Assembly (NCBI GenBank): GCA_025057935.1
Contig: JANWUW010000041.1
Span: 1-58,899, forward strand
Origin: Thermoflexales bacterium
Lineage (GTDB): Bacteria; Chloroflexota; Anaerolineae; J036; Brachytrichaceae
Direction: 5' to 3'
DNA: 58,899 nucleotides
Under the pieces are notes generated by a model. The model searched no databases, had not been told where the DNA came from, and was given only the letters and a program-made list of their open reading frames with translations. Both the position numbers and the translations under genes were made by a program. How positions within the stretch are numbered: the stretch's first letter is position 1; the number at the start of each line of letters is the position of its first letter. Below, piece after piece: positions 1 through 58,899 of this stretch.

Positions 1-3
1 CAC

Positions 4-9
4 TATAAT
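4..9 (+). promoter_or_regulatory. -10 element, near-leaderless promoter of the glycosylphosphotransferase gene
   Basis: A perfect TATAAT lies 10 nt before the ATG at 20. The expected transcription start would leave a leader of only a few nucleotides. The -35 region lies outside the window. The same spacing recurs before several other genes here, which is the main support. Confidence 0.5.
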
Positions 10-19
10 CGCGGCGACC

Positions 20-1477
20 ATGCAACGCGCGTTGACGCAGCCCGCGACGACGCAGCCTGTTGTGCACCGTCGGCGCCTCCAAACTTGGATCACCCTCTCG
101 TTGGTGGCACTCGACGCGCTCAGCGTGGTGCTTGGGTTCTACGCAGCTTACTGGCTGCGCTTGGTTGTGCCGTTTCCTGCCGAGGCGCAAAACGTCCCAC
201 CCTTTGCTGCATTTTTCCCTTTGCTTGTGGTGCAAGTTGGCGCGATCCTGAGCGCCTTCTTCTTCGCGCGCATGTATCACCGCCAACGCATTCGCTACAG
301 CACCGATGACCTTGCAGCGATTTTCTCCGCAGTCTCCATCGGCACGCTGGCGAGTGTCGCCTTTGCCACCTTCTGGCGGAACCCGCAATTCGAGATCACC
401 GACGCCCCGCGCGTCATGATCATTTACGCATGGCTGCTGACGATCGCGATCGCGGTGGTGCTGCGCGCGGCGCATATGCAGGTGCAGCGGGCGCTGCACG
501 CGCGCGGCATCGGGCGCACGCGCGTCGTGGTGGTGGGCAGCGGCGAGCCAGCGCATACTGTGTTGCATCGCCTGCTTACCTTGCCACGTTTGGGCTACGA
601 CGTGCTCGGCTTAGTGCCGTGGGATGGCTACCGCCCCGAGTTGGCGGTGAACGTCCTCGGCGGCTTGGAGGAGTTGTCGGCGATGGTGCGCAGTGGCGTT
701 GTGGACGAGGTCATCATCGCCTTGCCCGAGGCAGACAGCGAAACGCTGCTGCGCATCATCGAGCACTGCGACCGCAGCACAATCAGCATCAAAGTTTTGC
801 CCGACCAATTCCAGATCATGGCAGGTCAGCTCAGCATCAGCGAGCTGGGTGGCTTGCCGCTGCTGAACATGCGCGATGTCGCGCTGCGAGGTTGGAAGAT
901 CACCTTGAAGCGCGCGATTGACATCGTGGGAAGCGCAGCAGGGCTAGTGTTCCTCTCGCCGCTAATGTTCCTCATCGCCTTGCTGATCAAGCTCGATTCC
1001 CCAGGTCCGGCGCTGTTCTCGCAAGAGCGTATGGGGCTGGACGGCAAGCGTTTTTACATGCTTAAGTTTCGCACCATGCGGGTGGATGCGGAGAAAGACG
1101 GACCGGGCTGGACGCGCAAAGACGACCCGCGTCGCACGCGTGTCGGCGCTATCTTGCGGCGCACCAATCTTGATGAGCTGCCCCAGTTGATCAACGTCTT
1201 GCTCGGTGAGATGAGCTTGGTCGGGCCGCGCCCCGAGCGACCCATGTATGTCGAGGAGTTTCGCAAGCGCATCCCGCGTTACATGGAGCGGCACCGCGAA
1301 AAGGCAGGCATGACTGGCTGGGCACAAGTCAATGGCTTGCGCGGCGATACCTCCATCGAAGAGCGCACTAAGTACGACCTGTGGTATATCGAAAACTGGT
1401 CGGTGTGGCTGGACATCAAGATCATCCTGCTCACCATTTGGCAAGCCATCACCGGACGCAGCGAGAACGCCTACTGA
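20..1477 (+). CDS. Undecaprenyl-phosphate sugar phosphotransferase (polyprenyl glycosylphosphotransferase)
   Basis: This membrane enzyme probably transfers a sugar-1-phosphate from a nucleotide sugar to undecaprenyl phosphate, the first step of exopolysaccharide or O-antigen repeat assembly. The 485-residue product has the full WbaP/WcaJ-type layout: about four N-terminal membrane helices (roughly 25-150), a Rossmann-like CoA-binding fold starting near VVVVGSGEP (about 170), one membrane helix near 300, and a C-terminal bacterial sugar transferase domain. Motifs include [34 protein letters not shown] and LVGPRPERP. The ATG at 20 follows a TATAAT with almost no leader. The sugar specificity cannot be read from sequence. 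The polysaccharide genes beyond 52.8 kb are far away, so a direct partnership is not shown. Confidence 0.9.
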
Positions 1478-1492
1478 CGCGGCGCGCAGGGA

Positions 1493-1620
1493 AGGGGCTG
1501 ACTTTCAGGTGGCGCATCGCCGCCCCTAAACGAAGGAGACAGGAAACAAGCACATACCCCAGTCACCCCACCTGCGTGGGCAGACTTGGCTGACCACTCG
1601 GCTACGTCGGGAGTGGCCAA
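1493..1620. other. Intergenic segment with three stable inverted repeats
   Basis: Between the glycosylphosphotransferase and the next gene there are three hairpins: AGGGGC (1493-1498) with GCCCCT (1522-1527), enclosing GGCG-cat-CGCC; CCCAC (1567-1571) with GTGGG (1576-1580); and TTGG/CCACTC (1586-1599) with GAGTGG/CCAA (1611-1620). None is followed by a T tract, so they do not look like simple terminators. They could be a structured leader, a small RNA or a stabilising 3' end. The open frame across this stretch is Ser/Thr-rich low complexity and is more likely noncoding. No known riboswitch family was recognised. Confidence 0.3.
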
Positions 1621-1748
1621 ACAAAAGTTGATGCGAAGTCTCGGGGACAGAAGTGATACCTCGGACACTTGCGCCGCATCAAACACGTCCGATTCCAGCA
1701 ACTCGCAAACAACCACACCCGCTGCGTCTGCGGCGGTAAACGCGCTGC

Positions 1749-1754
1749 TACAAT
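1749..1754 (+). promoter_or_regulatory. -10 element, near-leaderless promoter
   Basis: TACAAT ends 11 nt before an in-frame GTG at 1766. This matches the spacing at other genes in the window and supports 1766 as the real start of the downstream membrane protein gene. No convincing -35 box is visible. Confidence 0.4.
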
Positions 1755-1765
1755 CCTCGCTCAGC

Positions 1766-2461
1766 GTGTTTGAGTTGATTCGCCTCATAGAGCGCCTCTC
1801 GCAATTTGCGGTCGTGCCGCTGCTTGCGGTGTTGGTGATCTCGGCGTTAGCGATCACAGTAGTGCACAACTGGCGTGTTGCGCTGCCCGCGATGGTGGCG
1901 CACTACGTCGCAGTGGCGGCGTTGCTAGTGCGTGTGATTGACCCCACTGTGGTGTTGATTCAGTTGCTCGCTGGAGGGCTCACCTGCATTGCTCTCGGCC
2001 TAGCAGCGCTAGGCGCTGACAACGCGCAACGCGCTGCTGGCGCGCCGAGCGCAGCACAGCGGTTAGCTCAGCCGAACTGGACGCAGGTTCCTGCTCAGTT
2101 GACCCTGCGCGCGCTGGCGGCGCTGCTTACTGGCACCGCAGCGATAGGCGCTTCCATCCGCTTTCCGCTGCCGAGCGTGCCGCCCCTCTTCACGCTGAGC
2201 GCCTATGTGCTCTTCAGCTTGGGTGTGTTGATCATCGCGACCTCGTTCGAGGTGCTGAACATCGGGCTTGGCGTATTGTTGATGCTCTCCGCCTTCGAGA
2301 TTGCCTTTATCTCCTTGGAGCCAAGCGTAAGCGTAGGAATACTGCTGGGCACGATCACGTTGCTCGTTGGAACCGCCGTGTCGTTCCTCACGCTCGCCGA
2401 AGGAGGCAAGGAAAGCGTATCATCGATGCCTGCAGCAGAGCTCTCAGAGTCTCGCGCGTGA
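1766..2461 (+). CDS. NuoK/HyfE-like membrane protein
   Basis: The 231-residue product is almost entirely hydrophobic, with about six or seven membrane helices. Its C-terminal half contains FEVLNIGLGVLL followed by a second helix with FEIAFISLE. This resembles the paired intramembrane glutamates of NuoK/HyfE-type subunits of complex I and hydrogenase-4. That assignment is inference from the motif and from the neighbour, a NuoN/HyfB-like protein whose GTG overlaps this stop (GTGA). The frame stays open upstream to a TTG at 1586, but the added 60 residues are Ser/Thr/Ala-rich low complexity. GTG 1766 directly follows a -10 box and begins FELIRLIERL, so it is preferred. The role is unknown: perhaps the membrane part of an ion-pumping oxidoreductase whose soluble subunits are not here. 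Confidence 0.65.
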   Translation: MFELIRLIERLSQFAVVPLLAVLVISALAITVVHNWRVALPAMVAHYVAVAALLVRVIDPTVVLIQLLAGGLTCIALGLAALGADNAQRAAGAPSAAQRLAQPNWTQVPAQLTLRALAALLTGTAAIGASIRFPLPSVPPLFTLSAYVLFSLGVLIIATSFEVLNIGLGVLLMLSAFEIAFISLEPSVSVGILLGTITLLVGTAVSFLTLAEGGKESVSSMPAAELSESRA

Positions 2462-3825
2462 CTTCGCTCACCCTCTCCGCAGCGCCGCTTCTTGTAGTTC
2501 TGCCGCTCGCAGCAGGCGCGCTCACGTTTTTGGTGCGTCGCTGGTCTTGGGCAGAAGGGGCAATCGCTGCTGTTGCCTGTGCACTGGTTGCTTCGCTCCT
2601 CGCCGCGCCAACCGCTGCGACGGTTCATCTGGGCGTGATCACGCTCTCGCTTGATGCGCCGTTTGTCGTGTTGGGGCGCACGCTGCAGATTGATGCTAGC
2701 AACCGCCTTGCGCTTGCTGGGCTGTTCAGCGGCGCGGTGTTCTTGTTTGCGCTGTCGAGTGCGCTGCCACGCCAAGGCGACTTCTTTTACCCCTTGGCAT
2801 TGGGAATGCTCGGCACGCTGGCTGCTGGGCTTGTGGTGCGACCGCTGCTCTTCGCAGCGCTGGCTATCGAGGTGGCGGCTGCGCTCGGTGCTCTGCTGAT
2901 CCAAGCCAATCGCCTCGGCGCACGTTCCACGCAGGGCGCTGCCCGCTATCTAGTGAGCGGCACGCTGGCGATGCCGACGTTCTTCCTCGCCTTCTGGCTT
3001 GCTGACCGCGCGCCAACTCTGGAAGGCGAGGCGGCGACGCTGCCGGTGGTGCTGTTGGTGTTGGGGAGCGGTCTCTTGTTTGGCGCGATCCCGCTGTATA
3101 GCTGGTTGCATGCTGCTGCGCAGGAGTCGCCGCCGATGGTGGTGGCAGCGATCGGCGCTATAGCCCTTGGGTTTAGCCAAGCTTGGTTGCTGCGCCTCTG
3201 GAGTGTGCTAGATTGGCTGCGCGCAAGCGCGTTGGCGCAGGAAGTGCTTCTCGTCGGCGCGCAGGCAATTTGGGTGGGCGTGGCGTTGATCGCTTGGGCA
3301 CAGCGCAGCTGGTCGCGCGTGTTGGCGTGTGTGCTGTTCTTAGAAGTGGCGAACGCCTTGTGGTCAGTAGCCACGAGCGGCGCCACACCATTGGCTGCAA
3401 CTGTGTTCGGGATTGCGGCACGCAGCCTCATGCTGAGCGCTTTGGGCTTAGGTTTGAGCTACTTGCGCCCTGTGAGGCGCGCTGATGGGACGATTGGCTA
3501 CGCGTGCAGCTCGCTGCTGCTTGTTTTAACCAGCGTGATGGCGCTGGCAGGGTTGCCTGGCACGGTGGGCTTTGTGGAACGCTGGTTGCTAGTGCGCGCG
3601 ATCGAGAGCAGCGTTGAGCCGATTGGGCTGATGGCGCTTGCGGGCGTGAGCTTGTTCGCGGGCGCGCTGCGCAATGCGCTCCCCCTGCTGCGCTGCGCCG
3701 AAAATGCCGAGCAGGCGCAACACGATGCGCACATCATGCGCCTTGCTGTGGCTGCGGCGCTGGTGCTCCTCATTGGGCTGGGGTTGTGGCCCTCGCTGCT
3801 CAGCCTTGGTGCTGCTGCGCCTTGA
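2458..3825 (+). CDS. NuoN/HyfB/MrpD-like proton-translocating membrane subunit, divergent
   Basis: The 455-residue protein has about 12-14 membrane helices and the overall pattern of the antiporter-like subunits of complex I, hydrogenase-4 and Mrp antiporters. These subunits carry ions across the membrane. Recognisable segments are AIEVAAALGALLI (a membrane glutamate as in helix 5), ARYLVSGTLAMPTFF (equivalent to the family's LKYF helix), IPLYSWLHAAAQESPP (equivalent to P-x-H-x-W-L-P-D-A-H-x-E-A-P) and ALAGLPGTVGFVER. Several usually conserved residues are changed: the helix-7 lysine appears as Arg and the P-x-H histidine as Tyr. The GTG start overlaps the upstream stop, so the two genes are probably one operon. 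Conserved pumping function is uncertain. Confidence 0.65.
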   Translation: MTSLTLSAAPLLVVLPLAAGALTFLVRRWSWAEGAIAAVACALVASLLAAPTAATVHLGVITLSLDAPFVVLGRTLQIDASNRLALAGLFSGAVFLFALSSALPRQGDFFYPLALGMLGTLAAGLVVRPLLFAALAIEVAAALGALLIQANRLGARSTQGAARYLVSGTLAMPTFFLAFWLADRAPTLEGEAATLPVVLLVLGSGLLFGAIPLYSWLHAAAQESPPMVVAAIGAIALGFSQAWLLRLWSVLDWLRASALAQEVLLVGAQAIWVGVALIAWAQRSWSRVLACVLFLEVANALWSVATSGATPLAATVFGIAARSLMLSALGLGLSYLRPVRRADGTIGYACSSLLLVLTSVMALAGLPGTVGFVERWLLVRAIESSVEPIGLMALAGVSLFAGALRNALPLLRCAENAEQAQHDAHIMRLAVAAALVLLIGLGLWPSLLSLGAAAP

Positions 3826-4305
3826 GGCGTGGTTTCACAGCGCGGTGTTTCAACTGCTTTCTCCCTCGTTTACCGTCGGGAATTTTGAGGCTCTGCATTA
3901 CCCACAACCACGAGCGCTCGACAACACTTGTCGCGAGGCATTGGCGTCTCGCCTCAGATCGGTCGTGGAAGAAGCTCCGCTTGTTCTCGCTCAACTTGCT
4001 CCACGCACTGCCAGCAGTGTGCGAATCAACCGCGCCCAGTTTCGATTAGGCATCTACTGCCGCGCAACGCCTCGCCGTTGGCAGCAAGCACTGCCTCCTC
4101 GCTCAGCCGCAACATCCCTGCTGCTGCACTGAAGATCGCCGCTTGCGAGAGTGCGGCAATGTCCAGCCAGTGATCTACGCTGTTGGCAAGAGCGATGACG
4201 GTGAGGGCGACCGCGCACCACAGCAGGCGGCCCTTGTCAAGCAAGAGCGCAGCGAAGTCTCAAATCTGTTTTGGGCAAAACCTCTGGCGTCCCCCGCGGC
4301 TTGCG
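3826..4305. other. Intergenic region without a convincing gene
   Basis: This 480-nt stretch separates the NuoN-like gene from the mraZ promoter. No frame shows a recognisable protein or a good ribosome binding site. The only candidate is a weak minus-strand frame at 4026-4244, listed separately. No RNA family was recognised. Confidence 0.5.
4026..4244 (-). CDS. Possible small membrane protein (weak)
   Basis: This 72-codon minus-strand frame begins with TTG and contains a plausible hydrophobic helix (LLWCAVALTVIALA) followed by a more polar tail. No Shine-Dalgarno or -10 element is clear upstream, and the frame is closed by a stop at 4260-4262. It is recorded because it is the only protein-like frame in this intergenic region. 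It may be chance. Confidence 0.2.
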   Translation of the reverse strand: MLDKGRLLWCAVALTVIALANSVDHWLDIAALSQAAIFSAAAGMLRLSEEAVLAANGEALRGSRCLIETGRG

Positions 4306-4334
4306 TTGCGCTTTTTGCAGCAAGCATGTATCAT
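4306..4334 (+). promoter_or_regulatory. mraZ (dcw cluster) promoter
   Basis: TTGCGC (4306-4311) and TATCAT (4329-4334) are separated by 17 bp and lie just upstream of the MraZ boxes. The start point would fall inside the first boxes, so MraZ binding should block transcription. This is the only clear promoter before the long run of overlapping genes from mraZ onward. Confidence 0.6.
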
Positions 4335-4335
4335 C

Positions 4336-4375
4336 GTGGGAAACAGTGGGGTAAAGTGGTAAAACGTGGTTTCGT
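4336..4375 (+). promoter_or_regulatory. Four MraZ-binding repeats
   Basis: GTGGG occurs at 4336 and 4346 and GTGGT at 4356 and 4366. These four boxes have an exact 10-bp period. MraZ is known to bind tandem GTGGG-type decamer repeats in front of its own gene and repress the dcw operon. Position and spacing fit that autoregulation. The last two repeats deviate at one base. Confidence 0.8.
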
Positions 4376-4405
4376 TTGCCGCTTTTGCCCGCGCTCGGTC
4401 CATCC

Positions 4406-4834
4406 ATGTTTCTCGGCGAGTTCGCACATGCCCTAGACGACAAGCACCGCCTGACGCTGCCAGCGAAGTTTCGCGCGCGGTTGGCAGATGGCGTAGTAGT
4501 CACGGCAGGACCGGGTCCCTTCTTGCTCGTTTATCCGCTCGATGAGTTCAAAGTGCTCTTCGATAAGGTGAGCGCGCTGTCGCTGATGGACGCAGAAGCT
4601 GCTGCGATACGCCGGCTGCTGTTCTCCAGCGCTTTCGATGTCGTGCCCGATAAGCAGAATCGTGTGGTGTTGCCGCAGATGCTGCGCGAACATGCGGGCT
4701 TGACCGATGCAGCCGTGGTGGTTGGGGTAGGGCGTTTCCTCGAAGTGTGGAATCCGCAAACTTGGGAGCAAGTGCGTCAAGCAGTGCGGCAGCGCACCGC
4801 CGACCCAAGCGTTTGGGCGCGTCTGGGAGTGTGA
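4406..4834 (+). CDS. mraZ: Transcriptional regulator MraZ
   Basis: MraZ is a ring-forming DNA-binding protein of the AbrB-like fold that represses the dcw operon by binding repeats in its own promoter. The 142-residue protein starts MFLGEFAHALDDKHRLTLPA, the classic N-terminal motif with the DxKxR core, and shows the second half-domain with DKQNRVVLPQ. The ATG at 4406 is chosen because it gives the canonical N-terminus; an in-frame ATG 30 nt upstream would add residues that do not fit. No Shine-Dalgarno is obvious. The gene opens the cluster and is separated from rsmH by one base. Confidence 0.95.
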   Translation: MFLGEFAHALDDKHRLTLPAKFRARLADGVVVTAGPGPFLLVYPLDEFKVLFDKVSALSLMDAEAAAIRRLLFSSAFDVVPDKQNRVVLPQMLREHAGLTDAAVVVGVGRFLEVWNPQTWEQVRQAVRQRTADPSVWARLGV

Positions 4835-4835
4835 G

Positions 4836-5765
4836 GTGGAGACGGTGAAACACGTTCCCGTGTTGTTCGACGCGGTGATGGCGATGCTTCAGCCGCGACC
4901 AGGGGGGCGTTACTTGGATTGCACGGTGGGCAGCGGAGGGCACGCCGCGGGACTTCTGCAGCGTTGCGCGCCAGAAGGGCGCGTGCTTGCCACCGATGCT
5001 GACCCCACAGCGATTGCCCGTGTGCGCGCGCGTTTCGGCGATCATCCCTGCCTCACGCTGCGCCAGTGCTGGCTCGACGAAGTGCCAGCTCTGGTGGAGG
5101 CGTTGGGCTTTGCGCCACTCGATGGCGTTTTGATTGACCTCGGGCTCTCTTCGGATCAGCTTGAAGATGCAACGCGCGGGTTCTCCTTCCAACGCGAGGG
5201 TCCGCTTGATATGCGCTTCGACCCGACGCAGGGCATGCCGGCTTGGGCATGGCTCGATCGCGTCGATCGCGTGGTGTTGGCGCGTGTGCTGCGCGAGTAT
5301 GGCGAGGTGCCGAACGCCACGCGCGTCGCAGAGGCGATTTGGCGCGCGCGCCCTATCCGAACCACCACTCAGCTTCGCGACGCGGTGAGCGCGGTGATGC
5401 GCATGCGCAGGCGGCGCATTCACCCAGCCACCCAGGTGTTCCAGGCGCTGCGCATTGCCATCAATGATGAGCTGCGGCGCTTGCGCGAGGCGCTGCCGGC
5501 GCTCATGGCGCTGCTGGCACCGGGCGGGCGCATCGCGGTGATCGCCTTTCACTCTCTCGAGGACCGCATCGTGAAGCAGGTGTTCCGTGCGGCGACGCGG
5601 TCAGCGGCGTTCGACTACGGGGTGGCGCCGATGGCGCAGTTTCGCTTGATCACTCGAAAGCCGATCACACCTTCGCCGCAGGAGATCGCGGCGAACCCGC
5701 GCGCGCGCAGCGCGCGTCTGCGCGTGGCGGAGCGAGTGCCTGTGCTGCAGGAGGAGGCGCGGTGA
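4836..5765 (+). CDS. rsmH: 16S rRNA (cytosine-1402-N4)-methyltransferase RsmH
   Basis: RsmH (MraW) methylates N4 of C1402 in 16S rRNA using S-adenosylmethionine and is almost always encoded next to mraZ. The 309-residue product begins KHVPVLFDAVMAML and carries the SAM-binding motif DCTVGSGGHAAGLL, then VLIDLGLSSDQLED, GPLDMRFD and the C-terminal IAFHSLEDRIVKQVF. Length and motifs are complete. Translation likely starts at GTG 4836, one base after the mraZ stop, or at GTG 4845. The ftsL-like GTG overlaps its TGA. Confidence 0.95.
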   Translation: METVKHVPVLFDAVMAMLQPRPGGRYLDCTVGSGGHAAGLLQRCAPEGRVLATDADPTAIARVRARFGDHPCLTLRQCWLDEVPALVEALGFAPLDGVLIDLGLSSDQLEDATRGFSFQREGPLDMRFDPTQGMPAWAWLDRVDRVVLARVLREYGEVPNATRVAEAIWRARPIRTTTQLRDAVSAVMRMRRRRIHPATQVFQALRIAINDELRRLREALPALMALLAPGGRIAVIAFHSLEDRIVKQVFRAATRSAAFDYGVAPMAQFRLITRKPITPSPQEIAANPRARSARLRVAERVPVLQEEAR

Positions 5766-6091
5766 TAAGGACAAGCCGTTTGCGTCGTGCTGCTGCGAAG
5801 CCTATGAGCGAGCGCTTGGCTTGGGCTGCGCTCGCGCTCAGCGTGTTGCTGTTCCTCGCGCTGGCTATGACTTGGCTCTGGCTGAGCACGCGCACCGCGC
5901 ACCTCATGGACACGCTTGAGCAACTCGATCGCCGTCGCGAGATGTTGCGCGAGTCCATCAACGCGCTGTGGATCGAGATCGGCGAGCAGACAGCGCCGAA
6001 CGTGGTGGAGATGCGCGCGCGCCAGCTCGGCTTTGTGCCAGCGCGCGCCTTGGAGTACGCCGATGCCGAAAAAAGCAGCGCCCAACGCTGA
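5762..6091 (+). CDS. FtsL-like cell division protein
   Basis: This 109-residue protein has the FtsL/DivIC layout: a short basic cytoplasmic N-terminus, one membrane helix (about 22-43, LALSVLLFLALAMTWLWL), then a charged segment likely to form a coiled coil (HLMDTLEQLDRRREMLRESI) outside the membrane. FtsL-type proteins bridge FtsQ and the FtsW-FtsI synthase at the septum. Sequence conservation in the family is very low, so the call rests on topology and position between rsmH and ftsI, where ftsL normally sits. The GTG start overlaps the rsmH stop. Confidence 0.7.
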   Translation: MIRTSRLRRAAAKPMSERLAWAALALSVLLFLALAMTWLWLSTRTAHLMDTLEQLDRRREMLRESINALWIEIGEQTAPNVVEMRARQLGFVPARALEYADAEKSSAQR

Positions 6092-6097
6092 AGTGCT

Positions 6098-7795
6098 ATG
6101 ACCTCGCCGATTTCGCCTCGTCGCCTCTATTTCTCGATGGGAGTGCTTGGTGTATTGCTGCTGTTGGTCTTGGCGCAAGCAGTGCGCATTCAGATCGTCG
6201 AAGCACAACGTTTCGCGCAGCAGGCTGAGCGGCAGCAGCATGTCACGCGCTACGACATTGCTCCGCGTGGGCGCATCTTCGATAGCTATGGTACGCCGCT
6301 GGCTATCAGCCGGCGCGCCTTCAGCGTGCGTGTTGACCTCGAGCGGCGCGACCAGATCGACGCGCGCGCGCTCGCCGAGAGGCTTGCGGCTGCGACAGGC
6401 GAGTCGCCGCAGGTGCTCGAGCAGCGCATCCGTGCCATCCAAGCAAGCCCCAGCCCCACCAGCACGCTGCTGGCGTTTGCACTCACGCCGCAAGAAGCGC
6501 ACCACCTCACTGCTACCCTCGACGCGCGCCAACAGACATGGATCGTTGTCGAGCCGCACTGGTGGCGCGTTTACCCACAAGGTCAGATTGCAGCTCCCCT
6601 GCTCGGTTTTGTCGGCTTCGACCAAGATGGCTTTCTAGGCGTTGAGCATTACTACAATCGCGAGTTGAAATCGCGCGCGGGCTTGCGCTATGAGCGCAGT
6701 CGCACAGACGTTGCCGTGGTCTCGCCAACCATCGAAGGCGCCGACTTGGTGCTTACGCTCGACCTCGAACTCCAAACTTATGCTGAGAATCGCCTGCGGC
6801 GAGCACTTGAAGAGACAAACGCGCGCGCTGGCATGATCGCGGTGATGGAGGTGCGCAGCGGCGCGATCCTTGCCTCTGCCTCTGCGCCTAGCTTCGATCC
6901 GAACCTCGTCTTCTTCCGGGAGGGCAGCGAGGGCGTGCAGGATCCCTTGGTGAGCGCTGTCTATGAGCCCGGCTCAGTCCTGAAGGTGGCAACGCTGGCG
7001 GCTGCGCTTGACGCTGGTGTGGCTACCACTGCGACGGTTTACAACGACGAAGGGCGTCTTGTGGTAAGTGACTTTCGTGTTTACAACGCGAACCGCGCGC
7101 GCTACGGAGCGTTGACCCCGGAAGACATCCTCGCGGTCTCGAGTAACGTGGCTGTAGCTCAGGTGGCGCTGAGCCTTGGTGAAGAGCGCTTCGTGGCATA
7201 CATGCAGCGCTTTGGATTTGGCAGCCGCACTGGCATTGACCTCGCGCATGAATTGCCGGGCGCATTGCTCACGCCGAGCGATCCGCGCTGGCGTCGCGCT
7301 GACCTCCTTGCGAATAGCTACGGTCAAGGTATCTTGGTGACGCCGATCCAGTTGCTTAACGCCTATAACGCGCTCGCCAACGATGGCTTGCTCATGCAGC
7401 CCTACGTGGTGCGCGAATGGCGCACGGAGACTGGTGAGGTGATCATGAAACAGCCTACGCCGATCGCATACGTGGTTCGCCCCGAGACCGCGCGAACCAT
7501 ACGTCGCCTGATGGCGCGGGCGCTGCAACGCGGACATCCCGACGCGCTGCCGCCGCGTCATACAGCGGCTGGCAAGACTGGCACAGCGGAGTGGTACAAA
7601 GATGGCAAGAAGCAAGACACGACCATCGTCACATTCGTCGGTTTTGTGCCAGCGGAACAACCGCGCGTGACCATTCTGGTCAGGCTTGATGAGCCACGCA
7701 GCTCGCGCTGGGCTGGTCCAACGACAACGCCAGTCTTCCGCGATGTTGCCGCTTACGCCGCACATCGGCTTGGCATCCCGCCCGATCGACCTTGA
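6098..7795 (+). CDS. ftsI: Peptidoglycan D,D-transpeptidase FtsI (PBP3)
   Basis: FtsI crosslinks septal peptidoglycan with its partner FtsW. The 565-residue class B penicillin-binding protein has one N-terminal membrane helix (about 10-30), the pedestal motif PRGRIFDSYGTPLA and a complete transpeptidase domain. The active-site motifs are intact: Ser293-Val-Leu-Lys296 in YEPGSVLK, Ser348-Ser-Asn350, and Lys493-Thr-Gly495 in AGKTGTAEW. No PASTA domain follows. The gene lies 6 nt after the ftsL-like gene, and its stop overlaps the proposed TTG start of murF. This is the active counterpart to the defective transpeptidase at 31855-34122. Confidence 0.93.
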   Translation: MTSPISPRRLYFSMGVLGVLLLLVLAQAVRIQIVEAQRFAQQAERQQHVTRYDIAPRGRIFDSYGTPLAISRRAFSVRVDLERRDQIDARALAERLAAATGESPQVLEQRIRAIQASPSPTSTLLAFALTPQEAHHLTATLDARQQTWIVVEPHWWRVYPQGQIAAPLLGFVGFDQDGFLGVEHYYNRELKSRAGLRYERSRTDVAVVSPTIEGADLVLTLDLELQTYAENRLRRALEETNARAGMIAVMEVRSGAILASASAPSFDPNLVFFREGSEGVQDPLVSAVYEPGSVLKVATLAAALDAGVATTATVYNDEGRLVVSDFRVYNANRARYGALTPEDILAVSSNVAVAQVALSLGEERFVAYMQRFGFGSRTGIDLAHELPGALLTPSDPRWRRADLLANSYGQGILVTPIQLLNAYNALANDGLLMQPYVVREWRTETGEVIMKQPTPIAYVVRPETARTIRRLMARALQRGHPDALPPRHTAAGKTGTAEWYKDGKKQDTTIVTFVGFVPAEQPRVTILVRLDEPRSSRWAGPTTTPVFRDVAAYAAHRLGIPPDRP

Positions 7796-9294
7796 GTGAC
7801 AATAGTGCCCGCATGATGCACGTAGCCGATTTGTTGGAGGGTACGCTTGGGCTGAGAGCGCCGGCGTTATCTGTGCGCCCGCTGCGGCGCGTGGTGATTG
7901 ACTCGCGCGCCGTGCAGCCGGGCGATGTGTTCGTCGCGCTGCGCGGCGAGCGCACAGATGGGCACGCCTTCGTCGGCGACGCACTTCGCCGAGGTGCCGC
8001 AGCAGCGATTGTGCGGCGCGACGCGCCTTTGCCCGCCGATGCGCCAGCTTGCGCGCGCGTGCGCGCAGACCATTTGCCGCTCGACGCGGCAATGACCCAG
8101 CCGCTGCTGATTGAGGTCGAAGACCCGCTAACGGCGCTGCAATCGCTTGCGGCATTTTGGCGGATCAAAGCGGCAGCGCCGTGCCTGCGCGTGATCGGCG
8201 TCACCGGAAGCGTAGGGAAGACGACCACCAAAGAGTTGATCGCGCAAGTGCTTGCGCGGCGCTTCCGCGTGTTGAAGAGCGAAGGGAACTACAACAATGA
8301 GATCGGTGTTCCGCTCACGCTGCTCAACTTGCGACCGCAGCATGAAAAACTGGTGGTCGAGATGGGCATGTATGCCCAAGGCGAGATCGCTGCATACTGT
8401 CGTTGGGCGAAGCCCCACGTTGGCGTGGTGACGATGGTCGCCCCTGTGCATTTGGAGCGTCTAGGCAGTATTGAGGCGATCGCGCAAGCGAAGTCGGAAT
8501 TACCTGCCGCGTTGCCTCCTGCTGAAGAAGGTGGCGTGGCGATCTTGAACGACGACGACGCGCGTGTGCGCGCGATGGCGAACATCACCCGTGCGCGGGT
8601 GGTCACATACGGTTTCACGCCACGCGCTGATGTGTGGGCGGACGCGGTCGAAAGTCGCGGCTTACAAGGAGTGCGCTTCACGCTGCACGCCCAGGGGCGT
8701 GCCCTCCATGTGCATCTGCCGCTGCTCGGGCAGCACAGCGTGCAAACGGCGCTGCGCGCTGCAACAGTGGCGCTGGTGGAGGGGATGACGCCCGAGGAGA
8801 TCGTCGAAGCGCTGGCAGTGCCAGCTGCTGAGCAACTTCGGCTGATCACTGTGCGCGGTCCGCATGGCTCGCTGGTGATTGATGACACATACAACGCCAG
8901 CACAGAGTCCGTGTTGGCTGCGCTGAACTTGCTCGCCGAGATCAACGAAGGTCCGCGCGTTGCTGTGCTCGGCGACATGCTGGAGCTTGGCGATGTGGAG
9001 CAGAGAGCACACGAGGAGGTGGGATGTCGCGCTGGCATTGTGGCGCAATTCGTGATCGGGGTCGGGTCGCGGGCGCGCTGGATCTGCCAAGCGGCGCGCG
9101 CTTGCGGTGCCTCAGCGGAGCGCGTCTTCCACGTGCAGAGCAACGCTGAGGCGCTTGCAGTGCTGCAGCGCATCGTGACGCAGCGCTGCACGATCCTTGT
9201 CAAGGGTTCACGAGGCATGAAGATGGAGGAGATCGTGATGGGCTTGCGCGCCATGGCTGAGTCACAGGATGCGCAGCAAGGAGCAATCGCATGA
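7792..9294 (+). CDS. murF: UDP-N-acetylmuramoyl-tripeptide--D-alanyl-D-alanine ligase MurF
   Basis: MurF adds D-Ala-D-Ala to the UDP-MurNAc-tripeptide in the cytoplasm. The 500-residue product has the Mur ligase order: an N-terminal substrate domain (ALRGERTDGHAFV), an ATP-binding P-loop VTGSVGKTTTKE, KSEGNYNNEIGVPLTLLNL, and a C-terminal domain with DDTYNAS and AVLGDMLELG, which distinguish MurF from MurE. The start is ambiguous: TTG 7792 overlaps the ftsI stop, while ATG 7813 or 7816 begins MHVADLL and is equally plausible. No murE lies between ftsI and murF, where it is usually found. Confidence 0.93.
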   Translation: MSDNSARMMHVADLLEGTLGLRAPALSVRPLRRVVIDSRAVQPGDVFVALRGERTDGHAFVGDALRRGAAAAIVRRDAPLPADAPACARVRADHLPLDAAMTQPLLIEVEDPLTALQSLAAFWRIKAAAPCLRVIGVTGSVGKTTTKELIAQVLARRFRVLKSEGNYNNEIGVPLTLLNLRPQHEKLVVEMGMYAQGEIAAYCRWAKPHVGVVTMVAPVHLERLGSIEAIAQAKSELPAALPPAEEGGVAILNDDDARVRAMANITRARVVTYGFTPRADVWADAVESRGLQGVRFTLHAQGRALHVHLPLLGQHSVQTALRAATVALVEGMTPEEIVEALAVPAAEQLRLITVRGPHGSLVIDDTYNASTESVLAALNLLAEINEGPRVAVLGDMLELGDVEQRAHEEVGCRAGIVAQFVIGVGSRARWICQAARACGASAERVFHVQSNAEALAVLQRIVTQRCTILVKGSRGMKMEEIVMGLRAMAESQDAQQGAIA

Positions 9295-10430
9295 GCACGA
9301 CCATCGCTGCGCCTCAAATGGGTGTCTCGCTCATCGCCGGCGGCGTTGCATTTCTCATGGCGTTAGCGCTGGCGCCCGTGATGATTCGCCTGCTCAAGCG
9401 GTTCGGCATCGGCAAGCGCATTCGTATGGATGGGCCTGCCAGCCACTACGTCAAGATGGGCACGCCTACCATGGGCGGTGTGATTTTCATCGTGCCGACG
9501 CTGGTCTTGATCGGCGCGATGTATCTCTACACACGCATCGCCGTGCGCATTGATCCAGCGCTGGTGCCCTTCGTGCTGGTGGGCAACTCGATCGCCGTGC
9601 CGGTGTTCGTGATGGTGAGCTTTGCGCTGCTAGGAGCAGTGGACGACTACATGGGCGTGCGCGGCGTGCGACGCGGCGAAGGCATGCGCGGCCGCAGCAA
9701 GTTTCTCGTGCAGTTGGTCATTGCTCTCGTCGCTGCCGTCGTCATGAATCAGTTGTTGGGCATCAACCGGCTCGGCTTGCCAGGGGTGGGTGAGCCCGTC
9801 GCGCTTGGCGCGGGCTGGATTCCGATCGCGGTGTTCATCATCCTCGCCTCGGCGAACGCTGTAAACCTCACCGATGGTCTCGATGGGCTGGCGGCGCTGA
9901 TCAGCGGTGTGGCGTTTGTGGCATACGGCGTGATCGCTTACATGCAGGGGCAGGTCTTCCTCACCATGCTGTGCATGGTGCTTGTCGGCGCCATGTTGGG
10001 CTTTCTTTGGTTCAACGTTCATCCGGCGCAGGTGTTCATGGGCGACCTTGGAAGTGAGGCGCTGGGTGCAGTGCTTGGTGTGGTCGCGCTGATGACTGGG
10101 CAATGGTTGTTGTTGCCCGTCATCGCCATTATCCCGCTCGCCGAGACACTCGCGGTGATCCTCCAGGTGGCTTACTTCAAGTTCACTAAGCGCCGCTACG
10201 GTGAGGGCAAGCGTCTGTTCAAGATGTCGCCACTGCACAACCACTTTGTGCTGCTCGGCTGGAGCGAGCCGCAGATTGTGCAGCGCTTCTTCGTCGTGGC
10301 GCTTTTCTTCGGCATGCTCGGCATCGGGCTAGCGACGTTTGGTAACCCGCCTGCTGAACTGGCGCGCGGCGTGGATTGCAGCGCGATGGCTTTGGCAGAG
10401 TGCAACACGTGGGTCAGGGCAGGGCGATGA
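9291..10430 (+). CDS. mraY: Phospho-N-acetylmuramoyl-pentapeptide transferase MraY
   Basis: MraY attaches UDP-MurNAc-pentapeptide to undecaprenyl phosphate, making lipid I at the inner face of the membrane. The 379-residue protein has about ten membrane helices and the family motifs: TPTMGGVIFI, the DD pair in LGAVDDYMGV, NAVNLTDGLDGLA, the catalytic-loop FMGDLGSEALG, and KMSPLHNHFVLLGW near the C-terminus. ATG 9291 overlaps the murF stop as ATGA, indicating translational coupling. About 25 extra C-terminal residues follow the last helix and overlap the murD start. Confidence 0.95.
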   Translation: MSTTIAAPQMGVSLIAGGVAFLMALALAPVMIRLLKRFGIGKRIRMDGPASHYVKMGTPTMGGVIFIVPTLVLIGAMYLYTRIAVRIDPALVPFVLVGNSIAVPVFVMVSFALLGAVDDYMGVRGVRRGEGMRGRSKFLVQLVIALVAAVVMNQLLGINRLGLPGVGEPVALGAGWIPIAVFIILASANAVNLTDGLDGLAALISGVAFVAYGVIAYMQGQVFLTMLCMVLVGAMLGFLWFNVHPAQVFMGDLGSEALGAVLGVVALMTGQWLLLPVIAIIPLAETLAVILQVAYFKFTKRRYGEGKRLFKMSPLHNHFVLLGWSEPQIVQRFFVVALFFGMLGIGLATFGNPPAELARGVDCSAMALAECNTWVRAGR

Positions 10431-11857
10431 GCACGCAAGACTGGCGCAATCGGCGCGTGTTGATCCTCGGCGCAGCGCGACAGGGCAAGGCGCTCGCGCG
10501 CTACCTTATCGCGCACGGCGCGCGTGTGGCGCTCAACGACATCCAACCATGCGCGAAGCTTGACCTCTCCGATCTCGCGGATCTCAACCTGCTGATGATG
10601 GAAGCTTCCGCGCTGCCCGAAGGATCGATTTGGCAAGCCCTGCCAACCGGCGCGTCCGTCTTGGTGTGCGGTGGGCATCCCCTCTCGCTGCTCAATGACT
10701 GCGAGTTGGTGTGCGTGAGTGGCGGCGTCCCGCTAGACCTGCCGATCGTGCAAGCTGCGCGCGCGCGCAGCATTCCCTTGAGCAACGACGCCCAGCTCTT
10801 CTTCGAGGCATGCCCAGCGCCGATCATTGGCATCACCGGCTCGGCTGGCAAAACCACTACCACTGCGCTGGTTGGCGAAATGTTAAAAGCAGCCGGGCGC
10901 GTCACCTGGGTCGGAGGCAACATCGGCAACCCGCTGATCACTGAGGTCGAGCGCATTCAGCCTACCGATGCAGTGGTGATGGAGCTTTCGTCGTTTCAGC
11001 TTGAGCTGATGACGCGCAGCCCGCATATTGCCTGCGTCACTAACATCACGCCCAACCATCTCGACCGCCACGGCACGATGGAGGCATACATCGCGGCGAA
11101 GCAGCGCATCCTAGATTTCCAGTCGGCTGAGGACTGGTGCGTGCTCTCGGCGGATAACGCAGTGACTGCGGCTCTGCCGGCGCGCGCACGCAAGGTTTGG
11201 TTTAGCCTCCGCCCACTTGCGAAGCACTGCCAGGGAGCGTGGATGGACGAACGAGGAGGACTTTGGGTCCGCATCGGTGACACGCACGAGCTGATCTGCC
11301 ATCGCAGTGCGCTCAAGCTGATGGGTGAGCACAACGTTGCCAACGTGCTTGCCGCGGCAGCAATCAGCATTCTGGCAGGTGCGCCAATCGATGCGGTGCG
11401 GCAAGTCGCTGCAACATTTCGCGGCGTTGCTCATCGTCTCGAGTTGATCGCTGAGCGCAACGGCGTGCGCTGGTACGACGACTCCATCGCGACCACGCCA
11501 GAGCGGCTGATCGCGGCGCTGCGGTGTTTTGAAGGGCAATCGGTGATCTTGCTTTGTGGCGGGCGCGACAAGCACTTGCCTTGGGAGGAAGCTGCCCAGC
11601 GCATGCGCGCTCAGTGTAAAGCCGTCGTGTGCTTCGGTGAGATGGCGCCGATGGTCGCTGAGCATCTCGCGCGCGTGCCCGGCAAGGCGCAGTGGATTGT
11701 AGTGCCTGCGCTGCGCGAAGCCGTGCTTGTTGCGGATGCACTTGCGCAACCAGGCGACGTAGTGCTGCTCTCGCCAGGCGGCACGAGTTTCGACGCTTTC
11801 AAAGACTTCGCCGAGCGCGGTGAGCGCTTCCGACAGTGGGTGAACGAGCTGCCATGA
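10427..11857 (+). CDS. murD: UDP-N-acetylmuramoylalanine--D-glutamate ligase MurD
   Basis: MurD adds D-glutamate to UDP-MurNAc-L-Ala. The 476-residue product has an N-terminal Rossmann domain (RVLILGAARQGKALARYL), the ATP P-loop ITGSAGKTTTTALVG, GGNIGNPL, MELSSFQLE, NITPNHLDRHGTMEAY and the C-terminal WYDDSIATTPE, all characteristic of MurD. ATG 10427 overlaps the mraY stop (ATGA). An earlier in-frame ATG at 10376 lies inside mraY and gives an atypical N-terminus, so it is not used. Confidence 0.95.
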   Translation: MSTQDWRNRRVLILGAARQGKALARYLIAHGARVALNDIQPCAKLDLSDLADLNLLMMEASALPEGSIWQALPTGASVLVCGGHPLSLLNDCELVCVSGGVPLDLPIVQAARARSIPLSNDAQLFFEACPAPIIGITGSAGKTTTTALVGEMLKAAGRVTWVGGNIGNPLITEVERIQPTDAVVMELSSFQLELMTRSPHIACVTNITPNHLDRHGTMEAYIAAKQRILDFQSAEDWCVLSADNAVTAALPARARKVWFSLRPLAKHCQGAWMDERGGLWVRIGDTHELICHRSALKLMGEHNVANVLAAAAISILAGAPIDAVRQVAATFRGVAHRLELIAERNGVRWYDDSIATTPERLIAALRCFEGQSVILLCGGRDKHLPWEEAAQRMRAQCKAVVCFGEMAPMVAEHLARVPGKAQWIVVPALREAVLVADALAQPGDVVLLSPGGTSFDAFKDFAERGERFRQWVNELP

Positions 11858-13191
11858 CGCGGACGCCCCGCCGAACAAGCCGTTTCGTCGCTGGAACGCG
11901 GCCTGTGGACGCGCTGCTGGTGTTTGCTGTGTTGGCGCTCACTGGGCTGGGCTTGCTCATGGTGTACAGCACTACGTTCGCATGGGTCGCCTCTGAGTCG
12001 CCGAGCGTGGTCACGCTGCTGCTCAGCCTCATTGTGGGCGAGCGGAAGGAAAACACGGCTATTTTTCTGCGCCAGGCACTGGTCACGGCGGTGGGGTTGG
12101 GGCTGTTCGTCGTGACGGCGCGCGTGGACTACAGCCTGCTGCGGCGTTACGCCGTGCCGATCATGCTCCTTGGCTTAGCCTCGTTGGCGGCGGTCTTGTT
12201 GTTCGGCGAGGATTACCTTGGCGCGCGTCGCACGTTTCTCCAGCGCTCCATCCAACCTAGCGAGGCTGCGAAGCTCTGCCTGGCGATTTACGCGGCGGCG
12301 TGGTTGGCGAGCCGCCGCGAGCAAGTGCGGGACATCGCAAATGGCTTGGTGCCTTTTGGCGTCATTGTTGGCAGCGTTGCCTTCCTCATCGTCGCTCAGC
12401 CCGATCTCAGCACTGCGGCTGTGGTGGTGTTCATGGCGTTTGCGATGTTCTTCTTCGCAGGCGCGAGCGCAGTGCAAATGCTGCTCCTCAGCGCGATCGC
12501 TGCGGTGGCGTTTATAGGTCTGGTTCTGCTCTTCCCCTACGCCATGGAGCGCTTGCAGCAATATTCCCTTGTTTGGGCGGATCTTGACCAGGCGAGCTAC
12601 CATCAGCGTCAGATGTTCATCGCGCTGGGGAGCGGTGGCTTGTTCGGCAAGGGACTTGGCGCAGGCGGGCAGAAGTTCGGCTTGCTGCCGATGCCAAACC
12701 ACGACAGCGTGACGGCTGTGATTGGCGAAGAGCTTGGTCTCATCGGCTTGCTGCTCACGTTGGCGCTATTTGGCTTGTTTGCGTGGCGCGGTTTAGTGAT
12801 CAGCCAGCGAGCAGACACAGCGTTTGGCGCCTTCTTGGCGATCGGCATTGTGGTCTGGGTTGTGGGTCAGATGCTACTGCATGTGCTTTCTGTGTTTGCG
12901 CTGATTCCATTTGGCGGGATGGCGTCGCCGTTCTTGAGCCAGGGCGGTTCGTCCATCGTCGCCGTGCTTGCGGCTTCGGGCGTGCTCATCAGCATTGGGC
13001 GGGGAAGCCAAATGGCAGCCGAGATGGATAATCCAATCCAAGGAGGTTCGATCGCGCGTGCGCGTGTTGGTTTCCGCCGGTGGAACAGCCGGCCACGTTT
13101 TGCCCGCACTTACCGTGTTGGAGGCGCTCCAGAAGATACACTCTTCGGTTTCCGCGCTGTTCGTCGGCGAACAAGAGGGCATGGAACGTGA
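11854..13191 (+). CDS. ftsW: Peptidoglycan polymerase FtsW (SEDS family)
   Basis: FtsW polymerises glycan strands from lipid II at the division septum with FtsI. The 445-residue protein has about ten membrane helices, FLQRSIQPSEAAKL, LGAGGQKFGLLP and VIGEELGLIG. The catalytic aspartate expected in the extracellular loop is Asp284, here in MPNHDSVTAV rather than the usual EAHTDFIFAV. ATG 11854 overlaps the murD stop (ATGA). The last ~45 residues after ISIGRGSQMAAEMDN are Arg-rich and unlike FtsW; they are encoded within murG in another frame, giving an overlap of 134 nt. This looks like a lost original stop with read-through to the next one. Confidence 0.92.
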   Translation: MTRTPRRTSRFVAGTRPVDALLVFAVLALTGLGLLMVYSTTFAWVASESPSVVTLLLSLIVGERKENTAIFLRQALVTAVGLGLFVVTARVDYSLLRRYAVPIMLLGLASLAAVLLFGEDYLGARRTFLQRSIQPSEAAKLCLAIYAAAWLASRREQVRDIANGLVPFGVIVGSVAFLIVAQPDLSTAAVVVFMAFAMFFFAGASAVQMLLLSAIAAVAFIGLVLLFPYAMERLQQYSLVWADLDQASYHQRQMFIALGSGGLFGKGLGAGGQKFGLLPMPNHDSVTAVIGEELGLIGLLLTLALFGLFAWRGLVISQRADTAFGAFLAIGIVVWVVGQMLLHVLSVFALIPFGGMASPFLSQGGSSIVAVLAASGVLISIGRGSQMAAEMDNPIQGGSIARARVGFRRWNSRPRFARTYRVGGAPEDTLFGFRAVRRRTRGHGT

Positions 13192-14188
13192 GCTGGTGAC
13201 GCGAACAGGCACTCCTTTTCGCAGCGTGCGCGCGGGGGCGATGCATGGCGTGGGGCTGGCGCACATGGCGCGCAGCAGCCTGCGCTTGGCGGCGGGGTTG
13301 GTGCAGTCGCTGCGTTTGATTGAGGAAGTGCGCCCGCACGTCGTGTTCCTCACAGGCGGCTTCGTGGGAGTGCCGGTGAGCGTGGCAGCGTGGGTGCGCC
13401 GCGTGCCAAGCGTGGTGTTTCTGCCCGACATCGAGCCGGGGCTTGCGGTGCGGCTGATGGCGCGCCTGGCGACGTGCGTCGCGGCGACTACCCCAGCTTC
13501 GGCTGTGTTTTTTGACGCGCGCCGCTTTGTCGCCACTGGCTATCCGTTGCGCGAGTCTTTCAAGAAGGCAACGCGTGCCGAAGGTCGCGCCCGCTTTGGG
13601 ATCGCTGAGCGGGCGCGTGTGCTGCTCGTGTATGGGGGCAGCAGGGGAGCACGAAGCATCAACCGCGCGCTGCTGCGCGATCTCGCGCGCTTGCTAGCCG
13701 AGGAAGACGTTGTGGTCATCCACATCAGCGGCAAGACCGATTGGGACGAGGTGCGCAACGCGCGCGCGCAGTTGCCTGAAGTGCATCGGCAACGCTACTT
13801 GGCGTTCCCGTATCTGCACGATGAGATGCCTCTCGCGATGGCGGCTGCGGATTTGGTTGTCTGCCGATCAGGAGCAAGTGTGCTTGGCGAGCTTACGTAT
13901 CTTGGCTTGCCAGCAGTGCTTGTGCCCTATCCACATGCCTGGCGTTATCAACAAGTGAACGCGCGCTACATCGCAGATCGCGGCGCAGCCACGATCTTGC
14001 CTGACGAGGCGCTCTCAGCGCCGGGCGTGTTGGCGAACGCCGTCGTTGCGCTGCTGCGCGACGATGAGCGGCTGACAGCCATGCGGCGCGCTGCGCGGGC
14101 ATTGGCAGTGGACGATGGCGCAGAACGCCTCGCGCGCTTGCTGATCGAAGCGGCACAAGCGCGCGCTTGTGGGGCAGAGGGCATATGA
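13058..14188 (+). CDS. murG: UDP-GlcNAc--lipid I N-acetylglucosaminyltransferase MurG
   Basis: MurG converts lipid I to lipid II at the cytoplasmic membrane face. The 376-residue product is a GT-B enzyme of normal length: N-terminal VLVSAGGTAGHVLPALTV, FLTGGFVGVPV, then C-terminal LLVYGGSRGARSIN and RSGASVLGELTYLGLPAVLVPYPHA. The glycine motif reads GGTAGH instead of GGTGGH, and the usual HEQN loop is replaced by LPDIEPG, so the active-site edge is variant. GTG 13058 is chosen because it gives the canonical N-terminus and has AAGGAGG at 13040-13046 upstream. The gene begins inside the 3' end of ftsW. Confidence 0.92.
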   Translation: MRVLVSAGGTAGHVLPALTVLEALQKIHSSVSALFVGEQEGMERELVTRTGTPFRSVRAGAMHGVGLAHMARSSLRLAAGLVQSLRLIEEVRPHVVFLTGGFVGVPVSVAAWVRRVPSVVFLPDIEPGLAVRLMARLATCVAATTPASAVFFDARRFVATGYPLRESFKKATRAEGRARFGIAERARVLLVYGGSRGARSINRALLRDLARLLAEEDVVVIHISGKTDWDEVRNARAQLPEVHRQRYLAFPYLHDEMPLAMAAADLVVCRSGASVLGELTYLGLPAVLVPYPHAWRYQQVNARYIADRGAATILPDEALSAPGVLANAVVALLRDDERLTAMRRAARALAVDDGAERLARLLIEAAQARACGAEGI

Positions 14189-14721
14189 TACGTGCAGACG
14201 TTTTCTTTGTCTTCTTCATAATCTTGTTCGGCTTCTTCGGCGCATCGCGCGGCTGGGTGCGCGAAGTGCTCGCTGGCTTTTCCATGATCTTCACGCTCTT
14301 CGTCTATAGTCAACCCGAATTCGCACGCGTTCTGCAGCCATTTCTTCAGCAAGAAGATAAGCTATTGCGATTCATTTTTCAGTCCTTTGTATTTTTGTTG
14401 ATTGCCTTTTTTGGCTATCTCGGTCCAGCGGTTGCGCAGCAGCGTTTGTGGGACAGGAGCAATGTGGAACGCCGACTCGAGGGAAGTTTGCTCGCGTTCA
14501 TACTCGGCGCCTTCAATGGCTATCTGCTTTTGAGCACGCTGCTGTATTGGGCGCTCCAAACCGAGCTGCTTGGCTCTCTGCCGCAGATCTTCCAACCCCC
14601 GCAGGAGGGGTGGGATAAGTTCTTCTTCGTGCAAAATGCGGCGCCCGTTGTCTTCAGTGGGGCGACGCTGATCTTGGTGTTGGTGGCGGTGGTGATTTTC
14701 ATCATCATTGCTCTGGTGTGA
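14185..14721 (+). CDS. CvpA-family membrane protein
   Basis: The 178-residue protein has four or five membrane helices: N-terminal FFVFFIILFGFFGASRGWVREVL, then helices near 45-75, 95-120 and 145-178. The GxxRGxxRE-like signature near the N-terminus and overall topology match the CvpA (colicin V production) family, whose molecular role is poorly defined. ATG 14185 overlaps the murG stop as ATGA, and murC starts 4 nt after its end, so it is embedded in the dcw operon and probably serves the envelope. CvpA genes are not standard members of dcw clusters. Confidence 0.7.
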   Translation: MIRADVFFVFFIILFGFFGASRGWVREVLAGFSMIFTLFVYSQPEFARVLQPFLQQEDKLLRFIFQSFVFLLIAFFGYLGPAVAQQRLWDRSNVERRLEGSLLAFILGAFNGYLLLSTLLYWALQTELLGSLPQIFQPPQEGWDKFFFVQNAAPVVFSGATLILVLVAVVIFIIIALV

Positions 14722-14725
14722 GACG

Positions 14726-16120
14726 ATGAGCTTGTTAGGCGAGCACGTGCACATCTTGGGCATCGGCGGCGCGGGGATGAGCGCTATTGCTCGAGTGCTG
14801 CACGCGCGAGGCGTGTGCCTAAGCGGCGACGACCGCGTTGACTCGCCAGCCTTGGCAGCGCTGCGCGCCGAAGGTATTCCCGTGTTTGTAGGTCACGACC
14901 CGGCGCATCTTGAAGGAGTGACGTTAGTGGTGCCCTCATCAGCAGTGCCGAAGGACGAGCCAGAGCTGTGCGAAGCGCGACAGCGGGGCATCCCCGTCTG
15001 GCATCGTGGCGATCTGCTGGCTGCGCTGCTAGAGGGCAAGCTCAGCGTCGCAGTGGCAGGCACGCACGGCAAAAGCACTACCACGGCGATGCTTGCCACT
15101 ATCTTCACTGAAGCGGGCCTGGACCCTTCGTTCATCATCGGCGCGACACCAATCAACCTTGGCACGAACGCGCGCGCGGGCAGCGGCGATCTTTTCGTGC
15201 TCGAAGCCGATGAGTACGACCACACATTTCTGCGCTTTCGCCCCAACGTCGCGATCATCACCAACGTTGAGTTTGATCACCCAGACACGTTTGCCGATGC
15301 AGACGCGCTCGTGGATGCTTTCGCGCAGTTTGCGCGCAGCGTGCCCCGAGAAGGCTTGATCGTGGCATGCGCCGACGATGATGGCTGCGTTGCCGCGCTT
15401 CAGCAAGCGCAGCCCCAAGCCACAGTTGTGGACTATGGCGTGCAGCGCGGGATGTGGCGCGTTGTGGACGCGCGTCCGAACGCATTAGGCGGCGTGGACT
15501 TTGAATTTCACGGCGCGGGAGTGAGCGGGGAAGTGGCAGGACGCTGCTCCTTGCGCATTCCCGGCGAGCACAATGCGCTCAACGCGCTTGCTGCGCTGAT
15601 CGTCGCCGAAGCATGCGGCGTGCCCGTAGCCGAGGCGGTGCGCGCGCTCGGCGGTTACAAAGGCGCGGCGCGTCGCTTCGAGCTGCGCGGCGAAGTGCGC
15701 GGCGTGCGCGTGATTGACGACTATGCGCATCACCCCACTGAAATCCGCGCTACGCTGCGCGCGGCGCGCATGCGTTATCCCCTCGCAAACGTGTGGGCTG
15801 TGTGGCAACCCCACACGTACAGCCGCACGCTGGCGCTGCTCGATGACTTCGCGCGCGCTTTCGACGATGCCGACCACGTGCTGGTGTTGCCGATCTACGC
15901 GGCGCGTGAGCGCGCCGAGGACTTCGCCAGCGCATTGGAAACGCTGAACCCCATTGCCCTCGCGCGACGCATTCAACATCCCGATGTGCACAACGCGGCT
16001 TCGTTCGATGACGCCTTGGGATTGCTTCTCGCTCAAGTGCGCGGCGGCGACGTGGTCATCACTCTCAGTGCGGGCGACGGCAACGCAGTGGGCGAGCGAT
16101 TGCTGGCGATGTTGCGATGA
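14726..16120 (+). CDS. murC: UDP-N-acetylmuramate--L-alanine ligase MurC
   Basis: MurC adds L-alanine to UDP-MurNAc, starting the stem peptide. The 464-residue product begins with the Rossmann motif VHILGIGGAGMSAIARVL, followed by SSAVPKDEPEL, the P-loop VAGTHGKSTTTAML, EADEYDHTFLRF, ITNVEFDHPD and IDDYAHHPTEI, which together identify MurC. Length is typical. ATG 14726 is preferred to the in-frame TTG at 14708, because the latter only adds six residues inside the CvpA-like gene. murB overlaps its stop. Confidence 0.95.
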   Translation: MSLLGEHVHILGIGGAGMSAIARVLHARGVCLSGDDRVDSPALAALRAEGIPVFVGHDPAHLEGVTLVVPSSAVPKDEPELCEARQRGIPVWHRGDLLAALLEGKLSVAVAGTHGKSTTTAMLATIFTEAGLDPSFIIGATPINLGTNARAGSGDLFVLEADEYDHTFLRFRPNVAIITNVEFDHPDTFADADALVDAFAQFARSVPREGLIVACADDDGCVAALQQAQPQATVVDYGVQRGMWRVVDARPNALGGVDFEFHGAGVSGEVAGRCSLRIPGEHNALNALAALIVAEACGVPVAEAVRALGGYKGAARRFELRGEVRGVRVIDDYAHHPTEIRATLRAARMRYPLANVWAVWQPHTYSRTLALLDDFARAFDDADHVLVLPIYAARERAEDFASALETLNPIALARRIQHPDVHNAASFDDALGLLLAQVRGGDVVITLSAGDGNAVGERLLAMLR

Positions 16121-17082
16121 CAAGCGCGACGTTGGACTGGGCGGACATCCAGGCGCGCGCGCGGCGCAACGAGCCGCTCGCGCGATACACCACCGCGCGC
16201 ATCGGTGGACCTGCCGATCTGCTAATCGAGGTGCGCAGCACGGCAGAGCTGATCGCTGTTGCGCAGCGCGCGGTGGAGCGCGACATCCCCTTCGTCGTGA
16301 TCGGCAGCGGCGCCAACATCTTGGTGAGCGATCGCGGTGTGCGTGGTTTGGTGATCCTCAACCGCGCGCGTAGCGCGCACTTCGAAGTGCGCAATGCACG
16401 CGCACGCGTAGAGGTGGACTCGGGCGTGCTGCTCATGACGCTCGCGCGCGACTGCATCGAGCGTGGCATCGCCGGCATGGAGTGGGCGATCAGCGTGCCG
16501 GGCACAGTTGGCGGTGCAGTGGTTGGAAACGCGGGCGCACACGGCACCGACATGGCGGCATGCGTGCAGATGGTGCGCGTGTTGCGCCGCGATGGCATCG
16601 CCGAGTACTGGACGCCGCGCCAGTTGCAGTTTGGCTACCGTACCAGTGCGTTGAAGCGCTACTTGCCCCATGAGCGTCCTATTGTGTTGAGCGCCACGCT
16701 CGAGTTGAAGCTGGATAGCCGCGTGAACCTTGAGCGCCGCGCAAATGAGCATGTTGCTTACCGAAAGGCAACGCAGCCCCCCGGCGCCAGCATTGGCAGC
16801 ATGTTCAAAAATCCACCCGGCGACTACGCTGGTCGGCTGATCGAGGCATGCGGCTTAAAAGGGAAGCGCATCGGTGGCGCAATGATCTCGGAGAAACATG
16901 CGAACTTCTTCGTCAACGCGAGCGGCGACGCCAAGGCGCGCGATGTGAAGGCGCTCATCGATCTCGCGCGGCGCGCGGTGTTCGAGCGCTTCGGCGTGCT
17001 GCTGGAGCTGGAAGTGGAGCTGATCGGCGACTGGGGCGACGATCAGCCGCAATTGCAAGCCAACATTGTGGAGGTGAAATGA
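16117..17082 (+). CDS. murB: UDP-N-acetylenolpyruvoylglucosamine reductase MurB
   Basis: MurB is an FAD enzyme that reduces UDP-GlcNAc-enolpyruvate to UDP-MurNAc with NADPH. The 321-residue protein shows TTARIGGPADLLIEV, VVIGSGANILVSDRGV (FAD-binding fold), GMEWAISVPGTVGGAVVGNAGAH, and the active-site serine region GASIGSMFKNPPGD followed by LIEACGLKGKRIGGA. These are type II MurB features. ATG 16117 overlaps the murC stop (ATGA). Confidence 0.95.
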   Translation: MTSATLDWADIQARARRNEPLARYTTARIGGPADLLIEVRSTAELIAVAQRAVERDIPFVVIGSGANILVSDRGVRGLVILNRARSAHFEVRNARARVEVDSGVLLMTLARDCIERGIAGMEWAISVPGTVGGAVVGNAGAHGTDMAACVQMVRVLRRDGIAEYWTPRQLQFGYRTSALKRYLPHERPIVLSATLELKLDSRVNLERRANEHVAYRKATQPPGASIGSMFKNPPGDYAGRLIEACGLKGKRIGGAMISEKHANFFVNASGDAKARDVKALIDLARRAVFERFGVLLELEVELIGDWGDDQPQLQANIVEVK

Positions 17083-17083
17083 A

Positions 17084-18049
17084 GTGGCTGCGAGGCTGCG
17101 CGTCGCCGTGCTCTACGGCGGGCAATCAGGCGAACATGATGTGAGCGTGCTCTCAGCGCAGTCAGTGATGGCGCACTTGGACACGTCGCGCTACGAGGTC
17201 GCGCCGATATACATCACCCGCGATGGGCGCTGGCCGATTCCGCTCGAGCAGTTGCGCGCGTTCGATGTGGTGTTCCCTGTGCTGCACGGCCCAATGGGTG
17301 AAGATGGCACGGTGCAGGGTCTGCTCACGCTTTTGGGTGTGCCGTTCGTGGGCGCTGGCGTGACCGGCTCTGCTGTGGGCATGGACAAGGCTATTTTTAA
17401 GGACGTCATGCGCGCTCATGGCTTGCCTGTCCCGCCGAGCATCGTGGTGCGCCGCCACGAGTGGCTGCATCATCCTGAGGCAGTGCAAGCGCGTGCGTTG
17501 CGGGAGATTGGGTTACCTTGCTTCGTCAAGCCAGCGTGTTTGGGCAGCAGCATAGGCGTGAGCAAGGTGAAAACGCAAGATGCGTTTAGCGCAGCGATGG
17601 ATGAAGCGTTCCGTTGGGATCGCAAGGTGCTGATTGAGCGTGCCGTGCCCAAGGCGCGCGAACTGGAGGTGAGCGTGCTGGGCAACGACACCTTGCGCGC
17701 CTCAGTGGTTGGCGAGATCATCCCGAGCCGCGAGTTTTACGACTACGCTGCCAAGTATCTCGACAGCGGCGAACGCGCCTCTCGCCTGCTGATTCCGGCT
17801 CCGCTGCCCGAAGCGGTAGCCGACTGGGTGCGCACGTTGGCGCTGCACGCAGCGGAGGCAACGGAGGCGCGCGGCATGGCGCGCGTGGATTTCCTCGTGG
17901 ACGGCGAGCGCGGCGAGGTGTTCATCAGTGAGATCAACACCATCCCGGGCTTCACCCCAATCAGCATGTACCCAAAGCTTTGGGAAGCGAGCGGCGTGCC
18001 CTACGCTGAGCTGCTCAATACGTTGATCGCATTAGCGCTTGAGCGTTGA
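17084..18049 (+). CDS. ddl: D-alanine--D-alanine ligase
   Basis: Ddl makes the D-Ala-D-Ala dipeptide used by MurF. The 321-residue product has the ATP-grasp architecture: VAVLYGGQSGEHDVSVLSA, VLHGPMGEDGTVQGLL, VKPACLGSSIGVSKV, and the metal-binding FISEINTIPGFTPISMYPKLW. GTG 17084 lies one base after the murB stop, with GAGGTG at 17071-17076 as ribosome binding site. The substrate-pocket residues look like those of a standard D-Ala enzyme, but this was judged by eye only. Confidence 0.94.
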   Translation: MAARLRVAVLYGGQSGEHDVSVLSAQSVMAHLDTSRYEVAPIYITRDGRWPIPLEQLRAFDVVFPVLHGPMGEDGTVQGLLTLLGVPFVGAGVTGSAVGMDKAIFKDVMRAHGLPVPPSIVVRRHEWLHHPEAVQARALREIGLPCFVKPACLGSSIGVSKVKTQDAFSAAMDEAFRWDRKVLIERAVPKARELEVSVLGNDTLRASVVGEIIPSREFYDYAAKYLDSGERASRLLIPAPLPEAVADWVRTLALHAAEATEARGMARVDFLVDGERGEVFISEINTIPGFTPISMYPKLWEASGVPYAELLNTLIALALER

Positions 18050-18053
18050 GCGT

Positions 18054-18827
18054 ATGCCGCGCAAATACACTCGCACTCGCTTCAACATCGCCCTCGAAGA
18101 GCGCCCGCAGCAGCGCGCGAAAGGCAAGGTGCGCCTAGGAGGGCGTGTGCTCATCCTTGTGGTTTTGGTTTGCGCTCTCTGGATGTCAGCGCAATGGTTG
18201 CTCGGTGAGGCATGGCACATCCGCGAGGTGCGCGTGCGCAACAACGGCGGCGTGCCCGTCGAGGCGATCATCGCTGCGAGCGGCTTGCTGCGCAAGCACT
18301 TCCTTGCGCATGACGCACAGCGCGCAGCAGAGGCAGTCGAGACATTGAACGGCGTGGTTGCTGCAGAAGTGGCTTGCCGCTGGAACGGGCACGCATGGTG
18401 CGAGATCACAGTGCAGCCCTCTAGACCGCTGGCGCTGTGGGAAGGACAGCGCCGGCGCGTGTGGAACGACGCCGAGGGGTATGTGCAGGTGGCGGAGGGC
18501 GAAGTGAACGCGCCGTTGCGCTTGCGCGCTGACGACGCAGCCATCCCTGCGCCTGCAACGCAGCTTCCGCCCGACTTGCTGCGCGCGCTTCTAGAGCTTA
18601 GCGAGCTTCAGCCCGAGGTGAAGGTTTACGACTATTCGGCGCACTTTGGGATCATCTGGACGCCGGATGGCGCGCAGCGTGTGCGCCTCGGCGTCGCCGA
18701 GTATGAGGGCGCAATGCGGGATAAGCTGCGCGCCGCGCAAGAGATGTTACGCCACGTGCGCGCGCGCGGGCTGCGCCCGCTCGTGATAGACGTACGCTTC
18801 CCCGACGCGCCATACTACGTCCCCTAG
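18054..18827 (+). CDS. ftsQ: Cell division protein FtsQ
   Basis: FtsQ is a bitopic membrane protein that links early and late divisome parts. The 257-residue product has a basic cytoplasmic N-terminus, one membrane helix (about 33-50, VLILVVLVCALWMSAQWL), a POTRA-like domain starting WHIREVRVRNNGGVPVEAI, and a beta domain with ending LRPLVIDVRFPDAPYYV. These are FtsQ/DivIB features. ATG 18054 starts 4 nt after the ddl stop; the earlier TTG at 18039 lies inside ddl. Position before ftsA supports the call. Confidence 0.88.
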   Translation: MPRKYTRTRFNIALEERPQQRAKGKVRLGGRVLILVVLVCALWMSAQWLLGEAWHIREVRVRNNGGVPVEAIIAASGLLRKHFLAHDAQRAAEAVETLNGVVAAEVACRWNGHAWCEITVQPSRPLALWEGQRRRVWNDAEGYVQVAEGEVNAPLRLRADDAAIPAPATQLPPDLLRALLELSELQPEVKVYDYSAHFGIIWTPDGAQRVRLGVAEYEGAMRDKLRAAQEMLRHVRARGLRPLVIDVRFPDAPYYVP

Positions 18828-18837
18828 GTTGCACGCC

Positions 18838-20064
18838 ATGTCGGAGAGCAAAACGTTGACGGTCGTTGACGTGGGCAGCGCAAAAGTGCTTGCGCTGGTC
18901 GGCGAAGCCGACGACTCCGAGCTCGGCTTCACTATCATCGGCGTTGGACGTGTGTCGTCGCAGGGCATTCGGCGCGGTCAGGTGGTGGATCTCGCGCAGG
19001 CGACAAGCGCGATCCGCGATGCGCTGATCGGCGCGCAGGTCTCCTCTGGAGTTCGCGCCACGCGGGTGATCATGTCCATCAACGGCGCGTCGGTAGACTC
19101 GCGCAACGTCACGGGCACAGCGCCCATCAGCCGAGGCTATCAAGGTGTCACCCAACAAGACGTTAATCGCGCGCTCGAAGCCGCGCAAGCTATCAGCTTG
19201 CCGAGCGACCGCGATGTCTTGCACGTCATCCCGCGGCGCTTCCGCGTGGATGACCAAGAAGGCGTGCGCAGCCCTCTGGAGATGCTGGGGTTTCGGCTGG
19301 AGGTCGAGGCGCATCTCATCACCATCTCGGAAGTGGTGGAACACAATCTGCTGAAGTGCGCCCATGCTGCTGGCGTGGAGGTGTCTGAGCTTGTGTTTGC
19401 GCCGCTGGCGTCGGCTGAAGCTGTGCTCACGTCGGCAGAGCGCGAGATGGGCGTCGTTGCAGTAGATATCGGTGGTGGCGTCACCGGCATCACCATCTTT
19501 ATCGAAGGCGCTGTTTGGCACACGGCTGTTCTTGAGGTAGGCGGATCGCACTTTACCAGCGACCTAGCGCAGGTGTTCTCACTGCCGCTGGAAGTGGCGG
19601 AGCATCTCAAGTTGCACTACGGTCACGCAAACCCTGATGAGGTGCCGGCGGAGCAAATTTGCGATTTGCCGGGCTTCGGCGATGAGCCGCGCGTGCGCGT
19701 GCGCCGGTACGAGGCAGCCGAGGTGCTCGCTGCGCGCGCCGAAGAGCTGTTTGAGCTGATCGTCAAAGAGATCGCGCGCAGTGGTTACGATGGCTTGTTG
19801 CCAGCCGGCTTGGTGCTGACGGGTGGTGGCGCTTTGCTTCCTGGCTTGCGCGAATGTGCGCGTCGTGTGACCGGGCGACCTGTGCGCGTTGCGCAGCCGC
19901 AAGGGCTGCACGGCTTGGTGGACACCCTGCACACCCCATCAGCTTCGGCAGCGATCGGTTTAATGCAATGGGGGATGCGCGAACTGGCTGTGCGACCAAC
20001 GCGCCGGCGCCATGCCGGCGAACGCTTCAGCCTGCGCGCTTGGCTGCGCAAACTGCTGCCATAA
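18838..20064 (+). CDS. ftsA: Cell division protein FtsA
   Basis: FtsA is the actin-like ATPase that tethers FtsZ filaments to the membrane. The 408-residue product shows VVDVGSAKVLALVGE (phosphate 1), NGASVDSRNVTGTAPI in the 1C domain, VAVDIGGGVTGITIFIEG (phosphate 2) and VLTGGGALLPGLRE (adenosine motif). It ends in FSLRAWLRKLLP, a short basic amphipathic helix matching the membrane-targeting sequence. ATG 18838 is used; a TTG nine bases upstream is a weaker alternative. It is followed by a 106-nt gap holding the ftsZ promoter. Confidence 0.94.
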   Translation: MSESKTLTVVDVGSAKVLALVGEADDSELGFTIIGVGRVSSQGIRRGQVVDLAQATSAIRDALIGAQVSSGVRATRVIMSINGASVDSRNVTGTAPISRGYQGVTQQDVNRALEAAQAISLPSDRDVLHVIPRRFRVDDQEGVRSPLEMLGFRLEVEAHLITISEVVEHNLLKCAHAAGVEVSELVFAPLASAEAVLTSAEREMGVVAVDIGGGVTGITIFIEGAVWHTAVLEVGGSHFTSDLAQVFSLPLEVAEHLKLHYGHANPDEVPAEQICDLPGFGDEPRVRVRRYEAAEVLAARAEELFELIVKEIARSGYDGLLPAGLVLTGGGALLPGLRECARRVTGRPVRVAQPQGLHGLVDTLHTPSASAAIGLMQWGMRELAVRPTRRRHAGERFSLRAWLRKLLP

Positions 20065-20069
20065 GCAAG

Positions 20070-20098
20070 TTGACAAAGCAGCGTCAACTCCATACAAT
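20070..20098 (+). promoter_or_regulatory. ftsZ promoter
   Basis: TTGACA (20070-20075) and TACAAT (20093-20098) are spaced by exactly 17 bp, nearly a consensus housekeeping promoter. It gives ftsZ its own transcript, with a leader of about 65 nt, in addition to read-through from the dcw operon. Confidence 0.8.
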
Positions 20099-20170
20099 CA
20101 CGTGCAACCGTTAAGGCCTGTCTGAGCGGTCGGATTACGATCTCAGAGATTGCAAAGAGGGCGGTGAGCG

Positions 20171-21316
20171 ATGAACAAAATCCAAGGTCACACCAACTTT
20201 TCAGACAAGGATTACCCAGAATCCCCTGCATGCATCAAGGTCGTCGGCGTTGGTGGCGGCGGTCAAAATGCTGTGAATCGCATGATCGATGAGGGGCTGG
20301 TCGGTGTGGAATTCATCGCGATGAACACCGACCTCCAAGCGTTGGCGCTGAGCAAGGCGCCCTTGCGCGTGCGCATCGGCGAAAAGATCACGCGCGGGCT
20401 AGGCGCCGGTGGCAAGCCAGAGATCGGTCAGAAAGCGGCTGAGGAGTCAGCAGACGAAATTTACGAGCTGCTGAAGGGGGCAGATATGGTGTTCGTTGCC
20501 GCTGGAATGGGAGGCGGCACTGGCACGGGGGCAGCCCCCGTTGTGGCACGCATTGCTAAGGATCAAGGCGCGCTCACCATCGGCGTGGTGACCAAGCCCT
20601 TCTCGTTTGAGGGCAAGCCTCGCATGCAGACGGCAGAAGCTGGCATCGAGCGCCTGAAGGAATGCGTGGACACGCTGATTGTGATCCCCAACGACCGCCT
20701 GCACAACCTCTCCGACGGAAAGCAACGCCTCTCTTTGCTGCAGAGTTTCCGCATGGCGGATGACGTGCTGCGCCAAGCTATACAAGGCATCACTGAGGTC
20801 ATCACGCGCCCTGGCTTGATCAACCTCGACTTTGCCGACGTGCGAACCATCATGGCAGGCGGCGGCGCCGCGCTCATGGCGGTCGGCACTGGCAGCGGAG
20901 AAAACCGCGCCCGAATGGCGGCAGAGCAAGCAGTGGTCTCCAAGTTGCTCGATGTCACCATTGACGGCGCTCGCGGCATCCTCTTCAACGTGACAGGCGG
21001 ACCTGATCTCAGCCTCTTTGAGGTCACCGAGGCGGCGAACTACATCAAGTCGGCAGCCCATCCAGACTGCAACTTGATCTTTGGTGCGGTGATTGACGAG
21101 AACATGGGAGATCAAATCCGCATCACCGTCATCGCCACAGGCTTTGATTACCAAGACATGCCTGTGCGTCGTCCAATTCGCGGGTTGCAGGGCGCAGAGA
21201 ACTTCTCCGCGGAGGACTCACAGCACACGCCGCCGACCACCTCGAACCTGACCACGCGACGCCTTGGCGCGGACAACCTTAATCTGCCGCCCTTCTTGCG
21301 CAACCGCAATCGCTAA
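20171..21316 (+). CDS. ftsZ: Cell division protein FtsZ
   Basis: FtsZ is the tubulin-like GTPase that forms the division ring. The 381-residue product has a ~20-residue N-terminal extension, then [17 protein letters not shown], the tubulin signature [28 protein letters not shown] and IIPNDRL-type T5 region, FADVRTIM, and [18 protein letters not shown] short linker leads to the conserved C-terminal peptide [12 protein letters not shown] that binds FtsA and others. ATG 20171 follows a purine-rich stretch (AAAGAGGGCGGTGAG). Length is typical. Confidence 0.97.
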
Positions 21317-21370
21317 TCACCTGCCGGCTTAAAGGCGCTGCCTTCAATCTTAAAACCGCCACAAGCACTA

Positions 21371-21399
21371 TTGACTTCCGCTGGCGAGGTGGTTATTAT
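21371..21399 (+). promoter_or_regulatory. nrdR-nrdJ promoter
   Basis: TTGACT (21371-21376) and TATTAT (21394-21399) are 17 bp apart. The start point would be near 21406, immediately before the first NrdR box, so repressor binding would cover the initial transcribed region. Confidence 0.75.
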
Positions 21400-21410
21400 C
21401 CGTAGCCCTT

Positions 21411-21456
21411 GCGCCATATATGGCGATGATCAAATGTTCGGCGCTACATGTGGCGC
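21411..21456. promoter_or_regulatory. Pair of NrdR boxes
   Basis: Two 16-bp palindrome-like sites, 21411-21426 (core CGCCATATATGGCG) and 21441-21456 (GCGCTACATGTGGCGC), both keep the six best-conserved positions of the NrdR box (C4, A6, A8, T9, T11, G13). Their centres are 30 bp apart, close to three helical turns, as known for NrdR box pairs. They precede nrdR itself, implying autorepression and control of nrdJ. Confidence 0.75.
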
Positions 21457-21471
21457 GAGGAGGCAGGCACT

Positions 21472-21924
21472 ATGCAATGCCCCTTCTGCCAAGCCGCCGA
21501 CACGAAAGTGATCGACTCGAACAAAAATGCCCATGGGGGCGTGCGCAGACGGCGAGTTTGCCAGAAGTGTGGGCGACGCTTCAGCACCATCGAGCGTGTG
21601 GTCGAGTCGCTGCCGCTGGTGATCAAGCGAGGCGGGCGCCGCGAAGCCTTCAATCGCGACAAGGTCGCTGAGGGCATTCGCATCGCCTGCGCCAAGCGCC
21701 CTGTGGCTGCTGCCGACATCGAACGGCTCGTGGACCAAGTGGAAGCGCAAGTTGTGGCGCTCAACAAGCCAGAGGTCTCCGCGCGCGAGATCGGCGACAT
21801 GGTGCTCGAGGGCTTGCGCAAGCTCGACGAAGTTGCTTACATCCGCTACGCGATTGTGTATCTCAACCTCAAAGACCTTGAGAGCGTGAAAGCTGAGATT
21901 GAGAAGCTGCTCAGTGAGCGCTGA
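21472..21924 (+). CDS. nrdR: Transcriptional repressor NrdR
   Basis: NrdR senses nucleotides through an ATP-cone and represses ribonucleotide reductase genes. The 150-residue product is canonical in length. It has an N-terminal zinc ribbon (Cys3, Cys6, Cys30, Cys33; MQCPFC and VCQKCGRRFST) and an ATP-cone from about 46 to 136 (LVIKRGGRREAFNRDKVAEGI). ATG 21472 is chosen over the in-frame ATG at 21448, because it gives the family N-terminus, has GAGGAGG at 21456-21462, and the earlier start lies inside the second NrdR box. Confidence 0.95.
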   Translation: MQCPFCQAADTKVIDSNKNAHGGVRRRRVCQKCGRRFSTIERVVESLPLVIKRGGRREAFNRDKVAEGIRIACAKRPVAAADIERLVDQVEAQVVALNKPEVSAREIGDMVLEGLRKLDEVAYIRYAIVYLNLKDLESVKAEIEKLLSER

Positions 21925-21990
21925 GCTGCGGTCTTCAGCCCACGCCACTCGCGCAGCCTTTTTATCTCAACACAAGGTGAGGGAGTCACG

Positions 21991-24900
21991 ATGAAAATTG
22001 AACGACGTTTTACGCAGGCGGGCGAAGACCCCTTCGACAGCATTCGCTTTGTCAAACGCAGCTCCACCATTCGCAATCCGGATGGCTCGGTTGTTTTTGA
22101 GATGCACGACATCTTCGTGCCGGAGCACTGGTCGCAAGTTGCGGTGGACGTGCTCGCTCAGAAGTATTTCCGCAAAGCAGGCGTGCCCTCAGCAACTGTG
22201 CGCGTGAAAGAGAAGGGTGTGCCGGAGTGGCTGCAGCGCAGCGTGCCAGCGAAAAACGCCGTGTTCGGTGGCGAGACTGATAGCCGCCAAGTGTTTCATC
22301 GCTTGGCGGGCACATGGACCTACTGGGGCTGGAAGCATGGCTACTTCGACACCGAGGAGGACGCGCGCGCGTTCTACGATGAGCTGCGTTACATGCTCGC
22401 AATGCAAATGGCAGCGCCGAACAGCCCGCAATGGTTTAACACAGGGCTGCACTGGGCGTATGGGATCACGGGCCCCTCGCAGGGGCATTACTACGTTGAC
22501 CCGAAGACCAAAAAACTCGTCGCCTCTGAGGATGCCTATAGCCATCCACAGCCCCATGCTTGTTTCATCCAGTCCATCGAAGATGACTTGGTCAACGAAG
22601 GGGGGATCATGGATTTGTGGGTGCGCGAGGCGCGCGTGTTTAAGTACGGCAGTGGCACAGGCTCAAACTTCTCCAAGCTGCGCGGCGAAGGCGAGCCGCT
22701 CAGCGGCGGAGGCAAGTCGTCCGGCCTGATGAGCTTCCTTAAGATCGGCGATCGCGCTGCCGGAGCAATCAAGAGCGGCGGCACCACGCGGCGCGCTGCG
22801 AAGATGGTGATCCTCGATGTTGATCACCCAGACATTGAGCAATTCATTGAGTGGAAGGTGATCGAGGAGCAGAAAGTTGCTGCGTTGGTAGCAGGCAGCA
22901 AGTTGGCGAACAAGCATCTCAACGCAGTGATGCGCGCTTGCCACGAGTGGGAAGATGCCGCCACGCGCTTCGATCGAAAGAAGAACGCCAAGCTAGCAAA
23001 GGCTATCGCAGAGGCGCGCGCTGCGATGATCCCCGACAACTACATCCTGCGTGCCATTCAGCTCGCGCAGCAGGGCTACACCAGCCTGAAATTCGCCGAG
23101 TACGACACTGACTGGAACGGCGAAGCCTACGCCACTGTGAGCGGGCAGAACAGCAACAACAGCGTGCGCGTCACCAATGCCTTCATGCAGGCGGTGATCG
23201 AAGACAAGGAGTGGCCGCTGTACTGGCGCACCGAGCTGGAGAAAGCCAAGCGCGAGGGGCGGGCACCGAAGCCGAAGCGCTTCGTCCGCGCGCGCGAGCT
23301 TTGGCACAAGATCGCTGAGGCAGCTTGGCAGTGTGCCGACCCCGGACTGCAATTCCACGACACAATCAACGAGTGGCACACATGCCCAAACGACGGTGAG
23401 ATCCGCGCGAGCAACCCATGCAGCGAGTATCTTTTCCTTGACGACACGGCTTGCAACCTGGCTTCGCTCAACCTGCTGCGCTTCTACGATCAAGAGCAAA
23501 ACGTTTTCCGCGTCGCAGACTTCCGTCATGCCGTGCGCCTTTGGACCGTCGTGCTGGAGATCAGCGTGCTCATGGCGCAATATCCCAGCAAGCGTGTGGC
23601 GCAGTTGAGCTATGAGTTCCGCACCTTGGGTTTGGGCTACGCCAACCTTGGCGCGTTGCTGATGGTGATGGGCGTGCCCTATGACAGCGAAGAGGGGCGC
23701 GCCGTCGCCGCAGCAATCACGGCGATCATGCACTGCCACGCCTACGCCACCAGCGCTGAGATGGCGCGCGACCTCGGACCCTTCCCTGGCTTCGAGCGCA
23801 ACCGCGAGGCAATGCTGCGCGTAATCCGCAACCATCGCCGCGCGGTATACAACGCGCCTGACTCGGAGTATGAGGGGCTGAACATTAAGCCAATGGGCAT
23901 AAAGCCAGAGCATTGCCCTGATTACTTGCTCGCAGCAGCCCGCGAAGATGCCGACCGCATGCTTGCGCTTGGCGAGCAGTACGGCTACCGCAACGCACAG
24001 GTCACCGTGATCGCGCCGACGGGTTGCTTGGTGGGTGACACTTTGGTGATCACAGATCGGGGACTGCTCCCCTTACGCGATCTTGGTGATGTGGACGGCG
24101 AGCAATGGCAAGCATGCGATTTCTACGTCCAAACAGACGAAGGCTCGAGGCGCGCCACCCAGTTCTACGTCAATGGCGTCGCGCCGACGCGCCTCATCAG
24201 AACGCGGTTGGGCTATGAGATTCAAGGCACGCATCAGCATCGCATTCGAGTGGTAGATGGACAGACGGGCAACTGGGTGTGGAAGCGGTTTGCGGATATT
24301 CGCAAAGGTGACGTCGTGCCGCTGGCGATGAACGCGCTGATCGGCGAGCCACGCCCAGTTGCTTTGCCGCTGCTCAGTGGGCGCGCACTCTACATGACGC
24401 CTGAGCTTGCTGAGCTTGTGGGGTACTTCATGAGCGCAGGCGAGCTGCATGATGAAGGGCTGCGCTTCCAAGTTGCGAAAGCTGGTGCGGTCAAGCGCCT
24501 GTGTGCCCTGATTGACCACCTATTCGGTCTTGCCTGTCGTCTCGAGCAACAGCACGGCAGAACCGAGGTTGTGTTGCCATCTGCTGAAGTGGCGAGGTGG
24601 TGGAGGGCAAGCGGGTTTGCGCAGCGTGTGCCGCGCAGCTTGCGAGCTGATGAACTTCTGCCGCATATTCCCAGCGCCGTGTTGCGCACCAACGATCGCG
24701 CTTGCTACACTGCCTTTGTGCGAGGCTTGTTTGAAGCAAGCGGCGCGGTGAATGATGGCGTTCCCTCGTGGTCAACCCACGATGCTGCCTTCGCGCAGCG
24801 AGTGAAGTTATTGCTGCTGGCGCTTGGTTTTCCCACAGCGACGCATGTGCACGCTGGCGAGCCTAACAGTGCCACGCGGTACACGCTCACGGTGAACGAG

Positions 24901-26766
24901 CGCGCGCATGCCGAAGCATTCGCCCAACAAATTGGCTACGTGGATGCACAGTATCAGGGCGTGCTAGCAGACGCTGAAGGCAGGCTGGCAGCGCGAGAGC
25001 GCGGCTTGGCGCATCACGCTGACGCCGCGCAAAACACATTGAGCTTCTACTACGACACGGTTGAGGATAACCTAGACGGCGGCGAGCAACTCACCTATGA
25101 CCTGTCGGTGCCGGCGAACGTGACCTACATCGCCAACGGCTTCGTCAGCCACAACACGATCGGCTTGGTCATGGATTGCGACACCACAGGCGTTGAGCCC
25201 GATTTTGCGCTGGTGAAGTTCAAAAAGCTTGCTGGTGGCGGCTACTTCAAGATCGTCAACCAGAGCGTGCCGCCCGCGCTGCGCCGGCTCGGATACAGCG
25301 AGGCTGAGATCGACGCCATTGTGAAGTACGCCGTTGGTCATGGCACGCTCAAGGGCTGCCCCTACATCAACCCAGAGACGCTCAAGGCAAAAGGCTTCAC
25401 TGACGAAGTGCTGGCGCGCATCGAGGCTGCGCTGCCCAGCGCCTTCGAATTGCGCTTCGCCTTCAACAAGTGGACGCTTGGTGAGGACTTTTGCAAGCAG
25501 GTCCTCGGCTTCACTGATGCGCAGCTCAACGATTATCGCTTTGACATCCTTAGGGCGCTGGGTTTCACCGAGGAACAGATCGCTGCGGCGAACGACTACG
25601 TGTGTGGCACGATGACTGTGGAGGGTGCGCCGTTCCTAAAGCCGGAGCACTACCCGGTCTTCGACTGCGCGAACAAGTGCGGCAAGCGCGGCACGCGCTT
25701 CATTACCCCTGAGGGGCATATTCTGATGATGGGCGCGGTGCAGCCGTTCATCAGCGGCGGGATCAGCAAGACGATCAACTTGCCCAACGAAGCCACTATC
25801 GAGGACGTCGCGAACGCCTACATGCTGAGCTGGAAGGTGGGCGTCAAGGCCAACGCCCTGTACCGCGATGGCAGCAAGCTCAGCCAACCGCTGAACATCA
25901 CTGCCGATGAAGAGACACTCGAGGAAGCGCAAGCCATTGCAGGCGAAGTTGCCGCGCAGCAGCCCCTGCCGCAAACGCAACAGCAGGTGATCGAGCGTGT
26001 GGTTGTGCGCTATCTTGCCAAGCAACGGCGCCTGCCAAACCGCCGCACCGGCTACACGCAGAAAGCTAAGATCGCCGGGCACACGGTCTTCCTGCGCACT
26101 GGTGAATATCCCGATGGCACGCTCGGCGAGATCTTCATTGACATGCACAAAGAGGGCGCAGGCTTCCGCAGCTTGCTCAACTGTTTTGCAATCGCGGTCT
26201 CGCTGGGGTTGCAGTATGGCGTGCCGCTGGAGGAATTCGTGGACTCGTTCGTGTTCACAAAGTTTGAACCGAGCGGTCCGGTCGTGGGCAATGACCACAT
26301 CCGCTACGCCACGAGCGTCATTGACTACATCTTCCGCGAGCTGGCGATCACCTACCTCGGGCGCACAGACCTCGCCCATGAGGTGCCGCCGAGCAAGGAG
26401 CCAGAGCCGGAATACGAGAGCGAGGAAGTAGTCGAAGAGCGACGTGTGCCTGCTTCGCAATTGCGCCTGCCTTCGCGCGCATTCAGCGAGCGTCCAGCGG
26501 CTGCTGAGGAGCCAGTCTCAGCGGTAGCAGTGGGGACAAATGGGCAATTGCAGGGAGAGCGTGGACATGCCCCTCGCGTGAGCAACTCGGTGCAGGTGAG
26601 GCATGTGAAGACAGCGGTGGCTGAGCATCATGCGGACGAACGCGAGCTTGCAAAGTTGAGAGGCTACACAGGCGATGCCTGCCCCGAGTGTGGTGCGTTC
26701 ACTATGGTGCGCAGCGGCACATGCCTCCGGTGCGACACCTGCGGCGCCACTACGGGCTGCTCGTGA
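21991..26766 (+). CDS. nrdJ: Adenosylcobalamin-dependent (class II) ribonucleotide reductase with intein
   Basis: NrdJ reduces ribonucleotides to deoxyribonucleotides, using B12 to make its thiyl radical. The 1591-codon frame contains a 377-residue intein (residues 679-1055); the spliced enzyme would have 1214 residues. Family features include [67 protein letters not shown] and the barrel segment interrupted at [17 protein letters not shown]. No N-terminal ATP-cone is visible. The C-terminus has a long low-complexity linker and a zinc-ribbon-like tail with four cysteines (CPECG and CLRCDTCG), likely the shuttle that re-reduces the active site. ATG 21991 follows GGTGAGGGAG. It lies 66 nt after nrdR, so both are probably under the NrdR boxes. 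Confidence 0.95.
24025..25155 (+). other. Intein in NrdJ with a decayed LAGLIDADG endonuclease
   Basis: Residues 679-1055 of NrdJ form a self-splicing element. Block A starts with Cys679 ([13 protein letters not shown]); block B is GTHQHRI (TxxH type); block F/G ends [20 protein letters not shown] with His1054-Asn1055, and the next extein residue is Thr. All splicing residues are present. The two LAGLIDADG helices are degenerate: LVGYFMSAG at 809-817 and VRGLFEASG at 910-918, with the catalytic acid replaced by Ala816 and Ser917. Splicing should work, but homing should not. The insertion point lies in a conserved stretch of the reductase barrel. Confidence 0.93.
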
Positions 26767-26827
26767 ACAGTTGTGGGCTGCGCTTTTGATCGAGACGTCG
26801 CAGCGTTGTTTCAAGCGGTTGCCCCGT

Positions 26828-26850
26828 ATACGCTTATAATCGCATACGCT
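26828..26850 (+). promoter_or_regulatory. gntR promoter with flanking direct repeats
   Basis: TATAAT at 26835-26840 ends 11 nt before the GTG at 26852. It is bracketed by two copies of ATACGCT (26828-26834 and 26844-26850), 16 bp apart. Such repeats around a -10 box may be an operator, possibly for autoregulation. No good -35 box is seen. Confidence 0.45.
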
Positions 26851-26851
26851 G

Positions 26852-27514
26852 GTGGTGCGCGAGACCTCCACATTGACCGCAGAATGGATCGCCGCAGAGC
26901 TGCGGCGTGAGATCGCGCGCGGCGTGCTCAAGGCGGGGCAGCCGCTTCCTCAAGAAGAAATCGCCGCGCGCTTCGGCGTGAGCAAAATCCCCGCGCGCGA
27001 GGCGCTCTTCCAACTACGCGCTGAAGGGTTGGTGACGTTCTACCCAAACCGCGGTGCGGTGGTGTCGCAACTTTCGGCAGACGAAGTGGAGGAGATCTAT
27101 GCCATGCGCATTGCGCTGGAGACGCTTGCGCTGCGTCGTGCGGCGCCACGCCTCACACGCGCCGACTTCATCCGCTTGGAAAGCCTGATCGCCATCATGG
27201 ATGGCGAAACGACGCCACTCAAGTGGAGCGAGTTGAACTGGGAGTTCCACGCAGCGCTGTACCACCCTTGCGGGATGCCGCGCCTGCTCGAGACCGTGCG
27301 CACGCTCCACGCGAACGTGCAGCGCTACCTAGTGGTGTATCTTGCCAGCAGCGATTACCACGCCGAAGCCCAATCCCAGCACCGCGCCATTTTGGCGACG
27401 TGTCGCGAGGGCGACGCCGAGGCTGCGGCAAATCTGCTAGCGCAGCACCTACAACAAGCAGCCGACAAGATGCGCGCGTTGCTCAGCCACAGCACCCCAG
27501 CAGCGCTTCCTTGA
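26852..27514 (+). CDS. GntR-family regulator (FCD/FadR subfamily)
   Basis: The 220-residue protein has an N-terminal winged helix-turn-helix (about 8-72: LRREIARGVLKAGQPLPQEE, RFGVSKIPAREALFQL, GLVTFYPNRGAVV). A C-terminal all-helical FCD ligand-binding domain (about 85-210) follows, with ELNWEFHAALYHPCGMPRLL and SQHRAILATCREGDAEAAA; its histidines often bind a metal and a small carboxylate. Such regulators control carbon metabolism genes. The pyruvate dehydrogenase E1 gene begins 60 nt downstream on the same strand, an arrangement like pdhR-aceE, so pyruvate sensing is a reasonable inference but not shown. The start is GTG 26852 or 26855, with almost no leader. Confidence 0.85.
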   Translation: MVRETSTLTAEWIAAELRREIARGVLKAGQPLPQEEIAARFGVSKIPAREALFQLRAEGLVTFYPNRGAVVSQLSADEVEEIYAMRIALETLALRRAAPRLTRADFIRLESLIAIMDGETTPLKWSELNWEFHAALYHPCGMPRLLETVRTLHANVQRYLVVYLASSDYHAEAQSQHRAILATCREGDAEAAANLLAQHLQQAADKMRALLSHSTPAALP

Positions 27515-27574
27515 ACCAAAAGCAATGTGCGGTGACCCGGGAACTGATCTGCTCGAGATGAGGAGGGATGTTGA

Positions 27575-29986
27575 ATGCTTGAACCGCTCACGCCCGAGCT
27601 GCTCGCGATCTTGAAGCGCATCGAACAGCGCCTGCTTTGGCTCTCGACGCTCATGATTCATCATGCCAACCACGTGCGTCCAAATCCGGACAAGACGAAA
27701 GTTGGCGGGCATCAAGCGAGCGCTGCGTCTGCTGTCAGCATCCTGACCGCGCTTTACTTTTACTTTCTTAAGCCGACCGACCGCGTGCTGGTCAAGCCCC
27801 ATGCCTCGCCAGTCTTCCACGCGGCGCTGTATCTGATGGGCTACTTGCCAAAAGAGAAGCTCAAGATGCTACGCCAGTTCGGCGGCTTGCAGGCATATCC
27901 CTCGCGCACGAAAGACTTAGCGGTGGACTTCTCTGGCGGCTCGATGGGCTTGGGCCCAGTTGCGCCCACGTTTGCAGCGCTGGTGCAATGTTACGCGCAG
28001 TTGCACTTTGGGCACACCACTGCTGAGCGCTTCATCGCCATCAGCGGCGACGCTGAGCTGGACGAGGGCAACATCTGGGAGGCGTTGATCGAAGAAGAGC
28101 TCCAGCGCCTCCCGAACTTGCTGTGGATCGTGGATCTGAATCGCCAGAGCTTGGATCGCATCACCCCGGGTGTGCGCGCTGCCAAGCTGAAGAAGCTCTT
28201 CGCGGATTGCGAGTGGAATGTGCTGGAGGCGAAGTATGGACATGAGCTGCAGCGCGTGTTTGAACGTCCTGGCGGCGAAGCGCTGCGCCAATGCATCGAC
28301 GACATGAGCAACGAAGAGTATCAGCACCTCATTCGCTGCGACGGGGCAACAGTGCGCGCAGCGCTTGCCCAAAAGCCGCAAGGCGACCAGATCCTACGCG
28401 CGATTGCCGATGTGCCTGATGCGCAGCTCCCAGCTTTGCTCGCTAATCTAGGCGGGCACGATCTCGCGCTGCTCATCGAGCGCTTGCGCGCTGCTGAGCG
28501 CATCACCGATCGCCCAACGGTGATCTTCGCTTACACCATCAAGGGCTATGGGTTGCCGATTTACGGCGACCCATTTAATCATGCAGCGCTGCTCAGCCCA
28601 GAGCGCATCGCCGAGTTGCGCGCGGCAATGGGTTTGACCGAGGCGACCGAGTGGGATGCTTTCGATCCTGAGTCGCCCGAGGGTCGTTGGTGTGCTGAGC
28701 GCGGGCGTTACCTGCAATTGGTGCGCACGCCGCCGCCGTTGCCGCTCACAGCGCGCGACGTGCCCGATGAGTTGGGCACTTCGCAGGCACCGCTGATCTC
28801 CACACAAGAGGCGTTCGGCCGCGCCATGGTGCGCTTGGCAGATACGCCGCGCCTCAGCGCGCGCATCGTCACCAGCTCGGCGGACGTCTCGATCTCCACC
28901 AACCTTGGCGGGTGGATCAACAAAGTGGGCACGTTCACGCTGCGCCGAGTGACCGACTACGAGGCTAATCGCGCGCGGATTCTAAATTGGCAGCTCGGCA
29001 TTAAAGGGCAGCACATCGAGCTGGGCATCGCGGAGATGAACTTGTTCTCCTTGCTTGGGCAGATGGGCATTGCCCACGAACTGATCGGTCAGCTCTTGCT
29101 GCCGATCGGAACTGTCTATGACCCCTTTGTGTGCCGTGGGCTGGATGCGATCATCTACGGGCTTTACTCTGGCGCGAAATTCATCTTCGTCGCCACGCCC
29201 AGCGGAGTGACACTAGCGCCAGAAGGAGGGGCGCATCAATCCTCGGTCACGCCTTCGCTTGGCATTGAGCTGCCTGAGTTGGATTACTACGAACCGACAT
29301 TTGCCATCGAAGTGGAGTGGGTGCTTTGCGAGGCGCTGCGTCAGTGTCTAGATCGCGAGCATGGCCGCTCCTCGTATCTGCGCCTCTCCACGAAGCCCAT
29401 CGAGCAAGCGTTGCTTGAGCCGGCGCTGCAGCACTACGGGCGCGAGGCGCTGCGGCAGCACGTGCTTGCTGGTGGCTATGTGCTGCGCCGCACGCTGGGC
29501 TTCGAGCACGCGTCTTACCCGCTCCACATTGTCACCTGTGGCGTGATGGTGCCGGAGGTGCTGCAGGCTGCGGATTACCTTGAGCGCGAAGGGGTGGCGG
29601 TGAATGTGATCAACCTGACCAGCCCACGCCGCGCCTATGACGGCTGGCACGCAGCGCAACAACGGGGCGATGATGGGTTCCATCTTGCCACGCTGATCCC
29701 GCCCAGCTCGCGCCACGCGCCAATTCTCACTGTGCACGATGCTGCGCCGCACGCGCTCGCTTGGGTGGGGAGCATCTTTGGCCAGCGCACGCGCGCGCTC
29801 GGTGTGACTAAGTTCGGGCAGTCAGGCTATCGCGATGATCTTTATCGCTACTTCCACATTGACGTTGCCAGCATCATCCACCACGGCTTTGAGCTGGTGG
29901 ACGAAACATCTACTGCAGCCTCTCACCCTAACGGCAGCGCTCGCGTGACAATGCCGTTGCCTTCGGCCTCGGCGCTGCCCCAGTGA
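27575..29986 (+). CDS. aceE: Pyruvate dehydrogenase E1 component, homodimeric type
   Basis: This thiamine-diphosphate enzyme decarboxylates pyruvate and passes the acetyl group to an E2 lipoyl domain. The 803-residue protein resembles AceE: VGGHQASAASAVSILTALYF, KPHASPVFHA, GGSMGLGPVAPTFAA, the ThDP/Mg motif GDAELDEGNIWEAL...VDLNRQSLDR, ELGIAEMNLFSLLGQMG, and the transketolase C-terminal half. It is shorter than the ~887-residue enterobacterial enzyme, mainly at the N-terminus, where the E2-binding segment normally lies. No E2 or E3 gene is nearby. ATG 27575 has a strong ribosome site AGGAGGG at 27561-27567. Probably controlled by the adjacent GntR regulator. Confidence 0.85.
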   Translation: MLEPLTPELLAILKRIEQRLLWLSTLMIHHANHVRPNPDKTKVGGHQASAASAVSILTALYFYFLKPTDRVLVKPHASPVFHAALYLMGYLPKEKLKMLRQFGGLQAYPSRTKDLAVDFSGGSMGLGPVAPTFAALVQCYAQLHFGHTTAERFIAISGDAELDEGNIWEALIEEELQRLPNLLWIVDLNRQSLDRITPGVRAAKLKKLFADCEWNVLEAKYGHELQRVFERPGGEALRQCIDDMSNEEYQHLIRCDGATVRAALAQKPQGDQILRAIADVPDAQLPALLANLGGHDLALLIERLRAAERITDRPTVIFAYTIKGYGLPIYGDPFNHAALLSPERIAELRAAMGLTEATEWDAFDPESPEGRWCAERGRYLQLVRTPPPLPLTARDVPDELGTSQAPLISTQEAFGRAMVRLADTPRLSARIVTSSADVSISTNLGGWINKVGTFTLRRVTDYEANRARILNWQLGIKGQHIELGIAEMNLFSLLGQMGIAHELIGQLLLPIGTVYDPFVCRGLDAIIYGLYSGAKFIFVATPSGVTLAPEGGAHQSSVTPSLGIELPELDYYEPTFAIEVEWVLCEALRQCLDREHGRSSYLRLSTKPIEQALLEPALQHYGREALRQHVLAGGYVLRRTLGFEHASYPLHIVTCGVMVPEVLQAADYLEREGVAVNVINLTSPRRAYDGWHAAQQRGDDGFHLATLIPPSSRHAPILTVHDAAPHALAWVGSIFGQRTRALGVTKFGQSGYRDDLYRYFHIDVASIIHHGFELVDETSTAASHPNGSARVTMPLPSASALPQ

Positions 29987-30056
29987 AAAGCGAGCTGCTG
30001 ATCCTCATCACCTCAAGTTCAGGGCAATCGGCAGGGGCGCTTCGGAGCATGCTGCG

Positions 30057-30062
30057 TAGAAT
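30057..30062 (+). promoter_or_regulatory. -10 element, near-leaderless promoter
   Basis: TAGAAT ends 11 nt before ATG 30074, repeating the spacing seen at other genes here. No -35 element is evident. Confidence 0.35.
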
Positions 30063-30073
30063 TGAGATTCGTT

Positions 30074-30415
30074 ATGCGTGCGCTGCAAGGCGCGTTCACA
30101 GTGGCGGTGCGTTGGGCAGAAGTGCTCTTCTTGGCGCTGCTGCCGTTCGTATGCATCGCATACTGCGAGGTCGCGCATGAAGCGCAGCGTCTCTCCCAAG
30201 CGCGTCACCTGCCTACTGATTGCGATTCGGCAGCGCAGCAGCACTTCCCACTCGTGGCGGAGGCACAGCACGTGTTCCAAGCGCTGGCGACCATTGCTCT
30301 GCCGCTCTGTTTCGTCGCCTTTGCGCAGCGTGCGGTGCGTCTTGCGGCGTCTCCGCGCCTACATTTTGCGTTTGCCGAGTCCATTCGGCCTCCAACTCCA
30401 CCGCCGCGAGCTTAG
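30074..30415 (+). CDS. Small membrane protein of unknown function
   Basis: The 113-residue product is not recognised. It has two hydrophobic segments, WAEVLFLALLPFVCIAYC near residues 14-31 and ALATIALPLCFVAFA near 68-82. Between them is a polar loop with several His and Gln, and the tail is Pro-rich. ATG 30074 has a -10-like hexamer immediately upstream and no Shine-Dalgarno. It stands alone between the pyruvate dehydrogenase and copper genes on the same strand. Coding status is probable, not certain. Confidence 0.45.
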   Translation: MRALQGAFTVAVRWAEVLFLALLPFVCIAYCEVAHEAQRLSQARHLPTDCDSAAQQHFPLVAEAQHVFQALATIALPLCFVAFAQRAVRLAASPRLHFAFAESIRPPTPPPRA

Positions 30416-30503
30416 CGGCTCATACACTCCCTAGCGCCTTCGACGCGCATCGTTCACGTTGAATCAGCAGCTCTTCCCTGCTGAGGTCTCTTTGACCTGC
30501 CAA

Positions 30504-30515
30504 CTTGGATCCAAG
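30504..30515. promoter_or_regulatory. 12-bp perfect palindrome upstream of the copper chaperone gene
   Basis: CTTGGATCCAAG is a perfect palindrome 37 bp before the ATG of the PCuAC gene and just after a TTGACC (30492-30497) that could be a -35 box. Its position suits an operator, for example for a copper-responsive regulator, but no regulator is known and the site may be chance. Confidence 0.25.
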
Positions 30516-30551
30516 TCTTGAGAAGTCAAAGTTAACGAACGAGGATCAGCC

Positions 30552-31100
30552 ATGAAGCAGTTTCTCTCTTTCCTTCGCAATGGTGCTGCACTGGGTGCAG
30601 CACTGATGTTGACCTTAAGCGCGTGTGCAGTTCCGCCGACGGCTGCGCCTGGTGGCGCGCTGCGCGGCGAGAGCGTGATCGTGATCAAAGACGCCTGGGC
30701 GCGCCCGACCATGGGGCAAAGCATGGGTCAGGGCGAGATGGGGAGCTCTGGCGGGCATGGCGCTATGAGCGGCCATGGCGCCGGTCCAGTGAGCGCTGCC
30801 TACATGGTGATCGAGAACACGGGCGGCGCACCCGACCGGCTGATGAGCGCCTCGGGCGATGTCGCGGATAAGATCGAGGTTCACGAAACGAAGTCTAAAG
30901 ACGGCATGATGGTGATGCAAGAAGTCAAGGAAGGCATCGAAATTCCGGCGGGCGGAAGCGTGTTGCTCAAACCGGGCGGCTATCACATCATGCTGATAGG
31001 CGTCAAGCGCGAGCTGAAGGTGGGCGACACGTTCAAGCTCACGCTGAAGTTCCAATCCGGCAAAGAGGTGCCGGTTGAGATCACTGTGCGTGAGCCATAG
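30552..31100 (+). CDS. PCuAC-family periplasmic copper chaperone lipoprotein
   Basis: PCuAC proteins carry Cu(I) outside the membrane and help load the CuA site of cytochrome c oxidase. The 182-residue product has a lipoprotein signal with lipobox LSAC (Cys25). The copper site fits the family pattern with His111, Met122, His145 and Met147 (HIM). An extra Met/His/Gly-rich insertion occupies about residues 54-77, starting MGQSMGQGEMG and ending SGHGAG; it could bind more copper. The SCO-type gene follows 66 nt downstream, so a shared copper-delivery role is likely. The oxidase genes are not in the window. Confidence 0.88.
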   Translation: MKQFLSFLRNGAALGAALMLTLSACAVPPTAAPGGALRGESVIVIKDAWARPTMGQSMGQGEMGSSGGHGAMSGHGAGPVSAAYMVIENTGGAPDRLMSASGDVADKIEVHETKSKDGMMVMQEVKEGIEIPAGGSVLLKPGGYHIMLIGVKRELKVGDTFKLTLKFQSGKEVPVEITVREP

Positions 31101-31108
31101 GGCAAAGC

Positions 31109-31164
31109 GCGAATGTGCGCTGGGCAGCAACCTAGAGGGCTGCTGCCCAGCGCAGCGAATGTGC
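31109..31164. repeat. Perfect 14-bp inverted repeat flanked by 10-bp direct repeats
   Basis: TGCGCTGGGCAGCA (31116-31129) and its exact reverse complement (31141-31154) surround an 11-nt loop. The sequence GCGAATGTGC occurs on both sides (31109-31118 and 31155-31164). The RNA hairpin would be very stable but has no T tract, so it may separate or stabilise the two copper-gene messages. The flanking direct repeats also resemble the footprint of a tiny inserted element. Confidence 0.6.
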
Positions 31165-31166
31165 TC

Positions 31167-31838
31167 ATGAGTGGACGACGGAGCAACGAGGGCTTGCATC
31201 TTGCCCTAACAGTAATTGGGGCGTTGGTGGCGTTGCTGGCGTTCGGTTTGGTGCTGAGCATCGCCCCTGAGCTGGCGCGCGCGCCTCAGGCGACCCTGAC
31301 GCCGGGCGGTATTCCTGTTGGTCGCTACCGAGAGGTGCCGAACACGGTTTTCACCAACCACGATGGCAAGCCAATGTCGCTTGTCAATCTGCGCGGGCGC
31401 CCTGTGCTGATGCTCTTCGGGTACACCTACTGCCCTGATGTATGCCCGATGGGGCTTGCAGACCTGCGCCGCATCAAGCGCGCGCTCGGCGATCGCGGCG
31501 ATGAAGTCGCCTTCGTCTTTGTGAGCGTTGATCCTGAGCGCGACGCGCCTGAAGTGCTGCGGCGCTATGTGAAAGCTTTTGATCCCTCGTTTATCGGCTT
31601 CACCACAACCGACATGGCGGCGCTGCGCAAGTTCGTGTACGCCTTCGATGGGTTGTTCGAGAAGCAGCCGCCAAGCAGCGACAACCCGAATGTGTACACC
31701 GTTGCCCATACAAGCTTCACTTATCTGCTCGATCGCGAAGGGCGCTGGGTGATGAAGTATCCCTTCGGCACACCTTACGAAGTCATCCTTGCTGACCTCC
31801 AGCGGCTGCTTGACGAGCCTGTTGGGGCTGCCAACTGA
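31167..31838 (+). CDS. SCO1/SenC-family copper protein
   Basis: SCO proteins are membrane-anchored thioredoxin-fold proteins that assemble the CuA centre of cytochrome c oxidase. The 223-residue product has one N-terminal membrane helix (about 12-32), then the thioredoxin fold with the copper ligands Cys89 and Cys93 in YTYCPDVCPMG and His181 in VAHTSFTYLLD. FVSVDPERDAP is also typical. ATG 31167 is preferred; GTG 31161 is a close alternative. Earlier in-frame codons lie inside the intergenic hairpin. It ends 16 bp from the convergent SEDS-PBP gene. Confidence 0.92.
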   Translation: MSGRRSNEGLHLALTVIGALVALLAFGLVLSIAPELARAPQATLTPGGIPVGRYREVPNTVFTNHDGKPMSLVNLRGRPVLMLFGYTYCPDVCPMGLADLRRIKRALGDRGDEVAFVFVSVDPERDAPEVLRRYVKAFDPSFIGFTTTDMAALRKFVYAFDGLFEKQPPSSDNPNVYTVAHTSFTYLLDREGRWVMKYPFGTPYEVILADLQRLLDEPVGAAN

Positions 31839-31854
31839 GTGCCTCGGGCTTGCA

Positions 31855-34122
31855 CTAGTTGATCTCCACGACGCGCACCATCACCACTTGAGCATCCACG
31901 CGCACGTGCCACGCTGCGCGCCGATCAGCAGCAATGAGTGCCTCGCCCTCAAACTTGCCAACGAGGCGAGGTGGCTGCAGTGCGGGTTCAGAGGTTGCCT
32001 CCAGCAGCAGCGTGGGGCGGATGGGCTGCCCTCGTGTGAGTGCTGCTAGGCTCGTTGCAACGCGCAACGGTGAGAGGCGGAGTTGTCCTTGCCCAATCGT
32101 CTCGCTGTACGTGAGCGTAACAGGCAAAGGCACCGCTTGGTTCGGCAGTTCAAACGCGACGGGCTGGTCAAGCTCAAGGGCGCGCATGCGCGCTAGTGCG
32201 TCGCCAGCGCCGGGGTGCAGCAGCGCGTGCTGCGCGAGCATCCAGCGCAAGAGCGCGCCGGGTTGATACAGCCCCTGCGTGGCGCGGTTAAGTAACGGTG
32301 CATCTGGCGCGCGTCGCAGCTGCTCCCAGTCTGCATCCAGCCGATTTGGGTCGAACGTGGGTGCGCTGACCAGCGCAAGCACTGCGCCTGTGCGCCAATC
32401 CATTGCCACTGCTGCGCCGGGCTGACCTTTGAGCTGCAGCCAGAGCTCGCGCTGCATCCTAAGGTCAAGCGTACTGGTGAGTGGCGCGCCAACCTGCGGG
32501 CGGTGTAGCAGGCTCTCGATCCACGTGCGCTGACCGCGCAGCCGAGCGTCGGCGAATGCCTCCAGCCCGCCAACGCCGTAACGCAAGCTGTAGTAGCCTA
32601 CAACTGGCGCGACTGCTGGGTCTGTGTAATGGCGAAGATAACGCGGTGGCGCTGTCGCGCAGGGTGTGAGCGGCCTGGCAGCGGTCACGCAGGTCGAATA
32701 GGCGAGCAAGGCACCGCGCTGGTCCAGGATCGCACCGCGAAAGATGGCGCGCTCTGCGTCTATGAGGCGCGGGTTGTCGCTGCGAGCGTAGAGCGCATCG
32801 CGCTGCACAATGCTCCAGTAGCCCAGCCCAAGCGCCAGCAGCGCAAACATCGCAGCGCTCAACCTTGATGCGCGGCGCGCGGTGTGCTGCAAAATAGCAG
32901 GCGCTTGGAACGCTGCAAGCGGCGCCGGCGGCATCGCAGAGAGGCGGATGAGCAGTCCGAGCATGGTGTAGCTCACGAGGAGGGAGCTGCCGCCATAGCT
33001 CATCAGCGGCAGCGTCACGCCAGTGAGCGGCAGCAGCGCGAGGTTGCCGCCGACGATCACCGTGATCTGCGTGGCAAAAGCAGCTGCGATGCCGCCGCTC
33101 AGCAGCGCCGTGTAGCGCTCGAGCGCGGCGCGCGCAATTCGCCAAGCGCGCAGCACGATCACAGCGTAGCCCGCTAGCGCTGCAAGCGCACCGAGCGCGC
33201 CGAGTTCCTCTGCGAGAGCGACGAAGATGAAATCTGTGTGCACTGCAGGCACGTAGGTGGGGCTGCCTTGCCCAATGCCTTTGCCCAACAAACCGCCGCT
33301 TGCCACAGCGATGAGCGACTGCACGGTTTGAAACGTGCTTCCTTGTGGATCTGCCCAAGGGTTTAGCCAAGCTGCCAGCCGCTGCGCGACGCGCGTTGAA
33401 AGCGCTGCGGCTGCGCCGCCGAGCGCCGCAAGGGCGCCAAGCGGCGCGAGGGCGATGAGGGCGCGACCCGTTGCAAGATACGCCATGAACGCAGTAAGAA
33501 GCACAGCAAGCGATGCTGCGCCCAAGTCCTGCTGCACCACTAACAGCGCCAGCGCTAAGCCAACCACCAAAAGCGCTTGCGTGGTGCTGAGTGTTGCTGT
33601 GTGCGACTCGGAGAGCGATGCTGCAAGAAACGCCAGCAGCAACAGGCGCAGAAGCTCCGAAGGTTGTATGAAAAAATCGCCCACGCTGAGCCATAGGCGC
33701 GCGCTGCCGCCGCTCGGGTTCACGCCGAAAAACCATGTGGCGATCACCAGCGCTGAGGCTGCAAGCAGCCAGGTGTATTTGAAGCGCCGCAGCCCATACA
33801 ACACATCGCCTCGAACAGCAATCGCGACTAGCGTCAACACGCCGAGCGCGCTCCATAGCGTCTGCCGCCACAGGAAGTTGGGCGCAACGCGCGCTAAGGT
33901 CATCAGCCCTAAGCCGTTCAACCACAGCACGGTGGGGAGCAGCAGCGCATCGTGCTTTGCCACGGCGCAGTGCACCCAATGGCTTGCGAGCGCGCCAAGC
34001 GCTGTGAGAAGCGCTGGAACTAATAGCAGGGTGAAATCATCACGCTGCACTCCCAGTGACGCCATGCCGATCCAGCACGGCGCCATGGCAAGCAGGAGCA
34101 GGACAAGGCGCGATCGGCGCAT
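31855..34122 (-). CDS. SEDS glycan polymerase fused to a degenerate penicillin-binding protein
   Basis: The 755-residue protein joins two halves that are normally separate partners. Residues 1-395 form a RodA/FtsW-type polymerase with about ten helices, including [20 protein letters not shown] and the catalytic Asp297 in [15 protein letters not shown]. After one more helix (about 422-436), residues 455-755 resemble a class [53 protein letters not shown] and [18 protein letters not shown]. The active-site Ser-x-x-Lys is replaced by Ala623-Leu-Leu-Arg626 (YQPGALLR); no SxN motif remains; and the protein ends without a KTG box. The transpeptidase half is therefore probably a non-catalytic activator of the polymerase. 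It follows lon by 46 nt on the same strand. Confidence 0.85.
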
Positions 34123-34168
34123 CGTTGCGCCCTCGGATCACTCGTTTTGTGCAGCGCGGTGAGCAGAT

Positions 34169-36718
34169 TCATGCTGCGCGCCGACGACGCGCGCGACGGC
34201 GCTCGGGCGGCATGAGCGCGGCATCAAGCACTTGCTGCACGCGATCGACGAGCACGAAGCTGAGGCCCTGGCGCACATCCTCGGGCAAGTCCTCGAGGTC
34301 CGGCTCGTTGCGCTTGGGCAGGATCACGGTCTTAATGCCAGCGCGGTGTGCAGCGAGCACCTTTTCCTTAATGCCGCCTACTGGCAGCACTGATCCGCGC
34401 AGCGTGATCTCGCCGGTCATGGCGACATCAGGGCGCACGCGCCGCCCGCTGAGCAGCGAAGCGAGCGCAGTCACGATGGTGACGCCAGCAGAGGGACCAT
34501 CTTTGGGTTGCGCTCCAGCAGGGACATGCACGTGCAAGTCGCTCTTCTCGAACACGCGCGGGTCAATGCCGAGCGCTTCTGCGTGGCTGCGCACGTAGGA
34601 GAGCGCGGCTTGTGCGCTTTCCTTCATCACGTCGCCGAGTTGACCCGTGAGCAGGAAGTTCTTGTTGCCCGGCATCTGGGTCGCCTCGACAAAGATGATC
34701 TCGCCGCCGAACGGCGTCCAGCTCAAGCCAGTGGCGACGCCAGGGAGGTCGGTGCGTTCTGCGATCTCGTTGTAGTAACGCGCTTTGCCGAGCAGTTCGC
34801 GCACCAGCTCTGGCGTGACGCACACGGGGAACGTCACGCGCCCTTCTTGGTAGCGCGTCACCAGCTTTCGGCAGATGCTGCCGATCTCGCGTTCGAGGTT
34901 GCGCACGCCCGCTTCGCGGGTGTATTCACGGATGATCTTGAGAATCGCCTCGTCGTCGAAGCACACCTCTTCGGGCAACAAACCGTTCTCCTTGATTTGG
35001 CGCGGCACGAGGTAGCCCTGGGCGATGGCGAGCTTCTCACGCTCGGTGTAGCCGCTCAAGTGCAGCACCTCCATGCGATCGCGCAGTGGGCCGGGGATGG
35101 TCTCCAGCGTGTTCGCCGTGCAGATGAACATCGTCTGCGAGAGGTCAAACGGCACATCGAGGTAGTGGTCGTGGAAGGCGAAGTTTTGCTCGGGGTCGAG
35201 CACCTCGAGCAGGGCGCTGGCGGGGTCGCCGCGATAGTCTGCGCCGATCTTGTCCACTTCGTCGATCATGAAGACGGGATTGCGGCTGCCAGCGCGGCGG
35301 ATGCTCTGGATGATGCGCCCAGGCATCGCACCGATGTAGGTGCGGCGGAAGCCGCGGATCTCGGCTTCGTCGTGCACCCCGCCGACGCTCATGCGGATGA
35401 AGCGCCGACCCATCGCACGCGCGATGCTCGCCCCGAGCGAGGTCTTGCCCACACCGGGCGGACCGATGAAGCACAGGATCACCCCTTCGCGCTCACGGCG
35501 CAGCGGCGCAGCCTGCGTCTCTTCCGCGACGCTGCCCGCGAGCTCTTCATCATCGCTCAGTGTCTCTGGCGCTACCTCTGATGAGAGCTGCGCTTCTTGT
35601 GCCAGCTCCTGCCGCCGTTTGCGCACGGCGAGGAACTCGAGGATGCGCTCTTTCACATCCTTTAAGCCGTAATGGTCTTCGTCGAGCACGCGCCGCGCAT
35701 GGGCGATGTCGAGGTTGTCCTGCGTGACCGTTTGCCAGGGCAGGGAGACCATCCAGTCGAGATAGGTGCGGATCACGCTGTACTCAGGCGCCATCGGCGG
35801 CATTTGCGCTAGGCGATCTAGCTCGCGCAGCGCCTCGCGCTCCGCTTCTGGGTTCATGCCCGCAGCGAGGATCTTCTCGCGCAGCGCATTGATCTCGCTT
35901 TGCTCATCCTCACCAAGTTCGCGCTGGATGGTGCGGAGTTGCTCGCGCAGGAAATGCTCGCGTTGGCTGCGCTCCAGCTCAGATTGCGTTTCGGCTTGGA
36001 TCTTGCGCCCAAGCTCCAGCAATTCGATCTCGCGGTTCAGCACCTGCAGGAGGTAGCGCATCTTCGCTGCGCCGGGCGCTTCCATCTCCAGCAGGTGCTG
36101 CGCGCTTTCTAGGCTCATGCGCGTGTAAGTGGCGATGGTGTAGGTGAGTTGGCGCGGTTCTTCGATGCCGAGCACCATCGCAAGCAGCTCCTCAGGCATG
36201 TCGCCGCGCAGCTCGGCAATGCGTTGGAACGCCTCCTTGAGGCTGCGTTGAAGCGCCTCGACCTCAAGCGAACTCTCCCATGTCTCGGGCATCAGCTCGA
36301 CGCGCGCGAACAGGTAGGGCGTCTCGGAGACCACCTCCAGCACGCGGAAGCGTTCGCCTCCCTGCACCAGCAAGTTGTAGGTGCCGTCGCTTGACTTGAA
36401 GTGGCGGGCGATCGTCAACGTTGTGCCCACGCGGTAAATGTCCTCTGCCGACGGCTCGTCGGCGTTGCTGCGCGCGGCGATGGCGCCGATCGCAGTGCGG
36501 TTCAAGATCGCGTCTTCTACGAGGCGCACAGCGCGCGGCTGGCTCACGCGCAACGGCATCGCAGCAAGCGGATACACCACAACGTTGTTCAATGCCAACA
36601 GGCTCAGCGTCTCTGGCGACGGGCTGGTAAGAGAGGGAGTCGCGCTTTCGGTTGTAGGTGTTTCAGGCGCGGATGGTGCCACTGGATGCGCATCGTTCGA
36701 CATAGGTTGCAAGCGCAT
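34169..36718 (-). CDS. lon: ATP-dependent protease Lon
   Basis: Lon is a hexameric cytosolic AAA+ protease that degrades damaged and regulatory proteins. The 849-residue product has the N-terminal substrate domain (about 38-240), a helical region with [17 protein letters not shown], the AAA+ module with Walker [10 protein letters not shown] and Walker [13 protein letters not shown], and the protease domain with catalytic Ser743 (KDGPSAGV) and Lys786 ([12 protein letters not shown]). An acidic, Glu/Ala-rich insertion of about 35 residues precedes Walker A, and a Pro/Ser/Thr-rich stretch opens the protein. ATG 36718 is used; a second ATG five codons later is possible. It is divergent from the VanW gene. 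Confidence 0.95.
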
Positions 36719-36783
36719 AGCCTAACACATTCTGCAGCGTGATCTTTGTGCGGGGGTGACTGAAGCTTCATCCTGGCGACGTT

Positions 36784-36789
36784 TACAAT
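36784..36789 (+). promoter_or_regulatory. -10 element, near-leaderless promoter of the VanW gene
   Basis: TACAAT ends 12 nt before the ATG at 36802, in the 83-bp gap between the divergent lon and VanW genes. No convincing -35 box precedes it. Confidence 0.45.
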
Positions 36790-36801
36790 CGCTGCGCAGC
36801 G

Positions 36802-38622
36802 ATGGTTTGGCTACGTGCTTTTGCGGTTTCGCTGCTTGCTGTTGCTGGGATTGCGTTGAGTGTGGGCTTTGGCTACTACGAGATCGCGCTGCGCGATCGC
36901 ATCGTCCCCGGCGTGCGCGTTGGTGGCATCGCGGTAGGCGGCATGACACCCGAAGAGGCGCTGATGGCGCTGCAAAATGCGCGCGCGCAACAAGAGGCGC
37001 GCGCGCGCCCCTTGCGCTTAAGCGTGGCGTCACAGCAGTTTGTGCTGCGCTCGGATGAGCTGGGCGCAGCGCCTGACCTGGCGGAGGCAGTGCGCCAAGC
37101 CTGGCTGGTCGGGCGCGAAGGAGACTTGATCACGCGATGGCGCGCGCGTTTGCTCGCGTGGTGGCGGGGTGTGGAAGTCAGCGCGGTGCTTTACTTCGAC
37201 GAGGGCACAGCTCGAAACCGTATCGCCGAGATCGCGCGGCAGGTCGAGCGCCCACCGCGTGACGCCGATGTGCGCGTGGAAGGATCGAAGGTGATCGAAG
37301 TGCCTTCAGAAGTTGGGCTTGAGCTGAACGAAGAGGCAACGCTGCAGCTGGTGCGCACTTTCGTCGCTCGGGGACATCCCAGCGAGGCTGTCATGCCGCA
37401 TCGGTTGCGCGCGCCGCAACGTTCGCGCGCGTCGCAGGTTGCAGATGAGGCGCGCACGATCTTGAGCGGTGATGTGCAAGTGCTCGTGCCTCAATGGGAT
37501 CAGCACGACAAACCCTCGCCTGCGCGCGAGGCATTCCGCATCCGCGCGGAAGACCTTGCGCGCATGTTCACACTCGTGGAGGAGCAGGGCGAGTTGCGCA
37601 TTGAGTGGCAGCGCGATCAACTGCGCGCTTTGGTTGCCCCTCTCGCCTCTGTGGTGGAGCGCCCGCCGCAAAACGCGCGCTTCACCTTTGACCCCTCCAC
37701 GCAGAGGCTCACGCCCATCGTGCCTGCGCGCGAGGGGCGCGCTCTAGACGTCGAGGCGAGCGTTGAGGCGATCATTCAGGCGGCGGGCCGCTCGAGCGAG
37801 CGCAGAGCGATGCTGGTCGTGCGCACCACTGCGCCGGAGATTCCCACCGAAGCAACGGCGCAGCAGCTCGGCATTACGGCGCTGATCACCGAAGCCACGA
37901 CGTACTTCAAGGGCTCGAGCCCAGCGCGTTTGGCGAACGTGCGCACAGCGGCGTCGCGCTTCCACGGCGTGGTGATCCCGCCGGGGGCGGTGTTCTCGTT
38001 TAACGCGCTCGTAGGCGAGATTTCGCGCGAAGAGGGGTTTGAAGAAGGGCTCATCATCGTCGGCGATCGCACTGTGCGCGGCGTCGGCGGGGGCGTGTGT
38101 CAAGTTTCGACCACTGCATACCAAGCAGCGCTGCGCGCTGGGTTCCCCATCTTGGAGCGCCATCCCCACGGCTACCGCGTGAGTTACTACGAGCGCGGCA
38201 TGGGTCCAGGCTTCGACGCTTCGGTGTATTCGCCGTGGGCTGACCTCAAATTTCGCAACGACCTCAACTCGCACTTGCTGATCGAAACCTACTATGACCC
38301 ATCGCGGGTTACGCTCACCTTTCGCTTCTACGGCACGCCCGATGGGCGCGAGGTGATCATCAGCCGCCCCACCATCACGAACGTTGTGCCACACGGTCCC
38401 GACATATATGAGCCAGACATGGAGGGCGAGGTGCCGCCAGGGCAAGCGAAGCAGGTGGAGTTTGCGGTGGATGGTGCGACGATCTGGTTTACGCGCACCG
38501 TCACGCGCGGCGGCCAAGTGCTGATCAACGAACGCGTGGTGAGCCGCTACGTGCCGTGGCAGAATGTCTTCCGCTACGGCCCTGGGTTCGCGCCGCCGCC
38601 GAACGCTGTGGTGCGCCAGTGA
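36802..38622 (+). CDS. VanW/YoaR-family membrane-anchored envelope protein
   Basis: The 606-residue protein has one N-terminal membrane helix (about 5-27, FAVSLLAVAGIALSVGFGYY). Extracellular repeats of the YoaR-like putative peptidoglycan-binding type follow (GVRVGGIAVGGMTPEEAL is the usual opening). A C-terminal VanW domain spans about 385-520, with FHGVVIPPGAVFSFN, GVGGGVCQVSTTAYQAAL and ERHPHGYRVSYYERGMGPGFDA. VanW proteins are common in Gram-positive and Chloroflexota genomes; their biochemical role is unknown. Despite the name, there is no sign of vancomycin resistance genes. The restriction gene's GTG follows its stop without a gap. Confidence 0.85.
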   Translation: MVWLRAFAVSLLAVAGIALSVGFGYYEIALRDRIVPGVRVGGIAVGGMTPEEALMALQNARAQQEARARPLRLSVASQQFVLRSDELGAAPDLAEAVRQAWLVGREGDLITRWRARLLAWWRGVEVSAVLYFDEGTARNRIAEIARQVERPPRDADVRVEGSKVIEVPSEVGLELNEEATLQLVRTFVARGHPSEAVMPHRLRAPQRSRASQVADEARTILSGDVQVLVPQWDQHDKPSPAREAFRIRAEDLARMFTLVEEQGELRIEWQRDQLRALVAPLASVVERPPQNARFTFDPSTQRLTPIVPAREGRALDVEASVEAIIQAAGRSSERRAMLVVRTTAPEIPTEATAQQLGITALITEATTYFKGSSPARLANVRTAASRFHGVVIPPGAVFSFNALVGEISREEGFEEGLIIVGDRTVRGVGGGVCQVSTTAYQAALRAGFPILERHPHGYRVSYYERGMGPGFDASVYSPWADLKFRNDLNSHLLIETYYDPSRVTLTFRFYGTPDGREVIISRPTITNVVPHGPDIYEPDMEGEVPPGQAKQVEFAVDGATIWFTRTVTRGGQVLINERVVSRYVPWQNVFRYGPGFAPPPNAVVRQ

Positions 38623-39270
38623 GTGAACGCGCAGATGAAATCCCCATCACTTCACAAACTGGGTCTTGGCAGCGGGCAGGCAGTTACGCTCTTTGAGCGC
38701 CTTTGCCCCAACTGGCTTGAAGAAGCCGCAGCTCTGCAGCCGAGCGAGTATGTGGCGCGCACGTGGCAGCGATACGAGAATGATCAGGCTGCCCATGGCT
38801 CGCAAGCAAACCAGAGCTTGAACGGAAAGTTCTTTGAGCTAACGCTAGCCACTCTACTAATTGGACGGCGCGTTCTCCCGATCTACTTAGGCGCAAAGGT
38901 CGCCTTCGTCCCGAACATCGTATACGACCTCATTCTTTACGTTGAGAGTCTCGGCCCCGTGTGCATTAGCGCGAAGACGAGTCTGCGAGAGCGGTATAAG
39001 CAGGCAGATCTTGAAGCGGTTGCGTTAAAGTTTGTCCATCGGCGTGCGCGTTACTATCTCGTCACGCTAAGCAGCGCCGAAGCTGGCTCGCTGAAGCAGA
39101 AGCTCAGCAACGGCGAGCTGCTTGGCGTAGACAAAGTGGTGCTGGCGAACCAGCCCGAGTTGAATGCGCTGGTTGAGGAGCTGGAACAAATGCGGCGCAT
39201 AGAATCGCCTCGAGTGAGCGTGATTGACAGCGCAGTTGTGGTGCGCGAAGCAGACCTGAGCGGAGCTTAG
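38623..39270 (+). CDS. Probable type II restriction endonuclease
   Basis: The call rests mainly on position directly before a DNA methyltransferase, plus a plausible PD-(D/E)xK core in the 215-residue product: Glu72 (GKFFELTLA), Asp102 (NIVYDLILYVES) and Lys118 in CISAKTSLRERYKQADLEA. The usual acidic residue before the lysine is Ser116. The KTSLRERYKQ stretch resembles endonucleases of several type II systems, but no specific family can be named and the recognition site is unknown. GTG 38623 abuts the VanW stop; ATG 38635 is an alternative start. Confidence 0.65.
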   Translation: MNAQMKSPSLHKLGLGSGQAVTLFERLCPNWLEEAAALQPSEYVARTWQRYENDQAAHGSQANQSLNGKFFELTLATLLIGRRVLPIYLGAKVAFVPNIVYDLILYVESLGPVCISAKTSLRERYKQADLEAVALKFVHRRARYYLVTLSSAEAGSLKQKLSNGELLGVDKVVLANQPELNALVEELEQMRRIESPRVSVIDSAVVVREADLSGA

Positions 39271-39275
39271 TTGGA

Positions 39276-40094
39276 ATGGCGGGCATCTTCTTCGAGTCCG
39301 AGCATGTGCGCCTAATCAATGAGGATGCGCTCACTACTCGACAGGTTGAGGCTGGCTCTGTTGATCTCATCGTCACTTCGCCGCCCTACAACGTTGACGT
39401 TCATTACAGCACCCACGATGATGACTTGAGCTATGAGGAATACCTTGAATTCAATCGCAAGTGGCTATGCCGCGCCTACGAGTGGCTGAAAGACGACGGT
39501 CGCTTGTGTCTTAATGTGCCGCTGGACAAGAACAAAGGCGGGCAGCAGAGTGTCGGTGCTGACCTGACTACACTTGCGAAACAAGTTGGCTTTCAGTATC
39601 ACGCCACGATCATCTGGAACGAGGGCAACATCTCGCGCCGAACCGCTTGGGGCTCATGGCAGAGCGCTGCTGCGCCATATGTCATTGCGCCCGTTGAGTT
39701 GATCATCGTGCTCTACAAGCGCTACTGGCGTAAGCAGCGTCGCGGAATCTCCGACATCACGCGCGATGAATTTCTCGCTTGGACAAACGGGCTGTGGACT
39801 TTCAGCGGAGAGAGCAAAAAGCGCGTAGGTCATCCTGCGCCTTTCCCACTAGAGCTGCCCAAGCGATGCATCAAGCTTTTTAGCTTTGTAGGAGACACAG
39901 TGCTCGATCCGTTTGCGGGCAGTGGCACGACCTTAATCGCTGCTGTGCTTCTGAGGCGGCGAGCGATAGGGATCGAAATTGACGCAGGCTACTGTGAGCT
40001 AGCCGTGCGTCGCCTTGCACGCGAAGCGCCGCTTCCTCTGCCAATGCATGTGAGCGACGTCGAAGAGCCACCGGAGAGTGAGGAAGTACCATGA
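39276..40094 (+). CDS. Site-specific DNA methyltransferase, probably N4-cytosine (beta class)
   Basis: The 272-residue enzyme probably protects host DNA from the adjacent endonuclease. The catalytic motif IV is TSPPYN at residues 34-39, the form typical of N4-cytosine (sometimes N6-adenine) methyltransferases. The SAM-binding motif DPFAGSGTTLIAA lies near the C-terminus; this IV-before-I order defines the beta class. The central part (RRTAWGSWQSAAAPYVIAP) is the likely target-recognition region. ATG 39276 lies 5 nt after the endonuclease stop. Its own stop overlaps the argH start (ATGA), so the restriction pair is embedded in a housekeeping transcript. Confidence 0.88.
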   Translation: MAGIFFESEHVRLINEDALTTRQVEAGSVDLIVTSPPYNVDVHYSTHDDDLSYEEYLEFNRKWLCRAYEWLKDDGRLCLNVPLDKNKGGQQSVGADLTTLAKQVGFQYHATIIWNEGNISRRTAWGSWQSAAAPYVIAPVELIIVLYKRYWRKQRRGISDITRDEFLAWTNGLWTFSGESKKRVGHPAPFPLELPKRCIKLFSFVGDTVLDPFAGSGTTLIAAVLLRRRAIGIEIDAGYCELAVRRLAREAPLPLPMHVSDVEEPPESEEVP

Positions 40095-41512
40095 CTCGTC
40101 TTTGGGGCGGGCGCTTCAGCCGTGAGCCAAGCGCCCTAATGCAGCAGTTCAACGACTCGATCACTTTCGACATTCGCTTGTGGGATGCTGACATTCGCGG
40201 CAGCATCGCTTACGCCAAAGCCCTCGCGCGCGCTGGGCTGATCACGCGCAAAGAGGCAGCAACCCTAGTGCGTGGCTTGAGAACAATCCATGCCGAGTTC
40301 TCGCAAGGCGCTTTCACAGTCAAGCCCGGCGACGAAGACATCCACACAGCAGTGGAGCGCCGCCTGCGCGAGCTCGTTGGCGAAGTGGCGGGCAAGCTGC
40401 ACACGGGGCGCAGCCGCAACGATCAAGTCGCCACCGATGTGCGCCTGTTTGTGCTGGACGCCATTCGCGAGCTCGTTGGTTTGCTCGAGGATGTGCAAGC
40501 CGCGCTGTTGGCGCAAGCTGAGCCCCATGTCGAAACGTTGATGCCGGGCTACACCCACTTGCAGCGCGCTCAGCCAATTTCCTTTGCACATTGGTGCCTG
40601 AGCCACTTCTGGGCGCTCGAGCGCGATAAGCATCGCCTGCGCGATTGCGCGCGGCGCACCGCGGTGCTGCCATTGGGATCTGGCGCATTGGCGGGGAACC
40701 CGTTTGGCATTGCGCGGCGTGCTCTGGCGCGCGCTTTGGGCTTCGCTGCGCTCAGCGAGAACTCGCTCGACGCAGTGAGCGACCGCGACTTCATCGCTGA
40801 GTTCCTCTTCGACTGCGCGTTGGTCGGCGTGCATCTCTCGCGCCTTGCAGAGGATTTGGTGATCTACGCCAGCGCTGAGTTCGGCTTCGTCGCTTTCGAT
40901 GATGCTTTCGCCACGGGCTCTAGCTTGATGCCTCAGAAGAAAAACCCTGATGCGATGGAGCTGGCGCGTGGCAAAAGCGGGCGCTTGATCGGCAATCTCG
41001 TCGCGGTGCTTACGCTGCTCAAAGGCTTGCCCACCGCTTACAACAAAGACCTGCAAGAAGACAAGCCGCCGTTGTTTGATTCGTTGGACACGCTTCGTCT
41101 TGCCTTGCCAGTGGTGGCGGGCGCCGTGCGCACGTTGCGCGTGAACGTCGAGCGCATGCGCGCGGCGCTTGATCCAGCAATGCTTGCCACGGATGTTGCG
41201 GATTATCTTGTGCGAAAAGGTGTGCCGTTCCGCGAGGCGCATCACCTGGTGGGGCGCGCAGTGGCGTTAGCGGAACAACGCAGTGTTGGTCTGCATCAGC
41301 TCACGCTGGAGGATTGGCGCTCGATTGCACCGCATTTCGATGCGGACGTCGCGGAGGTTTTCGACTTCGCGCGTTCGGTTGCCATGCGCAACGTAGAGGG
41401 CGGCACTGCACCAGACGCTGTGCGCCGCCAGTTGCGCTTGGCGCGGCGCGTCCTCAGCGCGCGATCTCGGCGTAAACCGCCAACAGCTTCTCCACCACCT
41501 GCTGCCAGCTAA
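40091..41512 (+). CDS. argH: Argininosuccinate lyase
   Basis: ArgH splits argininosuccinate into arginine and fumarate, the last step of arginine synthesis. The 473-residue product begins LWGGRFSREPSALMQQFN and has DEDIHTAVERRL, KLHTGRSRNDQVATD, MPGYTHLQRAQP and the superfamily signature GSSLMPQKKNPD. The last ~20 residues are Arg/Pro-rich and not conserved; they overlap the end of the convergent glycosyltransferase by 59 bp. No other arginine gene is in the window. ATG 40091 overlaps the methyltransferase stop. Confidence 0.95.
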   Translation: MTRLWGGRFSREPSALMQQFNDSITFDIRLWDADIRGSIAYAKALARAGLITRKEAATLVRGLRTIHAEFSQGAFTVKPGDEDIHTAVERRLRELVGEVAGKLHTGRSRNDQVATDVRLFVLDAIRELVGLLEDVQAALLAQAEPHVETLMPGYTHLQRAQPISFAHWCLSHFWALERDKHRLRDCARRTAVLPLGSGALAGNPFGIARRALARALGFAALSENSLDAVSDRDFIAEFLFDCALVGVHLSRLAEDLVIYASAEFGFVAFDDAFATGSSLMPQKKNPDAMELARGKSGRLIGNLVAVLTLLKGLPTAYNKDLQEDKPPLFDSLDTLRLALPVVAGAVRTLRVNVERMRAALDPAMLATDVADYLVRKGVPFREAHHLVGRAVALAEQRSVGLHQLTLEDWRSIAPHFDADVAEVFDFARSVAMRNVEGGTAPDAVRRQLRLARRVLSARSRRKPPTASPPPAAS

Positions 41513-42695
41513 AGCCCTGCGCGTAGCACGCCGCGCGCTGCCCCAGCCGACGACGGCGCGGCTCGTCGTCCATGAGCTTCTCGATGGCGCGCGCAAGCTC
41601 TGCAGGATCGTTCACGCGCACGCGCAAGCCCGTTTTGTTGTGCTGCACAAGAATGCTCAGCCCGCCAACGTCTGAGGCGATCACCGGCGTGCCGCATGCC
41701 ATCGCTTCGAGCGCGACCATGCCGAACGATTCGTAATGCGAGGGCATGATCAACATCTCAGCAGCGGCGTAGTAAAACGGCAGCGCCTCCTGCTCGCGCG
41801 CGCCGAGAAAAGCGATCACATCGTGCAATCCTAGCTCCTCTCGCAGCGCTTGAAGGCGCGCCATCTCCTCGTTTTGCCGCACGCCCTCCATGCTTGGGTC
41901 GCCGCCGATCACCGCGAGGTTAATGCGCGACCAATCCCAGTCGCGGCGGCGCTGCGCCAGCAGCGCAACGGCGCGGAAGAGCGTCTCGATGCCTTTGAGG
42001 CGCTCGATGCGTCCAGCGAAAAGCAGAAGCCGATGATCAACAGGGATGCCGATCGCACGCTTGGCGAAGGACTGCTCAATGGGATGGAACAACGCCAGAT
42101 CAACGCCTGGCGGCACAACGCGAATGCGCGAGGAGCCTGCGCCGTAAAAGCGCACGAGCTGCGTCTTCTCGAGGCTGGTGTTCGCGGTGATGCGATCGGC
42201 AACACTGCAGAGATGACACTCGCTGCGCAAGCGTAGCTCGCTCTCGCGGTCTTGCTCGCGCTCGGCGATCTGGTTCTTCAACTCAGCAAGGGTGTGGAAG
42301 GTGATCGCGAAAGGCGTGTTCCATTGCGCGCGCAGTTGTTCTGCGGCAAGCCCTGAGAGCCAGTAGTGGGCGTGGATCACGTTGTAGTGAGCGCTTTCGG
42401 TGCGCGCGAAGCGCACGATCCAATCCACAAATGCGCCAATGTATTGATGCAACACGTGCTTCGGTTGCGGCGCTTCAGGACCAGCAGGCACGTGGATCAC
42501 GCGCGCGTGCGCGCCCAAGCGCGGATCAATGCGCAGCGCATGCGCGCCTGTGCTGCGCGTGAACACATCCACCGCAACACCGCGCCGGCTGAGCTCGCGC
42601 GCTGTCTCGCGCACGAAAACGTTCATCCCTCCTGTGTCCTTCCCGCCCAGCGCGGCGAGCGGCGAGGTGTGAAAGCTCAGGAGGGCTACGCGCAT
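41454..42695 (-). CDS. GT4-family glycosyltransferase
   Basis: The 413-residue GT-B enzyme resembles the MshA/sucrose-phosphate synthase-like branch of family GT4. It begins VALLSFHTSPLAALGGKDTGGMNVFV, followed by VIHAHYWLSGLAAEQL, ITANTSLEKTQL, VVPPGVDLALFHP, LLFAGRIERLKGIETL and the donor-binding HYESFGMVALEAMACGTPVIASDVGG. The first segment closely resembles enzymes that glycosylate inositol phosphate or make sucrose-like sugars, but the acceptor is not deducible. It starts 7 nt after lspA and is probably the last gene of the ileS operon. Its 3' end overlaps argH. Confidence 0.88.
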   Translation of the reverse strand: MRVALLSFHTSPLAALGGKDTGGMNVFVRETARELSRRGVAVDVFTRSTGAHALRIDPRLGAHARVIHVPAGPEAPQPKHVLHQYIGAFVDWIVRFARTESAHYNVIHAHYWLSGLAAEQLRAQWNTPFAITFHTLAELKNQIAEREQDRESELRLRSECHLCSVADRITANTSLEKTQLVRFYGAGSSRIRVVPPGVDLALFHPIEQSFAKRAIGIPVDHRLLLFAGRIERLKGIETLFRAVALLAQRRRDWDWSRINLAVIGGDPSMEGVRQNEEMARLQALREELGLHDVIAFLGAREQEALPFYYAAAEMLIMPSHYESFGMVALEAMACGTPVIASDVGGLSILVQHNKTGLRVRVNDPAELARAIEKLMDDEPRRRRLGQRAACYAQGFSWQQVVEKLLAVYAEIAR

Positions 42696-42702
42696 CCGTG
42701 GG

Positions 42703-43239
42703 CTAGGCGGCTGTCGAGTTGCGCGCTCGGCGTTCGCGCCAGAGGTTAACGATGATCAACGCGAGCGTGCCGACCACAATGCAGCTATCGGCAATGTTGA
42801 ACACGGGCCAATCGAAACCGATCTCGGGGATTTGGAAGTGGATGAAGTCCGTCACGTAGCCTTGGCGCAGCCGATCCACTAAGTTGCCGAGCGCCCCGCC
42901 AAGCTGTAACCCAAGCGCGATCCGCGAAAACCAATCGTTCGTCGGCAGGCGCGGCGCATAGTAAACAATGACGGCGGCAACGACCACGGCGATCACAACG
43001 AACAAAGCACCGCCGTTCGGGAACAAACTGAAGGCAGCTCCCGTGTTCTGCACATGTGTCCAGCTCAGGTAGTGACCAATGAAGGGGATGGATTCGTAGA
43101 GCGCGAGATTTGCCTCGACGATGCGCTTTGTGGTCTGATCAGCAAGCAGCGCAACAAGCGCGATCCCGAGCAGCAGCGCATATCGTTGTGCAAATGCCGC
43201 AAGCCAAGCCCGAGAGGCAAGATCAAGCGTGCGATTCAT
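42703..43239 (-). CDS. lspA: Lipoprotein signal peptidase LspA
   Basis: LspA removes signal peptides from diacylated prolipoproteins in the membrane. The 178-residue, four-helix protein has all family motifs: DQTTK (Asp34, Lys38), the NTGAAFSLF loop (65-73), and the two catalytic aspartates Asp122 in GNLVDRL and Asp151 in VFNIADSCIVVG. Its ATG shares a base with the TGA of the preceding NTPase-LspA-like fusion (TGATG), so the two are translationally coupled. An ileS-lspA neighbourhood is common in bacteria. The PCuAC lipoprotein in this window is one likely substrate. Confidence 0.96.
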   Translation of the reverse strand: MNRTLDLASRAWLAAFAQRYALLLGIALVALLADQTTKRIVEANLALYESIPFIGHYLSWTHVQNTGAAFSLFPNGGALFVVIAVVVAAVIVYYAPRLPTNDWFSRIALGLQLGGALGNLVDRLRQGYVTDFIHFQIPEIGFDWPVFNIADSCIVVGTLALIIVNLWRERRARNSTAA

Positions 43240-44933
43240 CAGCGCGACCAGTGGGGCGAGCGGCGCACAAATGAGGCACCCGCCAAGATGACTGCGCCGA
43301 GCGCAATTAGCACATGCGCTGGGCTGAAGAGGGGCATGTTTGGCAGGCGCACTATGTTCATGGGCGCGCCGAAGGTGAGGTGGTCAGCGAGCAGCGCGCC
43401 GAAACCGCCGAGCAGCAGCGCGTATGCGAGCCGCGCGTAGAGGTTGCGGCGATGCGCGTCGAAGACGATTATCAGCAGCGTGCACAATGCTATCCCTGTC
43501 AACGCGGCGGTCAGGCTGAGCAAGTTGGTAGTGAGATCAGGGGGCGACCAAGTAGGCGCACTGAAAGGGCTATCGAGCGGGATGCTGCTGGAGAGCGCGA
43601 CGGCTTTGATCGCGCGGTCTATCCCAAATCCCAGCGCTGCTAGGAAGGAGAGCGCGGCAATTTCTGCAAGAGCGGAGGATTTCAGCTGCTCAGCGGGGCG
43701 AGCATTAGCTTGCGGCGTCTGGGTGGTTGGAAGCGGCTCTTCTGCGGATGCGGGGCGAATTAACTCGCTGCTGCCGGAGACGGCTTGCATTGCGGAGCGC
43801 AGCGCGCGCTCGTTCAGCGTGAGAAACGCTGCTGCCGAGGGTGAGGCAAACAGCGCTTTGGCGCGCGGGTGGTTCAACACCATGCGCGTCCACTCGTTGG
43901 GCGCTGGCGCAGTCGCAGCGCTGCGCACATGGCGCTCGATCTGTGTGAGCAGGGTAGGTTGGCGCAGTGCGGCTTCGAACAGCGGTGGCAGCATCTCGCG
44001 CAGGGCGCACAGCCGCGCTACATGGACGGCAGAGATGGGCACATCGCGCCCCTCTGCTGCAAGGGTGCTCAGCACGCGCATTGCTGCGCGCCAACGAATG
44101 GCGGCGCGCGCCACCGCTTCGTGGTCAGGTTGCAGAGCCTCGAGAAGCACGCGCGCGCAGTGCTCGGGCAGGTCGCGCAGGGAGGGTGGAGCAGAGTGAG
44201 CGCTGGCGCTGTCTACCGAGTGCGCTGGTTGGGGAGCAGGTTGCGGCTGCGCAGCGTCGCTGAAGGTTCCCTCTTCCAACGCGATGCGCGCAATTGCCCA
44301 GCCGAGCAGCATCTCGCGCAGCGTAGCCGGCAGTCGCGTTTCATCCACCGGGAAGATCACCACGCAGCGCGGTGCGTTCAGGAAGTATTGCGCCGCTTCA
44401 AGCAGCTCCTTGGCGTCTTCTGGGTCGGCTTTGTCGAGGTGGTCAATGACGAGCGCGAGCACGCTTTCAGAGAGATTCTCCAGCAGAGAGCCGAAGGTAG
44501 CGCGGAAATGATGCACGAACGCCGCGAGCGCGAAATCGGCGGCTGGGTCGTCGCGCTGCTGAAGGCGTAGCACGTCGTCGAATTGCTGCCGCAGCGTGTC
44601 GAGCGAGGGGAGGGCGCGGCTGCGCCGGCGGATAACGTCGAGCACGACGTAGATGAGGTGTTGCCAAGGGCGCAGGCTAGCGGGCAAAGCTGCAGCGTCT
44701 ACGATCGCGCTGAGCACAAAGTGCCCTTGCGGAGTGCGCAACGAGGCTTGGGCGCTGCGCTGTGCTAGGTCGCGGACAAGTGCGCTTTTGCCGACCTGCT
44801 TGCCTGCCAACACCACTGCGCCGCTGATGCTAGGGCGGTCGAGCAGCGCAAGCAGCGAGGCTATGGCTTGCGCAGGCGCGCGTTTGAGCGTGAGAGCGGC
44901 GACCGTGCTCGTGCTCGAAGGGGTTAGAGTCAT
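43239..44933 (-). CDS. KAP-like P-loop NTPase fused to an LspA-like membrane domain
   Basis: The 564-residue protein is of unknown function. Residues ~10-250 look like a KAP-type P-loop NTPase: Walker A AGKQVGKSA, Walker B LALVIDHLDKADPED, and RCVVIFPVDETRLP. A linker and helical region follow (to ~415). Residues 420-560 form four membrane helices that align with LspA: GIDRAIKAVAL matches the DxxxK motif (Asp439, Lys443); ARLAYALLLGGFGALLADHL matches RIALGLQLGGALGNLVDRL, with Asp517 aligned to the first catalytic Asp; and PLFSPAHVLIALGAVIL matches PVFNIADSCIVVGTLAL, but the second catalytic Asp is His540. The NTGAAF loop is missing. It is probably a non-peptidase membrane partner, located between ileS and true lspA. 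A ribosome site, AGGAGAGG, precedes the ATG. Confidence 0.7.
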   Translation of the reverse strand: MTLTPSSTSTVAALTLKRAPAQAIASLLALLDRPSISGAVVLAGKQVGKSALVRDLAQRSAQASLRTPQGHFVLSAIVDAAALPASLRPWQHLIYVVLDVIRRRSRALPSLDTLRQQFDDVLRLQQRDDPAADFALAAFVHHFRATFGSLLENLSESVLALVIDHLDKADPEDAKELLEAAQYFLNAPRCVVIFPVDETRLPATLREMLLGWAIARIALEEGTFSDAAQPQPAPQPAHSVDSASAHSAPPSLRDLPEHCARVLLEALQPDHEAVARAAIRWRAAMRVLSTLAAEGRDVPISAVHVARLCALREMLPPLFEAALRQPTLLTQIERHVRSAATAPAPNEWTRMVLNHPRAKALFASPSAAAFLTLNERALRSAMQAVSGSSELIRPASAEEPLPTTQTPQANARPAEQLKSSALAEIAALSFLAALGFGIDRAIKAVALSSSIPLDSPFSAPTWSPPDLTTNLLSLTAALTGIALCTLLIIVFDAHRRNLYARLAYALLLGGFGALLADHLTFGAPMNIVRLPNMPLFSPAHVLIALGAVILAGASFVRRSPHWSR

Positions 44934-44955
44934 GGGAACCTCTCCTGGGTGTTGG

Positions 44956-47900
44956 TCATACTTTACGAATGCCTATTGTGAGCGTCTCACCGTCGAAGGA
45001 ATCAGTGTCGATGTGAGTGCCTTCTGGTTCTCCTTCGCGCAGCGCGATGCTGAGCGTCTCGTTGCGCACGAACTCTGAGAAGGCGGCGATCGCTGCGGCG
45101 AGCCGCGGCGTCGCCTTGTAAGTCGTCGTGATGCGGTCGGAGACGTTGAGGTTTGCCGCCTTGCGCAGGTCGTTGATGCGCCGTATCACTTCGCGCGCAA
45201 GCCCTTCCTGGATCAGCGTTTCAGTGAGCGTGGTGTCCAAGCCGACCACGATCCCGTCTTCACCAGCTACGATCAGCCCCTCGCGCGGCACGGGTTGCAC
45301 AATCACCTCATCGGGCAGCAGCTCCACCCCGTCCACTTGGAGCGGCTGCCCAGCGCGGACTGCGCTGACCACGCGGTCGGTGGGCATGTGCGCCAGCGCC
45401 TCGCGCACACGCGGGAAGTCGGCGCCTAGCTTTTTGCCCAGCTTGCGTGCGTCGGCTGCGACGCGATAGGTCACCAGTTCTGACTCTTGATCAGCGAATT
45501 CGATGCTCTTCACGTTAAGCTCGTCTTCGATCAGCGCGCGCTGAGAGAGCACTGCGCGCCGCACTTCATCGTTGGCGACAATGGTGATCTTGCTTAGCGG
45601 CTGACGCACCTTCACTTTGGATTGGGCGCGCGTGTTATGCCCGAGCGCAACCACCGTGCGCACCAGCGCCATTTCGCGCAGCAGCGCGCGCGCTTCTTCG
45701 TCGAGCGGACGCGCTTCGGGGTAGGGTTGGTGATGCACTGAGAACGCGTCGCCGTTATCCTGCGCAGCCTCCACGCTGACGCCGTTGATGAGGTTCTGCC
45801 ACATCACCTCGCTCAGGAATGGCACGATGGGCGCGATCAAGCGCGCTAGGTTGGTGAGCACAGTGTAGAGCGTGGCGTAAGCCGCTTGCTTGTCGTCAGT
45901 CATCACGCTGCCCCAGAAGCGCTCGCGCGAGCGGCGCACGTACCAGTTCGACAGATCTTCGATGAAGGACTCGATCGCGAGCACCGCGGGGCGTGCGTCG
46001 AACGCGCTAAGGCGCTCGTCAACGGTGTTGATCGTCTCAGCGAGGCGGGCAAGGATCCAGCGGTCCAGCGTGGAAAGCGCGAAGCGCTGCGCTAGCGACC
46101 AAGCCGCATCATGCGCCTTGAGCGAGGCATCAGGCGTCCAGCCGTCGGCGTTGGCGTAGGTGACGAAGAAAGCGTAAACGTTCCACAGCGGCAGGATCAC
46201 TTGGCGGCGCACTTCGTTGAGCGCGTTGTAGCCGAAGAGCAGGTTGTCCTCGTAACGCTGGCGCGCGTAGAGCCAGCGCATCACGTCGGCGCCAGCTCTG
46301 TCGGCTGCCTCGTTGAACTCGATGGCGTTGCCCTTGCTCTTATGCATCGGCTCGCCCTTCTCGTCGAGCAGCGTGGCGTAGCCGAGAATAGTGCGGGTGG
46401 GCATTTTGCCCTCCAGCACCGTGCTCATCGCGATCAGCGAGTAGAACCAATTGCGGAATTGACCAGGGAAGCTTTCGGTGATGAAGTCCGCGGGGAACCA
46501 GCGTTCCCAGTAAGCGCGGTCGGTGCGGTAGCGCAGTGTGGAGTAAGCCACGATGCCTGCGTCGAGCCACGGGTTGCCCACATCGGGCACGCGGCGCCCA
46601 ATCAGACCAGTGACGGGATGGCGAATTTTCACGTGGTCAATGTAGGGGCGGTGAGGCGTATGACCTTCGAACTGTTCCCAGCCTTCCACAGCGCGCGCTT
46701 TCAGCTCCTCGAAGCTGCCGATCACCTCGAAGGTGCCGTCGGGATATTCCCATATCGGCAGCGCCAAGCCCCAGTAGCGCTTCTTGCTGATCATCCAGTC
46801 GCGCATGTTGCGCAGCCAGTCCAGCTCGCGCTCCTTGCCGAAGGCGGGGATCCAGTTGATCTGCTTCGCCACCTCCATCATGTAGTAGCGCAGCTCGTCC
46901 ATGCTGATATACCACTCGTCTACCATGCGGTAGACCAGCGGTGTGCCGCAACGCCAACAGTGCGGGTAGCGGTGCAGGTACTTGTCGCGGCGGTAGAAGT
47001 AGCCCTTTGCTTTGAGCAGCGACTCGACAAGGTCGGGCACTTCATGGGCATGCTTGCCGCTGAGCGGCCCGAAGCTGTCGAGGAAGTAGCCGTCCTCGTT
47101 CAGCGGCGCGATCTTGGGCATGCTGTGCTGCTTGCCGAGCTGGTAGTCCTCTGGACCAGCCCCAGGAGCGTTGTGCACGATGCCGGTTCCTTCCTCCTCG
47201 CTCACTTCGTCCCACACGATCACGGGGTGCTCGAAGGGGCGACCGTCGTGCAGGTCCTCCCAGCGCTTGATGGCGTCGATCACAGCAGGGAGGTCATCGA
47301 ACAGCCCCTCGTAAGTCCAGCCTGCCATGTGCGCGCCGAGGATCTCGCCGAGCACTTCGTATTCGCCGCGCAGCATGTGGAGCGTCTTTGCGCCGAGGAA
47401 GTACACCGCGACTTCGCCGTCCTTGTGGACTTGGCGCACGATGGCGTAGCGCAACTTGGGGCCGACCGCAGCCATGACGTTAACTGGCAGCGTCCAAGGC
47501 GTGGTCGTCCAAGCGAGAAGGAACTTGCCATGGGCGCGTTCAAACTTTTCGCGCGCGCCATCGCTTACCCACTCCGCATGGCTCACATCGTATCGGCGCA
47601 GCTTCATGCGCACTGTGAGCGCGGGGTCTTCGCGATCTTTGTAGCCCTCAGTGTCGATCTCGTGCTGGCTGATGCCAGTGGCGCAGCGGGGGCACCAGGG
47701 GATGACATCCTCGCCACGGTAAATCCAGCCGCGCTCGTGGCACTTCTTTAGAAAAGCCCAGATCTGATAGTTGTTTTCGTCGCTGAAGGTGAAGTAGGAA
47801 CGCCCAAGCTCGGGCGTGCCAAGCATTCCCACAATTTGCTCCACGGTGCCGGTGATCGTGCGTCCATTGCGCTGAATGGTGATCACCTGCTGTGGGTCTT

Positions 47901-48378
47901 CGACGATCTTCTGGGCAAGCCAGCGCAGCTCATCGGGGTCATCCCAGTCCATCCAGTAGCCGAGGCGAATGGATTGCTCGGTCTGCATGGCGGCGCTGTT
48001 GAGCACACGCTGCTTGCACAGCCGGATAAAGCGCTCCACGCCGAAGGCTTCGATGTCACGCTTGCTCTTGAAGCCTATGTCTTTCTCGACGTTGACCTCC
48101 ACCCAAAGCCCTTGGCAGTCGAAGCCGTTCTGCCAGCGCTGGTTGTACCCCTTCATGGCGAAGAAGCGCTGCCACAAGTCTTTGTAAGTGCGCCCCCAGG
48201 CATGATGCACGCCCATGGGGTTGTTCGCAGTGATGGGGCCGTCGATGAACGAGAACTGCTTGGCGGCGTTGGCGCGGAGCTGACGTAGGCGCTCAAAGGC
48301 GCGTGTGCGCTTCCAAAACGCAAGCACTTGCCGCTCTTGGGCGGGGAAATCAGTTTGGCTGGATACAGGTTGGAACAT
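44956..48378 (-). CDS. ileS: Isoleucyl-tRNA synthetase, type 2
   Basis: IleRS charges tRNA-Ile. The 1140-residue product is a full-length class I synthetase with editing (CP1) domain, anticodon-binding domain and C-terminal extension. It is of the eukaryote-like type 2. The HIGH signature is rearranged: NPMGVHHAWGR has Gly56-Val-His58-His59, the swapped GxHH form. The second signature is HKSK (679-682) in EPMHKSKGN. Type 2 enzymes are insensitive to mupirocin, and the swapped motif is linked to very high resistance. It heads a minus-strand operon with the NTPase fusion (22 nt away), lspA and a glycosyltransferase. No T-box leader is visible upstream. Confidence 0.95.
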   Translation of the reverse strand: MFQPVSSQTDFPAQERQVLAFWKRTRAFERLRQLRANAAKQFSFIDGPITANNPMGVHHAWGRTYKDLWQRFFAMKGYNQRWQNGFDCQGLWVEVNVEKDIGFKSKRDIEAFGVERFIRLCKQRVLNSAAMQTEQSIRLGYWMDWDDPDELRWLAQKIVEDPQQVITIQRNGRTITGTVEQIVGMLGTPELGRSYFTFSDENNYQIWAFLKKCHERGWIYRGEDVIPWCPRCATGISQHEIDTEGYKDREDPALTVRMKLRRYDVSHAEWVSDGAREKFERAHGKFLLAWTTTPWTLPVNVMAAVGPKLRYAIVRQVHKDGEVAVYFLGAKTLHMLRGEYEVLGEILGAHMAGWTYEGLFDDLPAVIDAIKRWEDLHDGRPFEHPVIVWDEVSEEEGTGIVHNAPGAGPEDYQLGKQHSMPKIAPLNEDGYFLDSFGPLSGKHAHEVPDLVESLLKAKGYFYRRDKYLHRYPHCWRCGTPLVYRMVDEWYISMDELRYYMMEVAKQINWIPAFGKERELDWLRNMRDWMISKKRYWGLALPIWEYPDGTFEVIGSFEELKARAVEGWEQFEGHTPHRPYIDHVKIRHPVTGLIGRRVPDVGNPWLDAGIVAYSTLRYRTDRAYWERWFPADFITESFPGQFRNWFYSLIAMSTVLEGKMPTRTILGYATLLDEKGEPMHKSKGNAIEFNEAADRAGADVMRWLYARQRYEDNLLFGYNALNEVRRQVILPLWNVYAFFVTYANADGWTPDASLKAHDAAWSLAQRFALSTLDRWILARLAETINTVDERLSAFDARPAVLAIESFIEDLSNWYVRRSRERFWGSVMTDDKQAAYATLYTVLTNLARLIAPIVPFLSEVMWQNLINGVSVEAAQDNGDAFSVHHQPYPEARPLDEEARALLREMALVRTVVALGHNTRAQSKVKVRQPLSKITIVANDEVRRAVLSQRALIEDELNVKSIEFADQESELVTYRVAADARKLGKKLGADFPRVREALAHMPTDRVVSAVRAGQPLQVDGVELLPDEVIVQPVPREGLIVAGEDGIVVGLDTTLTETLIQEGLAREVIRRINDLRKAANLNVSDRITTTYKATPRLAAAIAAFSEFVRNETLSIALREGEPEGTHIDTDSFDGETLTIGIRKV

Positions 48379-48412
48379 CGCGACGATACACTCGTCCCTA
48401 AACAGGCTATCG

Positions 48413-48442
48413 TTGCGAGATCGGCTTCGATAATACTACAAT
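48413..48442 (+). promoter_or_regulatory. Promoter of the Pro/Thr-rich protein gene
   Basis: TTGCGA (48413-48418) and TACAAT (48437-48442) are 18 bp apart, and the hexamer ends 12 nt before ATG 48455. It lies in the 76-bp gap shared with the divergent ileS gene. Confidence 0.5.
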
Positions 48443-48454
48443 GCTGCTTACATC

Positions 48455-48928
48455 ATGACCGCATCGGGTGTGTCTTCGCGCACGCGCCGCTTGCGTTACG
48501 CAGTGTTGGTGGGCGTTATCGCATTGACAATCCCGTGTTACCTTGTCGGTTTTGGTGCTTTGCTGATCCTTCAGCAACCTAGCGCGCAGCCAACCCCTGC
48601 GGCGCGCATGCTGACGCCCGTGATGACCCTTGGCGCCCCTCTCGTGCATACGGCAACGCCGCCCGCAAGCTCACTGTTTGTCCCCACAGCCACGCCGCTG
48701 CCCACGCCGACACCGCTCGTGCCGGTGTTGCCCACCTTTCCGCCCGTCACACCTACGGAAATTGCACCGTCAACTGCAACGCCTTTGCCGCTCCCAACAG
48801 AAACGCTGCCGCCGACGCCGACGCTGGTGCCGATCATCACGCCGACTTTGGATTTCGCTACTGCAACGCCTGAGCCAACGCCGACTTCCGCACTCACCCC
48901 AGAACTACCTCCGACGGCGCTGCCGTGA
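48455..48928 (+). CDS. Membrane-anchored Pro/Thr-rich low-complexity protein
   Basis: The 157-residue product has a basic N-terminus, one membrane helix (about 15-40, AVLVGVIALTIPCYLVGFGALLI) and an outer tail built of Pro, Thr, Ala and Leu, with many TPTP, TATP and PTPTP units. Such tails are common in Chloroflexota surface proteins and may be extended, wall-spanning or glycosylated. No enzymatic domain is visible. It stands alone, divergent from ileS and convergent with glcF (16 bp gap). Confidence 0.7.
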   Translation: MTASGVSSRTRRLRYAVLVGVIALTIPCYLVGFGALLILQQPSAQPTPAARMLTPVMTLGAPLVHTATPPASSLFVPTATPLPTPTPLVPVLPTFPPVTPTEIAPSTATPLPLPTETLPPTPTLVPIITPTLDFATATPEPTPTSALTPELPPTALP

Positions 48929-48944
48929 AGACTCGCGCCGCCGA

Positions 48945-50201
48945 CTAAGCAGCGGCTTTCGCCAGCACCTCCACCGTGTGGAGCACGGGAAGCGGCTTGC
49001 CCAGCTTCGCAAGGTGCGCCTGAATTTGCACCGCGCAGCCGATATTGCCTGTAATCACTACTTCAGCGCCTGTGTCGAGAATATTGCGCGCCTTGCGTTG
49101 ACCAAGCTGACTGGCGAGGTCAGGGTGCTCGATGTTGTATGTGCCTGCTGAGCCACAGCACAGCTCGGCCTCGGCGATCTCGCGCAGCGTGAGGTTGGGG
49201 ATCGCAGCGAGCAGTCGGCGCGGCGCGCCCCAAATGCCTTGTGCGTGGGCGAGGTGACAGGCGTCGTGATAAGCAGCGGTGAGCGGCTGGAGCAGTGGGC
49301 GCACTTCGCGCAAGCCAAGCGCGTCGAGGAACTCGCTCACGTCGCGCACCTTGCGCGCGAACGCCTCAGCGCGCGCCTCATCTGGCGTGCCGCGGAAAAG
49401 CAAGCCGTATTCCTTCATCGCCGAGCCGCAGCCGGCTGCGTTGCTGAGGATCGCGTCCACATCACTTGGGAAGGCGTCGAGATTGCGGCGCGCGAGTTGA
49501 CGCGCGTGTTCAGCCTCGCCGATGTGCATGCTGAGCGCGCCGCAGCAGCCTTGTCCGCGCGGAATTACCACTTCCACACCTTGCTTCGTCAGCAGCTCCA
49601 CTGTGGCGCGATTGACGCGCGGCCAGAGCACCTGCTGCACACAGCCTGCGAGCAGCGCCACGCGCGCGCGGCGCTGACCCTGCGCAGGGATCACTTCTGG
49701 GAGAGGCGGTGTCGAGGGCGGGAGTTGATCAGGCAGCAGGTCGAGCATCGCCACAAGCGGGCGTGGCAACCAAGCCTTAAGAGGCTTGGCGAGTTGACCG
49801 AGCCGAGCGGCAGCGCGGAAGCGGCTGGGGTGTGGCAGTGTCTCGCGCATCAACACGCGCGTGGCGTTTTCGACGAAGGTGCGCCGGCGCTGTGGTTCGC
49901 TGTAGGCGCGGTAAGCAGTGAGCAGCTCGCCGTAGCGCACGCCAGAAGGGCAAGCGGTCACGCAAGCCAGACAGCCAAGGCATTGATCAATGTAGGGCGC
50001 GGCCTCGTTGAGGCTCAGCGTGCCTTCAAGCACATCTTTCATCAACACGATGCGCCCGCGCGGCGAGTCCATCTCCTCGCCGAGTAGCTTGTAGGTTGGG
50101 CAGCTCGCCAAGCAAAAGCCACAGTGCACACACGTGGCGACGGCTTCTGCCATCACTGCGCCGTGAGCGCCAAACTTGTTGGGCTGAATGCGATGCTCCA
50201 T
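48945..50201 (-). CDS. glcF: Glycolate oxidase iron-sulfur subunit GlcF
   Basis: GlcF passes electrons from the FAD subunits of glycolate (or D-lactate-type) dehydrogenase to the respiratory chain. The 418-residue protein has two 4Fe-4S motifs, [15 protein letters not shown] and [15 protein letters not shown], and two CCG domains ([12 protein letters not shown]...[21 protein letters not shown]...CCGSAGTYN). ATG 50201 is chosen because it begins [11 protein letters not shown], 7 nt after the glcE stop; the frame extends 28 codons further into glcE with unlikely sequence. Last gene of glcDEF. Confidence 0.93.
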
Positions 50202-50208
50202 GGTTCTC

Positions 50209-51309
50209 TCACAGGTCGCCGAACTTGTTGTGAGGATCGAGCGCCGCCTTGACGCGCTCTGCGAAGGGATTGGGCAAGCGCGCACCGATGCGCGGCTCTT
50301 GCAGGGAGCGCAGCATGACTAGGCCGGGCAAGTCCTGCGCGCGCAGCAGGGCATCGATCGCGCCGATATCCTCAGCCGCGATCCAAGCCACAGTGCCGCC
50401 GACGCTGTAGCGGCGCGCGTAACCACGAAGCTGCGCGTCAAGCGCTGGGATGCGCGCTGGTGTGAGCGGCACTTTGACCACGCACGCTCCCTTGGGCAAC
50501 CATGTGAACTCGCGCGCCTCGCGCCAAAGCGTTTCTTCGTCCTCGCCGCTGACGATCTCGCCGCCGCCTACCAACGCACGCACGCGATCCATGCGCGCCG
50601 CAAGGCCGCCGCGCAGCCCGCCAACGCGCACGCGCAGCTCAACACACTCGCGCTCAGCTTCGGCGACCACATCCACGGCGTTGAGGTCGTAAGGGCAATT
50701 GGTGAGCTTCGGCAGCATGTTCAGCGCCTCGGCGAGGTGAGCGCAAGTGAGACGAAGAGTGGCGTAAGCCTCTGGCTTGGGAAACACTTTGAAGGTCACA
50801 TCTGTAATCACGCCAAGGCGTCCACGACTGCCGACGAGCAGTTTGGGGAAATCGAACCCAGCGGCGTTCTTGACCACTTTGCCGCCGCCTGCCAGGTGAT
50901 GTCCCTCACCGTCGATGAAGTGGACGCCGATGATGAAGTCGCGCACGCCACCGTAGCGGTAGCGCTCAGGTCCGTTGGCGTTAGCGGCGACGGTGCCGCC
51001 GATGGTTGCGCCCTGCTCGATGAGGAGCGGGTCGAACGGCAGGTATTGGCCGTGCTCGGCGAGCAACATTTGCACAGCGCGTACGGGCGTGCCTGCCCAA
51101 ACTTGGATCACGAACTCGGTGGGCTGGTAGTCAATCACGCCAGAAAGCTTGGTTAGGTCCAGCACAGTCGCCGTGCCCTCGGCGCAGGGCAGCTTGGTTG
51201 AGGCGCCGCGCGCACACACTCGCGAAGCGCAGCGCACTGCCTCACACAGCGCGGAGACGTCCTGCGTCGCAACTGGGGTAGCTTCGTGCGCGTCTGTCTT
51301 CTCACTCAC
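50209..51309 (-). CDS. glcE: Glycolate oxidase FAD-binding subunit GlcE
   Basis: GlcE is the second flavoprotein-like subunit of the GlcDEF complex. The 366-residue product has the FAD-binding type 4 (PCMH) fold: [65 protein letters not shown] and [22 protein letters not shown]. The C-terminus ends [11 protein letters not shown], typical of this family. GTG 51309 overlaps the glcD end by 8 bp. The ~45 N-terminal residues are poorly conserved. Confidence 0.92.
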
Positions 51310-52750
51310 GGCTGATCACTCCTGCACGCTCTAGCGGATGCGGACCGACATGATGCAAGGCAGGCGGCTCGCCTTCGGGGAAGACTTTGCCGCGGTTCGC
51401 TAGCTCGAGCGGATCAATGGCGCGGCGTAGTCGCTGCATGGCTTCGAGGTCGACTTGACCGAATTGGCGCGGCATGTAGCGGCGCTTCTCCATGCCCACG
51501 CCGTGCTCGCCAGTGATCGAGCCGCCAAGCTCGATGCACAGGTCGATGATTTCGCCTGCGAGCGCCTCTGCGCGTTCGAGCGCGCCCGGCTGGCGACCGT
51601 CGAACATGATCAACGGATGCAAGTTGCCATCGCCAGCATGGAACACATTGGCGACGCGGATGCCCCATTTCGCGCTAAGCTGATCGATGCGCGCTAGTGC
51701 CTCACCCAGCCTGCGGCGTGGCACTACACCATCCTGCACAATGTAATCCGAGGAGAGCCGCCCGACAGCGCTGAAAGCGCTCTTACGCCCTTTCCAGATC
51801 TTCAGGCGCTCCTCTTCAGTTTGCGCCACTTTCACGAGATATGGGCGCGAGCGCTCGATGATGACTTGTAGGCGTTCCCATTCCGCTTCCACTTGCGCGC
51901 GCTCACCTTCAAGCTCAACGATGAGCAGCGCAGCGGCATCAGTTGGGTAGCCTGCTTTCACTGCTGCCTCTGCGGCTTGGATCGAGAGGTTGTCCATAAT
52001 CTCAAGCGCGCCAGGCAGCAGCCCTGATGCGATGATCGCCGACACTGTGTCTCCGGCAGCCTCCATGCTGCGATACGCTGCGAGCAGGGTGCGGTAAGTC
52101 TCTGGCTTAGGCAGCAGCCTCACAGTCGCCTCCAAGGCGATCCCGAACAGCCCCTCGCTGCCCACGAACAAGCCCACCCAATCTGCATCAACGTTCTCCA
52201 GGCTTTCGCTGCCAAGGTGCGCCACCTCACCATCGGGGAGAACAACTTTCAAGCCGAGGATGTGGTTGCTGGTCATGCCATACTTGAGACAGTGGGCGCC
52301 GCCGCTATTGAAAGCAATGTTGCCGCCGATGGTGCAGATGGGTTGACTTGAGGGGTCGGGCGCGAAAAGCAATCCGCTGTGTGCAACTGCGCGCGTGATG
52401 TCGAGGTTGATCACGCCTGCCTCGACCACCGCGAAACGTTGTGTGATGTCTACCTTGAGGATGCGGTTGAGGCGATTCAGCGCGATGACGATGCCATCTT
52501 TCACGGGCAACGAGCCGCCGCTCAAGCTAGTGCCGCTGCCGCGCGCGACGAATGGCATACGATGCTGGTGGCACAGGCGAACGGTCGCGATTACCTCGTC
52601 CTGCGTCTCAGGAACCGCCACAGCAAGTGGGCGCTGTCGGAACGCGGTGAGGGCATCCGACTCGTACGCTGCCAGCGCGGCAGGGTGGCTCAGTATCCGA
52701 TCTGCCGGGAGATATCGCTGCAGTGCCGCTAGGAAAGCGCCTAGGCTCAT
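51302..52750 (-). CDS. glcD: Glycolate oxidase FAD subunit GlcD
   Basis: GlcD oxidises glycolate to glyoxylate with FAD. The 482-residue product has the FAD-binding motif [68 protein letters not shown], and a C-terminal FAD-oxidase domain with [17 protein letters not shown] and [19 protein letters not shown]-lactate or another 2-hydroxy acid is a possible alternative substrate. The ATG at 52750 has a -10-like GATAAT ending 8 nt upstream on the minus strand. glcE overlaps its stop, giving a glcDEF operon. Confidence 0.92.
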
Positions 52751-52754
52751 CGTG

Positions 52755-52764
52755 TATAATTATC
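52755..52764. promoter_or_regulatory. Overlapping divergent -10 elements for glcD and the ABC transporter gene
   Basis: The 10-bp sequence TATAATTATC reads as TATAAT on the plus strand (52755-52760) and GATAAT on the minus strand (52764-52759). On the minus strand it ends 8 nt before the glcD ATG. On the plus strand it ends 11 nt before a GTG at 52772 that opens a short leader frame. The two genes may compete for polymerase. No -35 boxes are clear. Confidence 0.45.
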
Positions 52765-52771
52765 GCTCGGC

Positions 52772-52840
52772 GTGCTGGGCTTGCAATACAATGCAAGCCG
52801 GTCTACGCGGCTCGAAGCCGTTCTTGCGACATGGATGTAG
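52772..52840 (+). CDS. Possible leader peptide before the ABC transporter ATPase
   Basis: A 22-codon frame starts at a GTG 11 nt after a perfect TATAAT and ends at TAG 52838-52840, overlapping the ABC ATPase ATG (52831) by 10 nt. The ABC gene has no Shine-Dalgarno, so translation might reach it through this frame. The peptide (begins VLGLQYNASRS) has no recognisable features. Speculative. Confidence 0.25.
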   Translation: MLGLQYNASRSTRLEAVLATWM

Positions 52841-54111
52841 CAATCGAGTTCGATCACGTCTCCAAGGTGTTTCGGCTTGACCGCGACCGCCCACGGTCGT
52901 TTCAGGAGTGGTTCATCGGCTTAGCACTGCGGCGCAAGCGGGAAGTGCAAGAGTTTTGGGCGCTGCGCGATGTGAGCTTCACGATTGGGCGTGGGGAGCA
53001 TGTTGGGCTGATCGGCGCGAATGGAGCTGGCAAGAGCACGACGCTCAAGCTGATCAGCCGTATCTTGCAACCAACCAGTGGGCGTGTGCGAGTCAATGGG
53101 CGTGTCACTGCGTTGTTGGAGCTAGGCGCCGGCTTCCACCCCGATCTCACGGGCAGGGAGAACATTATGCTGAACGGCGCCGTGATGGGGCTGACCAGTA
53201 GAGAGATTCGCAAGAAGATAGACCAGATTGTGGAGTTTGCTGAGATCGGCGACTTCATTGATGTGCCAGTGCGCGACTACTCCAGCGGGATGTATCTTCG
53301 GCTTGCTTTCTCGGCAGCAGCGCATCTGGACCCGGAGATCCTCCTGCTCGATGAGGTGTTTGCAGTGGGCGACCAGGCGTTCCAGCAGAGAAGCCAAGAG
53401 CGCATTCAGGAATTGCGCAAGCGTGGGATTACGATTCTGTTTGTGTCGCACAGCATGGAGGCAGTGTTGCAAACCTGCAAGCGAGCAATCTGGTTGGATA
53501 AGGGGCGAGTGCGGGCGGTAGGTGATGTCTCCGCAGTAAGCGCTGCCTACTATGAAGACACACTGCGCAAGATGGCATTGCAAAAGCTGGAGGGCGCGGT
53601 TGCAAGTGGAGGTCAAGTCTCTGGTGCGGAGCACCGTCTCGGCAGTGGAGAAGCGCGCATCGAGCGCGTAGAGTTCATAGATGCTGACGGGCGCTCGACA
53701 CGCTTCACGCACACGAATGCACGGCTGACCGTGAGGCTGCACTATGTGGCGCATCAACGGATAGAAGACCCGATGATAGGCATTGCCTTCTTTAAGGTAG
53801 AGAGTTGGACCCATCTTGCTGGACCTAACAACACGATGCAGATGTATCATATTCCCTACATCGAGGGGCGTGGTTTTGTGGACTACACGATCTACAGGCT
53901 TCCTTTTCTGCCTGGTGAATACTCTTTGGATGTTTCGATTTATGACTGGAACGACACACATCGGTATGATTATTGGTCACAGTGTGCACGTTTCACAGTG
54001 CTGCCAGGTGGGACGCGGGAAAGATACGGCTTAATCGCTTTGGAAGGAGAGTGGCATCACTGCGCAGACCTAGCTGGCAACTTGGAGCTTGATAGGATTT
54101 CACATGTGTAG
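52831..54111 (+). CDS. Polysaccharide ABC transporter ATP-binding protein, Wzt type
   Basis: This ATPase energises export of a lipid-linked polysaccharide. The 426-residue product has a complete ABC domain: Walker A GANGAGKST (62-70), signature YSSGMYLRLAF and Walker B ILLLDEVFAVGD. From about residue 285 a beta-rich C-terminal domain like Wzt-C follows (RIERVEFIDADG, PFLPGEYSLDVSIYDWN), which in O-antigen exporters recognises the glycan end. The partner permease (Wzm) is not in the window. ATG 52831 gives the family N-terminus; the in-frame ATG at 52723 lies inside glcD on the other strand. The next gene starts immediately after its stop. Confidence 0.92.
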   Translation: MDVAIEFDHVSKVFRLDRDRPRSFQEWFIGLALRRKREVQEFWALRDVSFTIGRGEHVGLIGANGAGKSTTLKLISRILQPTSGRVRVNGRVTALLELGAGFHPDLTGRENIMLNGAVMGLTSREIRKKIDQIVEFAEIGDFIDVPVRDYSSGMYLRLAFSAAAHLDPEILLLDEVFAVGDQAFQQRSQERIQELRKRGITILFVSHSMEAVLQTCKRAIWLDKGRVRAVGDVSAVSAAYYEDTLRKMALQKLEGAVASGGQVSGAEHRLGSGEARIERVEFIDADGRSTRFTHTNARLTVRLHYVAHQRIEDPMIGIAFFKVESWTHLAGPNNTMQMYHIPYIEGRGFVDYTIYRLPFLPGEYSLDVSIYDWNDTHRYDYWSQCARFTVLPGGTRERYGLIALEGEWHHCADLAGNLELDRISHV

Positions 54112-55704
54112 ATGAACACGATTTTGGTTGTCTCGCACGACCGAATAGGTGGCCGCATGGCGGGCGTTGGCATTCGCTACTATGAAGTAGCGCGTGCGCT
54201 AGCAGGGCATGGTTTACAGGTTACGCTTGTTGCACCATTTGGTTCTGAACTGCCAAGAACTGCTTCACCTCATCTGGAAAATCTGAGATTTGATACGTTT
54301 GTCACATTTGAGGACGAGAAGCTGGTCGCACTTGCTAGGAAGCACACCTGCTTCTTCGCCTACCCAGATGTCATCTGGCGCTGCCGCCGCTGGATTGACG
54401 AACTGGACACCTATGTTATTGTTGATGGCTACGATATCACGCTCTTTGAGCAACTTGAGCTACATGCAGCTTCTCATCAGCCTATTGGAGAGTTGGTGCA
54501 AAATCACTTGACGAGTCTGAGATACGTGCTCCAACGAGGCGATTTCTTCGTGACCGCGACAGAACGACAGCGAGACTTTTGGCTTGGGCTATTAACTGCT
54601 GCAGGTCGAATAGATGAAGAGCTCTATCGTGGAGATGCGTCGCTGCGTGCTCTTGTTGACTTGCTTCCCTATGGGGTTCCTGACGAGCCACCAATGCATA
54701 CTCGTAAGGTTCTTCGCGGAGTTGTTGCAGGAATTGACGAAGCTGACTTTATTGTTCTTTGGGGAGGCGGTGCATGGCAATGGCTCGATCCCTTGACGCT
54801 AGTTCGAGCGGCAGCGCTTATTGCACAAACTCGGAGCGATGTAAAGTTTTTCTTCCCAGGTGTTAGTCATCCGTCACCCGACCTTGTTGGTGCAATGCCA
54901 ATTCAGCAAGAACTCATTGCGTTGAGTGAGCAGCTTGGTCTGCTAAACAAGGTGGTGTTCTTCGGAAAGTGGGCGGAGTACGAAGATTGGCAGAATTTCC
55001 TCGTTGAGTCGGACTGTGGTGTCTCGCTACATCGGGATCACCTAGAAGCTCGCTTTGCTGCGCGAACGCGGATAATGAGCTACCTCTGGGCTAATCTACC
55101 GATGGTCCTGACAGAGGGTGATGAGTTAGCAGAGCAGCTGTCTGGTCTCGGCTTAGCTCGGCTCGTGCCTCAATCAAACGCGGAAGCAGTAGCGAGTGCT
55201 ATTCTGGAATTAGCTCAAGCAAAGAAGCGCACCCGAATTGATGCCTCGGCATTGAAGAAGCAGTTTTCGTGGAAGGCTGTCACTCGTGCTTTTGCTGATC
55301 GGTGCAAAGCAGCCTGCAATATGAAAAGGAAGCATAAGCGGCAAGAGTTTCACAGATCCACTATGCATGGATTGCCACCGAGTCTACGCATGCCACAACC
55401 TTCGACGCCTATCGCTAAGATCTTGTATCCTGTTTTGCGAGCGTTGATGCTTTGGTACGTCGAGGCTCTACTGGATCAGCAGCATCAAATCAACACCTCT
55501 CTTCTCGCGCGGCTAGCCGAGCAGGAGTCACGGCTGGCTGAGCAGGAGTCACGGCTAGCCGAGCAGGAGTCACGGCTGGCTGAGCAGGAGTCACGGCTAG
55601 CCGAGCAGGAGTCACGGCTAGCCACCCAATCATCTGTGCTCAGAGAAGCGGAGCTGCTTATGACCGATCTCATTGAGCAGACTACCCTTGCTGCGATGGA
55701 GTGA
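54112..55704 (+). CDS. Glycosyltransferase (GT4-like) with C-terminal heptad-repeat coiled coil
   Basis: The 530-residue protein begins ILVVSHDRIGGRMAGVGIRYYEVARALA, a GT-B N-terminus, and continues with FIVLWGGGAWQWLDPLTLVRA and a donor-site-like region around RTRIMSYLWANLPMVLTEGDELA. A membrane-proximal segment near 440-450 leads to a C-terminal tail (about 465-530) with five perfect LAEQESR heptads, predicted to form a coiled coil for oligomerisation or partner binding. It starts directly after the ABC ATPase stop and precedes a GT2 gene by one base. Donor and acceptor sugars are unknown. Its codon composition is visibly more AT-rich than the core genes. Confidence 0.8.
   Translation: MNTILVVSHDRIGGRMAGVGIRYYEVARALAGHGLQVTLVAPFGSELPRTASPHLENLRFDTFVTFEDEKLVALARKHTCFFAYPDVIWRCRRWIDELDTYVIVDGYDITLFEQLELHAASHQPIGELVQNHLTSLRYVLQRGDFFVTATERQRDFWLGLLTAAGRIDEELYRGDASLRALVDLLPYGVPDEPPMHTRKVLRGVVAGIDEADFIVLWGGGAWQWLDPLTLVRAAALIAQTRSDVKFFFPGVSHPSPDLVGAMPIQQELIALSEQLGLLNKVVFFGKWAEYEDWQNFLVESDCGVSLHRDHLEARFAARTRIMSYLWANLPMVLTEGDELAEQLSGLGLARLVPQSNAEAVASAILELAQAKKRTRIDASALKKQFSWKAVTRAFADRCKAACNMKRKHKRQEFHRSTMHGLPPSLRMPQPSTPIAKILYPVLRALMLWYVEALLDQQHQINTSLLARLAEQESRLAEQESRLAEQESRLAEQESRLAEQESRLATQSSVLREAELLMTDLIEQTTLAAME
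55510..55614 (+). repeat. Five 21-bp tandem repeats, alternating A-B-A-B-A
   Basis: Five exact-length 21-bp units encode LAEQESR five times. Units 1, 3 and 5 read CGGCTAGCCGAG at their start, units 2 and 4 read CGGCTGGCTGAG. The rest is identical, and a partial A-like sixth unit follows. The pattern implies expansion of a 42-bp dimer by slippage. Confidence 0.95.
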
Positions 55705-55705
55705 A

Positions 55706-56698
55706 ATGTCTCGGGTACATATCGTCGTCGTGGCTTGGAATGGTGCGGAGCTTCTCACCAGTTGTGTGAGATCGCTATTCAGCCAGCAAAGTCGAGTGGA
55801 TCACACTATCTGGATAGTAGACAATGCGAGTTCAGATCATACTCTCGAGACAGCAAAGGAACTAGCTAAGACACCAGTTGGATCGAGTCCTATTCACATT
55901 GTTCGCTCGGAATACAATCGCGGATACACTGGCGGGGCGAATCTAGGGATGCGTGCTGTATTAGATGCTGGAGCTAGTGACAGAGATCTTGTGGTCGTGT
56001 TGAATCAGGACATAGAGGTGCTAGAGGGGTGGCTCGATGCTTTGGCTGAAGTGAATGAGAGGGTTGAGCAGCTTGGGGTCGTTGGATGTTTAGCGTATTA
56101 CCCTGACGGCAAAACGATACAACACGCAGGAGCCTATCTTGAGGTGCCGCGGCTCGTTGCATGGCACTACAACTATCGCCAACAGGACTATGATGGAGGT
56201 TTTGAAGAGAGGGAGGTGGATTTTGTGACAGGTGCAGCACTCGGACTACGAGTGGAAGTGCTGCGTTGTGTTGGATTGTTCGATGAGGCATTCTCTCCTG
56301 GGTATTATGAAGATTCTGAGATCTGCGTGAGGATCAGAAGGCAAGGGTGGAAAGTCTTATTTTCACCGAAAGCAAGGGTAAAGCATGCGGAAACTAAATC
56401 CTTTGTTGACTTGCGAGACAGGCTTGTGCTCAGTCATCGCAATCGTGTACTCTTCGCTCTGAGCTTCTATGAAGGAAATCAGATAAAGGCCTTTTTTGAG
56501 GCAGAAGCGCAATATGTTCAGGAGCAAGCTCATTCCAGCGAATGTCAGTTGCTATCAAGTGCATATGCACTTGCGCTGATGAGGTGGACAACGCTCGATC
56601 AGGCTTCAAAACGAAAGTTCCACTTAGATGCTACACGCCTAAGAGCTATACTTGAATTGCGGAATTTATGCATTAAGAGGCTTTCGAGCTATGCGTAA
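55706..56698 (+). CDS. GT2-family glycosyltransferase
   Basis: The 330-residue GT-A enzyme resembles rhamnosyl/galactofuranosyl-type transferases of family GT2. It shows VHIVVVAWNGAELLTSCVRSL, IWIVDNASSD, YNRGYTGGANLGM, the metal-binding VVVLNQDIEV (NQD in place of DxD), FVTGAALGLRVEVL and DEAFSPGYYEDSEICVRIRRQGW, the conserved acceptor-side motif. ATG 55706 is used; the frame is open 11 codons upstream inside the previous gene. The following gene overlaps its stop. Part of a surface polysaccharide cluster. Confidence 0.88.
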   Translation: MSRVHIVVVAWNGAELLTSCVRSLFSQQSRVDHTIWIVDNASSDHTLETAKELAKTPVGSSPIHIVRSEYNRGYTGGANLGMRAVLDAGASDRDLVVVLNQDIEVLEGWLDALAEVNERVEQLGVVGCLAYYPDGKTIQHAGAYLEVPRLVAWHYNYRQQDYDGGFEEREVDFVTGAALGLRVEVLRCVGLFDEAFSPGYYEDSEICVRIRRQGWKVLFSPKARVKHAETKSFVDLRDRLVLSHRNRVLFALSFYEGNQIKAFFEAEAQYVQEQAHSSECQLLSSAYALALMRWTTLDQASKRKFHLDATRLRAILELRNLCIKRLSSYA

Positions 56699-56781
56699 GT
56701 CTAAGTCAATGAGGTGCACAGAGATGCTCGGATCAAAGAAGAGAATGCATGGATTAAGCGGCTTTCGGGCTATCCATAAGT
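56672..56781 (+). repeat. Imperfect 29-bp direct repeat at a gene junction
   Basis: The 29 bp at 56672-56700 recur at 56753-56781 with about 25 identical positions, 81 bp apart, so the reading frame is kept. The first copy spans the end of the GT2 gene and start of the beta-helix gene; the second encodes LSGFRAIHK in the signal-peptide region. This suggests a local duplication that reshaped the junction. Confidence 0.7.
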
Positions 56782-58553
56782 GGGCTGTTTTGCTTGTAGG
56801 TGCTGCTCTGGCCGCTGCTAGCCTCCCGGTTAACTTGAAGATTGCTGAGGCTTTGGTACTTCTTCGAGAAGTTCATGTAGATCCGCACAGCGGCTCTGAC
56901 ACTGGGTCTTGTGGGTCGACAGCCTCACCTTGCAAGACTCTGCAGCATGGTGTGAATCGCGTTGCAGCTGGTGGCATTGTCAAGCTGGCTCGAGGAACGT
57001 ATACTGCCCCCCCAGGCGCTTCATCTGTCTTGAACGTTGTGTTTGGACCCGGTGAGTCGGGGAAGGACTTCGTAGTGGTAGGAGGCTTTGTGCCTCCGCA
57101 TTGGGACAGACCAGTCCCAGATCCTCGGTTATCTCGCCTTGATGGTGAGGAGCAGCGAAGGGTGGTGAACATAGTAAGTGTTCCTGATTTAAGAATCTCA
57201 CTTGAGAACCTGACCGTTGAGCGAGGGTTTGTTAACACGCCCGTAGACTACACAGGCGAGTTCAATGGTGGAGGCATTCACTGCCGTAGTTCGAATCCTA
57301 ACGAACCAAAGTTTGTGCAGCTCACCCTGCGCGATGTCCGTGTGGTGGGTAACAAGGTTCAAGGGTATGGAAACAGAGCAGTAGCAGGTGGAGGAATTAG
57401 CGCGTATCTAAGATGCTGGCTCGTGCTTGAACGCGTGCTAATCGCAGACAACGAGGTCATAGGTGGAAATGCCCCAGATGACTCTCGTGGCGCGCAGGCG
57501 CTTGGTGGCGGCTTGTTCGCGACAATGAGCTCTGGAGTGCAAGGCTATGGGGTGTGGTTGCTGAACAATCAAGTGCGCGCAGGAAATGGTGGTAAAGGCT
57601 ACTTAGGAAACAACACCTTTGACCGCGCTGATGCTCTTGGCGGTGGGGCTGCCTTCCAGTACAACTGGGTTAGCCTCAGGGATGTTTACGCTGAGAATAA
57701 CGAAGCGAATGCGGGTTCCGGCAGCCAGTTCGGTGGATTTGGGGCCGGTGGGGGTGTCTTTTTCGAGTTTAGCAATGCTACTTTGCAGAATGTTTTTATC
57801 TCAAGCAATCGTGTCCGGGGTGGTAATAGTTCCAACAGAGGCGGTGAAGGAACAGGAGGTGGAATTCTTGCAGTAGACAGCCATCTTACCCTAAAGAGGG
57901 CTCGTGTAGTGGGCAATTCTGCTACCGGTGGCGACGGCAACTCTGCAGGTCATGGCGGTGGGGGAGGGATCTATGTGACTAGAAGCAATGCCGACACAGT
58001 TCTGCATGCTGAGAATCTAGTTATCGCGCACAACGCTGCAAGAGCAGGATCGGGCGCGGATCGATGGGGTGGGGGAGGTGGCTTGTATCTGCAGAGAGCA
58101 AGTGCCTATATCACCCACGCAACATTTGCTTCAAATACAGTGCTCTCGACGATGCTGGCACCAGCTGCGATTTCTCAGGGTGATAATGCGAACATGAATC
58201 TTAAACACAGCATTATTGCTTTCCATCCCTCAAGTGGCGCAGCTGTGCTTGCGCACGCACGAGGAGTCGTGCGAGCTCAGAACAATTTGGTGTGGAGTAA
58301 CGGTGCTCAAACTTTTGGCAGCTGGGATGGCTCTGTGCATGAGAGCTCGACTGTTTCCGGCAACCCGAAATTTGCATCGAGTCACACCTTACACATACAA
58401 TCCGACTCACCTGCTATTGACCAAGCGGCTGGCAGTACAGCGCAGGAAGATATAGATGGGCAAGCTCGCCCATACGGTCCTCAACCTGATGTAGGAGCAG
58501 ATGAGTTTGTTCCAGTTTCACGCCGAGCTTTCATACCAGTCATTCTGAGGTAA
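56691..58553 (+). CDS. Secreted right-handed beta-helix protein
   Basis: The 620-residue product has an N-terminal signal or anchor helix (WAVLLVGAALAAASLPVNL). A DUF1565-like start follows (VHVDPHSGSDTGSCGSTASPCKTL), then many short Gly/Asn-rich repeats with GGG and NN turns (GGGIHC, GGGISAY, GGGLFAT, GGGVFFE, GGGILAV, GGGIYV), typical of parallel beta-helix surface proteins. The end (NPKFASSHTLHIQSDSPAID and DVGADEFVPV) matches the choice-of-anchor Q type. It may be a polysaccharide lyase-like or adhesive protein; no catalytic site was identified. ATG 56691 overlaps the GT2 stop and has AAGAGG upstream; ATG 56745 is an alternative with a more usual signal length. Confidence 0.8.
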   Translation: MRKSKSMRCTEMLGSKKRMHGLSGFRAIHKWAVLLVGAALAAASLPVNLKIAEALVLLREVHVDPHSGSDTGSCGSTASPCKTLQHGVNRVAAGGIVKLARGTYTAPPGASSVLNVVFGPGESGKDFVVVGGFVPPHWDRPVPDPRLSRLDGEEQRRVVNIVSVPDLRISLENLTVERGFVNTPVDYTGEFNGGGIHCRSSNPNEPKFVQLTLRDVRVVGNKVQGYGNRAVAGGGISAYLRCWLVLERVLIADNEVIGGNAPDDSRGAQALGGGLFATMSSGVQGYGVWLLNNQVRAGNGGKGYLGNNTFDRADALGGGAAFQYNWVSLRDVYAENNEANAGSGSQFGGFGAGGGVFFEFSNATLQNVFISSNRVRGGNSSNRGGEGTGGGILAVDSHLTLKRARVVGNSATGGDGNSAGHGGGGGIYVTRSNADTVLHAENLVIAHNAARAGSGADRWGGGGGLYLQRASAYITHATFASNTVLSTMLAPAAISQGDNANMNLKHSIIAFHPSSGAAVLAHARGVVRAQNNLVWSNGAQTFGSWDGSVHESSTVSGNPKFASSHTLHIQSDSPAIDQAAGSTAQEDIDGQARPYGPQPDVGADEFVPVSRRAFIPVILR

Positions 58554-58899
58554 TGATGAAGGTCTCTGTGATCATAAACACAATTGATCGTGCTCGGTCT
58601 CTAGCGAGAGTGCTGGAAGCGCTAGAAGGACAAGAGTATGACGATTTTGAGGTTGTTGTGGTCGTAGGTCCAACGACCGACGATACTATGGAAATGCTCT
58701 CGAAGTATCAGGAGCGCATACGAATTGCGCGGTGTCCAGACGACAACCTGAGTCTGTCGCGGAACATAGGAATACGATCAGCCTGTGGCGAAATAATTGC
58801 TTTCATCGACGATGACGCTATACCTTGTAGACGATGGCTGGCTCAGATAGTTAATCGTTTTCGCGAGCATCCTAGCGTCGACATCGTTGGCGGTATTGT
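58553..58899 (+). CDS. GT2-family glycosyltransferase, cut by the window end
   Basis: Only the first ~115 codons are present. They read VSVIINTIDRARSLARVLEAL, FEVVVVVGPTTDDTMEML, LSLSRNIGIRSACGEIIAFIDDDAIP, which is the nucleotide-sugar-binding half of a GT-A family 2 enzyme, with DDD as the metal-binding motif. The start is ATG 58553, overlapping the beta-helix TAA (TAATG), or the adjacent ATG 58556. It continues the polysaccharide cluster. Confidence 0.88.
   Translation, partial: MMKVSVIINTIDRARSLARVLEALEGQEYDDFEVVVVVGPTTDDTMEMLSKYQERIRIARCPDDNLSLSRNIGIRSACGEIIAFIDDDAIPCRRWLAQIVNRFREHPSVDIVGGI

Follow-up and report, generated by a model that had tools for sequence, protein, structure and literature searches.

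LspA is known to act as a stand-alone enzyme and to be a drug target. Members of the KAP family commonly, although not universally, have transmembrane segments within their NTPase domain. The catalytic pair of P. aeruginosa LspA is D124/D143, and both termini of LspA are cytoplasmic (PMC8048626). In S. aureus LspA the pair is D118/D136, either D118N or D136N on its own abolishes activity, and 14 residues have been listed as highly conserved (PMC6952399). Among the publications we searched, which included few subscription papers, none connected LspA with a pseudoenzyme or with the KAP family, and we found no described system combining an NTPase with a dead LspA, in agreement with the preliminary description of the DNA analyzed here. 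As far as we found, there is also no bacterial description of lipoprotein maturation being controlled by a pseudo-signal-peptidase receptor. The window (the whole stretch of DNA that was analyzed, 58,899 nt from a Thermoflexales bacterium) contains a gene of exactly this NTPase plus dead-LspA architecture (Table 1).

An NTPase of KAP/AAA type joined to an LspA homologue

The reading frame and the TGATG overlap with intact lspA given in the preliminary description were confirmed, as was its reading of the product as a KAP-like NTPase joined to an LspA-derived membrane domain. The fusion of a KAP/AAA-type NTPase with a true LspA homologue is real. The neighboring 178-aa LspA showed every expected motif (PF01252, 4e-40) and was the sole PF01252 match in the source genome. 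Outside the window, the same genome held three matches to the Lgt family. Two of these were strong; the third, at 28.7 bits, was very divergent and may be a further degenerate enzyme in the lipoprotein pathway.

Table 1. Coordinates of the fusion gene, its parts and the surrounding features
Feature	Position	Strand	Remarks
KAP-type NTPase / pseudo-LspA fusion gene	43239..44933	(-)	564 aa, ATG start; P0001
NTPase domain, AAA/KAP type, aa ~17-224	44262..44885	(-)	Pfam and predicted fold
Degenerate Walker A, aa 43-50 AGKQVGKS	44784..44807	(-)	One residue shorter than family motif GPxGSGKT
Walker B, aa 160-167 ALVIDHLD	44433..44456	(-)	At least 90% conservation of D164 and D167
Helical middle region, aa ~250-395	43749..44186	(-)	Absent from genera g2 and g4
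Pseudo-LspA domain, aa ~415-558, four transmembrane helices	43260..43691	(-)	Profile, hhalign, predicted structure
Asp517, corresponding to Asp109 of S. aureus LspA, outside the catalytic pair	43383..43385	(-)	25/25
Asn526, at the catalytic Asp118 (S. aureus)/Asp124 (P. aeruginosa) site	43356..43358	(-)	Asn 21/25
His540, at the catalytic Asp136/Asp143 site	43314..43316	(-)	His 25/25
TGATG, fusion stop overlapping lspA start	43237..43241	(-)	
Intact lspA, 178 aa	42703..43239	(-)	Catalytic Asp131 and Asp151 present
ileS	44956..48378	(-)	22 bp upstream of fusion gene
Lgt-family matches L133-L135	G000:C56:30937-31719, C92:30990-31781, C107:6627-7310		

The C-terminal 150 aa of the window protein matched PF01252 with an E-value of 5.1e-4 and 20.7 bits, so that the window sequence alone falls under the Pfam cut-off of 25 bits. 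Taken individually, however, 24 of 25 C-terminal domains of the family matched PF01252 (E<1, best 5.1e-15). A profile of the 25 domains found the three distinct LspA sequences in the PDB at 1.5e-14 to 4.6e-14, while no non-LspA entry among 177,635 PDB sequences fell below E 0.5, and hhalign of the fusion C-terminal family against the family's true LspA gave 98.4% (E 5e-15). The relationship of residues ~420–560 to LspA that had been read from the window sequence, for which homology is weak when it is taken alone, is therefore strong for the family.

Structure prediction gave the same result. AF2 modeled the full-length protein with a pLDDT of 83.9 and the C-terminal domain alone with 87.7; the pTM of the full-length model (0.45) is too low to fix the arrangement of the domains. 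Overlaid on solved LspA structures, the model showed the same four-transmembrane-helix fold, with Z 14.0–14.7 and an rmsd of 2.5–3.7 over 128–145 residues. The C-terminal domain alone matched 5dir/6ryp at VIA Z 14.7, with the next unrelated fold at Z 6.2, and its model contained no strand of at least three residues. A chance or compositional resemblance can be discarded, since LspA was the only match to the profile below E 0.5 in the PDB and scored far above unrelated helical bundles in structure. Neither of the two outcomes that the preliminary description named as refuting, a deviating helix topology or a profile search that misses LspA, was observed.

The NTPase-type N-terminus was likewise borne out. 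The N-terminal half of the window protein matched AAA_16 (7.3e-9) and KAP_NTPase (3e-6, 27.1 bits against a cut-off of 20), and the KAP profile was matched by all 25 family members at E<1. Its predicted fold resembles RdrA, ORC/Cdc6, BrxC and TnsC. The proposed Walker B was found, and the proposed Walker A, AGKQVGKSA, is degenerate. Strongly hydrophobic helices were confined to residues 420–559, leaving the NTPase domain free of inserted transmembrane segments of the KAP kind. The top-scoring relative of the NTPase half outside the family (E 9.3e-30) was a KAP-type NTPase at 4578–6656 (+) of L082, joined, as judged by eye, to an FGE-sulfatase-like C-terminus.

The P-loop is not kept throughout the family. 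It was lost in eight relatives and is canonical in others, the window copy being the one that is a residue short. The region reads GKSVDKAA in a sister genome (L032), and the P-loop lysine is gone in all five g7 genomes as well as in L040 and L053. On the IleS tree these losses need at least four changes, so ATP turnover cannot be essential. Since the helical middle region is absent in g2 and g4, the constant core consists of the NTPase fold and the pseudo-LspA domain. Both halves gave dN/dS values of 0.13–0.46, a measure that is unreliable for pairs with saturated synonymous sites, with 0.15 for the NTPase half in a pair lacking the P-loop. The protein is thus under purifying selection, NTPase half included, despite the P-loop losses. 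A decaying pseudogene is ruled out, as the frames are open, dN/dS stays below 0.5 and some residues are invariant.

Loss of the catalytic pair and conservation around it

In the alignment with P. aeruginosa LspA (chain 9emz numbering), NLlDR of the query fell on N112-L-Y-D115-R116 and vlny on V122-V-D124-F. Transferred from S. aureus LspA, D118 corresponds to N526, D136 to H540 and D109 to D517. Asp517, which had been taken for the first catalytic aspartate, is therefore ruled out in this role by the alignment numbering: it aligns with the aspartate of NLxDR (Asp109 in S. aureus, Asp115 in P. aeruginosa), and the first catalytic site is Asn526. The change of the second catalytic aspartate to His540 and the absence of the NTGAAF loop were both correct. 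The label of a catalytically altered domain consequently holds, the domain being inactive to judge by its sequence, except that both catalytic aspartates are lost and not one. Among the 14 highly conserved LspA residues, the window protein retains six (D439, K443, G510, D517, F536 and A539), and N106, R110, V116, D118, N133 and D136 are altered. N52 and G54 are absent together with their loop, the NTGAAF motif (Asn52/Gly54) and beta-cradle segment being replaced by a variable-length loop without motif.

Across 25 homologues in which the average column was 45% identical, H540, D517 and D439 were identical in all. Position 526 was Asn in 21 and His, Asp, Thr or Ala in one each; L043 has Asp at the first catalytic site and His at the second. 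The catalytic pair is thus lost in every homologue, yet the site is not drifting freely, and signal peptidase II activity of the fusion is predicted to be absent given the missing pair. The invariant Asp439, Asp517 and His540 occupy positions that surround the active site in LspA. The fixed Asp-to-His exchange could mean that the old pocket has acquired a new catalytic or metal site, made up of the invariant Asp517 and His540 together with Asp439 and Lys443. We consider this very improbable: Asn526 is not fixed, and we know of no LspA-fold enzyme of this kind.

Distribution, gene order and origin

The fusion was present in 27 of the 28 genomes of a single Chloroflexota family from hot springs and mats, the relatives of Ca. 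Roseilinea (window genome included); carriers are labeled Candidatus Roseilinea, Thermoflexales or other Anaerolineae/Chloroflexi MAGs. Because the same fusion occurs in 27 genomes from different projects, an assembly artifact is ruled out. No fusion was seen in the other sampled genomes of the class and phylum, where a single partial match outside the family covered the NTPase only. Beyond the phylum, a pattern-based scan of genome contigs returned this group alone, and neither plasmids nor PHROGs gave a match. The fusion has been inherited vertically across this one family, and its retention throughout points to a useful "dead protease".

Directly upstream of the fusion lies ileS in all 27 genomes. 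Downstream, lspA follows directly in all 22 checkable genomes outside genus g2, with an overlap of 1–8 bp or a gap of up to 95 bp. In g2, lspA is found on other contigs and the fusion still follows ileS, so it does not need the neighbor. The coupling to real LspA proposed in the preliminary description is accordingly seen in gene order only; lspA lies elsewhere in g2, and in a mirror-tree comparison the fusion and LspA co-varied weakly once their shared ancestry was taken into account (partial r 0.23, permutation p 0.04). The two genes ileS and lspA often adjoin in other families too, with other genes or none between them. One g2 genome carries a divergent lspA (L122, G010 C47) that scored 45.7 bits against the family LspA profile, compared with ~220–324 for the others; this low score suggests replacement of lspA by transfer. 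Elsewhere in the window, between a VanW-like gene and argH, a likely restriction-modification pair was observed at 38623–40094 (+): the first protein gave a sub-threshold match to BsaWI endonuclease (1.8e-4), and the next is an N6/N4 DNA methylase (1.5e-46).

This setting bears on whether the protein might serve as a sensor in defense or conflict, pairing a KAP/STAND-like NTPase with an effector in the membrane, akin to QatA, PifA or RdrA systems. The NTPase half does match QatA and PifA weakly and resembles RdrA and BrxC in structure. Such a role does not fit a vertically inherited gene that nearly every member genome carries at a single position within a housekeeping operon, however; the adjoining genes are ileS and lspA, with no Qat or RADAR partners, the P-loop was repeatedly lost and no plasmid match was found. 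A defense function therefore seems improbable.

The dead domain had been explained as a duplicate of the neighboring lspA, an origin that our trees did not uphold. All dead domains grouped in a single clade (100/99) that excludes the LspA of the family itself, and a tree uniting the two was rejected (AU p 0.006). This placement, which is moderately, not fully, secure given the long branches, disfavors descent from the adjacent lspA. Furthermore, the fusion profile scored the LspA of other families at 54–73 bits, mostly above the 40–54 bits of the family's own. Tandem duplication of lspA, a question independent of function, is thus an unlikely origin, even though the two genes adjoin and tandem lspA pairs exist in other families of the class. 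In those pairs (L079, 852–1964; L080, 3947–5049) both copies kept the catalytic motifs by eye, and one L080 copy reads NKGAAF.

A possible non-cleaving receptor and its known relatives

We tentatively favor, at somewhat less than even probability, a reading of the fusion as a family-specific membrane protein of the ileS-lspA operon that combines a receptor or chaperone, holding LspA-type ligands without cleaving them, with an NTPase-derived scaffold or switch. Within the membrane, the pseudo-LspA domain would bind, but not cut, a lipid or a lipidated signal peptide, and this binding would be passed on to the cytoplasmic KAP/AAA domain, acting as an assembly scaffold or nucleotide switch, probably in lipoprotein maturation or its quality control. 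The N-in/C-in topology of LspA, together with the positively charged loop after helix 2 (HRRNLYAR) and tail (VRRSPHWSR), which would lie on the cytoplasmic side, would place the NTPase half in the cytoplasm. This receptor reading is supported by the LspA homology in sequence and predicted fold and by the loss of both catalytic residues, either of which inactivates S. aureus LspA when singly changed from D to N (PMC6952399). Also consistent with it are the three invariant residues, the retention and gene order in the family, and the purifying selection on both halves through at least four P-loop losses. Against it stand the persistence of the fusion in g2 with lspA elsewhere, divergent in one genome, the weak co-variation, and the chance that the gene order is plain inheritance of an ileS-lspA arrangement present in other families. 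LspA grips its substrate partly through the beta-cradle, which is lost here, so ligand binding in the former manner is not assured. The more specific version, a dead-LspA pocket rebuilt around the invariant His and Asp residues that senses lipidated signal peptides or lipids and reports to the scaffold, is possible but on balance unlikely.

A membrane anchor or sensor role for the LspA-derived domain, as first suggested, is plausible. As the main rival to a receptor, the bundle may be a passive anchor that does no more than tether an NTPase-type scaffold to the membrane, its operon position being functionally meaningless. The C-terminal domain indeed evolves fast relative to lspA, the fusion was retained where lspA has moved away, and the ileS-lspA order is ancestral. 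An anchor need not, however, conserve His where a catalytic residue used to be in all 25 homologues, along with Asp439 and Asp517, and we rate this explanation as rather unlikely.

A conserved dead LspA joined to an NTPase would be a first hint that the handling of lipoprotein signal peptides is regulated or monitored in some bacteria. The fusion also gives access to a naturally non-cleaving LspA fold in which binding by the pocket can be studied, and it is an instance of a fusion whose two enzyme halves both lost catalytic motifs while selection retained the protein.

With KAP NTPases (PF07693; QatA, PifA) the fusion shares the Pfam match and a Walker B of the form hhhhDxxD. Unlike in that family, its membrane helices form a separate C-terminal LspA-like domain, its P-loop is atypical in the window copy and lost in several genera, and its gene sits in a housekeeping operon. 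In structure, the NTPase half is matched best by RdrA of RADAR and by ORC/Cdc6-type AAA+ proteins (Z 12–13.7, rmsd ~4), with a sequence identity of 8–17%; unlike in RADAR, no RdrB partner adjoins the gene. LspA itself (Peptidase_A8, PF01252; 5dir, 6ryo/6ryp) has in common with the C-terminus the four-helix membrane fold, DxxxK in helix 1, an NLxDR-like motif and an FNxA motif. It differs in its catalytic Asp pair, replaced by Asn526/His540 in the fusion, in its NTGAAF/beta-cradle segment, which the fusion lacks, and in not being joined to a predicted cytoplasmic NTPase. As a working analogy only, iRhom rhomboid pseudoproteases are inactive relatives of membrane proteases that recognize transmembrane clients (PMC7618786); they have an unrelated fold, are eukaryotic and carry no NTPase domain. 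Monitoring by a dead LspA in some bacteria would somewhat parallel what iRhoms do with their transmembrane clients.
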